From Isoetes taiwanensis (lineage: Eukaryota > Streptophyta > Lycopodiopsida > Isoetales > Isoetaceae), in assembly GCA_021234155.1 (NCBI GenBank), contig JAJEKV010000273.1, forward strand, positions 372,001 through 436,000: DNA of 64,000 nt, given 5' to 3'. Made by a program: the position numbers and the translations under genes. Below the pieces are notes generated by a model. It saw only the letters and a list, made by a program, of their open reading frames with translations. It made no database searches and was not told the DNA's origin. Numbering within the stretch: position 1 is the stretch's first letter; each line of letters begins with the position of its first letter. Positions 1 through 64,000 of the stretch are shown here, piece by piece.

Positions 1-540
1 CATGAAGATGAGTATTTTAACATATTGAAGTGGGCAAAGAATGGATATTCCGGCAAAGGATAAAATTTGACCTTGAGTTTAAGTAGGAACAAAGTATTAA
101 GGAAAATGCCTATAAAACCTATCCAAATTCAGTCGTCAAAGTGTCAGGTTTTAGTTAAAACAATGTCTACAATGTCTAAACATGTTGCTCAAGCTGTTCT
201 CAGGCTAGAAATGTGAGGTTCCTAGCAATTGTTGTTATGCAGCATTTATAAGAAAGGATAGTGGATTAGGGTCCAACTTAGCAGTTTCTATCTTGCTTAG
301 AGGAGTTTCCTTCCATCGCTCATCGTGAATGTTCGTCGATATGATTGCGGAAACCATTTCGCAGTGATAGTAAGAACCCTTAGGTTATTCCTACCTCGCC
401 ATGGTTGCACAAGTTCGGTGAATTTGTTACCGCCACAACGTTGGTTTAGGGAAGGGTGATTGCTAGATAGGAGTCTTCTATTTTAAACAAAAGACAGAAT
501 TGTTATTGCATAATTAGAACAAGAACTATAATTTGTTGAA
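1..540. other. Spacer without recognised feature
   Basis: I see no convincing coding frame, RNA gene or repeat here. Composition is AT-rich and similar to the rest of the first 10 kb. Confidence 0.5.
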
Positions 541-756
541 AGGAAGCTTACTATGTTGGTAAAGGGATTGGGCTGGAGCTAAGAGATCAAGAGTTCAAGT
601 TCTAACAATAGACTTTTTAATGGAGTTGGCTGCTTTAGGAAAAATAGAATACTAGATAATATAACAATATATGACATTCAAGGAAGCTTGGCATGCTGGT
701 AAGCACCTATGGGTAGAGCAGGGAGGTCATAAGTTCAAGTCCTTGAAGTCCAATTA
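541..756 (+). repeat. Two tandem tRNA-like (SINE-type) units
   Basis: Two related stretches begin with AGCTTACTATGTTGGTAA (about 545) and AGCTTGGCATGCTGGTAA (about 685), roughly 140 bp apart. Each has an A-box-like segment near the start. About 45 bp later each has a B-box-like GAGTTCAAGTTCT or AAGTTCAAGTCCT. Box A and box B at this spacing mark tRNA genes and tRNA-derived SINEs. The acceptor ends do not pair well, so these are read as tRNA-derived repeats, not working tRNA genes. Confidence 0.45.
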
Positions 757-769
757 GAAGTTGGCATGT

Positions 770-1100
770 AGGGGGTTTTGGAGCTTTGAAAACCAATTCT
801 AAACCTCCTTTTCCCTCATCAAGCAGCCTTAAAAAAAACTTTTTTTTTTTCTGTGCGTACAGAATGCGGCGTCGAGGCGATTTTAGGCTCCTAGAGTCAA
901 ATTCTAAACTGGCTTTTCCCAGCCAGCGCCGCCCTAAAAAAAGCTTTTTTTTTTCGTATAAATTTTTTTTATATACGACATTTTTATGCGGACGCATATA
1001 AAGTGGTGCAGAGGGGGTTTTGGGTTCCTAGAATCAAATTTAAAACTCATATTTCCCTGTCAACGCCATCTTTAGAAAAAATGCTATAAATCTTTGATCA
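770..1100 (+). repeat. Three degenerate tandem copies of a ~115-bp unit
   Basis: A unit that starts near GGGGTTTTGG or GATTTTAGG, contains AATTCTAAAC, then TTTTCCC, and ends in an A-run followed by a T-run, recurs at about 773, 880 and 1013. The A-run/T-run pairs (for example CCTAAAAAAAGCTTTTTTT) could form short hairpins. Small open frames across these copies on both strands are by-products of the low-complexity sequence. Confidence 0.5.
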
Positions 1101-3945
1101 AAAGCATCTTCTGATGGTGGTTTTAGGGAGTTTTTTACTAATTCAAATGTCCTCTACCCAATAGCACAAGAATCGCCTTAATCCGAGCTTTCTATGGAAA
1201 GCTATGGCCTCCAAGAACAAGTGACCTCATTCTACCCAAAAACTCACTCCTTTCTCCTTAACATTTCTCTTCCCAGTTAATCCCTCTTTTCGCCTAGAGA
1301 AGCTACTCGAGCATACTATACGGAACTTAGGATAATTTTCTATGTTAGAGATCCCCTACCAACTAATCGATCTAACGCGCTAGGACATGGCAAGCGCTAT
1401 GATCCGATTTACCAAGATCATGGCTTTGATACCATTGTGATTCTCCTCGAACCTATACGATGCTCCCATCGTATAAATACGGGAAATTTTCCTTCCATGG
1501 CGACTCCATCCCCACGAGAAGACCCTCCGTCTGACTCGGACCACTTGTGATGTGCAAGTGTCCGGGTGAAGGACACAGAGGTGTCATTTGTCCCAAGCCT
1601 TCTATGGGAATCATATAGCGAAAGGGTACATACATGTTAGCACCTAAGAACAATATACATAATAATATATCACCTCAAAGGATGGCCCATCCATCATCAA
1701 GGCAACATCAACATAATACCAATACAACATATGAAATGCATCATAAATGAGGGTTCTACCCTGGGCTCAGACTCTAAGGAGGGTCAACTGATGGTCAGAG
1801 CCTCCAGATAACAACAGATGGAATCATGACAATTGTGTTGGCTGGCTAGGGTAGTCCATTCCATCCGTCCCTCCTGTGCACGCACACTTTGCAGATAGGC
1901 TGAAACATGCTATGGCATGATTGTAGCCTTCCAGAGACGCAATCTCATGGAATCATTCTATGAGACTACTCCGGGTTACATCTCCCGGTCCGACGAGGCA
2001 AGTTAGAGTGGCGTCCCTTCCCCAGGCACAATGGATCCCTGGGTGTGCTATAGGGTATGCGCCACCACAGTGGCCCCCTTATCTGTACCCTGCTTAAACC
2101 CCCCAAAATCTATAAGTCGGATCACCACATCTATTGGCCGGGCCGCCTTTCCGGACACTCGCGCGGGCCATGAGAGGCGACCGTTGAGGTGTCAGTGGGG
2201 TTTTTCTCCATATCAGGGCCCACACATTGTTTGTTTTGGTGTTGGGTTTTGACTATAAGTCTAGCACATTGTAGGAGTTCCATAAGAGTCCGTGTGGAGC
2301 GTTAAAAGAAGGCTCCACCTTCCCTTCTTCCGCTTCAACGGGTGCCCGTGTCGGTGCTCAATTACAACATAGCCTCCACAGCCGGGTGGCCTCTTGTGCA
2401 TAGGCCGCATTTAATGGGATTTAAGGGATTCTAGCTAGGAGCATCTCTACTTCTACATAGCCTTTAGGTCTCTAACCCCGTAATCCCACAAGAACAAGAG
2501 GTGTAGCAGAAGAACTACTATAATTCATAAATCCATTCATAACTTCAAATAGAACATCAATAAGAGAGATTAATCATCCATCTAAACTCTGAGCTAAATC
2601 TTCCATCTCTCAGATCCTCCATGCTCTTCTGGTTGAATAAGCTCCTCCTCCCTCTCCAGCTGACCCCCAATTTGAATTGGGGCAAATTGGGATGACCCAA
2701 GCATCTCTACCTTGCGCTATCGATTTGGGCCTGGTGGCAACCCTTAAATCTAACTTAGCTAGTTCTACCTTGTTAAAAAATAACATGAATAATTAATATA
2801 CCATTAAGCATTCATGGTGACATGTCATGTATTTGTACATATAACATATAAATATGTGGAACATCATAACTAGATCAACATTAATTCTTACTCGGAGAAA
2901 ATAACTAGGGAGCTAATGTTTTGTAGATAACAAACATTCATGTGGATAACTAATGATCTGATCATATGGAATTTCAATCTTTATCTCCCGTAGCATAGAC
3001 AAATCCTTACGACAAAATGTCTCATACACGAGCTCACAAGAGCTCAAGTTACATAATATAAGAAAAACCCATAGACGAATTTATTGCCAACACTAAATCT
3101 ACTAAACGACACCGAACGAGCATCCATGATTAATGCATCCATGATTATACAAGCAAAAGTATTTTATGTTCTCTTTGATCGAAAAACAAGGTGACCTAGC
3201 AATTGCACTAATGACTTGCAGTTGCACTAATAAAAAAGATTCCCAAATATTCTTTAAAATTATGCTAGTTTTGGGCTGAAACTGTAGAAAATGCCTTCTT
3301 TTTTAAGATTGTGGTGCCATTTTAGGGTGTTGAAACCAAAAAAGGGATTACACTTTAAAAACTAACCTTCATTTCAACGGTCTTCCTACTAAAAGTTTTT
3401 ATAAAAAAAAACTTGTCTCCCTAGAAAAGCACATAGCTAAAAGAGTAGCTCGAAAGAAATATCATAAGGAGATATTATTAATGCATGTGCTTGCATAACT
3501 CAATTTACATCTTTGAAAAAAGCAAAACAAGGTTCTCAAACACAACGTTTGTATGGGAAAAATGAAGTGAGCTTATGACGACATTGCACATTGGATACAC
3601 GAAAAATGTTTGAGGATCTCCTAGGTACAAAATTGAGCAGAATATAAAAGAGCATCAACCAGGGAATTTAGAAACTCTAAACAACATTCAAAAGATGACT
3701 ACCACAAAAGTTTTCGACTAGCAAGCAGAGTAGGGTCTGGCGTATCATTGTACTCCATCAATCCCTTCATTTAGATTTGGAGGTCCCATTTTCGTTTGAG
3801 GAGCTAGAAGAGCCCTCTTCATCACCTAGTAACACCTAACAAAGAAGCAACAAATAAAGTAAAAATTTTAAATAAAGAAGGATCAAACAAAATACAAATA
3901 TTAAATGATTATGTTGTATATTATTGCTTAATATTATAATATTAC
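1101..3945. other. Spacer; GC-richer block at 1450-2400 of unknown origin
   Basis: No open frame longer than about 75 codons resembles a known protein. Positions 1450-2400 are more GC-rich than their surroundings and contain several C-rich tracts. They could be part of an old LTR-type retroelement, but I found no primer-binding site, polypurine tract or pol motifs. The rest is AT-rich and featureless to the eye. Confidence 0.4.
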
Positions 3946-6900
3946 TTGATATTATATATATTATTAAAACTATCCTATTGTTTAAGTTTGGTTTTTCCGA
4001 TGTCCCGAAAACTTTTAGGATTTTTTACTTGGTTTATTTTTCTAAGGTTTGGCTTATTTTGTCAGCCGGCAAAGTTTTCTGGTAAGCCGAAAATCGAGAA
4101 GGGAAAAAAAAGGGCCTCGACCAAGGGAGAAGGAAAAAAAAAAGAGGACGGCTCGATGGAGGCGCCGTTTTGGTAAGTTCTTTTTGGGGATCGTTTTTAG
4201 CTGTCGGGAGCTGGATAGAGGTGGTGGCAGGTTGCAGGTGCATGCAGATTGAGAGGTATAAGAAGGAGGTTCCGGATGCTGCTGCTGTGAATCGAAGTCT
4301 GTTGTTGGCGTAGATGCGGTTTTGTCCTTCTATTGTTTGCTATTTGTCCATCCAGTGTTGTTGATTCGTCCTAAAGAATATTTGCTCCATAATCCTTCAG
4401 GTAAAGCTGCTGCCCTTTGTTTTAAAGATTAGAAGCCCTTTGCTTTAAAGATAGTTTTTACTTGCAAGTGAGGCTTATGCTATGGAGCATGCAGGACAGG
4501 TCTAAGAGACTGGAGACCTTTGGGCGTTGCAGCTTACTGCCTATGAAATGCTTTTGTATGCTAGATGTGCATGTATGGCCTTGATGACATCATTTTGAGG
4601 CAGATAAGTCTTCTTCATGTAGGTACCTCAATTGTACTTCTTTTCCTCTCACCATTGGATGTCTTTAGCATGTATGAATGCCCTTTTACATGTCATGCAT
4701 TTGAATAGTTATTGATTCTGTGTATAGTGCTCTCCTATCAATTTGCAGATGTTTTGAATAGGTGGTCTCATGACTCTTTGTTTGTGCCATGCTTTGTGAA
4801 GAACTGACATGGCAACCAGTCATGTTTCCTTCCAAGGCTCTGAAGCTTTTGCCTCCACCTACCAAAACCTGAATTGGCTGCTCCTGTGCAACCCTACTAT
4901 TGTGGCCATGCCTGCATATTCAAAGCAGTTTGACAACGATTTGGAATACTTTTTAAAAGTTGGTTTTCTGTCTGCTGCATCTACACCTTTACTTACAGCT
5001 ATCTTTTGCTCTTAGATGGAGTTCTGATAGAGATGAGGCACATACAACTTATCACAGAGATGAGGCACATACAAGTTAAGGAAAAGAGGCAGGTGAAGTC
5101 TTGAAACATTGTGCATATACTATTCATTACTTAAATGGAATTGGGGTAGCTTCATAGATGCTTCAAGAATTGTTTGAAATGCGTTTTGTATTGCTGCATA
5201 GCATGTTTCTTCTCAAGTTTAAAGTCCATTCATTTTCATTTCCGATCAACCCTAAGATGTTGTCCTTCCCATTTATGCAGAAGTATGCTGCCCAAGTGCA
5301 ATGTCATTGTCAGAAAGTTTATGCTAGCTTTAGAGATGTTGTAAGGACTTTAAGTGACTTTGTAAGCTGCATTCTGGTCAGACTAGAACAGGAAGCAAAA
5401 TACCATGTCTTGAGTTGCATGGGAGGTAGGGAAACAGTAAAACTGCACATTTGAATTTAACATTTCTCATTTCACACACAGGACTAGGACAGACCAGACT
5501 GGAAACGGCAAGTCGCGCAAATGCGTGACTTTCTATTTGTTATTTACATCATCGTCATGTAGATGAAGTGCATGCCATTGGCATTACCCTCAGATGATAA
5601 GTGCCTCTTTTTTAGTTGCAGCGAAGGTCTTCATTTGTTGCAAATAAATGGTAGGTGCAACGAAGGTCTTCTTTAGTTACAACGAAGGTCTTCTTTTGTT
5701 GCTAATAAATGGTAGGTGTTCTTGCTAGGCTTACACACATGAAAATAAGAGTTGTTAGAAAAATATTCTAGCACTCCTGGCTGATATCATCTTTGTTGGT
5801 GTTTGTTTCTGGGTATGTCCAATACAGGTTACTTACGAAAAGGTATACTATGCTTTTTAGTGCATGTACCAGATCTCTGACGTGCACGTGACCAAATTCC
5901 ACTACATCAAAACATTAAACGAGCATGTACGTTTCCTTACCCATGTAGGATATGTTTTCTTTATCATGGCTGAAGCTTGCTTATATTTTCTATTAGGCCA
6001 AGCGAAATCTTTGCCAAGCAAGGCCACACATATTAGCTTCAAGGCATGAAGGGAACGTACTAGCTTCATATTCTGTCTGATTGGTTGGAGAACTTAAGGT
6101 TGATTGGTTGAACTTAAGATAGCAGGGAGGCAACATGGCCAGATAGGATATGGATCTTACATAAGGATGCATCGCTTAATAGGAAATTGACACAGTTTGT
6201 GCCAAACAACTTCTATTGCATTGGGAGTATTCAGGTGTGGTTCCATGTATTCTTTTCCAGTTTGTATTCCTCCTGATCTTTACAAATCTAACGAGCAAGT
6301 TGTTCACCTACATTTTGGTTCGTTATCCTCCTGATCTTGCACTTTTGTTCGTTATTTATAAGCATCTTTTTTAGCTACAGATTGCTCGACATGGTTTGCA
6401 GTATATTTGCGTGATGTCGTGGTATCGCTTATGTTAAAAATTGGCTTATGTTAAAGTTCTGAAAGCTAGACATGTCTTAAGACAGATACAATGTCAAAAT
6501 TCGGGTGAAACGTTGTATTGGGTTGTGTTAAAAGTTCTCAAAGTTAGAATTAACAGACAGGTCATAAGACAGAGGCAATGTCAGGTGAGACACAGACGTC
6601 GTCTAAATATAAGGCTATCTTAGAACTGTCTGCAATGTTGTGGATCTATTTTCCAAATGTGTAGACCAAATGACAGATCATTTCCAAACTTCAAAGGTCC
6701 TTTAAGTAAGATCTCCAAACTTCAAAGGTTCCATAAATACCATGTTGCAATGAATGCTTCCAACGTTGACTAATAAAACATCTTATTAATCCTAATATTG
6801 TTAGGTAACTTGCACACCACATTAAGCTCATTGCGACACTGGCCTACAGAACACACAACTCCCTATAATGTTCGTTCTATATTTCATGTATAGATATCTC

Positions 6901-7407
6901 CATGTAATCACTACCTTCAATTTTGCACGTTTGTGATGATGCAGCCATTACCATCATACTTAATTTTAAACATAAAATTAGATCTATAAATTCCTTTCGT
7001 AATAATGTGCCAAATTATTCTTATAGAAGCAACAACATAGACACTGGTAACTACATTCCAATAAGATGATGTACAATATAACAAAATGGCATGAAAACCA
7101 CATTAAACATGCACTTTCACATAATAGCTACATTTATAGTCATGTCTCTCTAGCCACAAGGCAGCCAAACGAACACTACATGCCATTCCTGACATATTAC
7201 ATTCCACCTAGGCATTAAAATACATTCGGCCTACACATTAAATGGTGCCTCACCTATTCATCCTCCATCCAAATCACTACTAAAGCCCGGCAACGCCGGG
7301 CACCATAACTAGTAGCTAATAAGAATGGGATATTATTGCTTAATGCACAAAGAATATTAGTGACTAAGTATGCGTTAAACAATGCGTTAGGGACCAAAAG
7401 TGCGTGA
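3946..7407. other. Spacer without recognised gene; small tandem repeat at 5617-5722
   Basis: Open frames at 3946-4252, 4809-5015, 5158-5454 and 5864-6049 (plus strand) have no motif I recognise. At 5617-5722 the phrase CGAAGGTCTTC occurs three times, and AATAAATGGTAGGTG occurs twice. Splice-like signals occur throughout, so an untranslated or non-coding transcript cannot be excluded. Confidence 0.35.
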
Positions 7408-7427
7408 TGTCTATGATATCATAGACA
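7408..7427. repeat. Perfect 20-bp palindrome
   Basis: TGTCTATGATATCATAGACA is a perfect inverted repeat centred on GATATC. It lies in AT-rich spacer shortly before a short (AATAG)n run at about 7458. No function is evident. Confidence 0.6.
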
Positions 7428-8454
7428 CAATATTTTTAGAAAAGGTGTGAGCCTATGAATAGAATAGAATAGAATAGGGCATGGCAAATTTTTATTTTTT
7501 TAAACAGCTATGCTATGACAGCATAGAAGAAGACGATTTTGAGTAGGGCGATGTAGCACATGAGCACATGAACATGTCGATTCAACAGAAGATGGTTCAC
7601 AAGGGTAACATGCCGATTTACTAGGGCATAAGGCATAGGAGGTCAATTCATCATAAGATGTGTCGATTCGGTATAGCCGTGCATGGCGTGGTTATTTCTC
7701 AAAAAGGCATAAAGAAGACTTATGAATCGAATTGTGAGAGGAGGCATAACATAGCAAATTGAATTGAAAGATGAGGCATGGAATTGGTGTCGATTCAAAT
7801 AATGAGACAGGTCAATTCAAAGATAAGGCATAGCCGTGCAAAACCCAACAGTCAATTTAGCAAAAGCACAAATGTAAGGTGGCATAGCAAATGAATCAAA
7901 TTGATGATGATGGCGGCATGGGCGTGGCTCAATTAGTCATGAATTTCCAACACTTTGGGTTTGCTATGATATAGATAGCAAAGAGCCATCGGTGATTTTG
8001 TTGGAATCGACACTCAACCACCGGGCAAGTGACGAGGTCTTATAATCAACATTAGTACTTAAAAAAAAAACAATTACACTCGGAGATAGTTCGCGGCCTT
8101 AATAGTCTGGTTCTTTATGCAAATTCAATGTTTGTCTACAGGAAACTGCATAGCACAAAATTATGGTTGGAACCAGGTAAGCAATTTAGCGTTTTTCTTG
8201 CATTTTTAGTTTTTTTTTTTTTTTTTTTTAAATTTCTAGGTAGGTTTTTTTCTACATTTCGAGATATTCCACTCTTTGCAGACATGTTTTAACGCCTTTT
8301 ATATTGATTTTTTTTGTTAGTTTGTAGTCTCATTTCGTAAGCTCTTTAGGTATGACTGCATAGACTGAACGTTTGTTTGTGACTTTGTGTTGTGCTGTCT
8401 TTGTATGTTTTGAAGATTGGCTTTTAACTGATATAGAGTAAACATCGTGTGCAT
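7428..8454. other. Spacer
   Basis: No gene is recognised. A long T-run sits at 8210-8230. GGTTGGAACCAG/GTAAGC at about 8165-8180 looks like a 5' splice site but has no coding exon attached. Confidence 0.35.
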
Positions 8455-8697
8455 ATTTCAATGTCTTGTGCTATGACGTCATAGGCGTAGCTTGTTTTAA
8501 AAAGGCATTTGCGTATTTCAATGTCTTGTGCTATGATGCCATAGGCGTAGCATGTTTTTAAAAAGGCATGTGCACATATCAATGTCTTGTGCAATGACGG
8601 CATAGGCAAAATAACATGTTTCTAAAACACGTGTACATATTTCAATGTCTTGTGCTATGATGGCATAGGCATATCATGTTTTTGAAAAGGCTTTAGA
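8455..8697 (+). repeat. Four-copy ~61-bp minisatellite
   Basis: The phrase TTCAATGTCTTGTGCTATGA recurs with small changes at about 8457, 8518, 8578 and 8641. Each is followed by a variant of CATAGGC, then a GTTTTTAAAA-like tract. Looser echoes of the TGTCTTGTGC core continue at about 8760 and 8855. The first unit holds the palindrome TATGACGTCATA, a perfect bZIP/CRE-type core that later units have lost. Confidence 0.75.
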
Positions 8698-10182
8698 CAC
8701 ATGCTGTAAACATAGTACAATTTAGTACTATGGTCTGAGGCTGAATAATTTTTAAGACTGTCTTGTGCCTTGACATTAGAGACATGATACTTTTTTCTAT
8801 AGTGTATAGCTGTCTAATTAATCAATTTCTTTCTTTTTTGTTTGAAGATTTAGGATTGTCTTGTGCTAGAATATTTATTGGAGCTTTTTTATTTGAAAAA
8901 TATTAAGATGTTTATAACGTCATAGACAAACAATTCTTTTATAGAACATATGTTTTTAGTTAGATGTACTACATTGTTTTTCTTATCTCTTGTCCATGGC
9001 ATTGCAGGAGGAATGAAACTGAAAAGGATGATGTTGGTAGTTCAGGGTTTACGCAGCTTTTCAAGATGAAATTTTGTAAGGAAAAGCTAACGCCAAAGGA
9101 AGACACATTTATTGTTACTGAACCCAACACGTATTTTTGTAAAGATTAACAATGGCTTTTAGTGCGGGGAAGTGGAGACTTGGTAAGCTCCATGTACATT
9201 CACATATGATCTATAGCTGGAAAATATAAACAATTGTTGGAAGATTTCAAGAGTTGTGGTCATCTTCTTTCTGCCGTTGTTTGGAATGTGCCATATAAAG
9301 TGCACCATAGTTGCTCATGGAAAGCGAAGTACATTTTTTGTTGATGTTAGATACTTTAAATTGAGTATCTTCTCTCGAGAACCTCCAGGAGTGCATTTCC
9401 TTTAACATGAAGACCTTAAGAAAAGTGAGTATTTTGCATTGCCATGAGTCTATAGCCTTCATAATTCGTAAGTTAGTTTTACAGTATGTTTTTCATTACT
9501 AACAGGTTCTGATTATAAAAGGTTTGGTTTTGCAGGACCTCTTTTCGTCGTAAGATGTTCCTCTTGACATTTGATGATGTTGTTGTTGACATTTCACTTT
9601 TCTAAAAGTGTTATTTTTTAAGGTGAAAAAAATGTTTAAAACTCTTATTTTTGCAATATGGCTCAACTGTTTCTTTTTTTTTGGGATGCATGTTACATTT
9701 ATTGGATGTCTTTCTAGAAATGCTTGTTTTAAATTGTAAACTTTTAGTTTCACAAAAATTTTAAAATAATAACCCCAAAACAGACTAAAATTTCGTTTTA
9801 ACAAAAAGGAATTTACAATTGCACCACAAGCCATTAGTGCATTTGCTAAGTCACCTTGTTGAAACTAAAACAACACCGATTTTTACCATTTGCAAGATGA
9901 TTACAATAAAGAAAAAATGACACATAAGCTCGATCCTTGTCACTTACATAGTGTGCGGACATATCAAGAATTACATAGTGATCACAATGATATCAATGGA
10001 TTACATAGTGATCAACAATGGTGCATAGTTGTGCCAGCATCAATGGTCTTCCAAGATCAACCCATTGACGTAGTTAGCATGTTGTTATTATAATACGTAA
10101 AATGAGATAATTTCGAAAAATCAGGAAACAGAAAACTATTATATGCTTTTTAGGGTTCGCAAGCGGCAATGGTCCTTATGAA
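8698..10182. other. Upstream region of U11-48K; possible untranslated exons
   Basis: No protein motif is recognised. A stretch at about 9007-9181 is bounded by a good acceptor (CATTGCAG before 9007) and a good donor (GACTTG/GTAAGC), so it could be a 5' untranslated or non-coding exon. A pyrimidine tract ending TTTTTAG at about 10153 lies just before the U11-48K start, and the frame stays open back through it, so the true first exon may lie further upstream. Confidence 0.35.
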
Positions 10183-12886
10183 ATGCAAGGGGCTTCTCCT
10201 CAGCTGGCGGCTGGCCATTCCGTATTGTCAGATCTTTCTTCGGAATCAGTAGGCAATGTTGAGGCAAGTGTAGAGTTAAGGGATCTAATTTTGAAGCTAT
10301 CAGAATTTGCGGAAGAGAGCGAAAAGATTGTCGGAAAAGCTTTGGAGAAGTTTAATCTAGACAGAAAAAAATTTACTGCAAGTGGTGTTCATTGTTTGGC
10401 CAAGTGTCCTTTTGATTCAAACCATGTCATGCCAGGAAACGCCTTGTTTAGGCATTGGCTTAGGTGCCCACAGGCACCCGCAAGGCTGGACGCAGAAGCC
10501 GATGTGTTGATTAAATCATTGCGTTATTCTCAAACTACAGACAGCTGCGCAGAAGATAAATGTTCCAACGGGTTTTCTTCAACAGATCAAGAAACTCATA
10601 ATCCAGCAACAGGTTATCCAGATCGAGGGGACGATGTTAAAACTGCAGGTCCAATTCATAACCCTAACCAGATCAATCTGGGCAGTTGGTTCTTTTATGA
10701 AGATGCCCCAGCGGTTGTCCAGGAAGCTTCTTACAATATTAGGCCTCCATGTAATTCATTTAGGATGCCGAAGTGTATAAGTGATGAGATAAGTGATACA
10801 GGAAGTGTTGAACATGCTCTTGATGAGGTAAGATACGGCCAACCAGATCCTGTAAACGGGAGGGCAGAGTGGTTAGAAAAAAGTCTTCTTCCATCGGAAT
10901 TGTGGATGCTAGAGAAAGAAGTTTTGGCTTGGAAAGATCTATCAACGGTTTCTTCATCATTCCCATTAGTTAAAGCGGTGTTAAATTTGAAGAATATAGA
11001 TAAAAATAAGGTCACGGATTGGCTTCTTATAAACTCTCCTTCTTATGGAATAGTTTTGGATTCGACTTTAGCACAACAGGTATTTGTGCTTCTCAGGCTT
11101 CTTTTTCATGTTGCCCGTAAAGAAGCTCTGAATTCGATTAAGTCTGATTTACAAAAACATGTGAAGGAATGCACGTCTCCTGCCCACCTTACCAGAAAGT
11201 CTGAAAGCATCCACATCTTCTTTCATGAATGTTTAAGTTGGCTTCTGTGTATATTATGCATATTGTACCATCCTCCTCAAGCGAGAGCTCTGGTGCTTGA
11301 GTTAGTAAAATTTTGTGTTATTTTATCAGCGCAAGCCCTTTGTTATACTTCTGGCAAGATACACAGGAGCAACCAAGAAGCTTTAAATTTGGAGAAGCGT
11401 ACCAATGACATCATTTGTACAGAAAGTAAGATAGAAGTTATGGGAACAAAACGCTTGAAATCTTGGCAGGTAGATGCAGCAATTGCTGCTTTGCTTGAAA
11501 GAGCATATCTAGAAGATTATGTAAATGGGTGCATACACACGAATAGGATGTCAAAAGCCAATCTGTAAGTGCATCTATTTTGTATATTCCTTGTAATAAC
11601 TCGTCATCCATATATGCTTATACATCTTATACATCATTGCAGGATATCTGAGTATGAGGTCTTTCTTCAAAGAGCATCCATAGAGCGTAATCTGCGGCCT
11701 AATTATAGAGCCGTTCTAGAGCATGATAGTCTAATCTGGCACCCACAGCAACAAGAGGTTTGGAATGACTTTATTCGTTTGAAAGATTTCTTTGTGAGCC
11801 ATAGTTGCTGAATGAATCGTTGCTAAAAATGAAAGTGTGTCAGATGTTATAGCTTAGGGCACACTTCCCTCTTCAAGCTGAGGTTTGCTTCAGTTATCTT
11901 TTGTTTAGTATCTTCATGGACTATCTTCAGTACATAAAATGATGATCAGTCTTATCGAATTTGTTTTAAGTGGCATTGTTTTGAAATGGTGTTCTTGAGG
12001 GGACGTATTATTTGTAAACGGCTCTAAATAAAGTAATGATGCAGCCATGTTTAAGGAATCCCTAATGGTCTCTAATTGCATGCACTTGCTATTTATCCAG
12101 GGTTCTAAAAAACATAAAACAAAAGAAGAATTGTTGGCAGAAGAGAGAGATTATAAGCGGCGTCGCATGTCATATCGAGGAAAAAAGATTCGCCGTACAC
12201 CCACTCAGGTACAGGAACATTAGTTGTAGTCTGTAGTTAGCATGCTAGATTTAACTTTACCTTGTTCATGCTCAGCATCTACACTAATGATAGCTAATAT
12301 TTTGGATGCTGTCTTATAGGTGCTTCATGATATTATTGATAGTCATATGGGAAAGATTGTTGCGGCTGGTGGAATAGGCTGCTTTGGATACCAAAAGAAC
12401 TCTATTGAGAGTGTGGCTGAAGTGTCTATTGCAAGTGAGGATGTACCTGGTAAGTCCCATTGTGAAAGTGTCACTAGGAGTCCTCAAAGACAACATGACC
12501 GTTACTCAAAAGTGTCTGGGGGGGAGAAATCCAGACCCATTGCCGGAGAAAGGAACACAAGATATGAAGATAAGGAAGATAGGAAAGGCTTTAGAGAGGC
12601 TAAAAGGCATGGAGACAGGGAAGACAGGAAGGCATCTAGGGAGGATAAATATGGGCACTGGTATGATGACAAGGATGGTGCTTATAATACAGGATATGAC
12701 ATGCATTACAAATCTAGTGGCCATGATAAACAAGCCTTGCATGATTATGAACATAGAAACAAGCATTCTGGGAAGACAAGGGAGCAGAGAAAAGCACACG
12801 CTAATAGAGATTTTTCTGATAGATCAGGTGTTAAAACTGAAGATGGTAAGCATAGGAAGTACGAAGATTATGATCATAGTAGATAG
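10183..12886 (+). CDS. SNRNP48: U11/U12 snRNP 48 kDa protein (U11-48K, CHHC zinc finger)
   Basis: U11-48K is a minor-spliceosome protein that contacts U12-type 5' splice sites through a CHHC zinc finger (family knowledge). The proposed coding exons are 10183-11564, 11643-11793, 12101-12208 and 12320-12886. All splice sites are GT-AG, the frame is kept, and the product is about 735 residues. The CHHC finger is clear: CPFDSNHVMPGNALFRHWLR, with Cys75, His81, His91 and Cys95. The middle part has a conserved-looking block (ISEYEVFLQRA through NDFIRLKD). It is followed by a basic stretch (EERDYKRRRMSYRGKKIRR) and by TPTQVLHDIIDSHMGKI. The tail is rich in Lys, Arg, Asp, Glu and His. The first ATG is chosen because an in-frame stop lies upstream, but an extra 5' exon is possible. 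The 3' end is also uncertain: donor-like sites at 12450, 12845 and 13007 compete with the stop at 12884. Confidence 0.9.
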
Positions 12887-13006
12887 AAAGCATTATGAGA
12901 GGGCAGGGGAACAGGGAAAACACATGCTTATTTCTTTAGATCGGGTGTTAAAATTGAGGATGGGAAGTATGATAGTAGGCAGTTTCTCTCCAGGAATGAG
13001 GAAATG

Positions 13007-13117
13007 GTAAGATAACGGTTCAGTGGTTTAATACTTTTGTATCCAAACATTTTGCTGTCGAAATGTTTTGGTCCAGGATCGACTCTGATTCCATGGGGTG
13101 TCTTCTCTGCCACAGGC
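13007..13117 (+). other. Candidate alternative intron at the 3' end of U11-48K
   Basis: The donor AAATG/GTAAGA at 13006/13007 and the acceptor TCTTCTCTGCCACAG/GCTT ending at 13117 bound a 111-nt GT-AG intron. Read in the frame of the last U11-48K exon, the upstream block (GVKIEDGKYDSRQFLS, and on to NEEM) joins the downstream AFEVASV and a stop. However, an in-frame stop at 12884 would first have to be spliced past. The acceptor is 32 nt upstream of the tandem U12-type 5' splice-site motifs, the arrangement expected for a 3' splice site activated by U11 binding. Confidence 0.55.
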
Positions 13118-13149
13118 TTTTGAAGTTGCTTCGGTTTAGGAGATCATAT

Positions 13150-13170
13150 GTATCCTTACATGTATCCTAT
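13150..13170 (+). promoter_or_regulatory. Putative USSE: tandem U12-type 5' splice-site motifs
   Basis: GTATCCTTACATGTATCCTA contains two copies of the U12-type 5' splice-site core GTATCCT, their starts 12 nt apart. A tandem pair of such motifs in the U11-48K gene itself is the known U11-snRNP-binding splicing enhancer. It binds U11 without being spliced and activates an upstream 3' splice site, lowering productive mRNA (established for animal and plant U11-48K genes). A strong acceptor ends 32 nt upstream (13117). That this pair is the functional element is inference from sequence and position. Confidence 0.75.
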
Positions 13171-14007
13171 TCTTCTTGTTATTCCATATTGGTCTAGGCT
13201 ATCTGCTTTAATTTTGGGGATAATATAGGATGATAGAGCGAATCATAATTTTCAATAGGGGGCCTGTTTAAGGTTTATGTATTCATTTTAGCATTTGTAG
13301 CTGATCTTTGTTCGTATGCTCACCGCTGTCTTACTAGTGTAAGGTTCCTCTTTTTCTATTTTGATGTTGCCTTTCAAGCAGAAAAGAGATTATTCTTTTT
13401 GTGTAACAATGCAGAATTTACATAGTATGTAATCTTTTTGGTGTGTACATAGTGTGAATCTTTGTGTAATTATTGGATTTGGGAAAACGCGACCTGATAA
13501 TGCAGAGTCAGTCTTTCTCTATTATCTGTTGGAATACATTCTTTCGGGTGATTGTTTAAAACCATGGGTGGAATTTTTTGATCGAATCGTAGATTTTCCA
13601 AAAACAGATTTATAAGCCAAAACAGATGCACAGATCATACAGCATGTAGAATATTGCAAATTCCTCATCATCATTTTTTTTTAATTTTTTATTTATTTCT
13701 TGGAAATAGCAAAAAAATGCGTTCAAGGCCAATCAATGAGATTTGGCTTGATGCTCAGCAAGAACAACATAAAGTATGCGAATGTCCCTAACATCCTACA
13801 TCTATTCTGCTGTTCCTGAAAGGAAAGGCAAAATCTTTTGTCTTGTTGATAATGGTAGAAAGAGGGGCGTCTCTGCTCCAATATCTTCTCCTCAATGGGT
13901 TTTGATGGCTACCAATAGTGGAAACCGTAGTGGTGAATATTAGACTCATTGGGTTTTCATAGGCTAGTTCATGAATATGTTAGATGAATATAAAAGGAAA
14001 TAGAAAG
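13171..14007. other. 3' flank of U11-48K and spacer
   Basis: This probably includes the 3' untranslated region. I see no coding signal and no clear polyadenylation site that could be called with confidence. Confidence 0.4.
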
Positions 14008-14153
14008 GAGGAGTAGATATGACTATAGAGCTTGATCATCACTATAATGCCAGCTTAATATTTTTCAATATAAAATTGACGAGGAGTAGATATGACTATA
14101 GAGCTTGATCATCACTATAATGCCAGCTTAATAGTTTCCAATATAAAATTGAC
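14008..14153 (+). repeat. Tandem duplication of a 73-bp unit
   Basis: GAGGAGTAGATATGACTATA starts at 14008 and again at 14081, and the two units match almost throughout. The main difference is a few bases in the run before CAATATAAAATTGACG. Confidence 0.85.
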
Positions 14154-14639
14154 GTGTTAGTCTTTGTCGATGATATCCAATCACATGATATCCACTCATC
14201 GATGTTGCCAATATAAATTGTCGTCAGGTAGTCTCCATCGAAGATATGTTCTACTCACAGTCGAAATCAAAATGATGCCATTATGTTGGGAAATGCTTTT
14301 TATAAAATTTTGGTGGAAGGAAAAAAGATTTAATCAAAAATGAATTTATAGAAGGGGTTTTTGTACAATATGAATCTAATTAAGAAAATAAGGCTCCAAA
14401 AATTTGATTCGGGTATTGGATACCCTATGGTTTTAGAAGGTTAGGGGCTTGTATTCGTATAGTAATACGTATAATTCTGATGCTGGAAATTGGAGTCTGA
14501 GTGCTGCGTTGTTTTCGAAGGTTTTGAAGCCGGGTTTTGTGGATGAGCCATGAGGAGCGGATGAGCTGGTAGGGATCCCGGATTCCGGACATGAGCCGCA
14601 AAGACGTTGAAGGAGCTGCCAGGTGGTCGGCATGGCGTA
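14154..14639. other. Spacer before the Rep-like pseudogene
   Basis: No feature is recognised apart from short open frames on both strands near 14440-14640 that resemble nothing I know. Confidence 0.35.
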
Positions 14640-15827
14640 GATTGAAGGGGAGGAGGTTCTGTGTATGCCCGCAGCATCCTTGCTCTCGCTAAGGCTCCCA
14701 AAATTTGCTCTCTGTGTCTTTGCCGCTTTGCTTGCCGCCGTTTCTGTGTGGAAGAAGGTCGATTTCGTGGTGGGAGTTGTGAATCATCGGCCATCGGGTA
14801 TCTTTGGCAAGGGGCTAGGAAGGGGAAGGCTAGGGCTGGTGTGAATCTGTATGCTGGTAGTATAGATGAGCTTATGGACGTTGCTGGGAAGGGTAGGGGC
14901 AGTGCTAGGGCGAGAGAGGATGGGAAGATTGTAGAGGAAGGTAGCGGTTGCGCTTGACGTGAGTGTGACTCTGGGATATGCAGGAATGGATATCCCAGAG
15001 CACATGTTTGATAGTTTGGTGGGTTTTTGCAAGTCCGAGACTATTCTTTGGAGCAAAGGGCATTGGAAAGGGTTGAATGGACCACGCATTGCAGGCAGTC
15101 TTCGTGGGGCGGTGATTAGGGCTCCGAGACAAGTGAACACCGCAATAAAGAAGTTCTTTGGTTGGGGTGTTCAAAACCAGCCGGGTGTGTTCTTTGATTT
15201 GTAAAGCCCACGAAGAACACGAAGCTCCATTGCTTCGAGGGAATCGTGGGCTATTGTCTGAAGGACTATGGGAAAGTCCATTACAAGGTCTGTTTGCATA
15301 ACATGAGCGCGAAGCAGATAGAGATAGGGAAGGATCTTTATCTGAGGTATGGTGCAGGAGACTTGAAGAATCTTGTTGTGTTGGACAACAAGAATGTTTT
15401 GCACAAGGCTGCCCATTACGTTAATTACCATGGTAGAAAACAAGTGTCTGCTAGTTTGGTTTATATCGCATTTTATCGCGATTTCGCGAACCGGTGAAGT
15501 TCGTCTTTGTCCGGTCAATGGATCCTCGCCGACGAAATCGCTTTCATATCCGAAAGCCGCAGTGAAAGCGGCTTATGATGACATTGAATCCTCGAGAATG
15601 CAATGCCCGATGACGTGAGGTGTGTGCTTTTTGGTGTCCCTGCTGGTATGCAGCCAGTGGAGCGGCTTGGGAAAGCGAGGAAGCGTTATTGGGATGATGC
15701 AGGTAGCGAGGGCGATGACGATGAACACTTCGTTGATGCGCAGTTTGAAGAGTATAGAGAGGGAGATGGAATGGGATGTGACTTCATCCCTTTGAATGTT
15801 GCTGATTACACCATGGCAGTGGGCTAG
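14640..15827 (+). pseudogene. Decayed mobile-element gene with Rep-like motif
   Basis: Plus-strand open pieces at 14661-14954, 14959-15201, 15246-15494 and 15603-15824 join into one protein only with frame changes, so the gene is broken or has introns I cannot place. The most telling block is FEGIVGYCLKDYGKVHYKV (about 15236-15292), followed by MSAKQIEIGKDLYLRYG. A GYxxKD-type segment after a basic/aromatic N-terminal region resembles the third motif of HUH Rep proteins. I recall similar proteins in transposons (replitron-like) of algae and early land plants. No clear HUH histidine pair is visible, so the assignment is tentative. It may instead be an unrelated transposon protein. Confidence 0.4.
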
Positions 15828-16015
15828 AGTTGTTGAGTTGTTCATGTTTTCCTTGTTTTTTCTTCTATGTGATGTAATCTTGAGATGAATGTTCATTTCG
15901 TGTTATGTTTATTCTTAAATGTTTTGTATCTGAGCATTTTGTCTTATTGTATTGTTATTTAGTCCGTAGTATGCATGCTATTTGATGATGCAGGTATGCC
16001 AGGCATGGAATCTAA

Positions 16016-16611
16016 TGTGCATGCTGCAAGTGTAGAGGGCGGGTGGTCACTTATTTCGGCCAGAACTCCCCGAAGTAATAGAAATAAGTGACAACAGCAA
16101 TGAGGGTGTTGTAACTGGCCCTCCGTCTCGTCCAGGCCCTCCACCACCTGTCCAGCTTGTTCATGCTTTGCCAGCCTCATTTCCTGGACAGCCACCTATC
16201 CTTCCGAATGGTGTGCCTTATGGACCTCCTCCCCGTCCTCAACATGAAGTGCCAGATTTGCAAATCTTGTAGCAAATGGATTGCCGTGATCCCATAGTTG
16301 CTAATGCAGTAGAAATGCATGTGAAAAATGCTTGAAAACGTTGTCGGAATTAATACAATAGCCGAGAGTGTTGCTGCTGCTGTTAGGGTGTTGCGAATCC
16401 GGGGCGGTGTCGCTTTTAACGATGGGGCAAGTGCATGGGGGTGATGGATTGGGAGCAGATTAGTGTGTCTGTGGAGGAGAGGCGGGCGCTTAGAGCCCAT
16501 ATGAACTTGGCCAGAGGAATTCTTATACGAGAGCTGCGTAGAATCGATGGGCTACAGAGGAGGCATGCAGCCACTTTGAATCTGAGGTATAATTTGCATT
16601 AGATGCACGAC
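16016..16611 (+). pseudogene. Proline-rich remnant, possibly the tail of the Rep-like gene
   Basis: One frame from about 16065 reads a proline-rich stretch (GPPSRPGPPPPVQLVHALPA) and stops near 16272. A second, helix-like piece rich in Arg and Leu follows at 16440-16600 in another frame. Their position directly after the Rep-like fragments suggests they belong to the same decayed gene, but nothing in the sequence proves it. No host-gene motif is recognised. Confidence 0.3.
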
Positions 16612-17204
16612 ATGGTGTGTTTGAGCATTTCAGATCTGCATGGAGGTAGATATGAAGAATGAATTGCAAATACAAAACTGGAAAAAAAAAGAAAAAAAAT
16701 TTGATTGCCTTGTTTCTGCATGTATGTGTGAGCATGTTATGTGCATGGGATTAGCCCCCCGGCTTTAGGCCGTGGTGGAGCACCGAGGGTTTGGCTTCGT
16801 GGAGGGGTTGAATCCCGGCTCCAGATCGCTTTTGTTTTGCTTGCAGTTTTATGAGGCACTACTTGCATGGCAGAAGACGTGGCGTCGTCGTAAGGAAACA
16901 TGTGCTTCAGTTGGTCCGTTCCATGACATGTGCAAATGCAATGGTAAGCGCTGCATTTGAATTGTTCTTCCTTAGTATAAAAAAGACATCCAAGCATCCA
17001 GAAATATCTTTTAGGGTTTTTAGTTGTTTGATTCTTTCTTTAGTATTATTTGCAGGGCCTGGTAGCCGAAGGCAAAGGAGTGATTTCTCTTGGTGGGACG
17101 AGAGATTGGGGCTGATGGGTGTCAGAAATCAAAGATCCCCTAATCCACAAATGAATCTGGATTAGACGAATCAGGGTTGGAAGCCCCCCGCGGTATATAT
17201 TGGA
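16612..17204. other. Spacer
   Basis: Short overlapping open frames only. The segment at 16755-16830 has a weak tRNA-like look (GGGGTTGAATCCC), discussed under rejected items. Confidence 0.35.
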
Positions 17205-17400
17205 CGCCGTCATGTTATAGCCACGGGCATATCCATGATATATCCGTGTCTTTGACATGTTATAGCCACGCCAAAAAAAATTACACGATATTTTTGTGGA
17301 CTTTTAGCAGATTTTTTGCCATTTAAGGCTGGCTATAACATGCCCATGTCTGGCAGATTTTTTTGCCATTTAAGGCTGGCTATAACATGCCCATGTCCGA
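17205..17400. repeat. Clustered inverted and direct repeats (ATGTTATAGCCA family)
   Basis: CATGTTATAGCCACG occurs twice (about 17211 and 17257). Its complement GGCTATAACATGCCC occurs twice (about 17331 and 17378), so the block can fold back on itself. The second half is a direct repeat of about 46 bp containing TTTTTTGCCATTTAAGGC. It looks like a small MITE or foldback remnant. Confidence 0.6.
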
Positions 17401-19828
17401 CATTTACCGAGATGGGCTCCGAAGAGTTTGTTGTCAAAAGAGCTTGTTATTCTCGAGACTTTTTTTTCCAGTCTCAGTCTCAGGAGCCTGCCTCCAGAAG
17501 CCCTATTTAAGATTTTCTCAACCCTTTTGAATGGAAAACGGACTAGGCGGGGAGCCAGGCAGATCGTCAGTTACAGATTCAGACTTTGGATTGAGAGATT
17601 CAGCGATGGCATCCGTAAAGAAGTCTCAGAATTGCATGCGGGATTAAAGTAATTACAGAATCTGGGTCTGAACATATCTGTTGGCGAAAGTGGAGATCGT
17701 TTGAAAATATCTACTGGCGAAAGTGGATATCTGTTGGCAAAAGTGGAGAAACTCCTATCTTAAGCTCGGTATACTGTGCGGCCTTTTGGAATAAGACCCT
17801 TTTGGTATACTGTGCTGTGCGGTATATTGTTCCTGTCTTTTGAAAAAGCAATGCAGATTTTAGACATGAAAAAACAATACAGATTTCAGAGAGTGGTTTG
17901 AAGGTTGAGTACGAGCTGCTGCATATATCCTTCTACTGAGATCTATGGTATGGATTTCTATGTGGTCTTGGAGCGACCTGGCTATCATGTGGGGAGACGT
18001 AGGTGGTGGCCATGTATAGGTATTCAGCACAGTTTCGCACAGAGTAACTAAGGAGGATTCATGAAGTGGTTTCAAGTGAAATATGAGGGCGTCATTCTGT
18101 GCAAATCCCATGCCATTACAAATTGAAGTCATTTGGTTGCGGTTGTGGTTTCTATTTACTTCCTCTATATTTACTTCCTCTATACTCGTTTCATCTGGAC
18201 CGTTGGTCCACGGAATATACCAGAGGATATTCCTTATCCTCGCCGTCAGCCCAAAGAAGATGGGTCAAACCCCATTTTCCATGTCAGCCTATGATTTTGG
18301 AGCCATGAATGTGGGACAAACTCTAAAAACCTAACAAGTATATTTCCTGTAAAATTTAAATTAGGCGGAAGGAGCCTATGAAAATCTAGATTTCATCCAG
18401 AAAAATATAAAGAAACCCACAAATTTTGACCGGAAAACTTCCTGCAATTTTTTTTCCCTGTCGGAAATTCTCGATTTCAGCAGGTAGGATGCTAGTGTTC
18501 CTAGGAATTCGGCAAACACTGCCATGGTTTGATTGAAGTCATGATGCAGCCAACTAAAGAAGATCTGCCTGCAGTGTTTTTACAACAAGAAAATAATTGG
18601 ATTACAGGAACAAGAGTCTGAAAATGCGAAAATGCTAAGATCTGCTTCGGATTGTGTGGAGCTGCTATGCATCCAAAATAGAAAGGTTTCAAATCCCAAC
18701 CTTAATGACTTTCATTTAATGTCCCTCAGTACTGGCAAAATCTTTGCTCACATAACTTTCCTGGAAATTTAAACCTTCGATGAACTGAAATTAAGAAACA
18801 GGGCAAATTGAAATTAAATATGTGCTTGGAAGAAGCTTGCCGGAACGGCCTTGCATGGAAATGAAGAAGGGAAAATCAAATGAAAATAGAAGATGCACTC
18901 ATGCATCTTCTCAAATGAACACAGAAATTGGCATGTCAAAATCGGCCAGGAAAATATCAACAACATAAAAGGAGAAAAAAATACAGAGGAGGCCCATTCA
19001 GGGGAGGCCGAAGATGGTTCTGAGCACATTTGCTGGATGCAACAGGGGATTGAATGGGAATGACCTGCAAAAAATCTGGGGAAGGAACAGCCTCAACACA
19101 ATCGTTCCTCACCAGCATCAAACGCATAAGTTTAGAAATTGGAATGTTTGGCTATGGCGGCAGAGAGGCGACCCATGAATCACTCCCACAACCAAGCACG
19201 TCCATCAGTAGCAGGAAAACCTCGGCCAGCAAAACGAATGCCGGCGTTCGTTCCTCGCAAAGAGAAGTCGACCGCGAGAAGACCCCAAACAAAACCAATA
19301 ACCGTGCAAAACTCAAACCCCATTTTCTGACGTCATCAAAATACGGTTTTAGCCAAAACCATACAAATACTTCCCAAAACCATACAAAATCTTATCTAAT
19401 ATCTGCTACTTTTAACAGTTGCAGAAGATAATTAAAATGAAATGTACTTTTTTTTTTAGCATATGATACCTGTTGCGCAATTAGTGCCATATGATTCTCA
19501 CCATGTTTCTTAAACAAAGTAATTTGCTTTTAACATAAGGCTAGGGATCCTTGCAGCCAGAATGCAAAGTTAGCTTATAGATAAGCCAAGATAGGTAGGG
19601 GGGCAAAGAGAATTTAACCAAAAAACCCTGCCAGAGAGCCATCAGATGCAACATCAGATGCAAAACACATCAGATACAAAACAAGAAGCTTTGTGATTTC
19701 CACAAACTGGTCATTAACACAAATACAGTTGAGCAAAATACTGGCAACAGCGGCCAAGTTGCTAAAATTATTCAGGAAATGTGCAAACATGCATAAAGCA
19801 TATGGAGGTAGATGGAAGTATCCTTTAT
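17401..19828. other. Spacer
   Basis: No gene is recognised. The frame at 19054-19428 (125 codons) is Ser/Thr/Asn-rich, has no motif I know and lacks a convincing start context, so I do not call it a gene. Confidence 0.35.
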
Positions 19829-19834
19829 AATGTG

Positions 19835-19865
<31 letters not shown>

Positions 19866-20016
19866 GAGGAAAAAAATTTGAAAAAACTTGTTTTGGCGTG
19901 TTATGGGATTTCTGCTATTATTAATGGTATTCGTGAACTTGCTAATGTATTTTTATTTTTATTTTTTTTCACGCCAAAAAAATAACATCTCCCATAACGC
20001 ACCAAAACAAATGTCT
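19829..20016. repeat. Poly(A) tract plus ~25-bp inverted repeat
   Basis: An A-run of about 30 bases (19832-19862) precedes CTTGTTTTGGCGTGTTATGGGA (from about 19888). A near-complement, CCCATAACGCACCAAAACAAATG, lies at about 19992-20014. The phrase with GGCGTG and TTATGG recalls the 17.2 kb repeat. It is probably a small mobile-element remnant. Confidence 0.5.
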
Positions 20017-21377
20017 TCAAATTTTTTAGCACAATAGCCAACCCTGGATGTCACGTTATCTTGAAGTCTAGCCTATTCACGTGTCTAAAAAAATGATTTG
20101 TACTATTTTTTATGCCATTAGATCTTGATCTAGAGAAATAGACGGCCTTGAAAATTCATCTTCTTGTGTCTTTTCAAAAGGGTTTCCTGGTTTTTAGGGA
20201 TTTCATAATATTTAGAGCTTTATCCCTAACTGCTTGGAGGAAGACTGAGAACTCCAAGAACTCTTAACTTTGGGGATGCCTTGAAAAATTGGAGTTCTTC
20301 ACGCCATACTCAATACCTTTGGCCAGGGATTGGAGTCATAGAGCTTTAGAGGAGCATTAGAGGATGCAATGCTAGGTTTCTTAGTTAGTTTAGGATTGCC
20401 TCGCATAGCTCGTCTAAAATACATCACTGAGCTGAGGCTCGGCAGAGGAGGCAGAAAACCCACCTGTATTCTTCTAGTTCTTCTCTGCGTACCAACATTC
20501 CCATACTCTAGAGTTGGATTAAAAGGACTAAAAGGGTTCATTGACAATATAGTTGATCTCTTACCTCTGAGCCAGAATATCCAATGTGATCACCACTTTG
20601 AAGTTAATCCTCTCCAAAAGCTAGGCATTTGCTTTAGCTGTGCGTGTCAGTTAACATAATGCGTAGAAGGAATAGATAGGAATAGATCTACCAGCACGTT
20701 TTTCAAGAAGATCTCCATTGATTGTTATACATCACATGATTTACTCCCTAAGTGGCATTTGGCTACTTACGTCTGCTCTTACACCACCTTTGGTTTCATT
20801 GTTGTAAAGAAAGAACACCCATTGTTTATCTGCATCCAAATATAGACCAAGAACACCATACCAGTTCTTCCTTTTGCCGCCGTCCACTATCACTTAAATA
20901 AGGCACTAGTCCTACTTGCGCTTGATGAGAGCTCTATCAGACCATTTTAAAAGCTTTTATCCTGGGTATCAACAAGTATTTCTTGTTACCCTGAGAGCAC
21001 AACTTAGGATGGCCAAACAATCAAATGTTTCTAGCCTCCTAGGCGTCGTAGCACTCTGTTGCAAAAAACCCATGTGTTAAAAACATTTCAAGAAAGTTGG
21101 ACATGCAAAAACAAAATCTGCACTGCACACCTTAAATCTGCAGTAATCATTCAAAAAGGATGTCTACCTCTGATTCCCATCCCCACGCCTTAGCAGCCAC
21201 AAACCAGACAACAGACTAGAAACTTCCAGCTCTGTTCAGATTGCTCTCTTCATTGCAGTCCAAATTGAGGTGCATAAATATAACAATAAAGTACTATGTC
21301 TGACACTGTCTTCTAGTGCAATGATTATCTAACTTCTAGCTTGTATACCAAAGAATCCACAAACCTCTCCCAAGAGT
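20017..21377. other. Spacer and 3' flank of the acid phosphatase gene
   Basis: Overlapping open frames at 20299-20659 on both strands are unrecognised. The part nearest 21378 is presumably the phosphatase 3' untranslated region (minus strand). Confidence 0.35.
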
Positions 21378-23258
21378 TTAATAAGCTAGTGAATCATCCT
21401 CCACCATTTGGCACCTTCTACCATAAGCATTCTCGTCAATGGTACACATACTAACCATCCTTTGGAATTCATCAAATTGATAGAGTGTCCTGCCCTCGCC
21501 TGTCTGCAAATTACTACTTCCCCATCTAGCCTCAAAACTTAGCAAGTCAACAGGCAGAGCTACATCTGTACCATCATATAGAACACGCACAAAATACTCT
21601 GAATCTTCTTCTGTAGTCCATAGTTCCAGTGATATAGATGACACATAGGAGGGCCATGAAGGCCACGGTGAACCTAGCGCAACTGCATCCAAATAATCAG
21701 ATGCAGAATGAAGGACCTAGCTTAAATTATCCAGGCTACATATATCTAGCTTACCTGATAATGGCACAATTGTTGCATCATGACCAGAATATAAAAACAA
21801 GGAAGCACTTTTTTTACGCGATTTTTTTGTGGCATCAACCATGTGATCCAGCACCTCAGATAAAAGTCTTCCCATCATAAGCTGACATATTTCTCTGTTC
21901 TGTTGTAGGTAACACTGGTTAAGGTGCTATGCTTCCAAAAATACAAGTAGTTTAGTTCACAGCACCTGAAGTGTTTTAACATAATCTTTTGCAAGCAGAT
22001 TACAGACTTCAGTTATATTGCTGCTACAAAGTTCTTCTGGCAATGGGTCTCCATGGCAAAGAGCACAGTTCACAGTATCAACAGCCTAATAATAGAGTGG
22101 AGAATTTAAGCATCATCATGTTGTAAAATATGCAAGGGACACATGCATTTACCAGAAACCAAGGAAACCGTTTCTCATTTGGAAATTCTAACTCAAGAAA
22201 CTTTATTATGGCCTTCTTCATTTCCTGAATACAACAATAGCAAGAAACAAATACAGTAAGGAAACATAACAATGCAGCATTCATCATTAGCCATCCCTTT
22301 CCCACAAACCTCATAAGTGGTATGCCATCCAACTTCTTCATTGCCATCAGCAGAGACCTGCCTTAATCTTTTACATGCCTCATGCCATAGTTTATTCAAA
22401 CTGCATGAAGGTATAGAGTTGAAATCAAGCTAAAGTTATAGAGTTAATACTACGGGTATGAATTCTGAAACAACTTTTGCCTTTCGAGTATTTTAAGGAT
22501 TTTTCTCAATATTCTGCTCACTCAATTACCGTGGACATTGGTCATTGTGGTATAAGTTATCATAACGATCTTCCAGGATATGAATGGGTACAAATGCTGG
22601 GTTGGAAGTAGATTCAAGAAGCCCTTCAAGTACAAACCAGCCTGGAAGTAGTACAAAGAGAATTCCTTTACCAATGACTGTATTTTATCATCATATACTA
22701 ATAATCAGGAATGCAGAATGCAAATCCATAATGCAAAAGCCTACCAGTCATATGAGTGCGAAGGTAATTTGTGGAACGCACTCTCAGAAAGGAAAAGGGT
22801 TCCTTTAACTCTACATTCAGAACAGGGAGATAAGATTGTTTAATCCAGCGTCCCAGTTCTCTTGCCTGCTCTGCACCTGGGCAAATAAAACTTGCAATGA
22901 GTTACAATTGACCCTAAACATAAGCCACCATGAACATACCTTTTTTTGTAAGCTGACCAAATGGATGCTCCTGGTGGTAATATTCACGCAGAGGAAGAAG
23001 CGAAGGCAAGTGCTCCAATCTGCTTGCCCAGAGGTCCAAAGTACTGGTCTTTGATTTTCCAAAGGGTGTTGGAGATCTATCACCATGTCTAAAAAACAAA
23101 TGAACCTGCAGGCAGAGTCATGGACCATCAAAAACACATATCTACAATAACCAAACTAGAAAAGGAATCAAATTTACTTCATCTCTAACCTGTACTAGCT
23201 TCAAAGGCATATCATTGAACTTGGCAGGTTTGTAAGGAGGCCGTGTTGCAGCGTCCAT
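21378..23258 (-). CDS. Histidine acid phosphatase, lysophosphatidic acid phosphatase (ACP6) type
   Basis: Histidine-phosphatase superfamily enzymes cleave phosphomonoesters through a phospho-histidine intermediate; ACP6-type members act on lysophosphatidic acid. Nine exons can be read with GT-AG borders: 23258-23190, 23105-22940, 22876-22745, 22641-22530, 22400-22310, 22224-22153, 22085-21966, 21899-21755 and 21682-21378. They give one unbroken frame of 403 residues, close to the animal ACP6 length. The catalytic FFRHGDRSP motif has His30. SGHDATIVPL supplies the conserved His294-Asp295 proton donor pair. LTKKGAEQARELGRWI and VRSTNYLRT are further family blocks (the second Arg contact is in RST). 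No signal peptide or membrane span is obvious. The exact substrate is inferred from family resemblance only. The neighbours on both sides are mobile elements. Confidence 0.88.
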
Positions 23259-25111
23259 TGTCTTTTTCTTTATCTTTCAAGCATGCAAAGAATGAACTGC
23301 TTGAAAATGAGCAAATTCAATGCATGCCTCTATATAACAGATTCGGCATTCTTGGTAGATGCTTCATTGGCTCTTTGAGGCTCTGACTTAAAGGAGAAGA
23401 TGAAAACGGGAAATAAAGAGCATCATAATAGCGGAATCACAACAACGGTGTGATAGACTGTACTTATCACAATGACAGCCCGCCCTTGGCACCATCTTGG
23501 CCACATGCTTAGAATATATCGCCTTTATGAGATAAGATGACCCAAGCTCTGATTCCCGGCCCACCGGCCATAGCCCACCAGAGCATTTTATATTCATGTT
23601 TGAGAAAGTTTAAATGGGACACTTGTCCCCAAGAATTTACTCTGTTGAATCTATCCACATACAGAAGAAGCAATATGTGAGAAAAAGACCTCTTTCTTTC
23701 TAGGTGCTTGGCAATAATTGCTACTCATGTGTTTTTAGATAACCAATAACAAAGCTCAGTCCCCAGATCCAACTTGAGGACCAGTTAGGTGGCCATGACT
23801 TTTGACTAGCAAACAAACAAGATAAGATTTTAAAATTGTGGTAATATATTCTTATGCGGTCTCTATGCCACCTCCTCTTAATGGCTGTAATTGACTACTT
23901 GCATATGGTGAAGTTAACAATATTTAGTTACTTTAAAGCATGGTACACACCACCACCACCACCACCACCACCCCCGACCTTTTTTTCTTTTTAAGGAATA
24001 CAACTTCATTTACTTTGAGAAAAGGATATAAAGCCACATGGCCGGGTTCTTTTTAAGGGATACAACTTCATTTACTTCAAGATACAAAGCCACATGGCCG
24101 GGGTGCACTCATTCGTGAATATGAGATGGGAGAGCTACATGGTTCCATGTTGCAGTATTCTTTTTACCGACCTAAAGTAGATTTAGATAGGTACCCCATA
24201 TTCCTACCTTTTCAATGCTTCGCTCTCAAACACTAGCTTTTTTCCCCCCCTTTTTTGGTGGTCTTTCGAGTACTGTATGAAGTAGCTGACTTGGTGATAT
24301 GTACTACTCCTGATCAGCAGCAAAGATTATGGTGTTCCTCCTTTTCCATATTTTCAAATTGTCTAGGCCCTAGTTATGTTAAGTTCAGGTCTGGTTGCCG
24401 ACAAGCATGAACAAATTGCACAAAAAAGGCTGGTTGTTGGCCAACGCCGTCCAAAAGGTAGAAAAATTAAAATGAATGGAATTTTTAGTAACAAAAAGCA
24501 ACTGAAAAGTTTCATTGAAGTAAGAACTGTGAGAAAGAAAAGAATCGTGTATGAATTTATACGAGACAAATTTCCTCCCTCTAATTTAAAACAAGGAAAC
24601 TTTTAAAATGGCAAGGAAACTTTTAAAATGGCACTTTTTGAGATAAATTATTCCCGCTTCTATTCTCTCTTCTTGCATTCCATCAAATAGTGCTCTATGG
24701 ACTCCTCTTCAACTTCACACATGGAACAGAGTGGGCTAACATCATTATCCCATTTTGAGACCAGTCAGTTGACCCTAGGAACCTTGTGAATCACATGCCA
24801 AAGAACGACGTTGATACATGGGGGAGATACTTCAGCCATGCATTTTCTGAGATGTTTTTAAGTTGTTCTTCTGTGAGCACTAATTCTCACTTAGTAGATA
24901 TTGGTTATTCCCTTAGCCTTAATCTTCTCTAACAAAACTTCAGGAACTTGTTTAAGTGTATAGAGAGGTGCAGAATCCATGGGTTATGACCTCCTCTACT
25001 TATAGTGTTTGGGAGTGCCATACCCATACATCTCATGCTGATTTGCCAGCCTCCTCTAAACCAAAGTGGACCTTAAATTTTGCCTAGCTCGTTAATTACT
25101 CTCCCTTGTAC
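23259..25111. other. Phosphatase upstream region and spacer; (CAC)n at ~23949-23973
   Basis: This holds the phosphatase promoter side (minus-strand gene), but no specific element is called. A CAC trinucleotide run lies at about 23949-23973. The phrase TACAACTTCATTTACTT occurs at about 24000 and 24061, and AAGCCACATGGCCGGG at about 24031 and 24087: a local duplication of about 57 bp. No coding gene is recognised. Confidence 0.4.
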
Positions 25112-25635
25112 ACACTATGCACAAGAATTATTTCCACAGGTTTGCCATCTCATTACAATCTCGGCATCAATCACGATACCTAAAGGGCCTTCTTTATTGT
25201 GGATATTGATCAATATTCACCATTGGGGGGCCTTAGGGGGGAAGGGGAGAGTTGTTGATGTCAAGTGTAAAGAATTTCTTTGTGCCATTCCAAGCCGAAA
25301 TCAATTCTTTTAGGAAGGGTGAAGTTTAGCTGCATGGCTAAAGGTTATAGAAGTAACCATGGGAGTGAGACCTTAACGGAGAGCTTACTGTGCTTGCATG
25401 CAGATAATAAAGATTAGTAGATGAGGTGCATACCTGGAGACTTCATCTTTTGTTCCAAGATCATCCATATCATTAATAGTGAAGTGTATATATTAACGTC
25501 CATGAGAGCCAAAATGACTTTAGGACAAAGTACAGTGTTGAATCATTTTATTTGACGCTACATATATAAGCCTGCCAAATTGTCTCAAGTGTTCTATGTC
25601 ACTTAAGAACTCAACTAGATTTGAATTTTGCTATC

Positions 25636-26510
25636 CTAAGGATGAGAATTTTGCTCAAATAGATAGATAGATAGTATTTTAACGTCACGCCAATCATACT
25701 TATGACATCTAAAGACTACGTGTTCTTCTGATTCCACCTCACCGTATTCATAAACACATAGCATGTACTTTTGTTCTAGCTTTATCCATTGTCCAACTTC
25801 CATCAATACTCTGTGCGAGCTCATTCTAAACTCAAAAATAGCATGACCAAGATATTTAGACATCTCAACTAATAGATTGATTGAGGCATGATTGTCATCT
25901 GGGGTTGAAATCCCAAAAGTAATAGCCCATTTTTGCTTTTCTTGTGTTTTGCACATACCTAGCAACATTTGCCTCCCTTGGCACCCGATGAACATCCAAT
26001 GAAATGCCAAGCCGAGCAATCCATCTACCAACATCACGGTGCCAACAAGTTTTATTAGCATTTGCCAACACTTTTGAGGCCTCTACAACAGTAAATGGGA
26101 GCTTATACTCTCCTTCAAAACGTCTTTTCAGAATCTGGATTGTTCTTTTAGCTACCACAATTTCTAGAGGGACAGAGCCCCTTTTACAAGCATTATCTCA
26201 TAAGGGGTGCTTTTTTTTACCCAATAAATGTTTGAAGAAAGAGCTTTTGTATGCCTTCAAATTGAACCCAAATCTCTGACCCATACAAGGCAACTGACAC
26301 AACAAGCGCATCAAAGAGTCACTTAAGCAACTTCCAGCATTGAATATTAGGATGTCTACATTTATTGATCATTACATACCAGACCTTTGTAGCAGCAATA
26401 ATGCAGTGATTAACACAGAGCAACTAAAGGTTCTGGCTGGCACAAATCTCATATCCTAAACATTTGTAATTAGCAGCATGCTCCACTAGCTCCCATTGTA
26501 ATATATATTG
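25636..26510 (-). pseudogene. LINE reverse-transcriptase C-terminal remnant, copy 1
   Basis: Read on the minus strand, broken frames give ANYKCLGYEIVPARTF-like sequence near 26470, then VEASKVLANANKTCWHRDVG. The end is MSSHRVLMEVGQWIKLEQKY and EEHVVFRCHKYDWRD. These fit the C-terminal half of LINE ORF2: thumb/connection region and the final Cys/His-rich tail (SSHxLxxExGxW with a following Cys/His cluster). Frameshifts and stops separate the pieces, so it is dead. It is part of the duplicated segment. Confidence 0.7.
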
Positions 26511-26584
26511 ATACAAGAAATTTAATGCGTCCTACGGTGCATGTTTGAGTTTTAGCATGTTCCTATGCTGCAAGTTCTTGTCGT

Positions 26585-27300
26585 GCCCTACATTCTAAAA
26601 GAATCTCTTGAGAATACTCTAAATTCATAGATTCTCTAAGATTCTACCAAGGTTCTCTTGGAGGTTTCGTGAGCATTTCTCTAAATTTTATAAGATTCCC
26701 TCTAGACTCCATTAGATTTCCCTAGATTCTCCAAGATTCTATGAAGATCTCCTTAGATTCCCTTAGATTCCTTTAGATTTTATGAGATTGCCCTAGGTTC
26801 CCTTACATTACATGAGATTCCCTTAGATACTCTAAGATTTCATCAACATTTTCTTAGATTCCCTTAGATTTTATGAAGATTTCTTTAGATCCCCCAGATT
26901 TTAAGAGGTTCCCTTAGGCTTGTAAATATTTTCCTAGATTCTCTTACATTTTATAAGATTTTCTTAGATTCTATTAGATTCTTCTGGATTCCTTTACATT
27001 CTAGAACTTTTTAGAACATTCTAAGACTCTCTGGAACATTCTAAGACTTTCAATATATTCTAGAACTTCTGGAAGTATTTCCCTAGATTTCCTTACATTC
27101 CCATAGATTCCCCTACATTCTAGAACATTCTAAAACTTATTAGAACAATTTGGAACTTTCTGGAAGAATTTTCTTAAATCCCCCTAGATTCTCTTATGTT
27201 CTAGAACTTTCTAGAAGATTCTAGAACTTTCTAGAAGATTCTAGAACTTTCTAGAGCCTTCCAGAACATTCTAGAACTTTCTTGAACTAGCTGGAATGTT
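26585..27300. repeat. 10-bp-period satellite, copy 1
   Basis: About 700 bp consist of degenerate 10-11 bp units related to CCCTTAGATT, ATTCTAGAAC and ACTTTCTAGA. The first half is CTTAGATT-like and the second half turns into TTCTAGAA-like units. The period is close to one DNA helical turn. No coding frame runs through it. Confidence 0.85.
27199..27296. promoter_or_regulatory. Heat-shock-element-like array, copy 1
   Basis: From 27199 the sequence alternates TTC and GAA every 5 bp for nearly 100 bp: TTCTAGAACTTTCTAGAAGA and so on, with few departures (GAG at 27254, AGC near 27289). Inverted nGAAn pentamers at 5-bp spacing define the heat-shock-factor binding site. Three units normally suffice, and here about 18 occur in a row. 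It arises from the 10-bp satellite and has no intact gene beside it, so function is unproven. Confidence 0.6.
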
Positions 27301-27371
27301 ATAGTCTATTTTATCTTAATGGGAACGTTACCCTTAACTACATTTGGAACATGAATTATTTATAAAATTAA

Positions 27372-27582
27372 TGCCTGGTGTAGTGGTTAGGATGGAGGGT
27401 TGGGGCGTCAATGACCAGGGTTCGAATCTCCCACACAACATAAAAATTTTAAAAGGCTTTCCTGGCAACATTACCCTTAAGTATATTTGAAACATAAATT
27501 ATTGTTTATGGAATTAATGCTTGGTCTAGTGGTTAGAATGGGGTGCTGGGGGGCCAATGACCAAGGTTCGAATTTCCCACAC
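27372..27582 (+). repeat. Two tandem tRNA-like sequences, copy 1
   Basis: TGCCTGGTGTAGTGGTTAGG (27372) and TGCTTGGTCTAGTGGTTAGA (27518) match an A box. GGGTTCGAATCTCC and AGGTTCGAATTTCC, about 45 bp further on, match a B box. The period is 146 bp and both are followed by CACACAACATAAA. The acceptor ends do not pair, so these look like tRNA-derived SINE units. Confidence 0.6.
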
Positions 27583-27599
27583 AACATAAAACTTTTAAA

Positions 27600-28185
27600 A
27601 GCCTTTTCCTAAGGGATGAGCATTCAAGATCTTGGACCCGATCAAGGGTCGAGATCTCACCACGTGATAATAATTAAAGCAAGATGAGCCATAGGATCTA
27701 TTACATGTGATTCCAAAAGTCATGTGCACTGTAGGATATGTGCCAAGCCACGTGAGCCGTAAGATCCTGGATCGACGATCAGATCGAATCAACCTGAACC
27801 GTAGGATCGATTACATATAATTCCCAATGTGCACCGTAGGATTTGTCCCAAAGCAACGTGGGCCGTAGGATCTCGGACCGACGATCAGGATCAAATCAAC
27901 CTGGACCATAGGATCGGCTACATATAAGCTACAAACAAACTCCCAAGCCATCTGGGCCGTAGGATACGTCCCAAAGTCACGTGAGTCGTAGGATCTCGGA
28001 TCAACGGTCGGACGTAGGATCGCTTACATATAAGCTACAAACAAACTCAAGATCAAATCAACCTGGACCGTAGGATCGCTTACATATAAGCTACAAACAA
28101 ACTCCCAAGCCATCTGGGTCGTACGATATGCCCCAAAGCCGCGTGAGCCGTAGGATCTCGGATCAACGATCGGATTGAGCATTAC
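27600..28185. repeat. CCGTAGGATC-type interspersed short repeats, copy 1
   Basis: Variants of ACGTGAGCCGTAGGATC and ACCTGGACCGTAGGATCG recur every 30-60 bp with shared linkers such as TACATATAAGCTACAAACAA and CGATCGGATT. The same block occurs at about 30660-31235. It is non-coding and of unknown role. Confidence 0.7.
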
Positions 28186-28678
28186 AGACATAACACTATG
28201 CACAAGAATTATTTCCACAGGTTTGCCATCTCATTACAATCTCGGCATCAATCACGATACCTAAAGGGCCTTCTTTATTGTGGATATTGATCAATATTCA
28301 CCTGGGGGGAAGGGGGAGGGGGTAGGGGAGAGGGTATGTGCTTCAAAGTTGTTGATGTCAAGTGTAAAGAATTTCTTTGTGCCATTCCAAGCCGAAATCA
28401 ATTCTTTTAGGAAGGGTGAAGTTTAGCTGCATGGCTAAAGGTTATAGAAGTAACCATGGGAGTGAGGTGCATACCTGGAGACTTCATCTTTTGTTCCAAG
28501 ATCATCCATATCATTAATAGTGAAGAATATATATATTAACGTCCATGAGAGCCAAAATGACTTTAGGACAAAGTACATTGTTGAATCATTTTATTTGACG
28601 CTACATATATAAGCCTGCCAAATTGTCTCAAGTGTTCTATGTCACTTAAGAACTCAACTAGATTTGAATTTTGCTATC

Positions 28679-29570
28679 CTAAGGATGAGAATTTTGCTCA
28701 AGTAGATAGATAGATAGTATTTTAACGTCACGCCAATCATACTTATGACATCTAAAGACTACGTGTTCTTCTGATTCCACCTCACCGTATTCACAAACAC
28801 ATAGCATGTACTTTTGTTCTAGCTTTATCCATTGTCCAACTTCCATCAATACTCTGTGCGAGCTCATTCTAAACTCGAAAATAGCATGACCAAGATATTT
28901 AGACATCTCAACTAATAGATTGATTGAGGCATGATTGTCATCTGGGTTGAAATACCAAAAGTATTAGCCCATTTTTGCTTTTCTTGTGTTTTGCACATAC
29001 CTAGAAACATTTGCCTCCCTTGGCACCCGATGAACATCCAATGAAATGCCAAGCCGAGCAATCCATCTACCAACATCACGGTGCCAACAAGTTTTATTAG
29101 CATTTGCCAACACTTTTGAGGCCTCTACAACAGTAAATGGGAGCTTATACTCTCCTTCAAAACGTCTTTTCAGAATCTGGATTGTTCTTTTAGCTACCAC
29201 AATTTCTAGAGGGACAGAGCCCCTTTTACAAGCATTATCTCATAAGGGGTGCTTTTGTTTACCCAATAAATGTTTGAAGAAAGAGCTTTTGTGTGCCTTC
29301 CAATTGAACCCAAATCTCTGACCCATACAAGGCAAACCGACACAACAAAAGCATCAAAAGAGTCACTTAAGCAACTTCCAGCATTGAATATTAGGATGTC
29401 TACATTTATTGATCATTACATACCAGACCTTTGTAGCAGCAATAATGCAGTGATTAACACAGAGCAACTAAAGGTTCTGGCTGGCACAATCTCATATCCT
29501 AAACATTTGTAATTAGCAGCATGCTCCACTAGCTCCCATTGTAATATATATTGATACAAGAAATTTAATG
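28679..29570 (-). pseudogene. LINE reverse-transcriptase C-terminal remnant, copy 2
   Basis: This is the duplicate of the fragment at 25636-26510, with the same order of pieces and the same stops apart from small changes (for example an extra frame break near 28925). It carries the same MSSHRVLMEVGQWIKLEQKY tail. It was created by the segmental duplication, not by a second insertion. Confidence 0.7.
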
Positions 29571-29647
29571 CGTCCTACGGTGCATGTTTGAGTTTTAGCA
29601 TGTTCCTATGCTGCAAGTTCTTGTCGTGCCCTACATTCTAAAAGAAT

Positions 29648-30320
29648 CTCTTGAGAATACTCTAAATTCATAGATTCTCTAAGATTCTACCAAGGTTCTC
29701 TTGGAGGTTTCGTGAGCATTTCTCTAAATTTTATAAGATTCCCTCTAGACTCCATTAGATTTCCCTAGATTCTCCAAGATTCTATGAAGATCCCCTTAGA
29801 TCCCTTAGATTCCTTTAGATTTTATGAGATTGCCCTAGGTTCCCTTACATTACATGAGATTCCCTTAGATACTCTAAGATTTCATCAACATTTTCTTAGA
29901 TTCCCTTAGATTTTATAAAGATTTCTTTAGATCCCCCAGATTTTAAGAGGTCCCCTTAGGCTTGTAAATATTTTCCTAGATTCTCTTACATTTTATAAGA
30001 TTTTCTTAGATTCTATTAGATTCTTCTGGATTCCTTTACATTCTAGAACTTTTTAGAACATTCTAAGACTCTCTGGAACATTCTAAGACTTTCAATATAT
30101 TCTAGAACTTCTGGAAGTATTTCCCTAGATTTCCTTACATTCCCATAGATTCCCCTACATTCTAGAACATTCTAAAACTTATTAGAACAATTTGGAACTT
30201 TCTGGAAGAATTTTCTTAAATCCCCCTAGATTCTCTTATGTTCTAGAACTTTCTAGAAGATTCTAGAACTTTCTAGAGCCTTCCAGAACATTCAAGAACT
30301 TTCTTGAACTAGCTGGAATG
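29648..30320. repeat. 10-bp-period satellite, copy 2
   Basis: This is the second copy of the 26585-27300 satellite within the duplicated segment, about 40 bp shorter. A short cousin of the same satellite lies at 45411-45475 inside the hAT-like element. Confidence 0.85.
30239..30316. promoter_or_regulatory. Heat-shock-element-like array, copy 2
   Basis: This is the same alternating TTC/GAA pattern in the second duplicate, about 20 bp shorter. It lies roughly 1.3 kb upstream of HSP90-like fragments at 31.6 kb, which may be coincidence. Confidence 0.6.
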
Positions 30321-30393
30321 TTATAGTCTATTTTATCTTAATGGGAATGTTACCCTTAACTATATTTGGAACATTAATTATTTATAAAATTAA

Positions 30394-30622
30394 TGCCTGG
30401 TGTAGTGGTTAGGATGGGCGATTGGGGTGTCAATGACTAGGGTTCGAATCTCCCACACAACATAAAAATTTTAAAAGGCTTTCCTGGCAACATTACCCTT
30501 AAGTATATTTTTTACCCTTAAGTATATTTGTTGAAACATAAAATATTTATGGAATTAATGCTTGGTCTAGTGGTTAGAATGGGGGCTGGGGGGCCAATGA
30601 CCAAGGTTCGAATTCCCCACAC
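30394..30622 (+). repeat. Two tandem tRNA-like sequences, copy 2
   Basis: These are duplicates of the pair at 27372-27582 with the same A and B boxes (starts at 30394 and 30559). The spacer between them has a short local duplication of TTACCCTTAAGTATATTT. Confidence 0.6.
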
Positions 30623-30659
30623 AACATAAAACTTTTAAAAGCCTTTTCCTAAGGGATGA

Positions 30660-31238
30660 GCATTCAACGTGGACCGTAAGATCTTGGACCCGATCAAGGG
30701 TCGAGATCTCACCACGTGATAATAATTAAAGCAACATGAGCCATAGGATCTATTTACATATGATTCCAAAAGTCATGTGCACCGTAGGATATGTGCCAAG
30801 CCACGTGAGCCGTAAGATCCTGGATCGACGATCAGATCGAATCAACCTGAACCGTAGGATCGATTACATATAATTCCCAATGTGCACCGTAGGATTTGTC
30901 CCAAAGCAACGTGAGCCGTAGGATCTCGGACCGACGATCAGGATCAAATCAACCTGGACCATAGGATCGGCTACATATAAGCTACAAACAAACTCCCAAG
31001 CCATCTGGGCCGTAGGATACGTCCCAAAGCCGCGGAGTCGTAGGATCTGGATCAGCGATTCGGACGTGGGATCGCTTACATATAAGCTACAAACAAACTC
31101 AAGATCAAATCAACCTGGACCGTAGGATCGCTTACATATAAGCTACAAACAAACTCCCAAGCCATCTGGGTCGTACGATATGCCCCAAAGCCACGTGAGC
31201 CGTAGGATCTCGGATCAACGATCGGATTGAGCATTACA
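30660..31238. repeat. CCGTAGGATC-type interspersed short repeats, copy 2
   Basis: Second copy of the block at 27600-28185. It retains GTGGACCGTAAGATC near 30670, which copy 1 lacks. Confidence 0.7.
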
Positions 31239-31245
31239 GACATAA

Positions 31246-31580
31246 GAACATATATATGTTATGATATATGTTATGATATTTGCATGTTCCAAATCCAATG
31301 ACCTTGGTTTTACTAAGATTGACCGTCAACCTATATTCAAGACAAGGAGATTCAATTGCAACAAGCTGTGCTTGGAATGAGCCGATATAAGGAGGTCATG
31401 CAGCTTGGAGAAAGTCCTGGAGGAGTGGTCGATTGTAGAGCTCCAGAATTTTCAGGGCATAGCAGAGAATAAACTTTGTTTGCTTGCCCCTATATATCAT
31501 GGCAGAGTCTAACCCTAGAAGAGCACCGGAGCATATCATCAATAAGGACAAGGCAAGAGTATTCTTTTGGGGGGCAAAGG
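31246..31580 (-). pseudogene. LINE reverse-transcriptase fragment
   Basis: On the minus strand one frame near 31300-31370 reads AIESPCLEYRLTVNLSKTKV followed by IGFG, the typical LINE RT block after the YADD box (GLxVNxxKTKVM). The pieces upstream are out of frame. It lies 5' (on the minus strand) of the C-terminal LINE remnants, so both may derive from one insertion later split by the satellite and the duplication. Confidence 0.55.
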
Positions 31581-31589
31581 CAGAACGTT

Positions 31590-31925
31590 CCGATGACCTG
31601 ATGTATCTATGATTGGTTGGGCAATTTGGTGTTGGCTTTTGCTTTGCTTATTTGGTTATTGAAAAGGTGGTTGTTACTACCAAGCACAACGAGATTTTTA
31701 TTCACATTATTCCAGTCAAGACCACAAACAGTGTGACATTTATTGATAGTGGGATTGGGATGAAAAAGGCTGGTATGTTCGACGTTCACACTTTGTTCCA
31801 TTTTTTGGCATATATAGAGTTTATATTTTTTGGCATGTTATAATGCACAGTTGGAACCATTGCAGGAGTTCGTGGAAGCTATGGCTGCTGGATCAGAGAT
31901 TCAGAACAGAGGAGCATATGAATAA
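31590..31925 (+). pseudogene. Rearranged HSP90 N-terminal-domain fragments
   Basis: The frame at 31613-31840 reads GQFGVGFCFAYLVIEKVVVT then TKHNE, and next VTFIDSGIGMKKAG. At 31866-31905 EFVEAMAAGSEI follows. All three match the HSP90 ATP-binding domain, but normal HSP90 order is DSGIGM, then the EFMEAL helix, then GQFGVGF. Here GQFGVGF comes first, so the fragment is permuted, as if the junction of a tandem duplicate. A one-base shift sits just before GQFG (DVSMIG is in another frame). This is a dead fragment, probably carried here by a mobile element. Confidence 0.75.
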
Positions 31926-33436
31926 GGCATGTAAAATTCTAGTTCCCTTCCATCATTGTTGATTTTGCCATCTTCCTTATTATCTTGCATTTCCTCCTAC
32001 TGACAAAATTATTTACTTGTTGTCTATTTGATTTAGTAGGTTAAAAGCTATGGCATGTTTCAGTGGATTTACACTTCTTCTTCCAGAGCTCAAATAATGG
32101 CACCATATACTTGTAGAAAGGTATGGCAATGTATCTAATGTGAGAACCATCTATCCTTTTTGAGAATGATCGTATAAAACACCATTTCTAAAGTTTATAT
32201 TTGCCCTCAACTTGAGGGGCTCAAACTTGTGTTCCTGCATTGGACGAGAAGGCTAATCTTAGTCGCTTTGGTAATCATATATTTGGGAGACAATGTTTTG
32301 TGCAATGCCTAGTAGCTTTTATGTCTACTTTTACACTCTCGTTCATTCATTGCTTTGCAATTTTATTCTCTCTAGTACAGCTCAAGATTGAGAACTAGCA
32401 GGAGATATAGAAGGCGCAATGTAAATCAGGTAATGATGCTTCTCCATAAGTAGATTTCTTCTGAAAGGATCTAGAATGACTCTTTTCAGTTTTTCTTCCT
32501 TTTTTATTCTATGAAAAGGCAGATTATTTTTTACGCTATGATCTATCTTGCTTCTGGCTTTTTCACATAGCCTACTCTGCTCAGGAAGCAAAAATATTCT
32601 ATTATATATAGCAAAATTTTCAAGTTGCACCTTGCTACATGGTCACGCCATTTGAAGTACGTGGTCACGCCATTTCAATCACTGCCAACTATGGAGATAG
32701 ACCTCATTTATCATGTGAATATTTCTACTCGAGTTAGTGCTGCCATATTGTTGCAGAGTCTAGCAATTGTTAGAGCTACCAAATGTATTTGCATTTGAAT
32801 TGTTGCTACAATTATAATGGGTCTTCAAGGAACGAACATCTTTTGCTCATAGATAATGAGTCTTGTTTCATTAACTGACTCGTTCCACAAACACATAATC
32901 AAAATTCTCGTGCAAGTCACATTGTTGGTCCCGGTTTTGACGGGTTGTGGATTTAAATAGTAAACTCGGGTTAATATATATTTAAACAATGAATTGAAAA
33001 GTCTTTAGCCTTTTAGTACTTTTTAATATGGGTAGTTGTCTTTTTCTCAAATATTGATACCTACTTCACAAAAAAATATACATAGAAGTACGATGGTATA
33101 CAAGTACACAAGTTCATGTACACCAAAATATTATAGACACACCTAAGCAAATGCAAAGAACACTTGTACAGATGTTTCCTCAACAAATTTGCAATAATTT
33201 ATAAAGAAATTAATTCACAAACCATGTAATACAAATGCTAGAGATACATGTCCTCAATGTTCTTGAAAGTTTTACATCAAATAAACTATTATATATGGCC
33301 TTAGCCATTGCAACATTCTGACTCAACAAATTTATAGAAATCCAATATTTCTTACATCACAATCTTCTAACAGTACCTACGCCCTTTCTTGGAATTCTAA
33401 ATTATCAATATCTCAGCACCATGACTATCACTATTA
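31926..33436. other. Spacer
   Basis: AT-rich, with no recognised gene. GTGGTCACGCCATTT occurs twice in tandem at about 32638-32676. Confidence 0.4.
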
Positions 33437-34221
33437 TTAGTAAATACTTTGGTTTGGACGGAGGAGAGGAAATATGGCTAGGGTTCGAGCGGCTTCGGGC
33501 AGCCGCCTATGGCGGCAGCCCATCCTCTTGCAGATCCATCTAAGGTCGCTACTGGAAGGGCCTGGCTGGCCGGGCTTGCTGCTAGCTCCCCTCATGATTT
33601 GTTTTCTGGTCTCCGGTTCTGGGCTTAAGCTTTGGTGTCCGGGCTCTGTGATCTTGTGCATTTACCGGGTTGTCTTAAAGCAAAGTTCTTCGAGACTAGG
33701 CAATGGAATGAAGCCCACTTATCTCTGGAAGTTCTTGAGGCCTAGCAGTAAGCCGTCCTAAAGGTAATCTTGTCTTGTTTTTTCAGCCCTACACCGCAAA
33801 AGCGATCAAGATGAAGGGGTAGATTTTGGGAAGCAACGGCCGCTGGGTGACTCCTCGCAAATAGCTTGCACCGAGTTTCTTTTCAAGATCAACATGACTC
33901 AGCTGTATTATTCTGTCAGCCCATGTGCAGATAAAATAGGGCAGTCGGGTCCTTTTCCTGTTCTTTGTAGATGGCTTCTGTGTTGCTAGGCGGGATTACA
34001 CTTGGGCAGAAAGCAAAGTCCTTCCCCTTTCCCAGCTTGGGGGATTAGGATCTAAGGGTTAGTATTTGTTGGGACAAAGATGGATTAGGCGGGGATCCGA
34101 ATGAGGAAGACCGGGAGGAGACAGGGGTTTCTTTAGCGGTTGCTCAACCATTGAGTCGTGGTTCTTGTATTTCGGGGGAAACTTGTACCATGGATGTTTA
34201 AGCGAGCTGACAATCTTGAGA
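33437..34221 (+). other. Unrecognised GC-richer block, possible transposon coding remnant
   Basis: Positions 33470-34250 are richer in G and C than the flanks. They hold broken open pieces in several frames (for example PLADPSKVATGRAWLAGLAA, then CLKAKFFETRQWNEAHLSLE). No family is recognised. It may be a decayed retrotransposon ORF1. Confidence 0.3.
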
Positions 34222-34262
34222 TCGAAGTATAAACCATCATTCAATTAAATTGGGATTATGTC
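34222..34262 (-). repeat. Dispersed ~36-bp repeat, inverted copy of 57138-57173
   Basis: The complement of this stretch begins AGACATAATCCCAATTTAAT and ends GATGGTTTATA, identical to 57138-57173 on the plus strand. Both copies lie some hundreds of bases 3' of a transposon-like gene in the matching orientation. Confidence 0.8.
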
Positions 34263-35120
34263 TATTCCAAAATTGCGCCGTATAAGCCTTCTATTGACCA
34301 TTATATTGAATTAACCACACTTTTTAATCGAGTTTATTTTAGGGCTAGAAGATGCATTTTGTGTTGAAATGGAAAGGCATTCAAATATTCGATGCAAATC
34401 ACCCATATTATGACGAATGTTGGCAATATAAAAAGTAGGAAATTGCTTATTATTTTTGTACCATCACGCATTTACAACTAAATCTATAGATTGAAATTTT
34501 AGTGCTTTACGATAAATAACGGCAAGCAAGTTGCTACAAAACGAGATTTTTCGTGGTTCAAATCGCGTGGTGCGATTTCATTGGCATAAATATAGCATTA
34601 TAATAGAATATAAACTAAAAAACTAATCCGATTCATCATCGACAGCGCCCCGAGATCCCTTCCATCATGAACAAAGCATGCTCGATTCCATTGAAGATGG
34701 ATTACAACATCAAAGGGATCGAGGGATAGAAGCGGGCCGGGATTCATAGCAACGACAAATCAACCAGTCCTCAAGTTCTATTTTAGTTGGCGGCACCGCA
34801 GAGGTCCTCATGGGTCATCTTGCAGGTAATAGAATGCCATAATAACAAGAAGCAAGGTGAGGCCGGGCCGATGGTTTGGCAATTTCATGCATATCTATTT
34901 ATACACACCGAATTATTGACCGGTATATACATACAAATTATTGCAAGTATAGCAAACCATACACATAATATAATAATACAATACGCATTACGCACCAATA
35001 ATCTTTGCTACAAGAACACAATATATATTCAAAACCTTTGGTGTAAAGTATATTTCATATTCAAAACTTTTATGGAAAGTGTATTTCCAAAGATACATAT
35101 ATATCAAAAGAGTTCCCTTT
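34263..35120. other. Spacer with one AAATCGC...GCGATTT near-palindrome (34559-34577)
   Basis: No gene is recognised. The near-palindrome AAATCGCGTGGTGCGATTT resembles the arms of the GCGCCWGGCGC family found from 38.4 to 44.1 kb. Confidence 0.4.
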
Positions 35121-35700
35121 CTAGAACGATTTTCTCAAGGTCCCCGTCAATTTCCCTGTCCGATCAAGTTGCGGGTATAGTGTTGTTTGTATATCTTGGA
35201 CCGCTTTGCCCGAAGCTATTTCTTGCATGACACCAATGAAGCTTAGCGAGAAAATCATCTGTGGTAACCATATCGGGGATGATGGGATGGTGGATTTAGT
35301 GACTGTGGACTGATTGAAGCAACACTTCAAAGCGTCATCATCAACTATAATGATGCCTTCCTTCTCCCGAAGCGCCCAAGTCATCCATCATGTCGCTCAA
35401 GCATTTCACAAATATATTCTTACCGACGGATCCTTCGGGTTTTAAATGACTTACATTTGCTCGATCCCAAACAGATGCCCAATCTCTATGTAATTCAGAA
35501 CTACTCTCAAAACTTCCTGTATATTTCTATTCTCCATCGACGACCAAATTGCACAACGAAATAAAGTGAAAGCTTGGTCTAACATCTCCTTCAGATACGG
35601 CCACGGATATTCCCATTTCGTACGTGTCTCAAATGGTTTCTGTGCATACCATGATAGGTCGAATGTTGCTTTAGGTAACGTTTTGCAGAGCACTCCCTAT
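35121..35700 (-). pseudogene. FCP1/NIF-like (CTD phosphatase-type HAD) domain fragment, copy 1
   Basis: One exon (about 35649-35455, acceptor CACAG/AAACC, donor AAAT/GTAAGT) encodes WPYLKEMLDQAFTLFRCAIW then SSMENRNI. This matches the RPGLxEFLxxxxxxFDVAIWSS region of FCP1-like phosphatases. Downstream, 35384-35121 encodes GIIIVDDDALKCCFN, matching their LLVDDxxYKxxLN motif. The first catalytic motif (DxDxT/V) is not seen, and a foldback element abuts the 5' side at 35697. The order and spacing resemble the better preserved domain at 53.5-53.1 kb. Intron borders show it was once a spliced gene. Confidence 0.65.
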
Positions 35701-36176
35701 AACAATCAACACACAACTACCATTAACATTATTAACACAAATCATTGCATTTAACACATTTAAATTAAAATCCCCCTTAAACCCCCTTTGGTTTGGGTGC
35801 ATATTCACACGGGGGGTTACTCCGGGCAACGAGAGCTGTCAGATGGGCATATTTGCCCTTTATTCTAAGATCTGGACCGTACATAGCGATCCTCGTTTGT
35901 GGGGTATGCATGTATAAGTTTTTGTATACTGTATATTAAAGTTTGCAAAATACTATAAGGTTTGAGAGAATGTACTTAATGGTGTTAATTTTGTACATGT
36001 ATTGTAATGCTACATATTTGTAAATATAGTTTTGGAGCTCTCGCTGCCCTACGTAACCCCCCGTGTGAATATGCACCCAAACCAAAGGGGGTTTAAGGGG
36101 GATTTTAATTTAAATGTGTTAAATGCAATGATTTGTGTTAATAATGTTAATGGTAGTTGTGTGTTGATTGTTATAT
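35697..36176. repeat. 480-bp foldback with 124-bp near-perfect inverted arms
   Basis: 35697-35820 is the reverse complement of 36053-36176 with essentially no mismatch; the arms then continue with mismatches (GGGCAACGAGAGCT against AGCTCTCGCTGCCC). The loop is about 230 bp. The termini read TATAACAATC...GATTGTTATA, so a TA target duplication is possible but not provable. It is a MITE/foldback element, and a transcript would form a long double-stranded hairpin. Confidence 0.95.
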
Positions 36177-36180
36177 TAAA

Positions 36181-37730
36181 AAAAATTTTGGGCCCTTCGG
36201 GCCCTAACTAAAGCAAAGATAGGTAAACTTTATGGGCCTAAATATTAATTACTAAAAAGCACAATAACATCAAGACAAACAAATTATTTCCGCGAAGCAT
36301 TCATAAGCTATTACAACATAGGGTATTATAACATGAGTGGCACGAGCACAGGGCGGGGCTTTCTTTCTCAATCGCATGTTTCTCAATCTCCGTGATATAA
36401 TGTTGAGCTAATGTGCCATGTCTCAAAGCAAATGCTGCAATGATTGGTGGCAAATTCCAACACAAACCCTCTTTTGATCTCAAATGACCTAGCAAATATT
36501 TCTCAACTTCATCTTTCATTCTCAACGTCCATTTAGAATCGCTAAGGCCACAAGCAGATGCTGATTCTTCCCACCATCCATCAAAGTAACGTGACAATTG
36601 GTTTTGTCATGATAAAACTGGATAAGAATGTAAGAAATTAAGTAACTTGTTTTGCATTTGTCTCCGGCTTTCTCGATGAGCTTTTCGATGCGGACCACGA
36701 CCAACGAGCTCGCAGCAACATCAACCCATGTATTGATTTCTCGAGTGCTTATTACTTTCGCCTAGCATCTGCTCAAAAACATTTGTCCAATGTGCTTCGG
36801 ACTTAAAAATGATCATCCCTCCCATGAGCTTGTACATTGTTTTAAAAGGAAGTGATATAACAAACCGTCTCTAGCCCATTGTCTCTAGCCCATTGTTCCA
36901 AAGTGATGGACAAGAAATGTCTCGTAATTGTTTGGCTCCAAGTCCGATCTCTTCCAAATATCCATAGAATCCTTAACACTTGTGCCCCATTTGGCAAGAG
37001 AACTTCCAGTTATTTTCTAAGTCCCGACTAAGGGACTCCACCAATGTCTTACAAGAATATCTATCCGTCAATTGTTGCACTACCAAGGAGAATAACTGTC
37101 CTTTTATTCCTTCTTCAAATTTATCAACCATTACCCTAGCTGGTAGATTCTCTGGCCTTTCGTCTTCCATTTCATCAAAAGACCACTTCCTACTCCGCAT
37201 TTGGTTTGCATGTGGACATTCTACGTATGTTCTCTTTGTCTAATAGTCGAGGCTAGCACAATAACAGGGAACAAGCTGTCCATTGCCAATTCCAAATGCA
37301 CTAGTAAGAGCACTTACAAGAAGTTTCGGGCCTAGGCGGGGAAGATGACAAGGCGGGCAATCCACGGAGGGTGAGGAGTGGCATCCATGAGATCTAAGAG
37401 AGCGGATCAAAGGCTTCCTTAGATATTTCACCCTCTTTGGTCGCAGGAAATTTTGCCATGAGATCTTGAAACATGGTGGCCCATTCAAATGCCCTTTTCA
37501 CGCTTTGAGGCTGCCATAAAACTGGATCTCCACTAGATTGATAACCTGATGCTAGTATGAGCATATCTAAAAAAGCACACAAAGAAATCAATGCGAGCAT
37601 AAACGGCATGAGAAGGATCGCCCGACCTAAGTATGCTAAAAGATGAGATAACAAAAATTTTCGAGCACGCCTTGATGGCGAAATCGTTCTGAAAGCTTGT
37701 GAGCGAATTCCACAATCACACCCATCCATT
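36181..37730 (-). pseudogene. Decayed minus-strand coding exons upstream of the FCP1-like domain
   Basis: Minus-strand open pieces occur at 37729-37394, 37200-36973 and 36597-36301. Examples are KRAFEWATMFQDLMAKFPAT, RVMVDKFEEGIKGQLFSLVV and SKWTLRMKDEVEKYLLGHLR. They are helix-rich, follow one another on one strand and are separated by intron-like gaps or frameshifts. I do not recognise the family. Their position suggests they belong with the FCP1-like fragment in one multi-exon transposon or host-derived gene. Confidence 0.4.
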
Positions 37731-38344
37731 ATTTACCTTCGCGGGGCTCCAAAAGTATTCTTCCGGTGAGGTTTTCATCGCCCGAGAAGCCCTTGAGATC
37801 CGCATTTTTTTTGGCGACTGCAGTGCGGAGAGGCTAACACGGGGAGATTTGTTGAGCCATAGCTGCGCCCGACAAGACACCGTCGTCATGGAAAGAATAG
37901 TGTTACAAAGGAAAGAACCCTAAAATCTATTCGGGTTTCGGTTTCATCCATCTTTCCGGAGGCACAGGAGCTATCATGCACAAATCAGGAGCCGCACCAA
38001 GCAAGAATCGTTGCTCTGTTCTCTTTTTAGATCGACTAAACCCTAAAATATTTTCTTCCACGAACCCTAAAGTAAAGGGTCACCGATACTTGCATGCATT
38101 TTTTGGAGTAAAAAGATAAGTTATTTGTGAAGGAATAAATATGCAATGCAAAACCATTGTAAAACCATAGATAATATGCCATTGAAATATGCATGCACTC
38201 TAGATATACTGATTAGTATGCCTCGTGCAATACGCCCATGAATCATATGAAAACCATGCCAAAAAGCGTATAAAATCACAAAAAAAACCCCTGTTATAAT
38301 GCTACATATTCAAATCGAACACCAGAATTTTGGAGGAAACCGGT
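37731..38344. other. Spacer or intron of the decayed minus-strand locus
   Basis: No coding signal is recognised. Confidence 0.3.
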
Positions 38345-39320
38345 TTAGGTCTGTAATAAGAAAGCACACACTTGTGAGACAAGGAAAAAGAAAATTGAAA
38401 TCGCGCCTGGCGCGATTTTCATTTCTGTTTGAAGAACATACCTTTCTGGTCCCTGTTCAACTTCCGCAATGATGAGCTTACTCTCGGTTGTCTTCGGTTT
38501 GCCAGAAGTGTCAACCACATCACTTAGTGTTTGAACTATGGTTGATACTTCATTACTCTTTATGCTAACCTGACTAGAGCTTTCCGATTCCACTGTATCA
38601 TCTTGGATTTTGTCTTCTTGGTTTGCGTTCTCTACATCCCCTTCCGTCGGATTTTCATATGTGATTGGAAGTATAGGCGCGATCTACCGACGCATAGTTA
38701 ACCATTTGGTTGTCAAAATTCATCTTTATCTGCTCCATCTGCTTTCTCATGTCCTCCCGCTCTGCAGCCAGATCTGGAGGTAATTCGGCCTTAGAGGTGG
38801 AAGCTTTATTTCTTGAACTACCTATCGGAACCCTAGGTGCCACCTCTAGCACTTTCTCGAAAAAAATATCAAGGAAGTCCTTGGCTTGACCATCAGAGAC
38901 CACACTTTGACATTTCCTAGCTAGCTTCAGAGCTTCCCGATCGACATAACCTCCAACATGAAACTCCCAACACGTTGACTCTAAAGGGCGGAAGGCTTCA
39001 ATCAGAAAACTTCGAAAGGGCCAAAGAAAACCGCGTACTTATTCAGCCCCTCCTTATATGCGCCACAAGTAGCTCATACTTGATTGGTGAATTAAGGGCG
39101 GGTCGACCGATTTTCTTCTTCCTCTTCCTCTTCGTCCTCGATAAGGTCCACATCCACATCGCAATCCCTTTCCCTTTGTCTTGACATTGGATTCGACATA
39201 AAAACATTCTTCACTAGGGGTTCATCTAGCGATAGCACCGCCAAGCAATCTTCTCACCTTCCGGTTTCCCCTTGAGTCTTTCATATTCTTTATCATCCAT
39301 AATGGCTATCATAAGGACTA
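38345..39320 (-). pseudogene. Decayed minus-strand exons: coiled coil and AT-hook-like piece
   Basis: On the minus strand, 39170-39060 reads TKRKRKKKIGRPALNSPIKY, with a GRP core like an AT-hook. 38903-38655 reads a coiled-coil-like stretch (DLAAEREDMRKQMEQIKMNF). 38593-38440 is Ser/Thr/Val-rich and ends at a donor ER/GTATGT. The similar basic phrase KKKIGRPSKKLPP occurs in the FCP1-bearing gene at 53.9 kb, so the two loci probably share an origin. Internal stops show decay. Confidence 0.45.
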
Positions 39321-41075
39321 GCACATGTGAGATCTTACTTTTCGGTCTTGAACTTTCGATCCACGATGGTATAATGCATCTCGATCCGTAAAACCACCGG
39401 GCATGTGTTGAAGAAGGTCTTTGTAATCATCTTGTGTCCATCTCGTGCCACGGCTATCAAGAACAAATAGAGTGATGTCGGTTGGCCCATCACCCACGCC
39501 ACGGTATGGCACACTTATAACCGATGGACACCTTATAGAAAAAAAGACTCCTCTTTCTGGCGTCTGTTTCACCAAAGCAACTTTTCTTTTAGGTCAGGCG
39601 CCACTTTTCGGTGTGAATCCCCTTTAGAGTTGCCACATTCTTCGCCTTTTGCTGCTTCACAAAATCTTTTGACCAAAACACATATTTCTTAATATCATCA
39701 TTAGATACGTTGTACTTTTGCATTAAGCCTATCTCTGATAACATGAAGTCTCCTGTAAGCCTTTGCAGTTCTTCGCCAACGCCTTTTTTCAGGACTTTCA
39801 TATCTTTTAGGCATTCCACGAGGCATCTTGAAAGATGTCAAGTGCTTTCTGCGCAGATGTTTTCTTGTAGGCGACTTCCTTTACGATGCACCCTCTAGGG
39901 GAGAGTAATTACGCATCATCCAATCCTTGTGCCTTCCTCATCTCTTTGTGACACCAAAATAAAAATAGACGTATCTTGTGGAGGAAACCTGCGGACGAAT
40001 CGCAACTTCTTCCTTGATAGGCGCCCCAAAATTCGTTCCACTTTTCCCATACGGTGGGAAGAAAAATAATCTTGCGGGCATCCTTTGGCACCGCTTTGAG
40101 CTCGAGCCAAAGACCTAATTCATCCCCTTTTTTCTTCTTTGATCCGGTGCTCTTACTCTTGCCCTCGTATTATGGTTTGGTACGGTGTCCTTTCTAGTAA
40201 TTTGAATTCGGCACTCTTAGATTGCCCTTGTGCGGGTTGGCATTGGTCTCTCATATTCGATCCCAGTTCTGGCGTGTCGCGAATCGCTCCACATACTGGA
40301 CTGCAAAATATGGGCCGTTAGATAAATAAAGTAGACAGCCGGTCAAAACAATAACAATATAAAATCACGCCGGAAACGTTTTTTAGTTAATCACAGTTTA
40401 CAAAGAAGAAATCGAAGAAATCGAGCGCCAGCGTTTCTTGTAAATCCGTGATTAATCTAAAACGCGGCGCTGGCGCCGATTTGGAAAGCTATAGGACATG
40501 CACATTAAAGCAGCAAATCGCGCCTGGCGCGGTTTGGAAGTTCAGGACTAGCTATGTGTGGGAAAATGAAATACCTTTTGTATAGGAATGTCTTTCCCAT
40601 GTCATTCAAGAGATGGCGATTTCGCTAATTTCGCTGTTGTTGTTGAGCCACCGAGGAACCGGCAATTTCGATCGAGTATAGTCTATAGAATAACTGATTT
40701 CCAGTTTTTTGTGCTTGAGTGATCAAAACCTTCTGCGCCTCCACTGAATGCTGGCCATCTATTATCATGAAGTGAATATCCAGGTTGCCAATGAAATCTT
40801 CAAGTTTATTCCATATCAACACCTTCTTCGTCTTCATATCAAAAGGCACCACATCTGTAGGCATTGGCACCCGCCACGGTTTTCAATGATCTTTGTTGAC
40901 TATTTCCATTGCGGCCGCTTTGTCGTATCTTCACCGACAAACATAGCCTTCGTGGACACGAAAAGCTTTGTCGACATGGAATTTGGATCGTGAAGTTAAG
41001 GCCCAGTGGATACTTGTCGCGATACTTCTTGAGTTTGCTCGTGGCCTCTAACCTGTCTCGCCTTATCGTCATCAC
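39318..41075 (-). pseudogene. Decayed minus-strand exons with an IDGQHS motif
   Basis: Minus-strand pieces are 41075-40839, 40870-40625, 40100-39909, 39819-39589 and 39575-39318. The piece at 40870-40625 contains KLEDFIGNLDIHFMIIDGQH then SVEAQK. A DGQHSxxA motif recalls ParB/sulfiredoxin-like folds and also occurs, as I recall, in transposon-encoded proteins of early land plants. The others are unrecognised (for example PTVWEKWNEFWGAYQGRSCD). An intron of about 290 bp (donor AAG/GTATTT near 40573, acceptor TTTTGCAG near 40304) contains three GCGCC-type palindromes. Function is unknown. Confidence 0.4.
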
Positions 41076-41124
41076 TAGTCAAATCGTGAATGCGAAGCGT
41101 CTTTTGTTTCCCTACCTCTAGAAC

Positions 41125-42375
41125 TTGCATCTTCCTTCTCTTTTTAAAGCTTGTAGGTACACACTAGTCGACGGCCTTGTCTCGATTGCTCTTCTCACGG
41201 TGAGAGACCTTCACATATTTTTTTTGGTGTCAATGGTTCACCACCGACCACCAAATTTGAAGAGGTTATCCTGGCCTCATCCGATTCTTAGGGTTGTCTC
41301 TTTAAAGGAACCTGCACTGCAACAGATTAACTTCTTCAATCCTTTTTTATTTTTCTCGACCGCTTCAAGTAATACGGAACGGTATGAATCGTCCCGTTTC
41401 TTCGATGTGATCGAATACCTTGTTTCTTCATTTGATCCGTTTTCCTTAACTCTAGACATGAAAATAAGGTCTGTCTTTTCCGCTAGTCTTGAAGATCTCC
41501 ACAAACCATTGAGCCCTACGGTAGATCTTCTTCGGACATGGAGGCTCTACCTCGAGCCTTTATTATTCGATGGTATCGTCCATGGTCACAACGTGTGCCA
41601 AATCTGCAGAATCGATACATCTTCCTCCGTTCTTGGTTTTTTGATTGCCGATGTCCCGTGACCTTGCATGTGTTTTGATTTTCTTTTCACATTTTTAAAA
41701 GATCCCGAAAAGTTACAATCATGTGGTGAGTAATGAAATCGCCGGCGCTGCTTTTGATAGACTTTTACTACGAGGAAAACATAAATGGTATACATGCAAG
41801 TATCGAGAGAAGCAAAAACAATCATATCGTAGAGACGCTCTATATTATAAATCGCGCCGAGCGCATTTTTTAGAGAGGCCCTACAGACGCTCTATATTAT
41901 AAGAGACATACTAGGCTACAAAAAAGTCGACTCCAAAGAACTATAAACAAACAAGTGCAAGAAACTATAATTAAACGGTCTACATTATAAGAACTGGAGA
42001 ATACAGAACAAAAAACACAGAGTACAGGAGAAGATTATAACAAAAAACACACAAACCAAGGTAAGGCAGTAGAAATGACACAGAAACAATATAAAAAGTA
42101 GAAATAACTTGCATTCAAAAAAAAAAAAAAGTAGAAATAACAGAGAGACAGTAGAAAAATGATAAAAACGACATTACGCAAGAGACAAACCTAAAAAAAC
42201 ACAGAAACTGTAGAAATCGAGAAGAAATAGTATAAGCATAGATAAATACCTGCTTCCTGAGTGCTGGCGACCTATTCAGGAATTTCCTGAGTGTTGGGCC
42301 GTCGCCCGGCTCTCCCTGCGCCTCTCCCTCCGCCTCTACCTCTCGCTGCGCCAGATCCTCCGGACGCCATATAGC
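41125..42375 (-). pseudogene. Decayed minus-strand exons, possible gene start with Arg/Gly-rich N-terminus
   Basis: On the minus strand an ATG at about 42370 opens MASGGSGAARGRGGGRGAGR, then RPNTQEIPE and a stop. This is an RGG-like N-terminus. Further in, about 41640-41580 reads MYRFCRFGTRCDHGRYH, and 41540-41400 reads MSEEDLPWAQWFVEIFKTSG then KDRPYFHV, a shape loosely like a methyl-CpG-binding domain. Stops interrupt both. The opposite-strand frame at 41125-41658 is longer (178 codons) but matches nothing I know. I treat the locus as a decayed minus-strand gene of unknown function. Confidence 0.35.
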
Positions 42376-43470
42376 TGCAATGTTCGAATGCAATGTTATG
42401 GGACACGATTCAAATTTATACGTATGGGTGCATTATCTGAACCGTCAGATTGCTATCCGATTTTAAATTACAATTATCCCACTTTATATTAACCGCTTAT
42501 CCCGCTCATTTCAAATTAAAACTTAATTTTCTTATTAAAGCACATCCACTTAATATTTATTTTTATTATTTTCAAGAAACGCTTATGTGGCACGCCTGCT
42601 TCCACATGCTCATTCACCACCGAATGTTTCAAGAAACTTGATCAACTTCGCGCCGACTTCTTCCGGCCGACCGCCTCCTCGATCGATCAACTTCGCCTCG
42701 ACCGATCGACCGCCTCGACTTAGCGACGCCTCCTCGACCGATCGACACGCCTATCATGTCGGCCGAACTATGGTGAGTGCTATCGGTAGGATTTGAAGAC
42801 CGTTTCTTGAAACATATTATATTCTTGAAGATCGTTCATGTGAAATCATTCTTTTAATGTTTTCAATTATCGTGGGAGAACAATGCTATCTATTAACAAA
42901 GAAACTTGAAACGTCGACTTGGATTATGTAAAATCAAGACGGAACCCGAATCTAAGTGCCATGGTGTCCCTCTTGGAAACAGTTCACGTAAAGTTAGCAT
43001 TATAAATTGCAACTATGAGGATGAAGCTCTTCCAAGAAGACATCCGGTGGCGACCTAATAATCGGGAGAGCGTGGGCACATTTGTGGCATGGCCAAAAGA
43101 ACATCTAAAAAGGTATGTCTGCATCTTCCGATACAAAGAAGCTATAATTTATTAGATCATAACTTATCAAAAGGTATGTATATGAGGATAGTAAAAAAAA
43201 AATGAATATATCATAACATCTGCGTAATGTTGTGAATTTTGAATTCTTTGATGTTCTTTAGCTTGGAGTTTTATCAACCCCATGAAACTACACATTAACT
43301 TAAAAATGTGTAGTTTCTTGGGGTTGGTCATATTGGCTGGAGGGCATCAAAGGATTCAATGTTTTCGACATTGCATATAAAAAATATATAATGAAATAAG
43401 CGTGACATAAAAGTATAAGCTGCGAAATTGCGCCAGGCGCGAGTTTGTATTTATATTCAAAAAAACTATA
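42376..43470. other. Spacer
   Basis: No gene is recognised. The segment at 42640-42750 is rich in CGACCGATCGAC-like phrases. At 43270-43335 a short inverted repeat is seen (CCATGAAACTACACATT against AATGTGTAGTTTCTTGG). Confidence 0.4.
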
Positions 43471-43612
43471 TGTACATTTTTCCTTCTGTGAAAATGCGCC
43501 AGGCGCGAGTTCTTTCTAAACTAACATAGCAGGCTGTACATTGTACATTTTTCCTTCTGTGAAAATGCGCCAGGCGCGAGTTCTTTCTAAACTAACATAG
43601 CAGGCTGTACAT
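43471..43612 (+). repeat. 71-bp tandem duplication carrying the palindrome
   Basis: TGTACATTTTTCCTTCTGTG starts at 43471 and 43542. The two 71-bp units are essentially identical and each contains one GCGCCAGGCGC palindrome. Confidence 0.95.
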
Positions 43613-43990
43613 ATCTCTACAAAATGTCACATAGACCCACTTCATCGGCTACATACCGAGTCCAGTCCCACCTGTACCACTTTGATATGACCTCATTCTC
43701 CCATTCCCTGCGAATGTCGAGTCTCCAAATCAGAGTGTCCTGTCGATACTTGATACTCCTAATCAAATCCTCATATTTATTTGTTGGCATGAGCCTTACT
43801 AAGAGCATGAGGAGCAAAGGATGCGATGGTAGTATTCCCATGGCCCTCGATATAAACCGGCCATATGGCTTGTCCAACTCTCCCGTGAATGTTTTGAAAA
43901 AGCGCAATTAAGTAGTATCTTGTGTGTGGTCCGTTGATGGTCGCCCGTGGGAAGTATATTTGAACTAGAAGCAGCCATGTGTAATGCACT
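43613..43990 (-). pseudogene. Minus-strand coding remnant, unrecognised
   Basis: Two overlapping minus-strand frames are protein-like: 43989-43777 (HYTWLLLVQIYFPRATINGP then HTRYYL) and 43907-43617 (DTLIWRLDIRREWENEVISK then WYRWDWTRY). They join only with a frame change. A donor-like GTAGAG follows at about 43622. I do not recognise the family. It probably belongs to the same decayed minus-strand locus, or to a neighbouring element. Confidence 0.35.
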
Positions 43991-44209
43991 AGAACGAGAG
44001 AAATTAACTAATTAGCAAATGATATTCCTCTCCCCAGAAAATGATTCTAAATATACAAAATTCAAAACGCGCCAGGCGCGTTTACTATAGTGTTTTTTTC
44101 ACAGATCTACTTCACACGCGCCTGGCGCGATTTCGTCCAATCATATGATATGCAAGCAATCTTATGATATGCAAGCATATCTTATGATATTCCTTGCCTA
44201 ATGTTCTTT

Positions 44210-44720
44210 TCGTTTTGCATAGTCCGAAATGCACTATTTTCCTTGCATCTAGAACAGACTATTTGTTTTTTTAAAACATTAGGGTAAGAACAGATAAATA
44301 TGGCAAGAACATTAGGCAAGGAATATGAACAGATAAATGAAATAAGATAGAGCAATAGCAGATGATAAATGAAATAAGATAGAGCAATAGCAGATAGGAA
44401 TCTTGTGAATGCACAAGAATTCCTGAATGCACTGTATTGCACAGATATAACACACAAACAGACTAGAACAATTAGGGATAATTAAGGTAAGATGTTATAT
44501 TCCTTGCATAGTCTGAACAGACTATTTTCCTTGCATCTAGAACAGACTATTTGATTTTTGAAAACATTAGGGTAAGAACAGATAAATATGGCAAGAACAT
44601 TAGGCAAGGAATATGAACAGATAAATGAAACAGGAATATGAAATAAAATCTGTTCATAATGCTTTTCCTATTTCATTTATCTGTTCTGTTTCATAATATT
44701 CCTGATCTATTTCATATTTC
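44210..44720. repeat. Direct repeat of ~110 bp, 289 bp apart, with inverted echoes
   Basis: TTTTCCTTGCATCTAGAACA followed by GACTATTTG, a run of T and A, and AAAACATTAGGGTAAGAACA occurs at about 44235 and 44524. Downstream, phrases such as TTTCATTTATCTGTTC are complementary to GAACAGATAAATGAAA in the repeats. No coding signal is seen. Confidence 0.75.
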
Positions 44721-44884
44721 TAAAACATAGCCTCTTCTTAATGTTAATCTGTTCTAATCTAAAGCATAGCCTATTCTAAAACACTCAGAATCCTAAAACA
44801 CTCAGAATCCCTAAAACACATTCATTCTAACCCATTCATTCTAACTCATTCATTCAGAATCATAAACGCATTCATTCTAACCTG

Positions 44885-46256
44885 TTTGAAGCCGAGAAGC
44901 CGAGTTTGAAGCCAAGAAGCCGACAAATAGCCGAGTTTGAAGCCTTGTTTGAATCAGAGAAGCCGATTAGCCGACTTTGAAGCCGACAGGGATAGGTTCA
45001 ATACTGTATACGTTTTATACTCAATACGTATTATTCGAATAATACGGCACTAATTTGAAGTATAATACGTCAAAAATACGGCAAAAAAAAATCCGGGCCG
45101 AAATTTTTTAACAGAACTTTTTTTTTTTTTTATATTTTCGCAGGTTTAAACCCACGCTGAAAAAACAGCTTTATAAAGTTTAAAGTGAAGGTTTCGCCAC
45201 GAAAAAAAAAAAAAAAAATGATGACCCGGGCGTGCCACATTGAATTGTGCTATGCGAGGGTGGGTGTCATTGCTTACGCGAAAATTCCAAAAAAAAAAAA
45301 AAATAAAATCGTTTTTTGAATTAAGGTAGTTTAAACCTTCCTTGATTTTCAGAGAAAAAAAAATTTCGAAAAAAAAAAAAATTCGGGAAAAAAGAAAAAA
45401 GATTCCCCAAGCTTCTATATAGATTCTCTTAGATTCCCTTAGATTCTATGAAGATTCCCCTAGATTATCCAAGGTTGCACGGAATGATGTCAAACCACTA
45501 CTCATTGAAAAGCATTTGATGAGAGGAATCCAACGGTGTGGGTCCCACTTTGATCCGAGATCTCGATCGCAAGATAAAGTCGTTTGAATGCAATACAAAA
45601 GAAGGAAGCTTCCATGAAAGCTTTATAATTAATGGGATGCCACCTCATTACCTTTTCATTAAATAAGGGTGTCACCTCACCCCTTTAATATAAAAAACTC
45701 TAATTTAATAAAAAAATGAATGGCTAGGATTTCTCCTCTCCCTTTTGATCTAACGGTTGAGATTGGTTACACCAAATCCACTTTGAAGGAAGCTTCATTG
45801 CACCTTCCTAGTAAAAATCAACGGCCATGATTTCGCCTCCCCTTTTTGATCTGATGGTCTAGAGATGTGTTGCATGCCCCCATGCATGGCCATGTATGTC
45901 CCATGCATGACCCATCCATAATCCAATGGCCCATGTCGCGCCACTTAACCAAGGTTCCCAATCCACTAAGAAAGAAGCATGTCACAAATTCTTTTTTTTT
46001 TTTTTTTTTAAAGTTTAACCAAGGTTTCGGTTATTATCGAATTTTTTTCCTACGGTAGGTTAAAAATACGAAAAATACGTATTTAACCTAAAAATACGTA
46101 TTTTTGGACTTTATACGTCTGGAAAAATAATTTCATACGTACAGAACCTATCCCTCGAAGCCGAGAAGCCGAGTTTGAAGCCGATTAGCAATCTGTTGTA
46201 GCCGAGTTTGAAGCCGATTAGCCGAGTTTGAAGCCGATTAGCCGAGGCGCGCTTAG
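44885..46256. repeat. GAAGCCGA short repeats interrupted by the hAT-like element
   Basis: Phrases GAAGCCGAGTTTGAAGCCGA recur at 44885-44986 and again at 46157-46256. The two blocks were evidently one array before the hAT-like element inserted between them. Confidence 0.7.
44987..46156. mobile_element. Non-autonomous hAT-like element (1170 bp)
   Basis: The left end is CAGGGATAGGTTC and the right end, read inward on the other strand, is GAGGGATAGGTTC. CAGGGAT-type ends are typical of hAT transposons. An 8-bp duplication GAAGCCGA flanks both sides (44979-44986 and 46157-46164), the hAT target-site length. Because the target is itself a GAAGCCGA array, the match alone is weaker evidence. Subterminal regions are rich in AATACG-type motifs on both sides. 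The interior has A-runs, no transposase, and a piece of the 10-bp satellite at 45411-45475. Confidence 0.75.
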
Positions 46257-46379
46257 ATTAGAAGCAAAAAAATGTGAAGAGGCATGCAAAAAGAAGAGGC
46301 ATGCAAAAATTTGAAGAGAAAAAGTTGAAGAGGCATTCAAACTGCCTCGATTTTTGTTCGAGAATTAATAACTGCCGTG

Positions 46380-46720
46380 AACCATTAATACCTATAAACC
46401 AATATTTTCATATGGTTTTTAAAAAAGCATATTACCCATATGTTTGAAAAACCATACCCATACCTTTGAAAAACCATATTACCCATATGGTTTTTAAAAT
46501 AGCATCTTACCCTAATGTTTTAAAGAAAAAACCATTCTAACCCTAATGTTAAAAAAAAAACAATAACTGACTCTAATGTTATTAAAAACCATTCTTACTC
46601 TAAAGTTGTTAAAAAACCATACTCTTAAATATTTTGAAAAACCATATTACCCATATGGTTTTTAAAAAAGCATGTTACCCTAATGTTTAAAAAACCATAT
46701 TTGTCTAATGTTTGTTTGAA
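46380..46720. repeat. Degenerate ACCATATTACCCATATGGTTTTT repeats
   Basis: Variants of AAACCATATTACCCATATGG followed by a run of T and A recur about eight times at 30-50 bp spacing. Many are near-palindromic around CCATATGG. This is upstream of the transposon gene that starts near 46.9 kb. Confidence 0.65.
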
Positions 46721-46869
46721 GGTTAAAAGTGTTAGATTTAATGTTCTTGGTAAGGTTCTTTAGAGGTCTTTGTACAATTTCAAAAGTATGTTTTTCTTGA
46801 AAACATGTCTTGCAGATGTTTTTTGAATGTACTAACTTATTTTATGTTTCAGATGTTTTAGGTCAATGG

Positions 46870-48825
46870 CATGCAACAAGCTAAAGAAAGTACCCTAATG
46901 ATGGTCCTCAAGGAAAGGAAAAATCCCCAAATGATGCAGATGATGCCCAAGGAAAGGAAAAGACACCCAAGGATGATGCCCAAGGGAAGAATAATGTCAA
47001 AGAAAAGGATGATGCAAAAGGAAAAGAAATTGTACTTTATAATCGAGTCGATTGGAAAAACAAGAAGGTCAACATCTTGCATGAATGCAACAGAGAGGTA
47101 GTAGGAGAAGGGATTATTATTCTAGCAGATCCTATCAATGCAGTCAATGATCAAAGATTAGGGGGAGGATAGGTTAGGTGTGGCAATCTCAAAATTATAT
47201 GACAATTGGAAGAAAAAGGGGTCGCAAAGAGGAATGCCTTGCTTGTGTGAAGCAACTAGAGGTTGCAATGATTGTGGCATGGCCTAGGCAATGTATCCAA
47301 TTGAGAAAAACTACATGTTTCCTATGGATGCGAAAACATTGTCAATAAGGTTTACACAATGTAGCAAGAGGCCACTTCCATCTTTCAAACATTATCCCAC
47401 CAAAAGGTGCAAGTCAGATTATGATTGTTCTCCTGAAGCTATGATGAAGGTTAGAGGAGGTGAATGTTGTTGGGCCTCTTGTGTTAGAATGTTCACAATA
47501 GAGGAGTTGGTGGGAGCAAGAGCTACATATCAAGAACATAAGTGTGATAGTAGGAGAAATTTCATGTACACCATATTTGGCTATGCAATTCGGGATGAAA
47601 GATCGAAGAAAAAAAGATTTCCATTGAACGAAAAGTGGATATGTTCGAAAAGCATGGATGGCTATACATGGAATTCCAACCTCTTCCTCGCCACAACCGG
47701 CAAAAGAGACATGAAAATGGAACTAGAATTGCATTGCATGGGAACACCGCCAAAGAAAGACCAACCTCTAGGACTATAGCCGCAAAGGAAATATTTGAAA
47801 CGTATGTGGAGTTCAATGCAAAAAAAAAAAAAAAAAACATGCCACATAAGAGTAAGAAGGATGAACAGTGGTAGAGTTGTTGTTGAGAAGAGATTGCCAT
47901 CCCATTGTACCCTAAGAGCATACTAGAGGAAACAAATGCATTGCTTCTGAACTTGAGTAGCCTCTATATCCACCCAGTTTTTAGTAGGCTATGGAATAAG
48001 CATTTCAAGCATGTGACCATAGCAACTTTAAACAACTTTGCAAAGTGCAATTTGTGTGCTAAGTCAAGGAGACTTTTGATAAGACTGTGCAACCAAGTCT
48101 AAGGGGCTAAGATAAGGGAACACATGAAGGACCATATGATCGATCAACTATCATGTAGATCAACTTACTAGATGTGGAGGACCTTATCCGCAATGGAACC
48201 TAATAACTATCTATGTATTATACATGACAAGATGGACCAAACAAAAGACTTGTCTTCCACAATTCAAGTACATACCAAAGTCATGTGGAAGATCATACCC
48301 GTTGGTGATTTCAATGACAGGGCAATCTTGCATGGCTTTTGGCCTCAAACCTACTATGGGCATTACAGGTTGGGAGTTGTGGAGGATGGTCCAGATTTTC
48401 ATATTGGGAGTATCATGAGGTGTTTAAGAAACTATGAGAATGGTTACAATGGTTACCTCAGGGACCCTACGACTAGCCACCACTACATAGTGCATTGTTG
48501 GATGGAAACCGAATAATATTGAAAAAGTTTAGCAAGGCAAGGTTTAGGAGGCATGGACCTAATGAACATGTTGGAGCTTCAACATCTGGGTGCTAAACCT
48601 CGGGATCTCGCCAGAAGGTTGCTCTTGCAACTTGATAACCGCTTCGGCCAAAAAAGAAGAACAGTGGATGTTTTTCTTTCTTATCCTACTTAACACCGTG
48701 GGCATTTTGAAAGAGTTAATTTGGGGTTTCTAATGCCGGGACATACTTATGAGGATGTGGATGCATTATTTGGAAAATATAGTCATGTTTTGAGACAGCA
48801 GACAGTGACCAACTTTCCTAGGGAT
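46870..48825 (+). pseudogene. Transposon-encoded protein, 5' and central part (DKMDQ / QLDN / GHTxEDVD)
   Basis: Plus-strand pieces in shifting frames read: an acidic/basic Lys-rich stretch (46900-47030); VVGEGIIILADPINAVNDQR (about 47098-47157); a Cys-containing block (47291-47640); HFKHVTIATLNNFAKCNLCA (about 48002-48061); YLCIIHDKMDQTK (about 48207-48246); LLLQLDNRFGQ (about 48620-48652); and FLMPGHTYEDVDALF (48727-48771). DKMD, QLDN and GHTxEDxD in this order mark a catalytic-looking core found in many transposon-like genes of mosses and algae (I believe the family Pfam lists as DUF7869). Many stops and frameshifts show it is dead. It breaks off after NFPRD at 48825, and the C-terminal part resumes at 55965. 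Confidence 0.7.
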
Positions 48826-49319
48826 CTAAGTTAGATATTAGTACAAAAGCACCCGTCGGACCGACGCTACTTTTTCGTGCTTGGTCCTTGTGCTTGGAGG
48901 TGCTTGGAGAGCGGGAATGCGATGATCCATTTTAGCAAATTGCTTGGGATCGATGAGATGGCTACCCGAAAATCAAATTCGTACATAATCAATTTGGCGG
49001 GGTTGTTGTGAGATGGCATGGAGAGTGAATAGATTTGGCAATGGCGGGAAGCATGATCCTGTTGTACCCCCTGAAACGTATTTTTTTGCAAAGACGGTTT
49101 CTCAGACAACACAATTCCCCACGACAACACGATTCTAAATGGATCAATCAAAGATCGATTTAGATGAAGAAAAGCGACTTCAAATTTTCCGGAAATTCAA
49201 GTCGAGAGAAGAAGGCAATCTAGACAGAGAGGAAAAGAGATAGGGGAGGGGAGAAAGAAAATATCCAAACCTCAAATTGACAAACGGCTTGAGGCGAGAA
49301 GGTTTCAAGAATTGTCCAA

Positions 49320-52200
49320 GAATTTGACGATTATTTCAATAATATCACAAAGCCTTTGAAAGAAGGGGATAAGGCACCGGTGGTGCATGATTTGTGAAGA
49401 GAGTTAAGAAGAAATTGCCACCGAGGTGGATTTTGTTGATCATGATCAAAGCAAGGTCATGAAGAATGTAATTAGAAATGTTCAAGAGACACTCAATCAA
49501 AGAAAAGAAACTAAGGAAGACAGATATAATGCAAGCAAGAAAGTCCACATTGCAAATGGTATCTTCAACAAAGAAACAAAACCAACCAACCGGCAGCTGT
49601 TTTGCGCCTCGCTCATGTATCAAGAAAAATCTGTCGCAGCGAACCTTAAGAAGAGTAATGAAACAAAGAACAAGAATGTGGTCCGTGGTCAATGTTTTCA
49701 AGGAAAAAGAGATCGATGCAATAACCGATGAGGTTAAGAATTGCTCGTTTACAAGTTCGACAGAAAACACAAGAGTCTCACCATACAGAAGCATGTGAGA
49801 AAGTTTGTTACAAAAAGATGGTGAAAAAATTGATCATCCAATACAACCGCTTGAAATTTCAGGTAATTTTTATGCTTTATATGTTTTACCGCTTTGTTCT
49901 CGCTTTTACTATATTGCTGCTTTTAATTTTTTTTGGAACTCAGATTTGCTTTGTTTATAGTTGCAATTTTACATGGCATTCAAAAAGGAATTCAATGAAA
50001 TGAAGATTTCACACACAAGACATTTGAATTGTCAAGCCATCTTTTTGTGAGGCGCTTAAAAGAAAGAGAGAGTCGCCAATATCACATGCACTTTGAGTAT
50101 GTGATGCAAGCACTCAACAAAATCGTAATCAGATCCAAATGGGGTGCACAAAGAATGCAATTGTAATTGTGTTTGTTTGTGGTGGTGGTAACTTCTCAGA
50201 GTGCCAAGAACCATGTTTATAAATCCACTAGTGATTTTTGAGGCAAATGGGTCCGCCCCTAAAGAAGAAGATGAAGAATGGCACAAACATCAATGTCCGT
50301 AGGTTGGCATGCAAAGATTGTGGGCTGAAAAGGTACTCTTAAGTTTGTCTCTTCAATGTTATGATGTTTAAAGATATTACCGCCAAGAACTTTAATTGTG
50401 GTGTTCTAAACAGTTTGCTTTTTGTCCTAAGGAGAAGATGGAAACCGATTACAAGGTGGAGTGGAAACAGTTTGAAAAGGTATTCTGTTTGGCTTTAATT
50501 AAATTGTGCTTTCGTTTAACATTCTTTTTAAACAAACCGCAAACCGATTTAAAATGTTCATGGTCCCAAATCAGCAAGAAGTTGGATACATGAAGGAGAC
50601 TACCAAGAAAAAATGGGAGGGAGGAAACCAACCAAAGTAACAAGACTTGCATACAAGAACTAGAGTCCGCCTGAAGTTCATGAAGCATGCCAACAAGACA
50701 ATGGTATAATTTGTCACACACAATTATGTGGCATAATCGACAGTGCAAAGCAATTCAGGACGTGTTTGGATACCTTTCCTGAAGATGCAATTGTCTCTAT
50801 AATTGACTTTGCTGAAAATTACAGTTTTAAAATTCAGAGGGAGGCACAATCTTGCCACTGGCACACGGACCCAGCCTCAATTCTCCGGGTTCTATATCAC
50901 ATATAGACATGCAAACCCAAGCCGAGATAGAGGAGATGGAAGTTAAAGAGGCAGAGCAAAGAGAAGCAGAGCGGGATAAGTCGAAAAGAAAGAAGAAGAC
51001 AAGTCGAGATCATCAAAGACCAATCAGAGGAGAATTATAAAGGAAGTGCAATTTTATATTTCAGATGATGTGGAGCATAGCAATCGAAGTTTGTACAACA
51101 TTGCTTGAAAGTACATCGCCGATCGGGCTTAGAGCACGCAACATTGAGTACAAGAAACATATTTTTGGAGTGATGGTTGCACATCCCGGTTTAAAGGAGC
51201 AAGGCCTTTCCGGTATTTAGGAAGGAACTATGTGTGTAGTGAAGGAATTGAGTATGAGTGGAATTTCTTTTGCCAGTTCTCATGGCAAAGGAGAACATGA
51301 TGGACAAGGTGCAATATTGAAAAGGGTTTTGGCAAGAGAGCAATTGAAGTATGAGTCCGGAAATTGAGCGTGCCAAAGACATTGTCGATTTCATGAACGG
51401 TACATGATGAACAATCCACCGAACCCTCATATATAAGAAGGTAAATTCTTGTTTTTTCTTATATTTTTCTTAGATTTGAAGTTGCATGAATCTGTTTTTA
51501 TATTGCAGGTTCTTTTTGGCATATTGATCCCCAAAAGTGTAGACAAATCTGAAAGGAAGGAGTGGAAAACGTTACATTGGGAGCTCTAAACTTCATTGCA
51601 TCGCACCATGTGACAAAAAAGAACCCACAAAGTTGCTTACAGTGTGCCTCTCTTGCTATTGTTCCTATTGCTTTCATGGTAAAAGGGATTACCGAACAAA
51701 GCACGCTTTGGGAGCATGGCTCCTGCAGAATCGAACCAAAGGTTGTCAAGAAACATCCACAAAGAATTAGTCGAGGAGGAAGAAGAAGAAGATGAAGAAG
51801 AAGAAGATGAAGAAGAAGAAGAAGAAGAAGAAGTAGATTACCTTAGTTCTCTTCTAGAAGTTGGAGATAACTTTGTTTGTAAATGCACATCCGTAAAATG
51901 AAGAGGGAGTTGACTTTTTTTATGTTCTTAGGTGTACAGAGACTAAAACACATTGTTAGATGCATATGAAGATGCTTGGGGTAACGTGCATTTGGTGTAG
52001 GAGAAGTTATAGTTTCTCGCCATTACTACAAGCAAACAGATGCACTCCAATTTGAGTTGCTATTGGACAAGCCGGTTGCTAGTTTGTATAGCCACCCTTT
52101 ATGTGTGAAGTTTGATATGGAGAATCTTGGTAACAACATTTTCAAGATGAGTGAAGAGACATGCCAAAAAGTTATGGCATCCCTTCTAGTAGAGTGCTAA
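49320..52200 (+). pseudogene. DDE-type transposase-like gene of the 7.1 kb element
   Basis: Pieces in changing frames carry IIDFAENYSFKIQREAQSCH then W (about 50799-50862), YFWSDGCTSRFKGARPF (about 51160-51210) and ASSHGKGEHDGQGAILKR (about 51272-51325). DFAENY, SDGCxxxFK and HGKGEHDGxGAxxKR in this order form the core of a transposase-like protein I recall from plant and animal repeats; acidic residues in the first two are candidate catalytic positions. Upstream pieces at 49426-49800 are Lys-rich. The C-terminal part ends in a long Glu/Asp run (51777-51832) and a piece near 52020-52200. Intron-like GT-AG gaps occur (for example 49862-49944). Frameshifts and stops make this copy inactive. Confidence 0.7.
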
Positions 52201-52967
52201 TTTCACGCCCGCTTTTTTCTGCTTTTTTGCTTCAAGAAGCGAGGTTGAGTTTTTAGATGTGTAATCGGCCGCTTTCCCGCCATATTCTTTCTTATATTCT
52301 TTATAATTGTTATCAATGAAAACTAACAAATTCTTTGCTCGCACAAATGTTCCTTGTCCTCACAGCTTTAAAAAGAAAAGCTCGATGGGTCCTTTTCATG
52401 CTTATGCTTTGTCACATGCTTGCTACGTTTTTGCTAACTATTACGTAATTTGATGAACTTCCGAAAATGACTTGATGGACATGGAAAACAGATTGCAAGT
52501 TTACAAATGAACAAAGTTTACACAAGTGTAGGTAAATGCCCCAAAACATTGAATTTACATTAATATCCGTTTACATACAAAAGTGTACAATTTATGTACT
52601 CATATCCAAGATTCACAAAAGAAATAATTTATAACTTAAGTTACATCTTAAGTTACATGAAGTTCTTAAAGTTCAAAGATCTTCAATGTTCTCAAAGTCA
52701 ATATCTTCAATGTGGGTCTGATCTTGTGTTATTTCTTCTCTTGCGGTTCCTCCCTGTTTATCGGTATCTTCAATGTTGGTACGATCAAGGTATCTTCAAT
52801 GTGTTCAAGATCGGAGATGGAGAAATACGTGGTTGTGTCTTCTTTGCAGGTTCATCCAATTTTTCAACACCAACAATATCTTTCATCAATTGCATGCTTC
52901 CTCAATTGCTGCTCTCCATCTTGCAAGTTCTTTCAAGTGGTCAACAAGAGCTTGAGTATGTTGATGT

Positions 52968-53570
52968 CTACTTCCTTGACCACATCAACATGAAGGTTTG
53001 CAACCACTTTTGAGGATTCTTTGAATGAAGCCAAATTAATTGCAAACATGCTTTTATGTAGTTGAATACCTTATCATTTTCTTCATTGTCGAAGCTCTCA
53101 ACTATTAAGCGTGTAATGCGGTGGGGACAAGAAAGTCTTGTACAAAGAGTCATCCACAAGCACAACATCACGTACATCATTAAAAGCGCGGTAAACTTTG
53201 ACAATTGGCTTCATAAAATACCGGGTTTGGTTGCATTTCTGGAAACATAAAAGGCATTGCCTCACACTCATTTCGACCCCATATGAATTTGAATTTAGCA
53301 ATGTAGTGTCTTTGGCGGAATCACATTAAGGATTTGTATGATGTTGTGCTTCATCATGCTAGACCAAATCTCAACTTCAAATCTTTCAAAACTCAATCCA
53401 AGAACTCTTGTAAAAGGTCGCAAATAACCACTTTCCCTGTCTTGTGTAATACTTCTTGAGCCACGTGGAATCTTTAATCTTGCTCCTTTTTGGAAGGTGT
53501 TGACCAAAACTCCATTAATGTCTAAGATGACAAGTTTTTTCTTTTCTAAATCCTCTGCAACATTCATAAG
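52968..53570 (-). pseudogene. FCP1/NIF-like (CTD phosphatase-type HAD) domain, copy 2
   Basis: The minus strand from 53567 reads KKLVILDINGVLVNTFQKGA, then YLRPFTRVLGLSFERFEVEI and WSSMMKHNI. After a frame change it reads VLVDDSLYKTFLSPPHYTLN (about 53160-53101). These are the first catalytic motif, the RPxxxxFL...WSS block and the VDDxxxK motif of FCP1-like HAD phosphatases. The usual DxDxT/V is DINGV here: the second Asp, the general acid, is replaced by Asn, so catalysis may be lost or altered. At least one frameshift separates the halves. It forms the C-terminal end of the accessory gene in the 7.1 kb transposon. Confidence 0.75.
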
Positions 53571-55400
53571 AAAAGAATCTTAAACATCAACATGACAATA
53601 GTTAAAGAATTACAGAAATTACAATATTAAAACAGAAAACAGAATTAAAGAAAACAGTGATTAATTAAAGAAAACCAAATTACATTCAAACAATGTTCTC
53701 AAACAACATAAAACAAGTAAAACAGTATTTCACATACACCACAATATGTTATGTTCTGAAACTAACTCAATGACTTGATATACTGAGAAACAGAACCTGA
53801 ACTACCATTTAACATTTTCAAAATAATATCAACTTGATCACCTATTTGCTTTGGTGCTTGAGGTGGCAGCTTCTTTGAGGGTCTCCCAATCTTCTTTTTG
53901 TTCTTTGTTGTTGCTACCTCCATTTCAACTGCTGCTTCACCCTTATCCTTACCTTTCTCAACAGCATCTTCAGCAACTGCAGCAGCAACATCATCTTCAT
54001 TTGCTTGTTCTTCATCACTGCTTACGTGAACATCTACATGCGCAGCAGTAGAACTTTCTCCTGCAGTTGCACTCCTCAACCTGGTCTTTATGCCAATTGT
54101 AGTAACCTTTTGCACAGGTTGTTCATAATATTCTTCTGAACTGCTCTCAACAACACGTGAACGTTTTATCCTTTTTTTTGCTGGCCCCTTACTAAGCTGA
54201 ATTACAGAACTTTGCTGCTTAGAACACAAATCAATTTAAATGAGATTAAGTTAGTTAAAACACAAATAAGAAATATCGAAGTCTTACCTTATGCAAAGCT
54301 TCTACAGCTTTCCTTACTGGACTTGGTGACACTTGAGCATCAGCAGTAGAACCAACATTTTTTGGTGACTCAGAAGCAGGTGAAGCCACAGGTGCCACAG
54401 GTGCTTTATTAAATAATAAAGCAGGTGAAGCCACAGGTGTGAGAACATTGGAAAACTTATCAGGTGAAGCAAATGCACTAGTAGTGCCTACCTCAAATGC
54501 ACTTTTGCTGAATATGCAAGTCTTCTTCACCTGCAACCTCTAGACCAAGTTCCACAAAAACTTCCCTGGGAACTTCCTTCAAACACCTGAAGCATGTCTT
54601 CTTTTCATACAAAAGCATGCAGCATGTCAAGTGATAGACATGTTCACATGGTAATGCCATACTCAATTTATATTTTGGATTGAAGACCAATCCACATGCA
54701 AAGACATGCATCTTCCATGAAACCAGGGCAACCTCGCTTTTCATAGTTATGATAGACATTTTGATATATCCGAGTCCATCAATTGTCTAAAGCTTCTAAA
54801 TATTTCCCGCTTTCAGAATCGAATTCCAAATTGAAGTTTTTAATCTTTCCTTCTTTTCCTTCTCTGTAATGCTTCAACACTAACCTTTGGAAGGCAAGCC
54901 TCGGGTTTAGAGCAAAAATATATTTCACCACTTATTTTGCCTTTAACTCTTCAATCGCTTCAGTCTCCATCATTCTTGTGCCTTTGGCATTCAAAGCGCA
55001 TAACTCATTCTCCATTCTTGCTATCTCGTTCCTTTTAAGCTCAATCATCCTCTCTTCCCTTGCTAAAGAGTTCTTATCTACCTCAATGGTACTAATTATT
55101 TTTACCGGATCGGTTTGTACGGGTTGTTCAAACTGTTTCCAACTTACTAACCTCCTCTTCAATCAAAGAAATGTTGAAACTTAAATTGGAAACAGAAAAC
55201 TTCGGAGAGACTGACCGCTTTCCCCTTAAATTCAAGTTGAGGCGTTGATCCGCCTGGGCTCTGAGGTGTACTTTGGCATGAAGGAACCCAGTAGTTTTGA
55301 TCCTTTTAACATCTTCTTTTTTAACATCAATGTCATCCCTTTTTCTCTGGACCAAACATTAACTTTGTTTCTTGTAAGCATCCCAATCAACCCTATGAGC
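53571..55400 (-). CDS. Accessory gene of the 7.1 kb transposon: coiled coil, RING-like finger, AT-hook-like region
   Basis: In minus-strand order: 55355-54932 has basic and coiled-coil pieces (LKRNEIARMENELCALNAKG). 54759-54493 has a RING-like finger, MALPCEHVYHLTCCMLLYEK then KTCFRCLKEVP, i.e. C-x-H-x2-H-x2-C...C-x2-C after an earlier Cys. 54536-54286 is Ala/Pro/Val-rich. 54210-53762 is Ser/Glu-rich with KKKIGRPSKKLPP (AT-hook-like) and stops at 53762. Plausible splice sites separate the pieces (donor AAG/GTAAGAC near 54286, acceptor TTCTAAGCAG near 54211). The FCP1-like domain at 53567 follows and may be a further exon set. Whether this gene makes a whole protein is unclear; it may be a decayed copy. 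Confidence 0.5.
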
Positions 55401-55964
55401 CTCGGGGTTATGCTCTTCACCGACTACGATTTTTCCCATGCAAATGATAATGCTACTAGCTTCCTCAATTCATTATTCGGGGACACCTCCATCTCCATAC
55501 AAGAAATCGATCAAGCCATCCAATTTTCGGGCTTCAAATAAGGGCGAACAAAGTAGATTTTGATTTTGCCTGAAACCATTGGCTCAGACCAAACTTTGCT
55601 CCCTCATCCCATCCTCAGAGTAACATTTTCCGCCAGCCATTTCAGCTTTTGTCGTGGGATGATTCCTTCACCAGCCATGAGAAAAGAAGATACTTTAAAA
55701 AAGCAGCAAAAGAAACAAAGAGGTCGAGCAAAGCGCCTTGAAGAGGATGATTCAATTTGTAAAATGCCGCGAACCGGAGAAGATGATCGGGACGACATCA
55801 AGTGCAATCGAGGAGCAAATTGGCTGCATAATTCAATTAGTAACAATGAGCGAATAATTACACCTCGACAATCAAAATCATTGTTCACGAAAAAGGCGGC
55901 GAAATCGAAAAGGTGCGTCCGGCCCCGCTTAGCGAAGCTTTTTGTACCCCAATATCTAACTTAG

Positions 55965-56901
55965 ACCCGCTACTAGAAATATTCCATGGATGCACTACTC
56001 CATCTCCTATAGGATCTCTCATAGAAGAGGTGCCTGATTGGAAGAGTTTTGTGGAAGGTTATACTGAAGACATGGAAGGCCATTCTAGACATCTTCAATT
56101 CACTTTTTGGGTGAGAGATGGGATTCCAATCATGCAATGGAAGATGAGACCTTCAGAGGAGAAGTGGAGAGGAGGGGCAGAAAAGAGATGCGCATGGCAA
56201 GCCTATGATACCTCCATGTCAACCAAAAGCTCTAAAACCTACTACAGAAGTGAAGCAAGTGGGATTGACCCTGGATGGCATCAATGACTATATCAAGCGT
56301 TGGCAAACTAATTCTGATGACACTAATCGTGCATTGATAGATTATGGAAGCGGTGTGATTAACTTGTTGGATGAGGTAGACACATCCTTAGAAGAATTGA
56401 TCAAGGGTGGCTCCCAAAAGCGGTGGAGGACATTAGCAGTCTTTGAGGGAAGATGATGGCACTATTAGTAGCATTGTTAAGGCCCATGCTCCTTCTCAAT
56501 CTGACAAACACTATGTTGGTCCTAAGAAAGATAGGCCAAAATATCTAGGCCTAGATGTTTATGAACCAGCAACTGACGTGGAGTGCCACCAATTTGTGGT
56601 AGTAAAACCAGCAGATTTAGAGACCTATCCGGTGTGGTTGGGATACACCATCTCAGATATTTGCAAAGAAGAAGGTGATGTTAACTTCAATAAGGTGCGT
56701 GTGGAATGGTGGTGTCCAGTGCACCAGTTGACTAATGTCACCGATAAAGAAAGATATTCAGATTGTTGGACAAAGAGGTGGAGGAGAAATCCTAGTGGTC
56801 CCGATCTTTGGCTAGACATTGAAAGTATTATTGTACCTCGTGGACTCCAAAAACTATTCCAAGTAAAACAAATAGAGAGTTACAATACCTCGAGGATGTA
56901 A
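55965..56901 (+). pseudogene. Transposon-encoded protein, C-terminal part (continuation of 46870-48825)
   Basis: Pieces read EVPDWKSFVEGYTEDMEGHS then RHLQFTFWVRDG (about 56025-56123), a second block at 56256-56450, and VVVKPADLETYPVWLGYTIS then VRVEWWCP (about 56596-56723), up to the stop at 56899. The phrases GHSxxxxFxF and YPxWLGxxxxx...VxWW are what I expect after the GHTxEDVD core in this family. The 7.1 kb between the two parts is a foreign insertion bounded by inverted repeats. Two frame breaks occur inside this part. Confidence 0.65.
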
Positions 56902-57590
56902 GGAATAAGGTTCTCATATCCTTGGAGATCTTTGGTGGAAAAATGAAAAACTATGTAAATATGTTTTCTACATTACTATGTATCAATCACAGTTAATAAA
57001 AGTTGTTTCATGATATATGATGTTGTAATTTGAAGTTAAGGTGTGAATTTATATTAAGGTGTGTGATTATATGTTAATGTATAGTGACTTTTATCAAGTT
57101 ACTAAAAAATTGCAATATGAAATTTGTCCCAAAATCAAGACATAATCCCAATTTAATTGAATGATGGTTTATATACCGGTAGGTGAAGGGACACCTGAGA
57201 GCGAATGGACATCCCTTCCAAGGCTTGCTTGTGTGAGATGCTTTCTGTTAGAAGAAAGGATCTAAACCCTTAGTATGTAAAATGGAATTGGGGCAGGATC
57301 TCTTTAGTACAAAGCAGGTAGGATGATGCTCCGAGGTCTAGTTAACGCGTGAGAATGATATTGGCTCCTTGATGCTCTTGCCTGTTGCACATATTTTTGG
57401 CGGTGGTGAGCTTCAGATGGCTACGATCTCAAATCTTAGAGTGACCTCTGCTTTCTTTCCAGCTGAAAAGAATGATACATTATCCTTGGATTTATAGTCT
57501 TGGACTAATGAGCTCCCAATGAATATCTGGTAGACCATTGTACTTAAATATTTTCTATATAGAGCACAAAATCTCAAGATATCAGGCATG
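56902..57590. other. 3' flank of the transposon gene, with the dispersed 36-bp repeat at 57138-57173
   Basis: AT-rich and non-coding at first. AGACATAATCCCAATTTAAT...GATGGTTTATA at 57138-57173 is repeated in inverted orientation at about 34222-34262. The stretch 57180-57590 leads into LINE ORF1 and may include its 5' part in broken frames. Confidence 0.45.
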
Positions 57591-57945
57591 AAAGAAGAAG
57601 ATGGCGAAGAAATAAACCAAACGGTGAGTCTTTTCTTTAAAGATATAATGCATGTACATGATCCTGGTGTAGTGCCCAGCAGGAGATTAGGGAAACCAGG
57701 TAATTTTTCAAGGGCAATTATGGTGAGATTCAAAGATAAAGAAGCCAGAGACAGAATCTTATAACATTGCGCAACTTTGAAAGGATATAAAATCTGGCTG
57801 GATTTTGATCTTACCCCATCTCAACTGGAACAAAGGAAGCGAGAATTAGCCAAAATAAAAGAAGCCAGAGATGAGGGTTTTGTTGCTTACCTGGACTGCT
57901 TTGGAAAAGCAATCATAACAAAAAGGAGGAGATCAAAATAGGGAA
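57591..57945 (+). pseudogene. LINE ORF1 C-terminal part
   Basis: One frame reads NFSRAIMVRFKDKEARDRIL, then KIWLDFDLTPSQLEQRKREL and AKIKEARDEGF, interrupted by one stop near 57762. The pattern (V.F....R..IL, then a D.T..QL..R+.L..I...R..G block) fits the C-terminal domain of L1-type ORF1 RNA-binding proteins. It lies immediately before the endonuclease/RT gene on the same strand. Confidence 0.6.
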
Positions 57946-58004
57946 ACGAGGCCCTAAAGGTCATGTGCTAGAATATTGCAACAGGCTAAGACAGATGCCA
58001 CAAT

Positions 58005-58036
<32 letters not shown>

Positions 58037-60493
58037 GAGGAAAAGGAAGGATTCTATTGATCATAAATTAAAACCATACAAACTGGGGCTCAGAGCCCAA
58101 ATACCAAGTATCAATCTCAGAAAAACCAGACCAAAAATTACAACCAAAAACCATTTGCTGAAAGAGCACCATCAAAGCCAAATTCCATCTGCAAGAGGAG
58201 GATTACATGAAGGAGGGGAAGTATGATGCGGGAGAGGCGATAAATTGAGAAGGGAAGCAGGGATTGCAGGCAGATCCGGGAAGGAGTGAGTAGCAGAGAT
58301 AGGCATGGCAAAAGACGGGGGTGCCATCCAGTTGATTTCGGCCCAGGAGGGGGTAAGTAGCAACAATTCATCAATGGGGACCTGTATAATGTCCAATAAG
58401 ACACCAGCAGCAGCTTCACATCTACCTTTGTGGTAGTAATACATAGACCTTAAACAGGAGAACTGCTTCTCTGTCAGAAGTCGGTTGTTGGCACCAATAA
58501 ACTTGTGCAACATATGAGCGTTGTATGCTTCTTTCAGAAGAAATTTGAGGCGAAAGGTCGCTCTACAATAGATATATGGAAACACTCAGATATAATAATT
58601 TTCTTGGAAACATGGCAGCACCAATCAAGCTCCCTACCAGATTTAACAGGTTTTGACTTTGTAGACGCAGTATGGAACATGAAAGATTCATGCATGGGTC
58701 GTGGTTTTAGAGGCATAGCATTGTATGTCCGAAAACAATTGACATCAAACATTGCAGTGGTAAGAAAAGATGTACACAACCAATTCATACTGATGAGAAT
58801 TGGAACATCCTATCCAATCTTCTTGGTAGCCTGTTACTATGCGCCACTAAATATAAAGGTATATAAACAGGAAGGAATGGACCCAGACCATCCATATCAT
58901 GCTCTTACATTGCAGATTCAGGAATTTCAAGATAAAGGGCAGGTATGTTAGTGGGAGATTTCAATGCTAGGACACAAAATATGCAATGCATCAAATACAA
59001 TTCTGAGGATGATCAGAGGCTGGAAGAGGTTTATGAACCTCAATTTGGCAGAAGCTCGTCAGACCAAATTAAGAACCAGATGGGTGCTTTTTTGTTGGAA
59101 CTCGGTTCCATATGTAATTTGAAAATACTCAATGGCACACTAAAGTATCCAGGCTCTAACAAGCCAACCTGTTTTACTTGGCAAGGAGAAAGCACTGTTG
59201 ATTATTTGCTCGCACAATCAACAGAACACATTCCATACTTTGAGCTGATGTATAAGCAACCAGAATCAGACCATGTGCCTATCTTTTTTGCTTTAGATAC
59301 GAGATTGCACAAACACAAAGTTGAAAGGGAATTTGTCGCGAAATTTAAGCTGGATTATGTCAAAAGAGAAGCCTATCAGCAAGCTTTGTCAGAATTGCTC
59401 GATCTTTTTTGCAGGCAATCCTGAATGCAGCTAGAAAGAGCTTTGGATAAACCAGAGCTTGCCCACATGGACGCAGATTTAAATCTTGGTGGGACCAGGA
59501 TCACAAATGAGAAAATATCTACCGATAGGTCTGAAAGTTAAACCTCAGTGGTATAAAAAAGCTTTAAGGAAGAAGAAGAAGGCGTTTTACAGGACAAAAC
59601 AAGTTGGTCTCAGTGCACTCCTTGAAGAAAAGCCAAAAAGTTTTTGGTCTAAACTTGTTGTGCGCACCGCAAAACATAGTCTGGAGACATCAAAATTTTT
59701 GGAATTTGTCAAGGAACTTTACTATGTCCCAAATGCCTCTAGGATGAAAGGCTGCATGGTGGAAGAAGACATTTTCACCGAGGCAGAGGTGAAAGAGTAC
59801 ATTAGGACATTGGCAAACGGGAAGGCAAATAATCTAGAAGGCCTCTCGGCTGAACTAATCAAATGGGGGGGACATGGCATGGTTACGAATCTCACAAGAG
59901 TTCTTAACAATGCAGCAAAAGAGGGGTTCCCTAAACAATGGCGAATATGCAGAGTAGCCTCTATTTATAAGGCAGGAGATCGACATGATGCGCGGAGTTA
60001 CAGAACAATCCTAGTAGGTAGCATCTTTGCTAAAATCTTTGGTGGTCTACTTGAGAAGAAGATTAGTATGTGGGCTGATTCTTCGGATAAGAGGGCTGTC
60101 ATACAAGCAGGATTCCGAAAGGATCACAATACTTATGATCATATTCTGTCACTTGTACTCATGGAAAGAGCTAAACGCCCCAGAAAATCATTATACATGG
60201 CTTTCATTGATTTTTCGAAGGCCTTTGACTCGGTCCCCAGAGCTGGACTTGAGGAGAGAATGGAAGAGTTAGGTATTCCAGAGAATATATGCGGAGCAGT
60301 TGCTAAACTATACGAGGAGGTCATTGCTAAAATCTTTTGTAAGCTACCAAATGAAATCAGCAGTACAGTGGGCGTGAAACAGGGGTGTCCCTTATCCCCC
60401 ACGTTATTTGGGCTCTACATTGACTCTTTAGAAGAATGGCTTAAATATATGGGACAAGCTGGGGCACAACTTGGAAGCATATGGGAAGCATGA
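57946..60493 (+). pseudogene. LINE ORF2: endonuclease and truncated reverse transcriptase
   Basis: The endonuclease has HSDIIIFLETWQ (about 58586-58620), MLVGDFNART (58945-58974) and PESDHVPIFF (about 59260-59289), the AP-endonuclease-like Glu, DFN and SDH motifs. The RT from 59486 has YMAFIDFSKAFDSVPRAGLE (about 60195-60254) and VGVKQGCPLSPTLFGLYIDS (about 60370-60429). The open frame stops at 60491 before any YADD box. A stop at 59422 and a frame change separate endonuclease from RT. The reading frame is interrupted at about 58009-58562 by a minus-strand LINE fragment; without it the frame runs straight on from DAT into IDIWKHSDIIIF. The element is inactive. Confidence 0.85.
58009..58562 (-). 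mobile_element. 5'-truncated LINE fragment inserted in the plus-strand LINE
   Basis: A T-run of about 30 at 58009-58037 is the poly(A) tail of a minus-strand insertion. Next to it the minus strand reads a typical LINE 3' end (TTTGTATGGTTTTAATTTAT). The short repeat ACAATAGAT occurs just before the T-run (about 58000-58008) and again at about 58563-58571, which fits a target-site duplication. The piece is about 550 bp. It contains a minus-strand open frame of about 130 codons with no motif that I recognise. Confidence 0.8.
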
Positions 60494-61077
60494 GCAAGTT
60501 AAAGGCTTGGTGGACAGATTCGTCCATCAGAGGCGGATCTGCGGGAGTGTCATTTGATCCAAAAGCATGCTCCCTTATTGCTTGAAAAGAAGGCCAGCAT
60601 CAGGATGATCAAATTCGGCTTTATCTGTCACAAAACACTTTTATGAGAATTTGAATCTGCCATAGCCAGGGCAAGAAGACCGAATTTGCCACAATTTTTT
60701 CTCCTGGGTTGGCTCCATTTTGGATGAACAGATATCTGGAGGCCGGATTAAGGTGCAGAATAGAGGAATTTATTGTAGATAAAGGTGGATGATCTGCGGA
60801 GAAGGAGCGCACAACGCAGACAGAGGTCTTTTTTGTGCCCATTTATTTTGCAACACTGCCTCAATGTGTTGGATTCACCTGCCTACGTGGCGCTGACAGA
60901 GGTGCCAGTAGAACTTGTCTGTCAAATCGGCAACACACATCAGGTTCCATCCAGTAGGTTTCGCTCCCTAAATCGCTGTTAGTGAGCCACCCACTTATCG
61001 GGTGCTTACACTTTCACTCCATGGTATTTAAACAACTAAATTATTCTTTTAAGAAATATCTTCAATGCCTATACCCT
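60494..61077. other. Spacer or scrambled LINE 3' part
   Basis: No RT, RNase H or Cys/His motif is recognised in either direction. It could be the deleted and rearranged 3' remainder of the plus-strand LINE. Confidence 0.35.
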
Positions 61078-64000
61078 TTTTTTTTTATTGAAGGCTTAGT
61101 ATATATATTAAAGTAGAGAGAGTAGGTACAAAAATTGCGAGAATGCAGTATTATATGTTTGCATTCTCTAAGTCTCAAAAAAAGTGACTATTATATCAAG
61201 GAATGCAAATATTATAGGTATGCATTCACCATGTCGAAAAAAAGGCAGCAAGTTCGAAGGTCTGAAATATCCCATATGGGCACTATTTTCGCCCTAATCC
61301 TCTCGAAGTCGAGCAGAATTGGCAATACAGACAGTTGCATGTCTGGAATTTTGCTGGATTGAAGCGCCCCGTGAGATCCACAGCTTCACAAATGAGCAGT
61401 CTTCTGTAATCATAATTCTGGAAGCAGGAACAGTCGCATCGGCAGTTATCTCCATGATATATCGTAGGGTTGGCTCCAAACTGATCAAGCCACATTGCAT
61501 TAATCATCAAATTGATCCGGTCCCATCCTATCTTCTTTTGTCCCACCAAAATATTTCCTGAAAAGCACAAAGAAATGTATAAGTTACCTGAATACTTCAT
61601 TAATCCATTTTATGTCAAATTTTGACTGTTCAATGACAGTTTTAGGCCACACAATCTCTTCTTTAAAGATGAGAGAATTTCTAGCCTTCCACATCCTCCA
61701 AAGGAGGATATAAGTTCTCCAATCTCTGGGCTGATAAGGAAAGATAATATCCACTAAGGCTGTTTCAGAAAGGTGTGGAATGTTAAACTCAATGGCTGCT
61801 AGTTCAAGAACCCATTCGGACCAAAGACAATTTCTAAAGAGGTGATCTTCATCTTCCTGTTCCTGCAAACATCTATCACACAAATTAGAGAAGGTCATAT
61901 TCAATCTAAACCTCTTGTAGTTAGTGGCAAGGGCCTTATGCCATAGCCGCCAAATGAAAGATTTAATCTTGGGATTGATTGGGGAGTTCCACATAAATCT
62001 CGATTAATTTGAACACTGTCTGAGATATGTCCCACTTTAAATGTAGGGACATTGTGTAACCTCTTGTGAGGAACTTGTAAATCGGACTAACTTTGTAGAG
62101 AGTTTTCCCCCGTGATGCCATTGGATATCTTTCGTTTGTGCGGTGCGTGTATATAAGCAACCCTTAATAGCATTAAATAGCATCTCATTTTCCTCATCTA
62201 AATTACCAATCTGAGAATCATGAAACTCAATGATTCCCTGATCATTGAAAAGGTGAGAAATATGAGTGATACCTCTGTCTGACCATTTTCTGCATTGAAT
62301 AGGGAAATTCATAGCCAAACACATATTAGGATTATTCAAAATGAGAGAAGGGTTCCAGAAAATAGATTGATCTTTAGACAATCCTTCCTTCCAGCTGTAC
62401 ATCTTGCAACCAATCTTCCAAGCCTTAATCCATTTCTTTATGATACCTGGAGTATTATTTGGGACTTTGAAATCAAAGAAAAGACTGCTGGCAAAATCAT
62501 CTTGACATTTCTCCAGCCAAAGGGTTTGCATTTAAGCAAGTAATGTCTGATAAGACAAGACACCGGATGATTAATCTTGTTAAAGCCAGCTCTGTAGATA
62601 TACTTGGCAGCCAGGGCCATGCTCTGCTTTTCAATGTCAATAATGCCCAATCCTCCATTGATCCTTTTCAGACATTCCTTCATGGCAAGCGAGGAATCCG
62701 GTGTTCTTCTAGTGCCTCCATTAGCAATAAATCTACCTAGAATACTCTGGAGTTTGGAGGTAACTTTTTTAGGAGCTAGAAGGATGGATGATTGATAAAC
62801 ATGAGAGGCAGAAATAATAGAATTAGCCAAAATAGCTCTGCCATTTTTGGAAAGAAACTTACTATTTAACAAATCAGCTTTCCTATTAAATTTCTCAATG
62901 ATATCCCCCCAGAGCTCACTAGCATTACTTCTTAAAGCAAAAGGAATGCCTAGAATCTTAGATTTAGTGGTGGGAGGGAGATACTCACAACCAAGATTAT
63001 GAGCAATTACGTCTGTTACGATTGTATGACATGAACTTTGACTTGGTAGGGTTGATCTTACATCCAGAAGTGTTACCAAACTTATGAAGCAGCTCTTGGG
63101 CATTGTTGATTGAGGCCTCCTCCATTTTGATGAACAGAAATGTGTCATCTGCAAAATGAGCATTAAGAAATACCTGATTGTCCGGGAGCTTCAAGCCTTT
63201 AATCTTGCCATCATTTTCAGCTTTCTTGAGGGCATTGCTTAAAGCCTCCATAACTATGAGGAAAAGGAAAGGAGCCAAAGGGCAGCCCTGTTTCACCCCT
63301 CTTTTAATCTCGAAAAATGGATTTGCACTCACCATTAATAAGAGCGTAAGATCCGGAATTCTTTAGAATGGCTAAGAACATCTTTGGTAACCTCATGGGA
63401 AAAACCCATCTTATGACAGCAATTGATTAAAAACTTCCAAGAAACTGTATCAAAAGCTTTGGTAATGTCTAACTTGAGCAGGCCAATATTTTGCTTAGTT
63501 CCCTTAGCCCAATTCATACCAATGTTGGCCATCACAACATTATCCAAGATAAATCTATCCTTAAGATAAGCTGATTGGTTGTTGGATATGACCATATTAA
63601 GGATCTGCTTCAACTGGATGCAATGGTGGCGTAAATGATTTTATAGACCACGTTGGTAAGGGAAATGGGCACATGTCGAGAAAAGGAAGTAGGTTCATCT
63701 ATCTTGGGGATAAGGGTGATGAGGCGGTATTAATCCCTGCAATCCATGGATCTAAGCATCAAAAACTCATTACACGATTAGTGATGTCGGAACCAATAAT
63801 GTCCCAAGTCTTTTAAAAAACTTCGGCGGGGGAGGCCATCGGTGTCTTACCATTATCCATACGAGACACTTGTGAAGAGTTCCTCTTTGGTAAAAGGGCA
63901 CATCAAAGTGTCGTTATGATGATTCGTAATAACATTTTGCATGTGAATGAAATCATCCATATCAGCCTCGGGAGAATCATGGTTAGTACCCATAATATTA
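61078..64000 (-). pseudogene. L1-type LINE, ORF2 RT to 3' end, truncated by the window edge
   Basis: On the minus strand, in broken frames: LLKLDITKAFDTVSWKFL (about 63480-63427), KRGVKQGCPLAPFLF (about 63308-63264), LNAHFADDTFLFIKM (about 63172-63128, with the catalytic FADD), and GCKINPTKSKFMSYNRN (about 63062-63012). Next come a thumb/connection region (62990-62440) and a zinc-binding RT-associated domain with SFIWRLWHKALATNYKRFRL, CDRCLQEQEDEDHLFRNCLW (about 61955-61824). The 3' end is marked by a T-run at 61078-61090 (a poly(A) tail on the minus strand). Frame changes near 63335, 63010 and 62530 make it dead. The 5' part lies beyond 64000. Confidence 0.85.

Follow-up and report, generated by a model that had tools for sequence, protein, structure and literature searches.

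At least three diverged families of DNA transposons in a single Isoetes taiwanensis genome carry a region with a RING finger and a NIF domain that faces the transposase gene. The window, that is, the whole stretch of 64,000 nucleotides analyzed here, holds at positions 48822-55968 a decayed copy of one such element, a multicopy cut-and-paste DNA transposon of 7.1 kb. Both genes are frameshifted in this copy, which is dead; its ancestor was autonomous.

Ends, insertion site and copies of the element

The terminal inverted repeats (TIRs) of the window element and its family correspond to GGGTCTAAGTTAGATATT and, in the window element, are about 30 bp long. A preliminary description of this DNA, made from the sequence alone, had reported matching inverted ends, and these are indeed present, with 94% complementarity across 18 bases (48822-48839 versus 55951-55968). 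The coordinates given in that description, 48826-55964, fall 4 bases inside the true ends. The element and its surroundings comprise the following features:

47801-48821, plus strand: left flank, a piece of another repeat, the insertion target (flank comparison)
48822-48839, plus strand: left TIR, GGATCTAAGTTAGATATT in the window and GGGTCTAAGTTAGATATTGGGGTACAAAA in most other copies
49487-49900, plus strand: N-terminal part of the transposase, frameshifted, matching piece Tp1 of L029, an element of family C (E = 3.9e-11)
50129-50296, plus strand: Cys-rich piece Tp2 of the transposase (E = 4.4e-4)
50581-51352, plus strand: catalytic region Tp3 of the transposase (E = 2.4e-33)
50805-50822 (approximately), 51169-51180 and 51281-51304, plus strand: transposase motifs DFAENY, SDGC and HGKGEHDG, respectively
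51897-52185, plus strand: C-terminal part Tp4 of the transposase (E = 6.0e-16)
53098-53579, minus strand: NIF (FCP1/dullard-like HAD) exon in two broken frames, with motif I LDINGV and an acceptor-like TTGCAG near its start
53762-54235, minus strand: linker with the AT-hook-like KKKIGRPSKK, a motif confined to subfamilies A and B
54535-54699, minus strand: RING-H2, whose first pair of Cys is damaged here (E = 1.8e-9)
54932-55162, minus strand: coiled-coil-like open frame; its counterpart in L029 is predicted to form a coiled coil
55433-55786, minus strand: N-terminal helical module of the accessory region, matching residues 69-186 of L029 (E = 6.3e-10)
55951-55968, minus strand: right TIR, pairing with 48822-48839
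55969-57200, plus strand: right flank, the continuation of the same target repeat (flank comparison)

With at most one mismatch, the end pattern occurs genome-wide 371 times in the forward and 394 times in the reverse orientation, compared with 220 and 200 occurrences of a reversed control; among the 100 places listed, paired ends are spaced by about 7.1-8 kb, 3.5-4.3 kb or 0.26 kb. We fetched 16 copies of the window's family, 11 full-size and 5 short. An exact 4-bp target site duplication (TSD) flanks 13 of these 16, and the other lengths gave no TSD at 3, 5 or 6 bp (0/16) and one at 2 bp. The TSD of the window copy itself is not intact (CCTAG on the left, GCTA on the right). Both related flanks that were read (L034 and L035) contain the uninterrupted target, in which the two window flanks form one continuous repeat, and the break of this repeat in the window coincides exactly with the element.

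The full-size copies (7.1-8.0 kb) are a sample of the end pairs with similar spacing: L005-L009 were picked for a NIF match between the ends, and the other six (L010-L014 and L020) by end spacing alone. Both genes were matched in all 11, including the six chosen blind to NIF. The search with the ends that had been suggested in the preliminary description thus recovered further full copies with both genes inside, and full-size copies with these ends but without the FCP1-like gene, which would have spoken against its proposal, were not encountered in this sample. Two subfamilies are apparent, namely A (L005-L009 and L011), aligning with either half of the window element at 83-90% identity, and B (L010, L012-L014 and L020), at 70-78%. 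The five short derivatives (0.27-4.3 kb) align near the ends only.

Diverged families with the same layout

A search of the genome with the PF03031 profile yielded 151 scored matches from 3263 loose candidates, many of them dispersed and with long open frames; the best 150, a mixture of host and transposon genes, were used further. For genome annotation this is a warning, in that many of these dispersed matches may belong to transposons and not be host phosphatases. Inspection of some of these places revealed two more families, C (L026, L029 and L030) and D (L024 and L025), which have this layout but TIRs of another sequence and show 4-bp TSDs as well (TTAT at L029, ATGA at L024). Individual 10-kb copies of L025, L026 and L027 gave no TIR in a search; in L025 and L026, one end was later recognized. 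L027, a multicopy NIF gene of its own, does not share this transposon layout.

When eight pieces of L029 were compared with the other elements using tblastn, they proved collinear and on opposing strands in the window and L009 (subfamily A), L014 and L020 (B), L026 and L030 (C), and L024 and L025 (D), with gaps at the RING exon of L026 and at Tp4 of L025, for which there was no match. The gene order, which the preliminary description had proposed to rebuild from aligned copies, is therefore the same across A, B, C and D apart from these gaps: the accessory region runs from an N-terminal helical part through a coiled coil and RING-H2 to the NIF domain and opposes the transposase. Identity to the NIF domain of L029 declines from 67% in L026 and 46% in L030 to 42-45% in B and 31-33% in D, and identity of the transposase core drops in roughly the same order, save for L030 at 79%.

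The two genes are also associated genome-wide. Among the best matches listed, 8 of the 150 PF03031 places have a transposase no more than 6 kb away (0.16 expected), as do 17 of the 40 places matching the window NIF (0.04 expected) and 12 of the 84 RING places (0.09 expected), in every case in convergent orientation; for family D, a listed transposase is found near 44 of 117 NIF places, 43 of them convergent, with 0.13 expected by chance. The majority of listed places are without a listed transposase nearby (142/150, 23/40, 72/84 and 73/117, respectively); each list is confined to its top-scoring 40-150 entries, out of 182 to about 6,900 candidates, and the copies are often decayed or deleted. 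The 84 RING places come from 101 matches after overlapping or adjacent fragments were removed by hand, and the family D lists comprise 117 of the 124 rows for NIF, the other seven being weak fragments, and the best 150 of 152 transposase rows. L037 retains extended frames for RING and for NIF, the NIF exon being interrupted by a single stop codon, next to a transposase match of 53 residues only.

The RING and NIF regions of family C are under purifying selection. The dN/dS ratio is 0.29 (0.20-0.42), 0.17 (0.11-0.24) and 0.15 (0.08-0.23) for the RING exon and 0.19 (0.11-0.30), 0.19, 0.32 (0.20-0.51) and 0.15 for the NIF domain, several of these values resting on dS above 1; further NIF comparisons gave 0.35 (0.23-0.53) for L029-L026 and 0.18 for L029-L030 (dS 2.6). 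The transposase core yielded 0.19 and 0.09. Selection appears weaker in family D (L025-L024, NIF dN/dS 0.49, 0.34-0.79). Many of the wider comparisons were saturated, and none within A and B allowed selection to be measured; the ratio for the close pair L020-L014 of subfamily B, 1.9 with a wide interval of 0.4-3.4, fits decaying copies.

Given that transposons capture host genes, and that at L036 RING and NIF frames were found with no transposase match within the 9 kb read, the region could in principle be an old host locus or a passenger that merely came to lie inside a transposon. This reading is highly improbable in view of the presence of the region in every further full-size copy fetched, its recurrence in families with other TIR sequences, the convergent arrangement of 43 of 44 co-located pairs listed for family D and 37 of 37 in the other lists (the lists may overlap), and the purifying selection in family C. 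The host-bystander reading was accordingly rejected, and the assignment of the minus-strand gene to the transposon in the preliminary description is borne out by the copies and by the layout conserved in diverged families. Taken together, the copies, the diverged families, the co-location and the selection identify an integral accessory gene region.

The transposase and the domains of the accessory region

In the better-preserved copies, the plus strand encodes a transposase with the motifs DFAENY, SDGC and HGKGEHDG, all of which, as had been noted previously, are readable in the window. A candidate DDD triad, D-x113-D-x40-D, can be read from the L029 sequence. Comparison of the transposase with Pfam, NCBIfam and PDB produced no convincing match. 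The AlphaFold2 models of the transposase core and of the part comprising the N-terminus, coiled coil and RING were poor (pLDDT 43.6 and 56.1), and PDB fold searches with these low-confidence models returned nothing at E ≤ 0.001. Scans of IMG/VR and of prokaryote genomes, each with two short peptide patterns, confirmed no relatives. By its 4-bp TSD and apparent DDD triad, the transposase may be regarded as Sola-like. In the parts of the sources available, the Sola superfamily, reported from a moss, is characterized by a 4-bp TSD, a DDD triad, TIRs and a size of 2-9 kb, and no RING-NIF gene is mentioned (PMC10741241, PMC3627910). The elements described here share the 4-bp TSD, TIRs (the ends of L024 and L029 included) and a size within this range (full-size copies of 7.1-8.0 kb), and may share the triad; they are candidate members of this superfamily.

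The RING-like finger that had been noted on the minus strand stands as far as its ligands are concerned: all eight C3H2C3 zinc ligands are kept in 5 of the 17 elements scanned (L006, L024, L025, L029 and L030, from three families). The window copy is not among them and matches zf-RING_2 weakly (E = 0.011); the Pfam cut-off for this profile was not reached, with L025 scoring 21.6 versus 27.3 bits, and the Pfam RING search of L029 and L030 gave no match at E ≤ 0.1. The AT-hook-like GRP motif, likewise noted before, is present in all 12 of the subfamily A and B copies scanned but in none of the five elements of families C and D, so that it was dropped as a defining feature.

The NIF domain of the window is represented by two collinear frames, 53295-53579 (profile positions 1-77, E = 0.0041) and 53098-53325 (positions 85-126, E = 0.019), which score 17.2 and 15.1 bits, below the PF03031 cut-off of 21.8, because the copy is frameshifted. 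Profile searches of the minus-strand gene, as had been proposed, recognize NIF but not RING above the cut-off, the former in L020 (55.8 bits, E = 5.8e-15) and in L025, L026, L029 and L030 (72.4, 75.4, 69.5 and 72.3 bits, respectively; E = 3.4e-19 to 5.4e-21). The motif DxDx(T/V) is the catalytic motif of NIF and FCP1/SCP phosphatases, and in HAD phosphatases its second Asp serves as the acid/base. This Asp is replaced by Asn in all 22 transposon places read (15 of A and B, with the window counted once, five of C and D, L036 and L037), and in L011 the first Asp is changed too; the SCP- or FCP1-like host NIF genes L021-L023 and L028 have DLDxT in 4/4 cases. These readings come from a motif pattern that matched 17 records with Asn, among them the window's own place and L027, and from five further fetched copies, L036 and L037, which were read individually. 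The FCP1 model TIGR02250 scores 28.2 bits on L029 against a cut-off of 135.25, and the matches of the NCBIfam dullard-like, HAD-IIID and FCP1 models are all far under their cut-offs. Among solved structures, the closest to the NIF profile (ten rows, including L027 and the two broken window frames) are UBLCP1 (E = 1.6e-11) and CTDNEP1 (1.9e-5), followed by TIM50 (5e-3). The identification as an FCP1 phosphatase is thus not upheld; judged by its sequence, the domain is a divergent branch of NIF/HAD and not FCP1 proper.

The suggestion made on that identification, an active FCP1/SCP-type protein phosphatase that dephosphorylates the tail of RNA polymerase II (Pol II) at the element, would be consistent with the NIF scores above the Pfam cut-off and with the near invariance of the motif I Asp, the motif II Trp, a Lys and a later Asp pair (D24, W82, K132, D152 and D153 in L029). 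Given the uniform Asn and the poor fit to the FCP1 model, it appears improbable. With Asn in place of the acid/base Asp, activity should be impaired; the domain is of doubtful phosphatase activity and possibly catalytically dead, a binding role being likelier.

The surroundings of the NIF exon bear on whether RING and NIF are joined in one protein. TTGCAG precedes the NIF exon in 8 of the 12 A and B copies, and TAG/G (the slash marking the putative splice boundary) stands before it in the same phase in the 4 family C copies read (4/4), which suggests splicing. A splice donor was looked for and none could be placed, and in A and B, as read by eye, the linker frame apparently terminates in stop codons at matching positions; RING and NIF may then be separate transposon genes. 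This would agree with the ATG that lies where the NIF exon starts in copies of A and B and in part of those of C. Against it stand the acceptor-like TAG/G, constant in place and phase in the four C copies, the similar residues that precede this ATG, and L036, whose NIF frame lacks a Met ahead of motif I. We consider two genes a minority possibility, albeit one to be taken seriously.

Possible function and relation to known systems

With moderate confidence, we favor the explanation that this transposon clade encodes a spliced RING-NIF protein, an E3 ligase that binds a phosphorylated partner and aids transcription or transposition. The region would yield one spliced nuclear protein whose RING would act as an E3 ubiquitin ligase; its NIF domain would serve chiefly to hold on to a phosphorylated nuclear protein, be it the Pol II tail or some other one, and less to remove the phosphate. 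Ubiquitylation might then be directed to the chromatin of the transposon or to a repressor of the host, such that the element would be transcribed or would transpose more readily. This helper role can be likened to that of accessory proteins of some other plant transposons, and an effect on transcription or silencing, which had also been suggested in the preliminary description, is a reasonable guess. A more specific and rather speculative version, which we consider unlikely as it stands, is that the clade has evolved a RING ligase combined with a pseudophosphatase reader of phosphorylated nuclear proteins (for example, the Pol II tail), which degrades or displaces host silencing or elongation factors at the transposon's own copies. 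If true, this would be a transposon-encoded counter-silencing system of a previously undescribed kind.

Less likely than the favored explanation is a transposition cofactor that would bind DNA or help to assemble a complex, as the Myb-like ORF of PIF/Harbinger does, instead of counteracting silencing; here, the coiled coil would dimerize, the linker would bind DNA, and NIF and RING would be protein-contact modules. Plants do have two-ORF transposons such as PIF/Harbinger, as far as the available part of the source goes (PMC10741241), the region is integral to the copies and selected in family C, and the AT-hook is constant in A and B. The lack of an AT-hook match in the elements scanned from families C and D speaks against this possibility, and the retained RING ligands suggest ubiquitin chemistry.

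Accessory genes of transposons reveal by which host process the transposon is held back. The presence of a RING and NIF region in diverged families, with purifying selection where selection is measurable, points to ubiquitylation and the recognition of a phosphorylated nuclear protein as the contested step. In L029 and L036 the RING and NIF exons have long open frames, which makes the activity testable.

The preliminary description knew of no account of this combination, and none of a RING-NIF transposon was found in the open-licence literature, as represented by titles and the beginnings of abstracts among the matches listed, Repbase lying outside the search. In the accessible text of a 2026 review of plant gene capture, the words phosphatase, RING, FCP1, Sola, lycophyte and Isoetes are absent (PMC13317346). 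The word phosphatase was likewise not found in the available text of the papers on the TET/JBP transposons of fungi (PMC12730594) and on KolobokP (PMC9587614). Judging from the same portions of these sources, TET/JBP elements, KolobokP with its His-Me finger nuclease and HarbingerS with a SET domain share with the elements described here the combination of a DDD/E transposon with a second enzyme gene, and differ in the enzyme. Orchid Gypsy elements with an m6A RNA demethylase offer, according to the part of the paper available, another case of a regulatory domain added to a transposable element of plants, but the element is an LTR retrotransposon and the domain is of the AlkB type (PMC9289625).

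Two further systems come closer in the suggested function. PP7L is a phosphatase of the PPP type, and VANC has, to our knowledge, neither RING nor NIF. In the accessible parts of the respective papers, MAIN/MAIL1 together with PP7L exemplify a transposon-related protein that partners a phosphatase in silencing (PMC7156037, PMC5418596); these are host proteins, whereas the RING-NIF region places a NIF domain within the transposon itself. The VANDAL/VANC system, as presented in the available text (PMC10398659), is that of a plant transposon with an anti-silencing protein of its own, which is the role suggested here for the RING-NIF region.

Insertion target, short derivatives and a second NIF trace

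Window 47801-48821 and 55969-57200: insertion target of the transposon
Window 35496-35600, minus strand: second short NIF-like trace

The insertion target is itself repetitive, with the best 40 of 1718 candidates scored, and this repeat has a protein resembling GHTYEDVDALFGKYS. Elsewhere in the genome, L018 and L019 are 270-base MITE-like non-autonomous derivatives that have the same ends as the window element and exact 4-bp TSDs. The second NIF-like trace spans 34-35 residues, which are 46-47% identical to the transposon NIF domain.

RING-NIF loci with little or no transposase

L036:3874-6835 (contig C1060 of assembly G000): long RING and NIF reading frames
L037:4134-7004 (G000:C1030): RING and NIF frames still long, the latter with one stop

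At L037, the transposase match is down to 53 residues, and across the 9 kb examined at L036 it is absent; L036 is possibly a domesticated copy or a deletion derivative.

A separate NIF gene and other gene-like sequences

L027:4381-8427 (G000:C1027): distinct gene with a DxNGV-containing NIF domain
L030:8123-8431, minus strand: plastid ATP synthase beta-like open frame

Large same-strand open frames adjoin the L027 gene, one with a stretch that looks ParB-like by eye and for which a Pfam search returned no matches; a TIR search across 10 kb of this locus found none. About 10 further PF03031 places from the genome profile search share with L027 a length of 465 bases, the likeness being one of length and a common family putative. 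The L030 frame, identified by eye, adjoins an element of the diverged, related transposon family C. Across the assembly, 28 matches to the LEAFY DNA-binding domain were found as dispersed pieces, with both exons present at two places; these pieces were perhaps spread by transposons.
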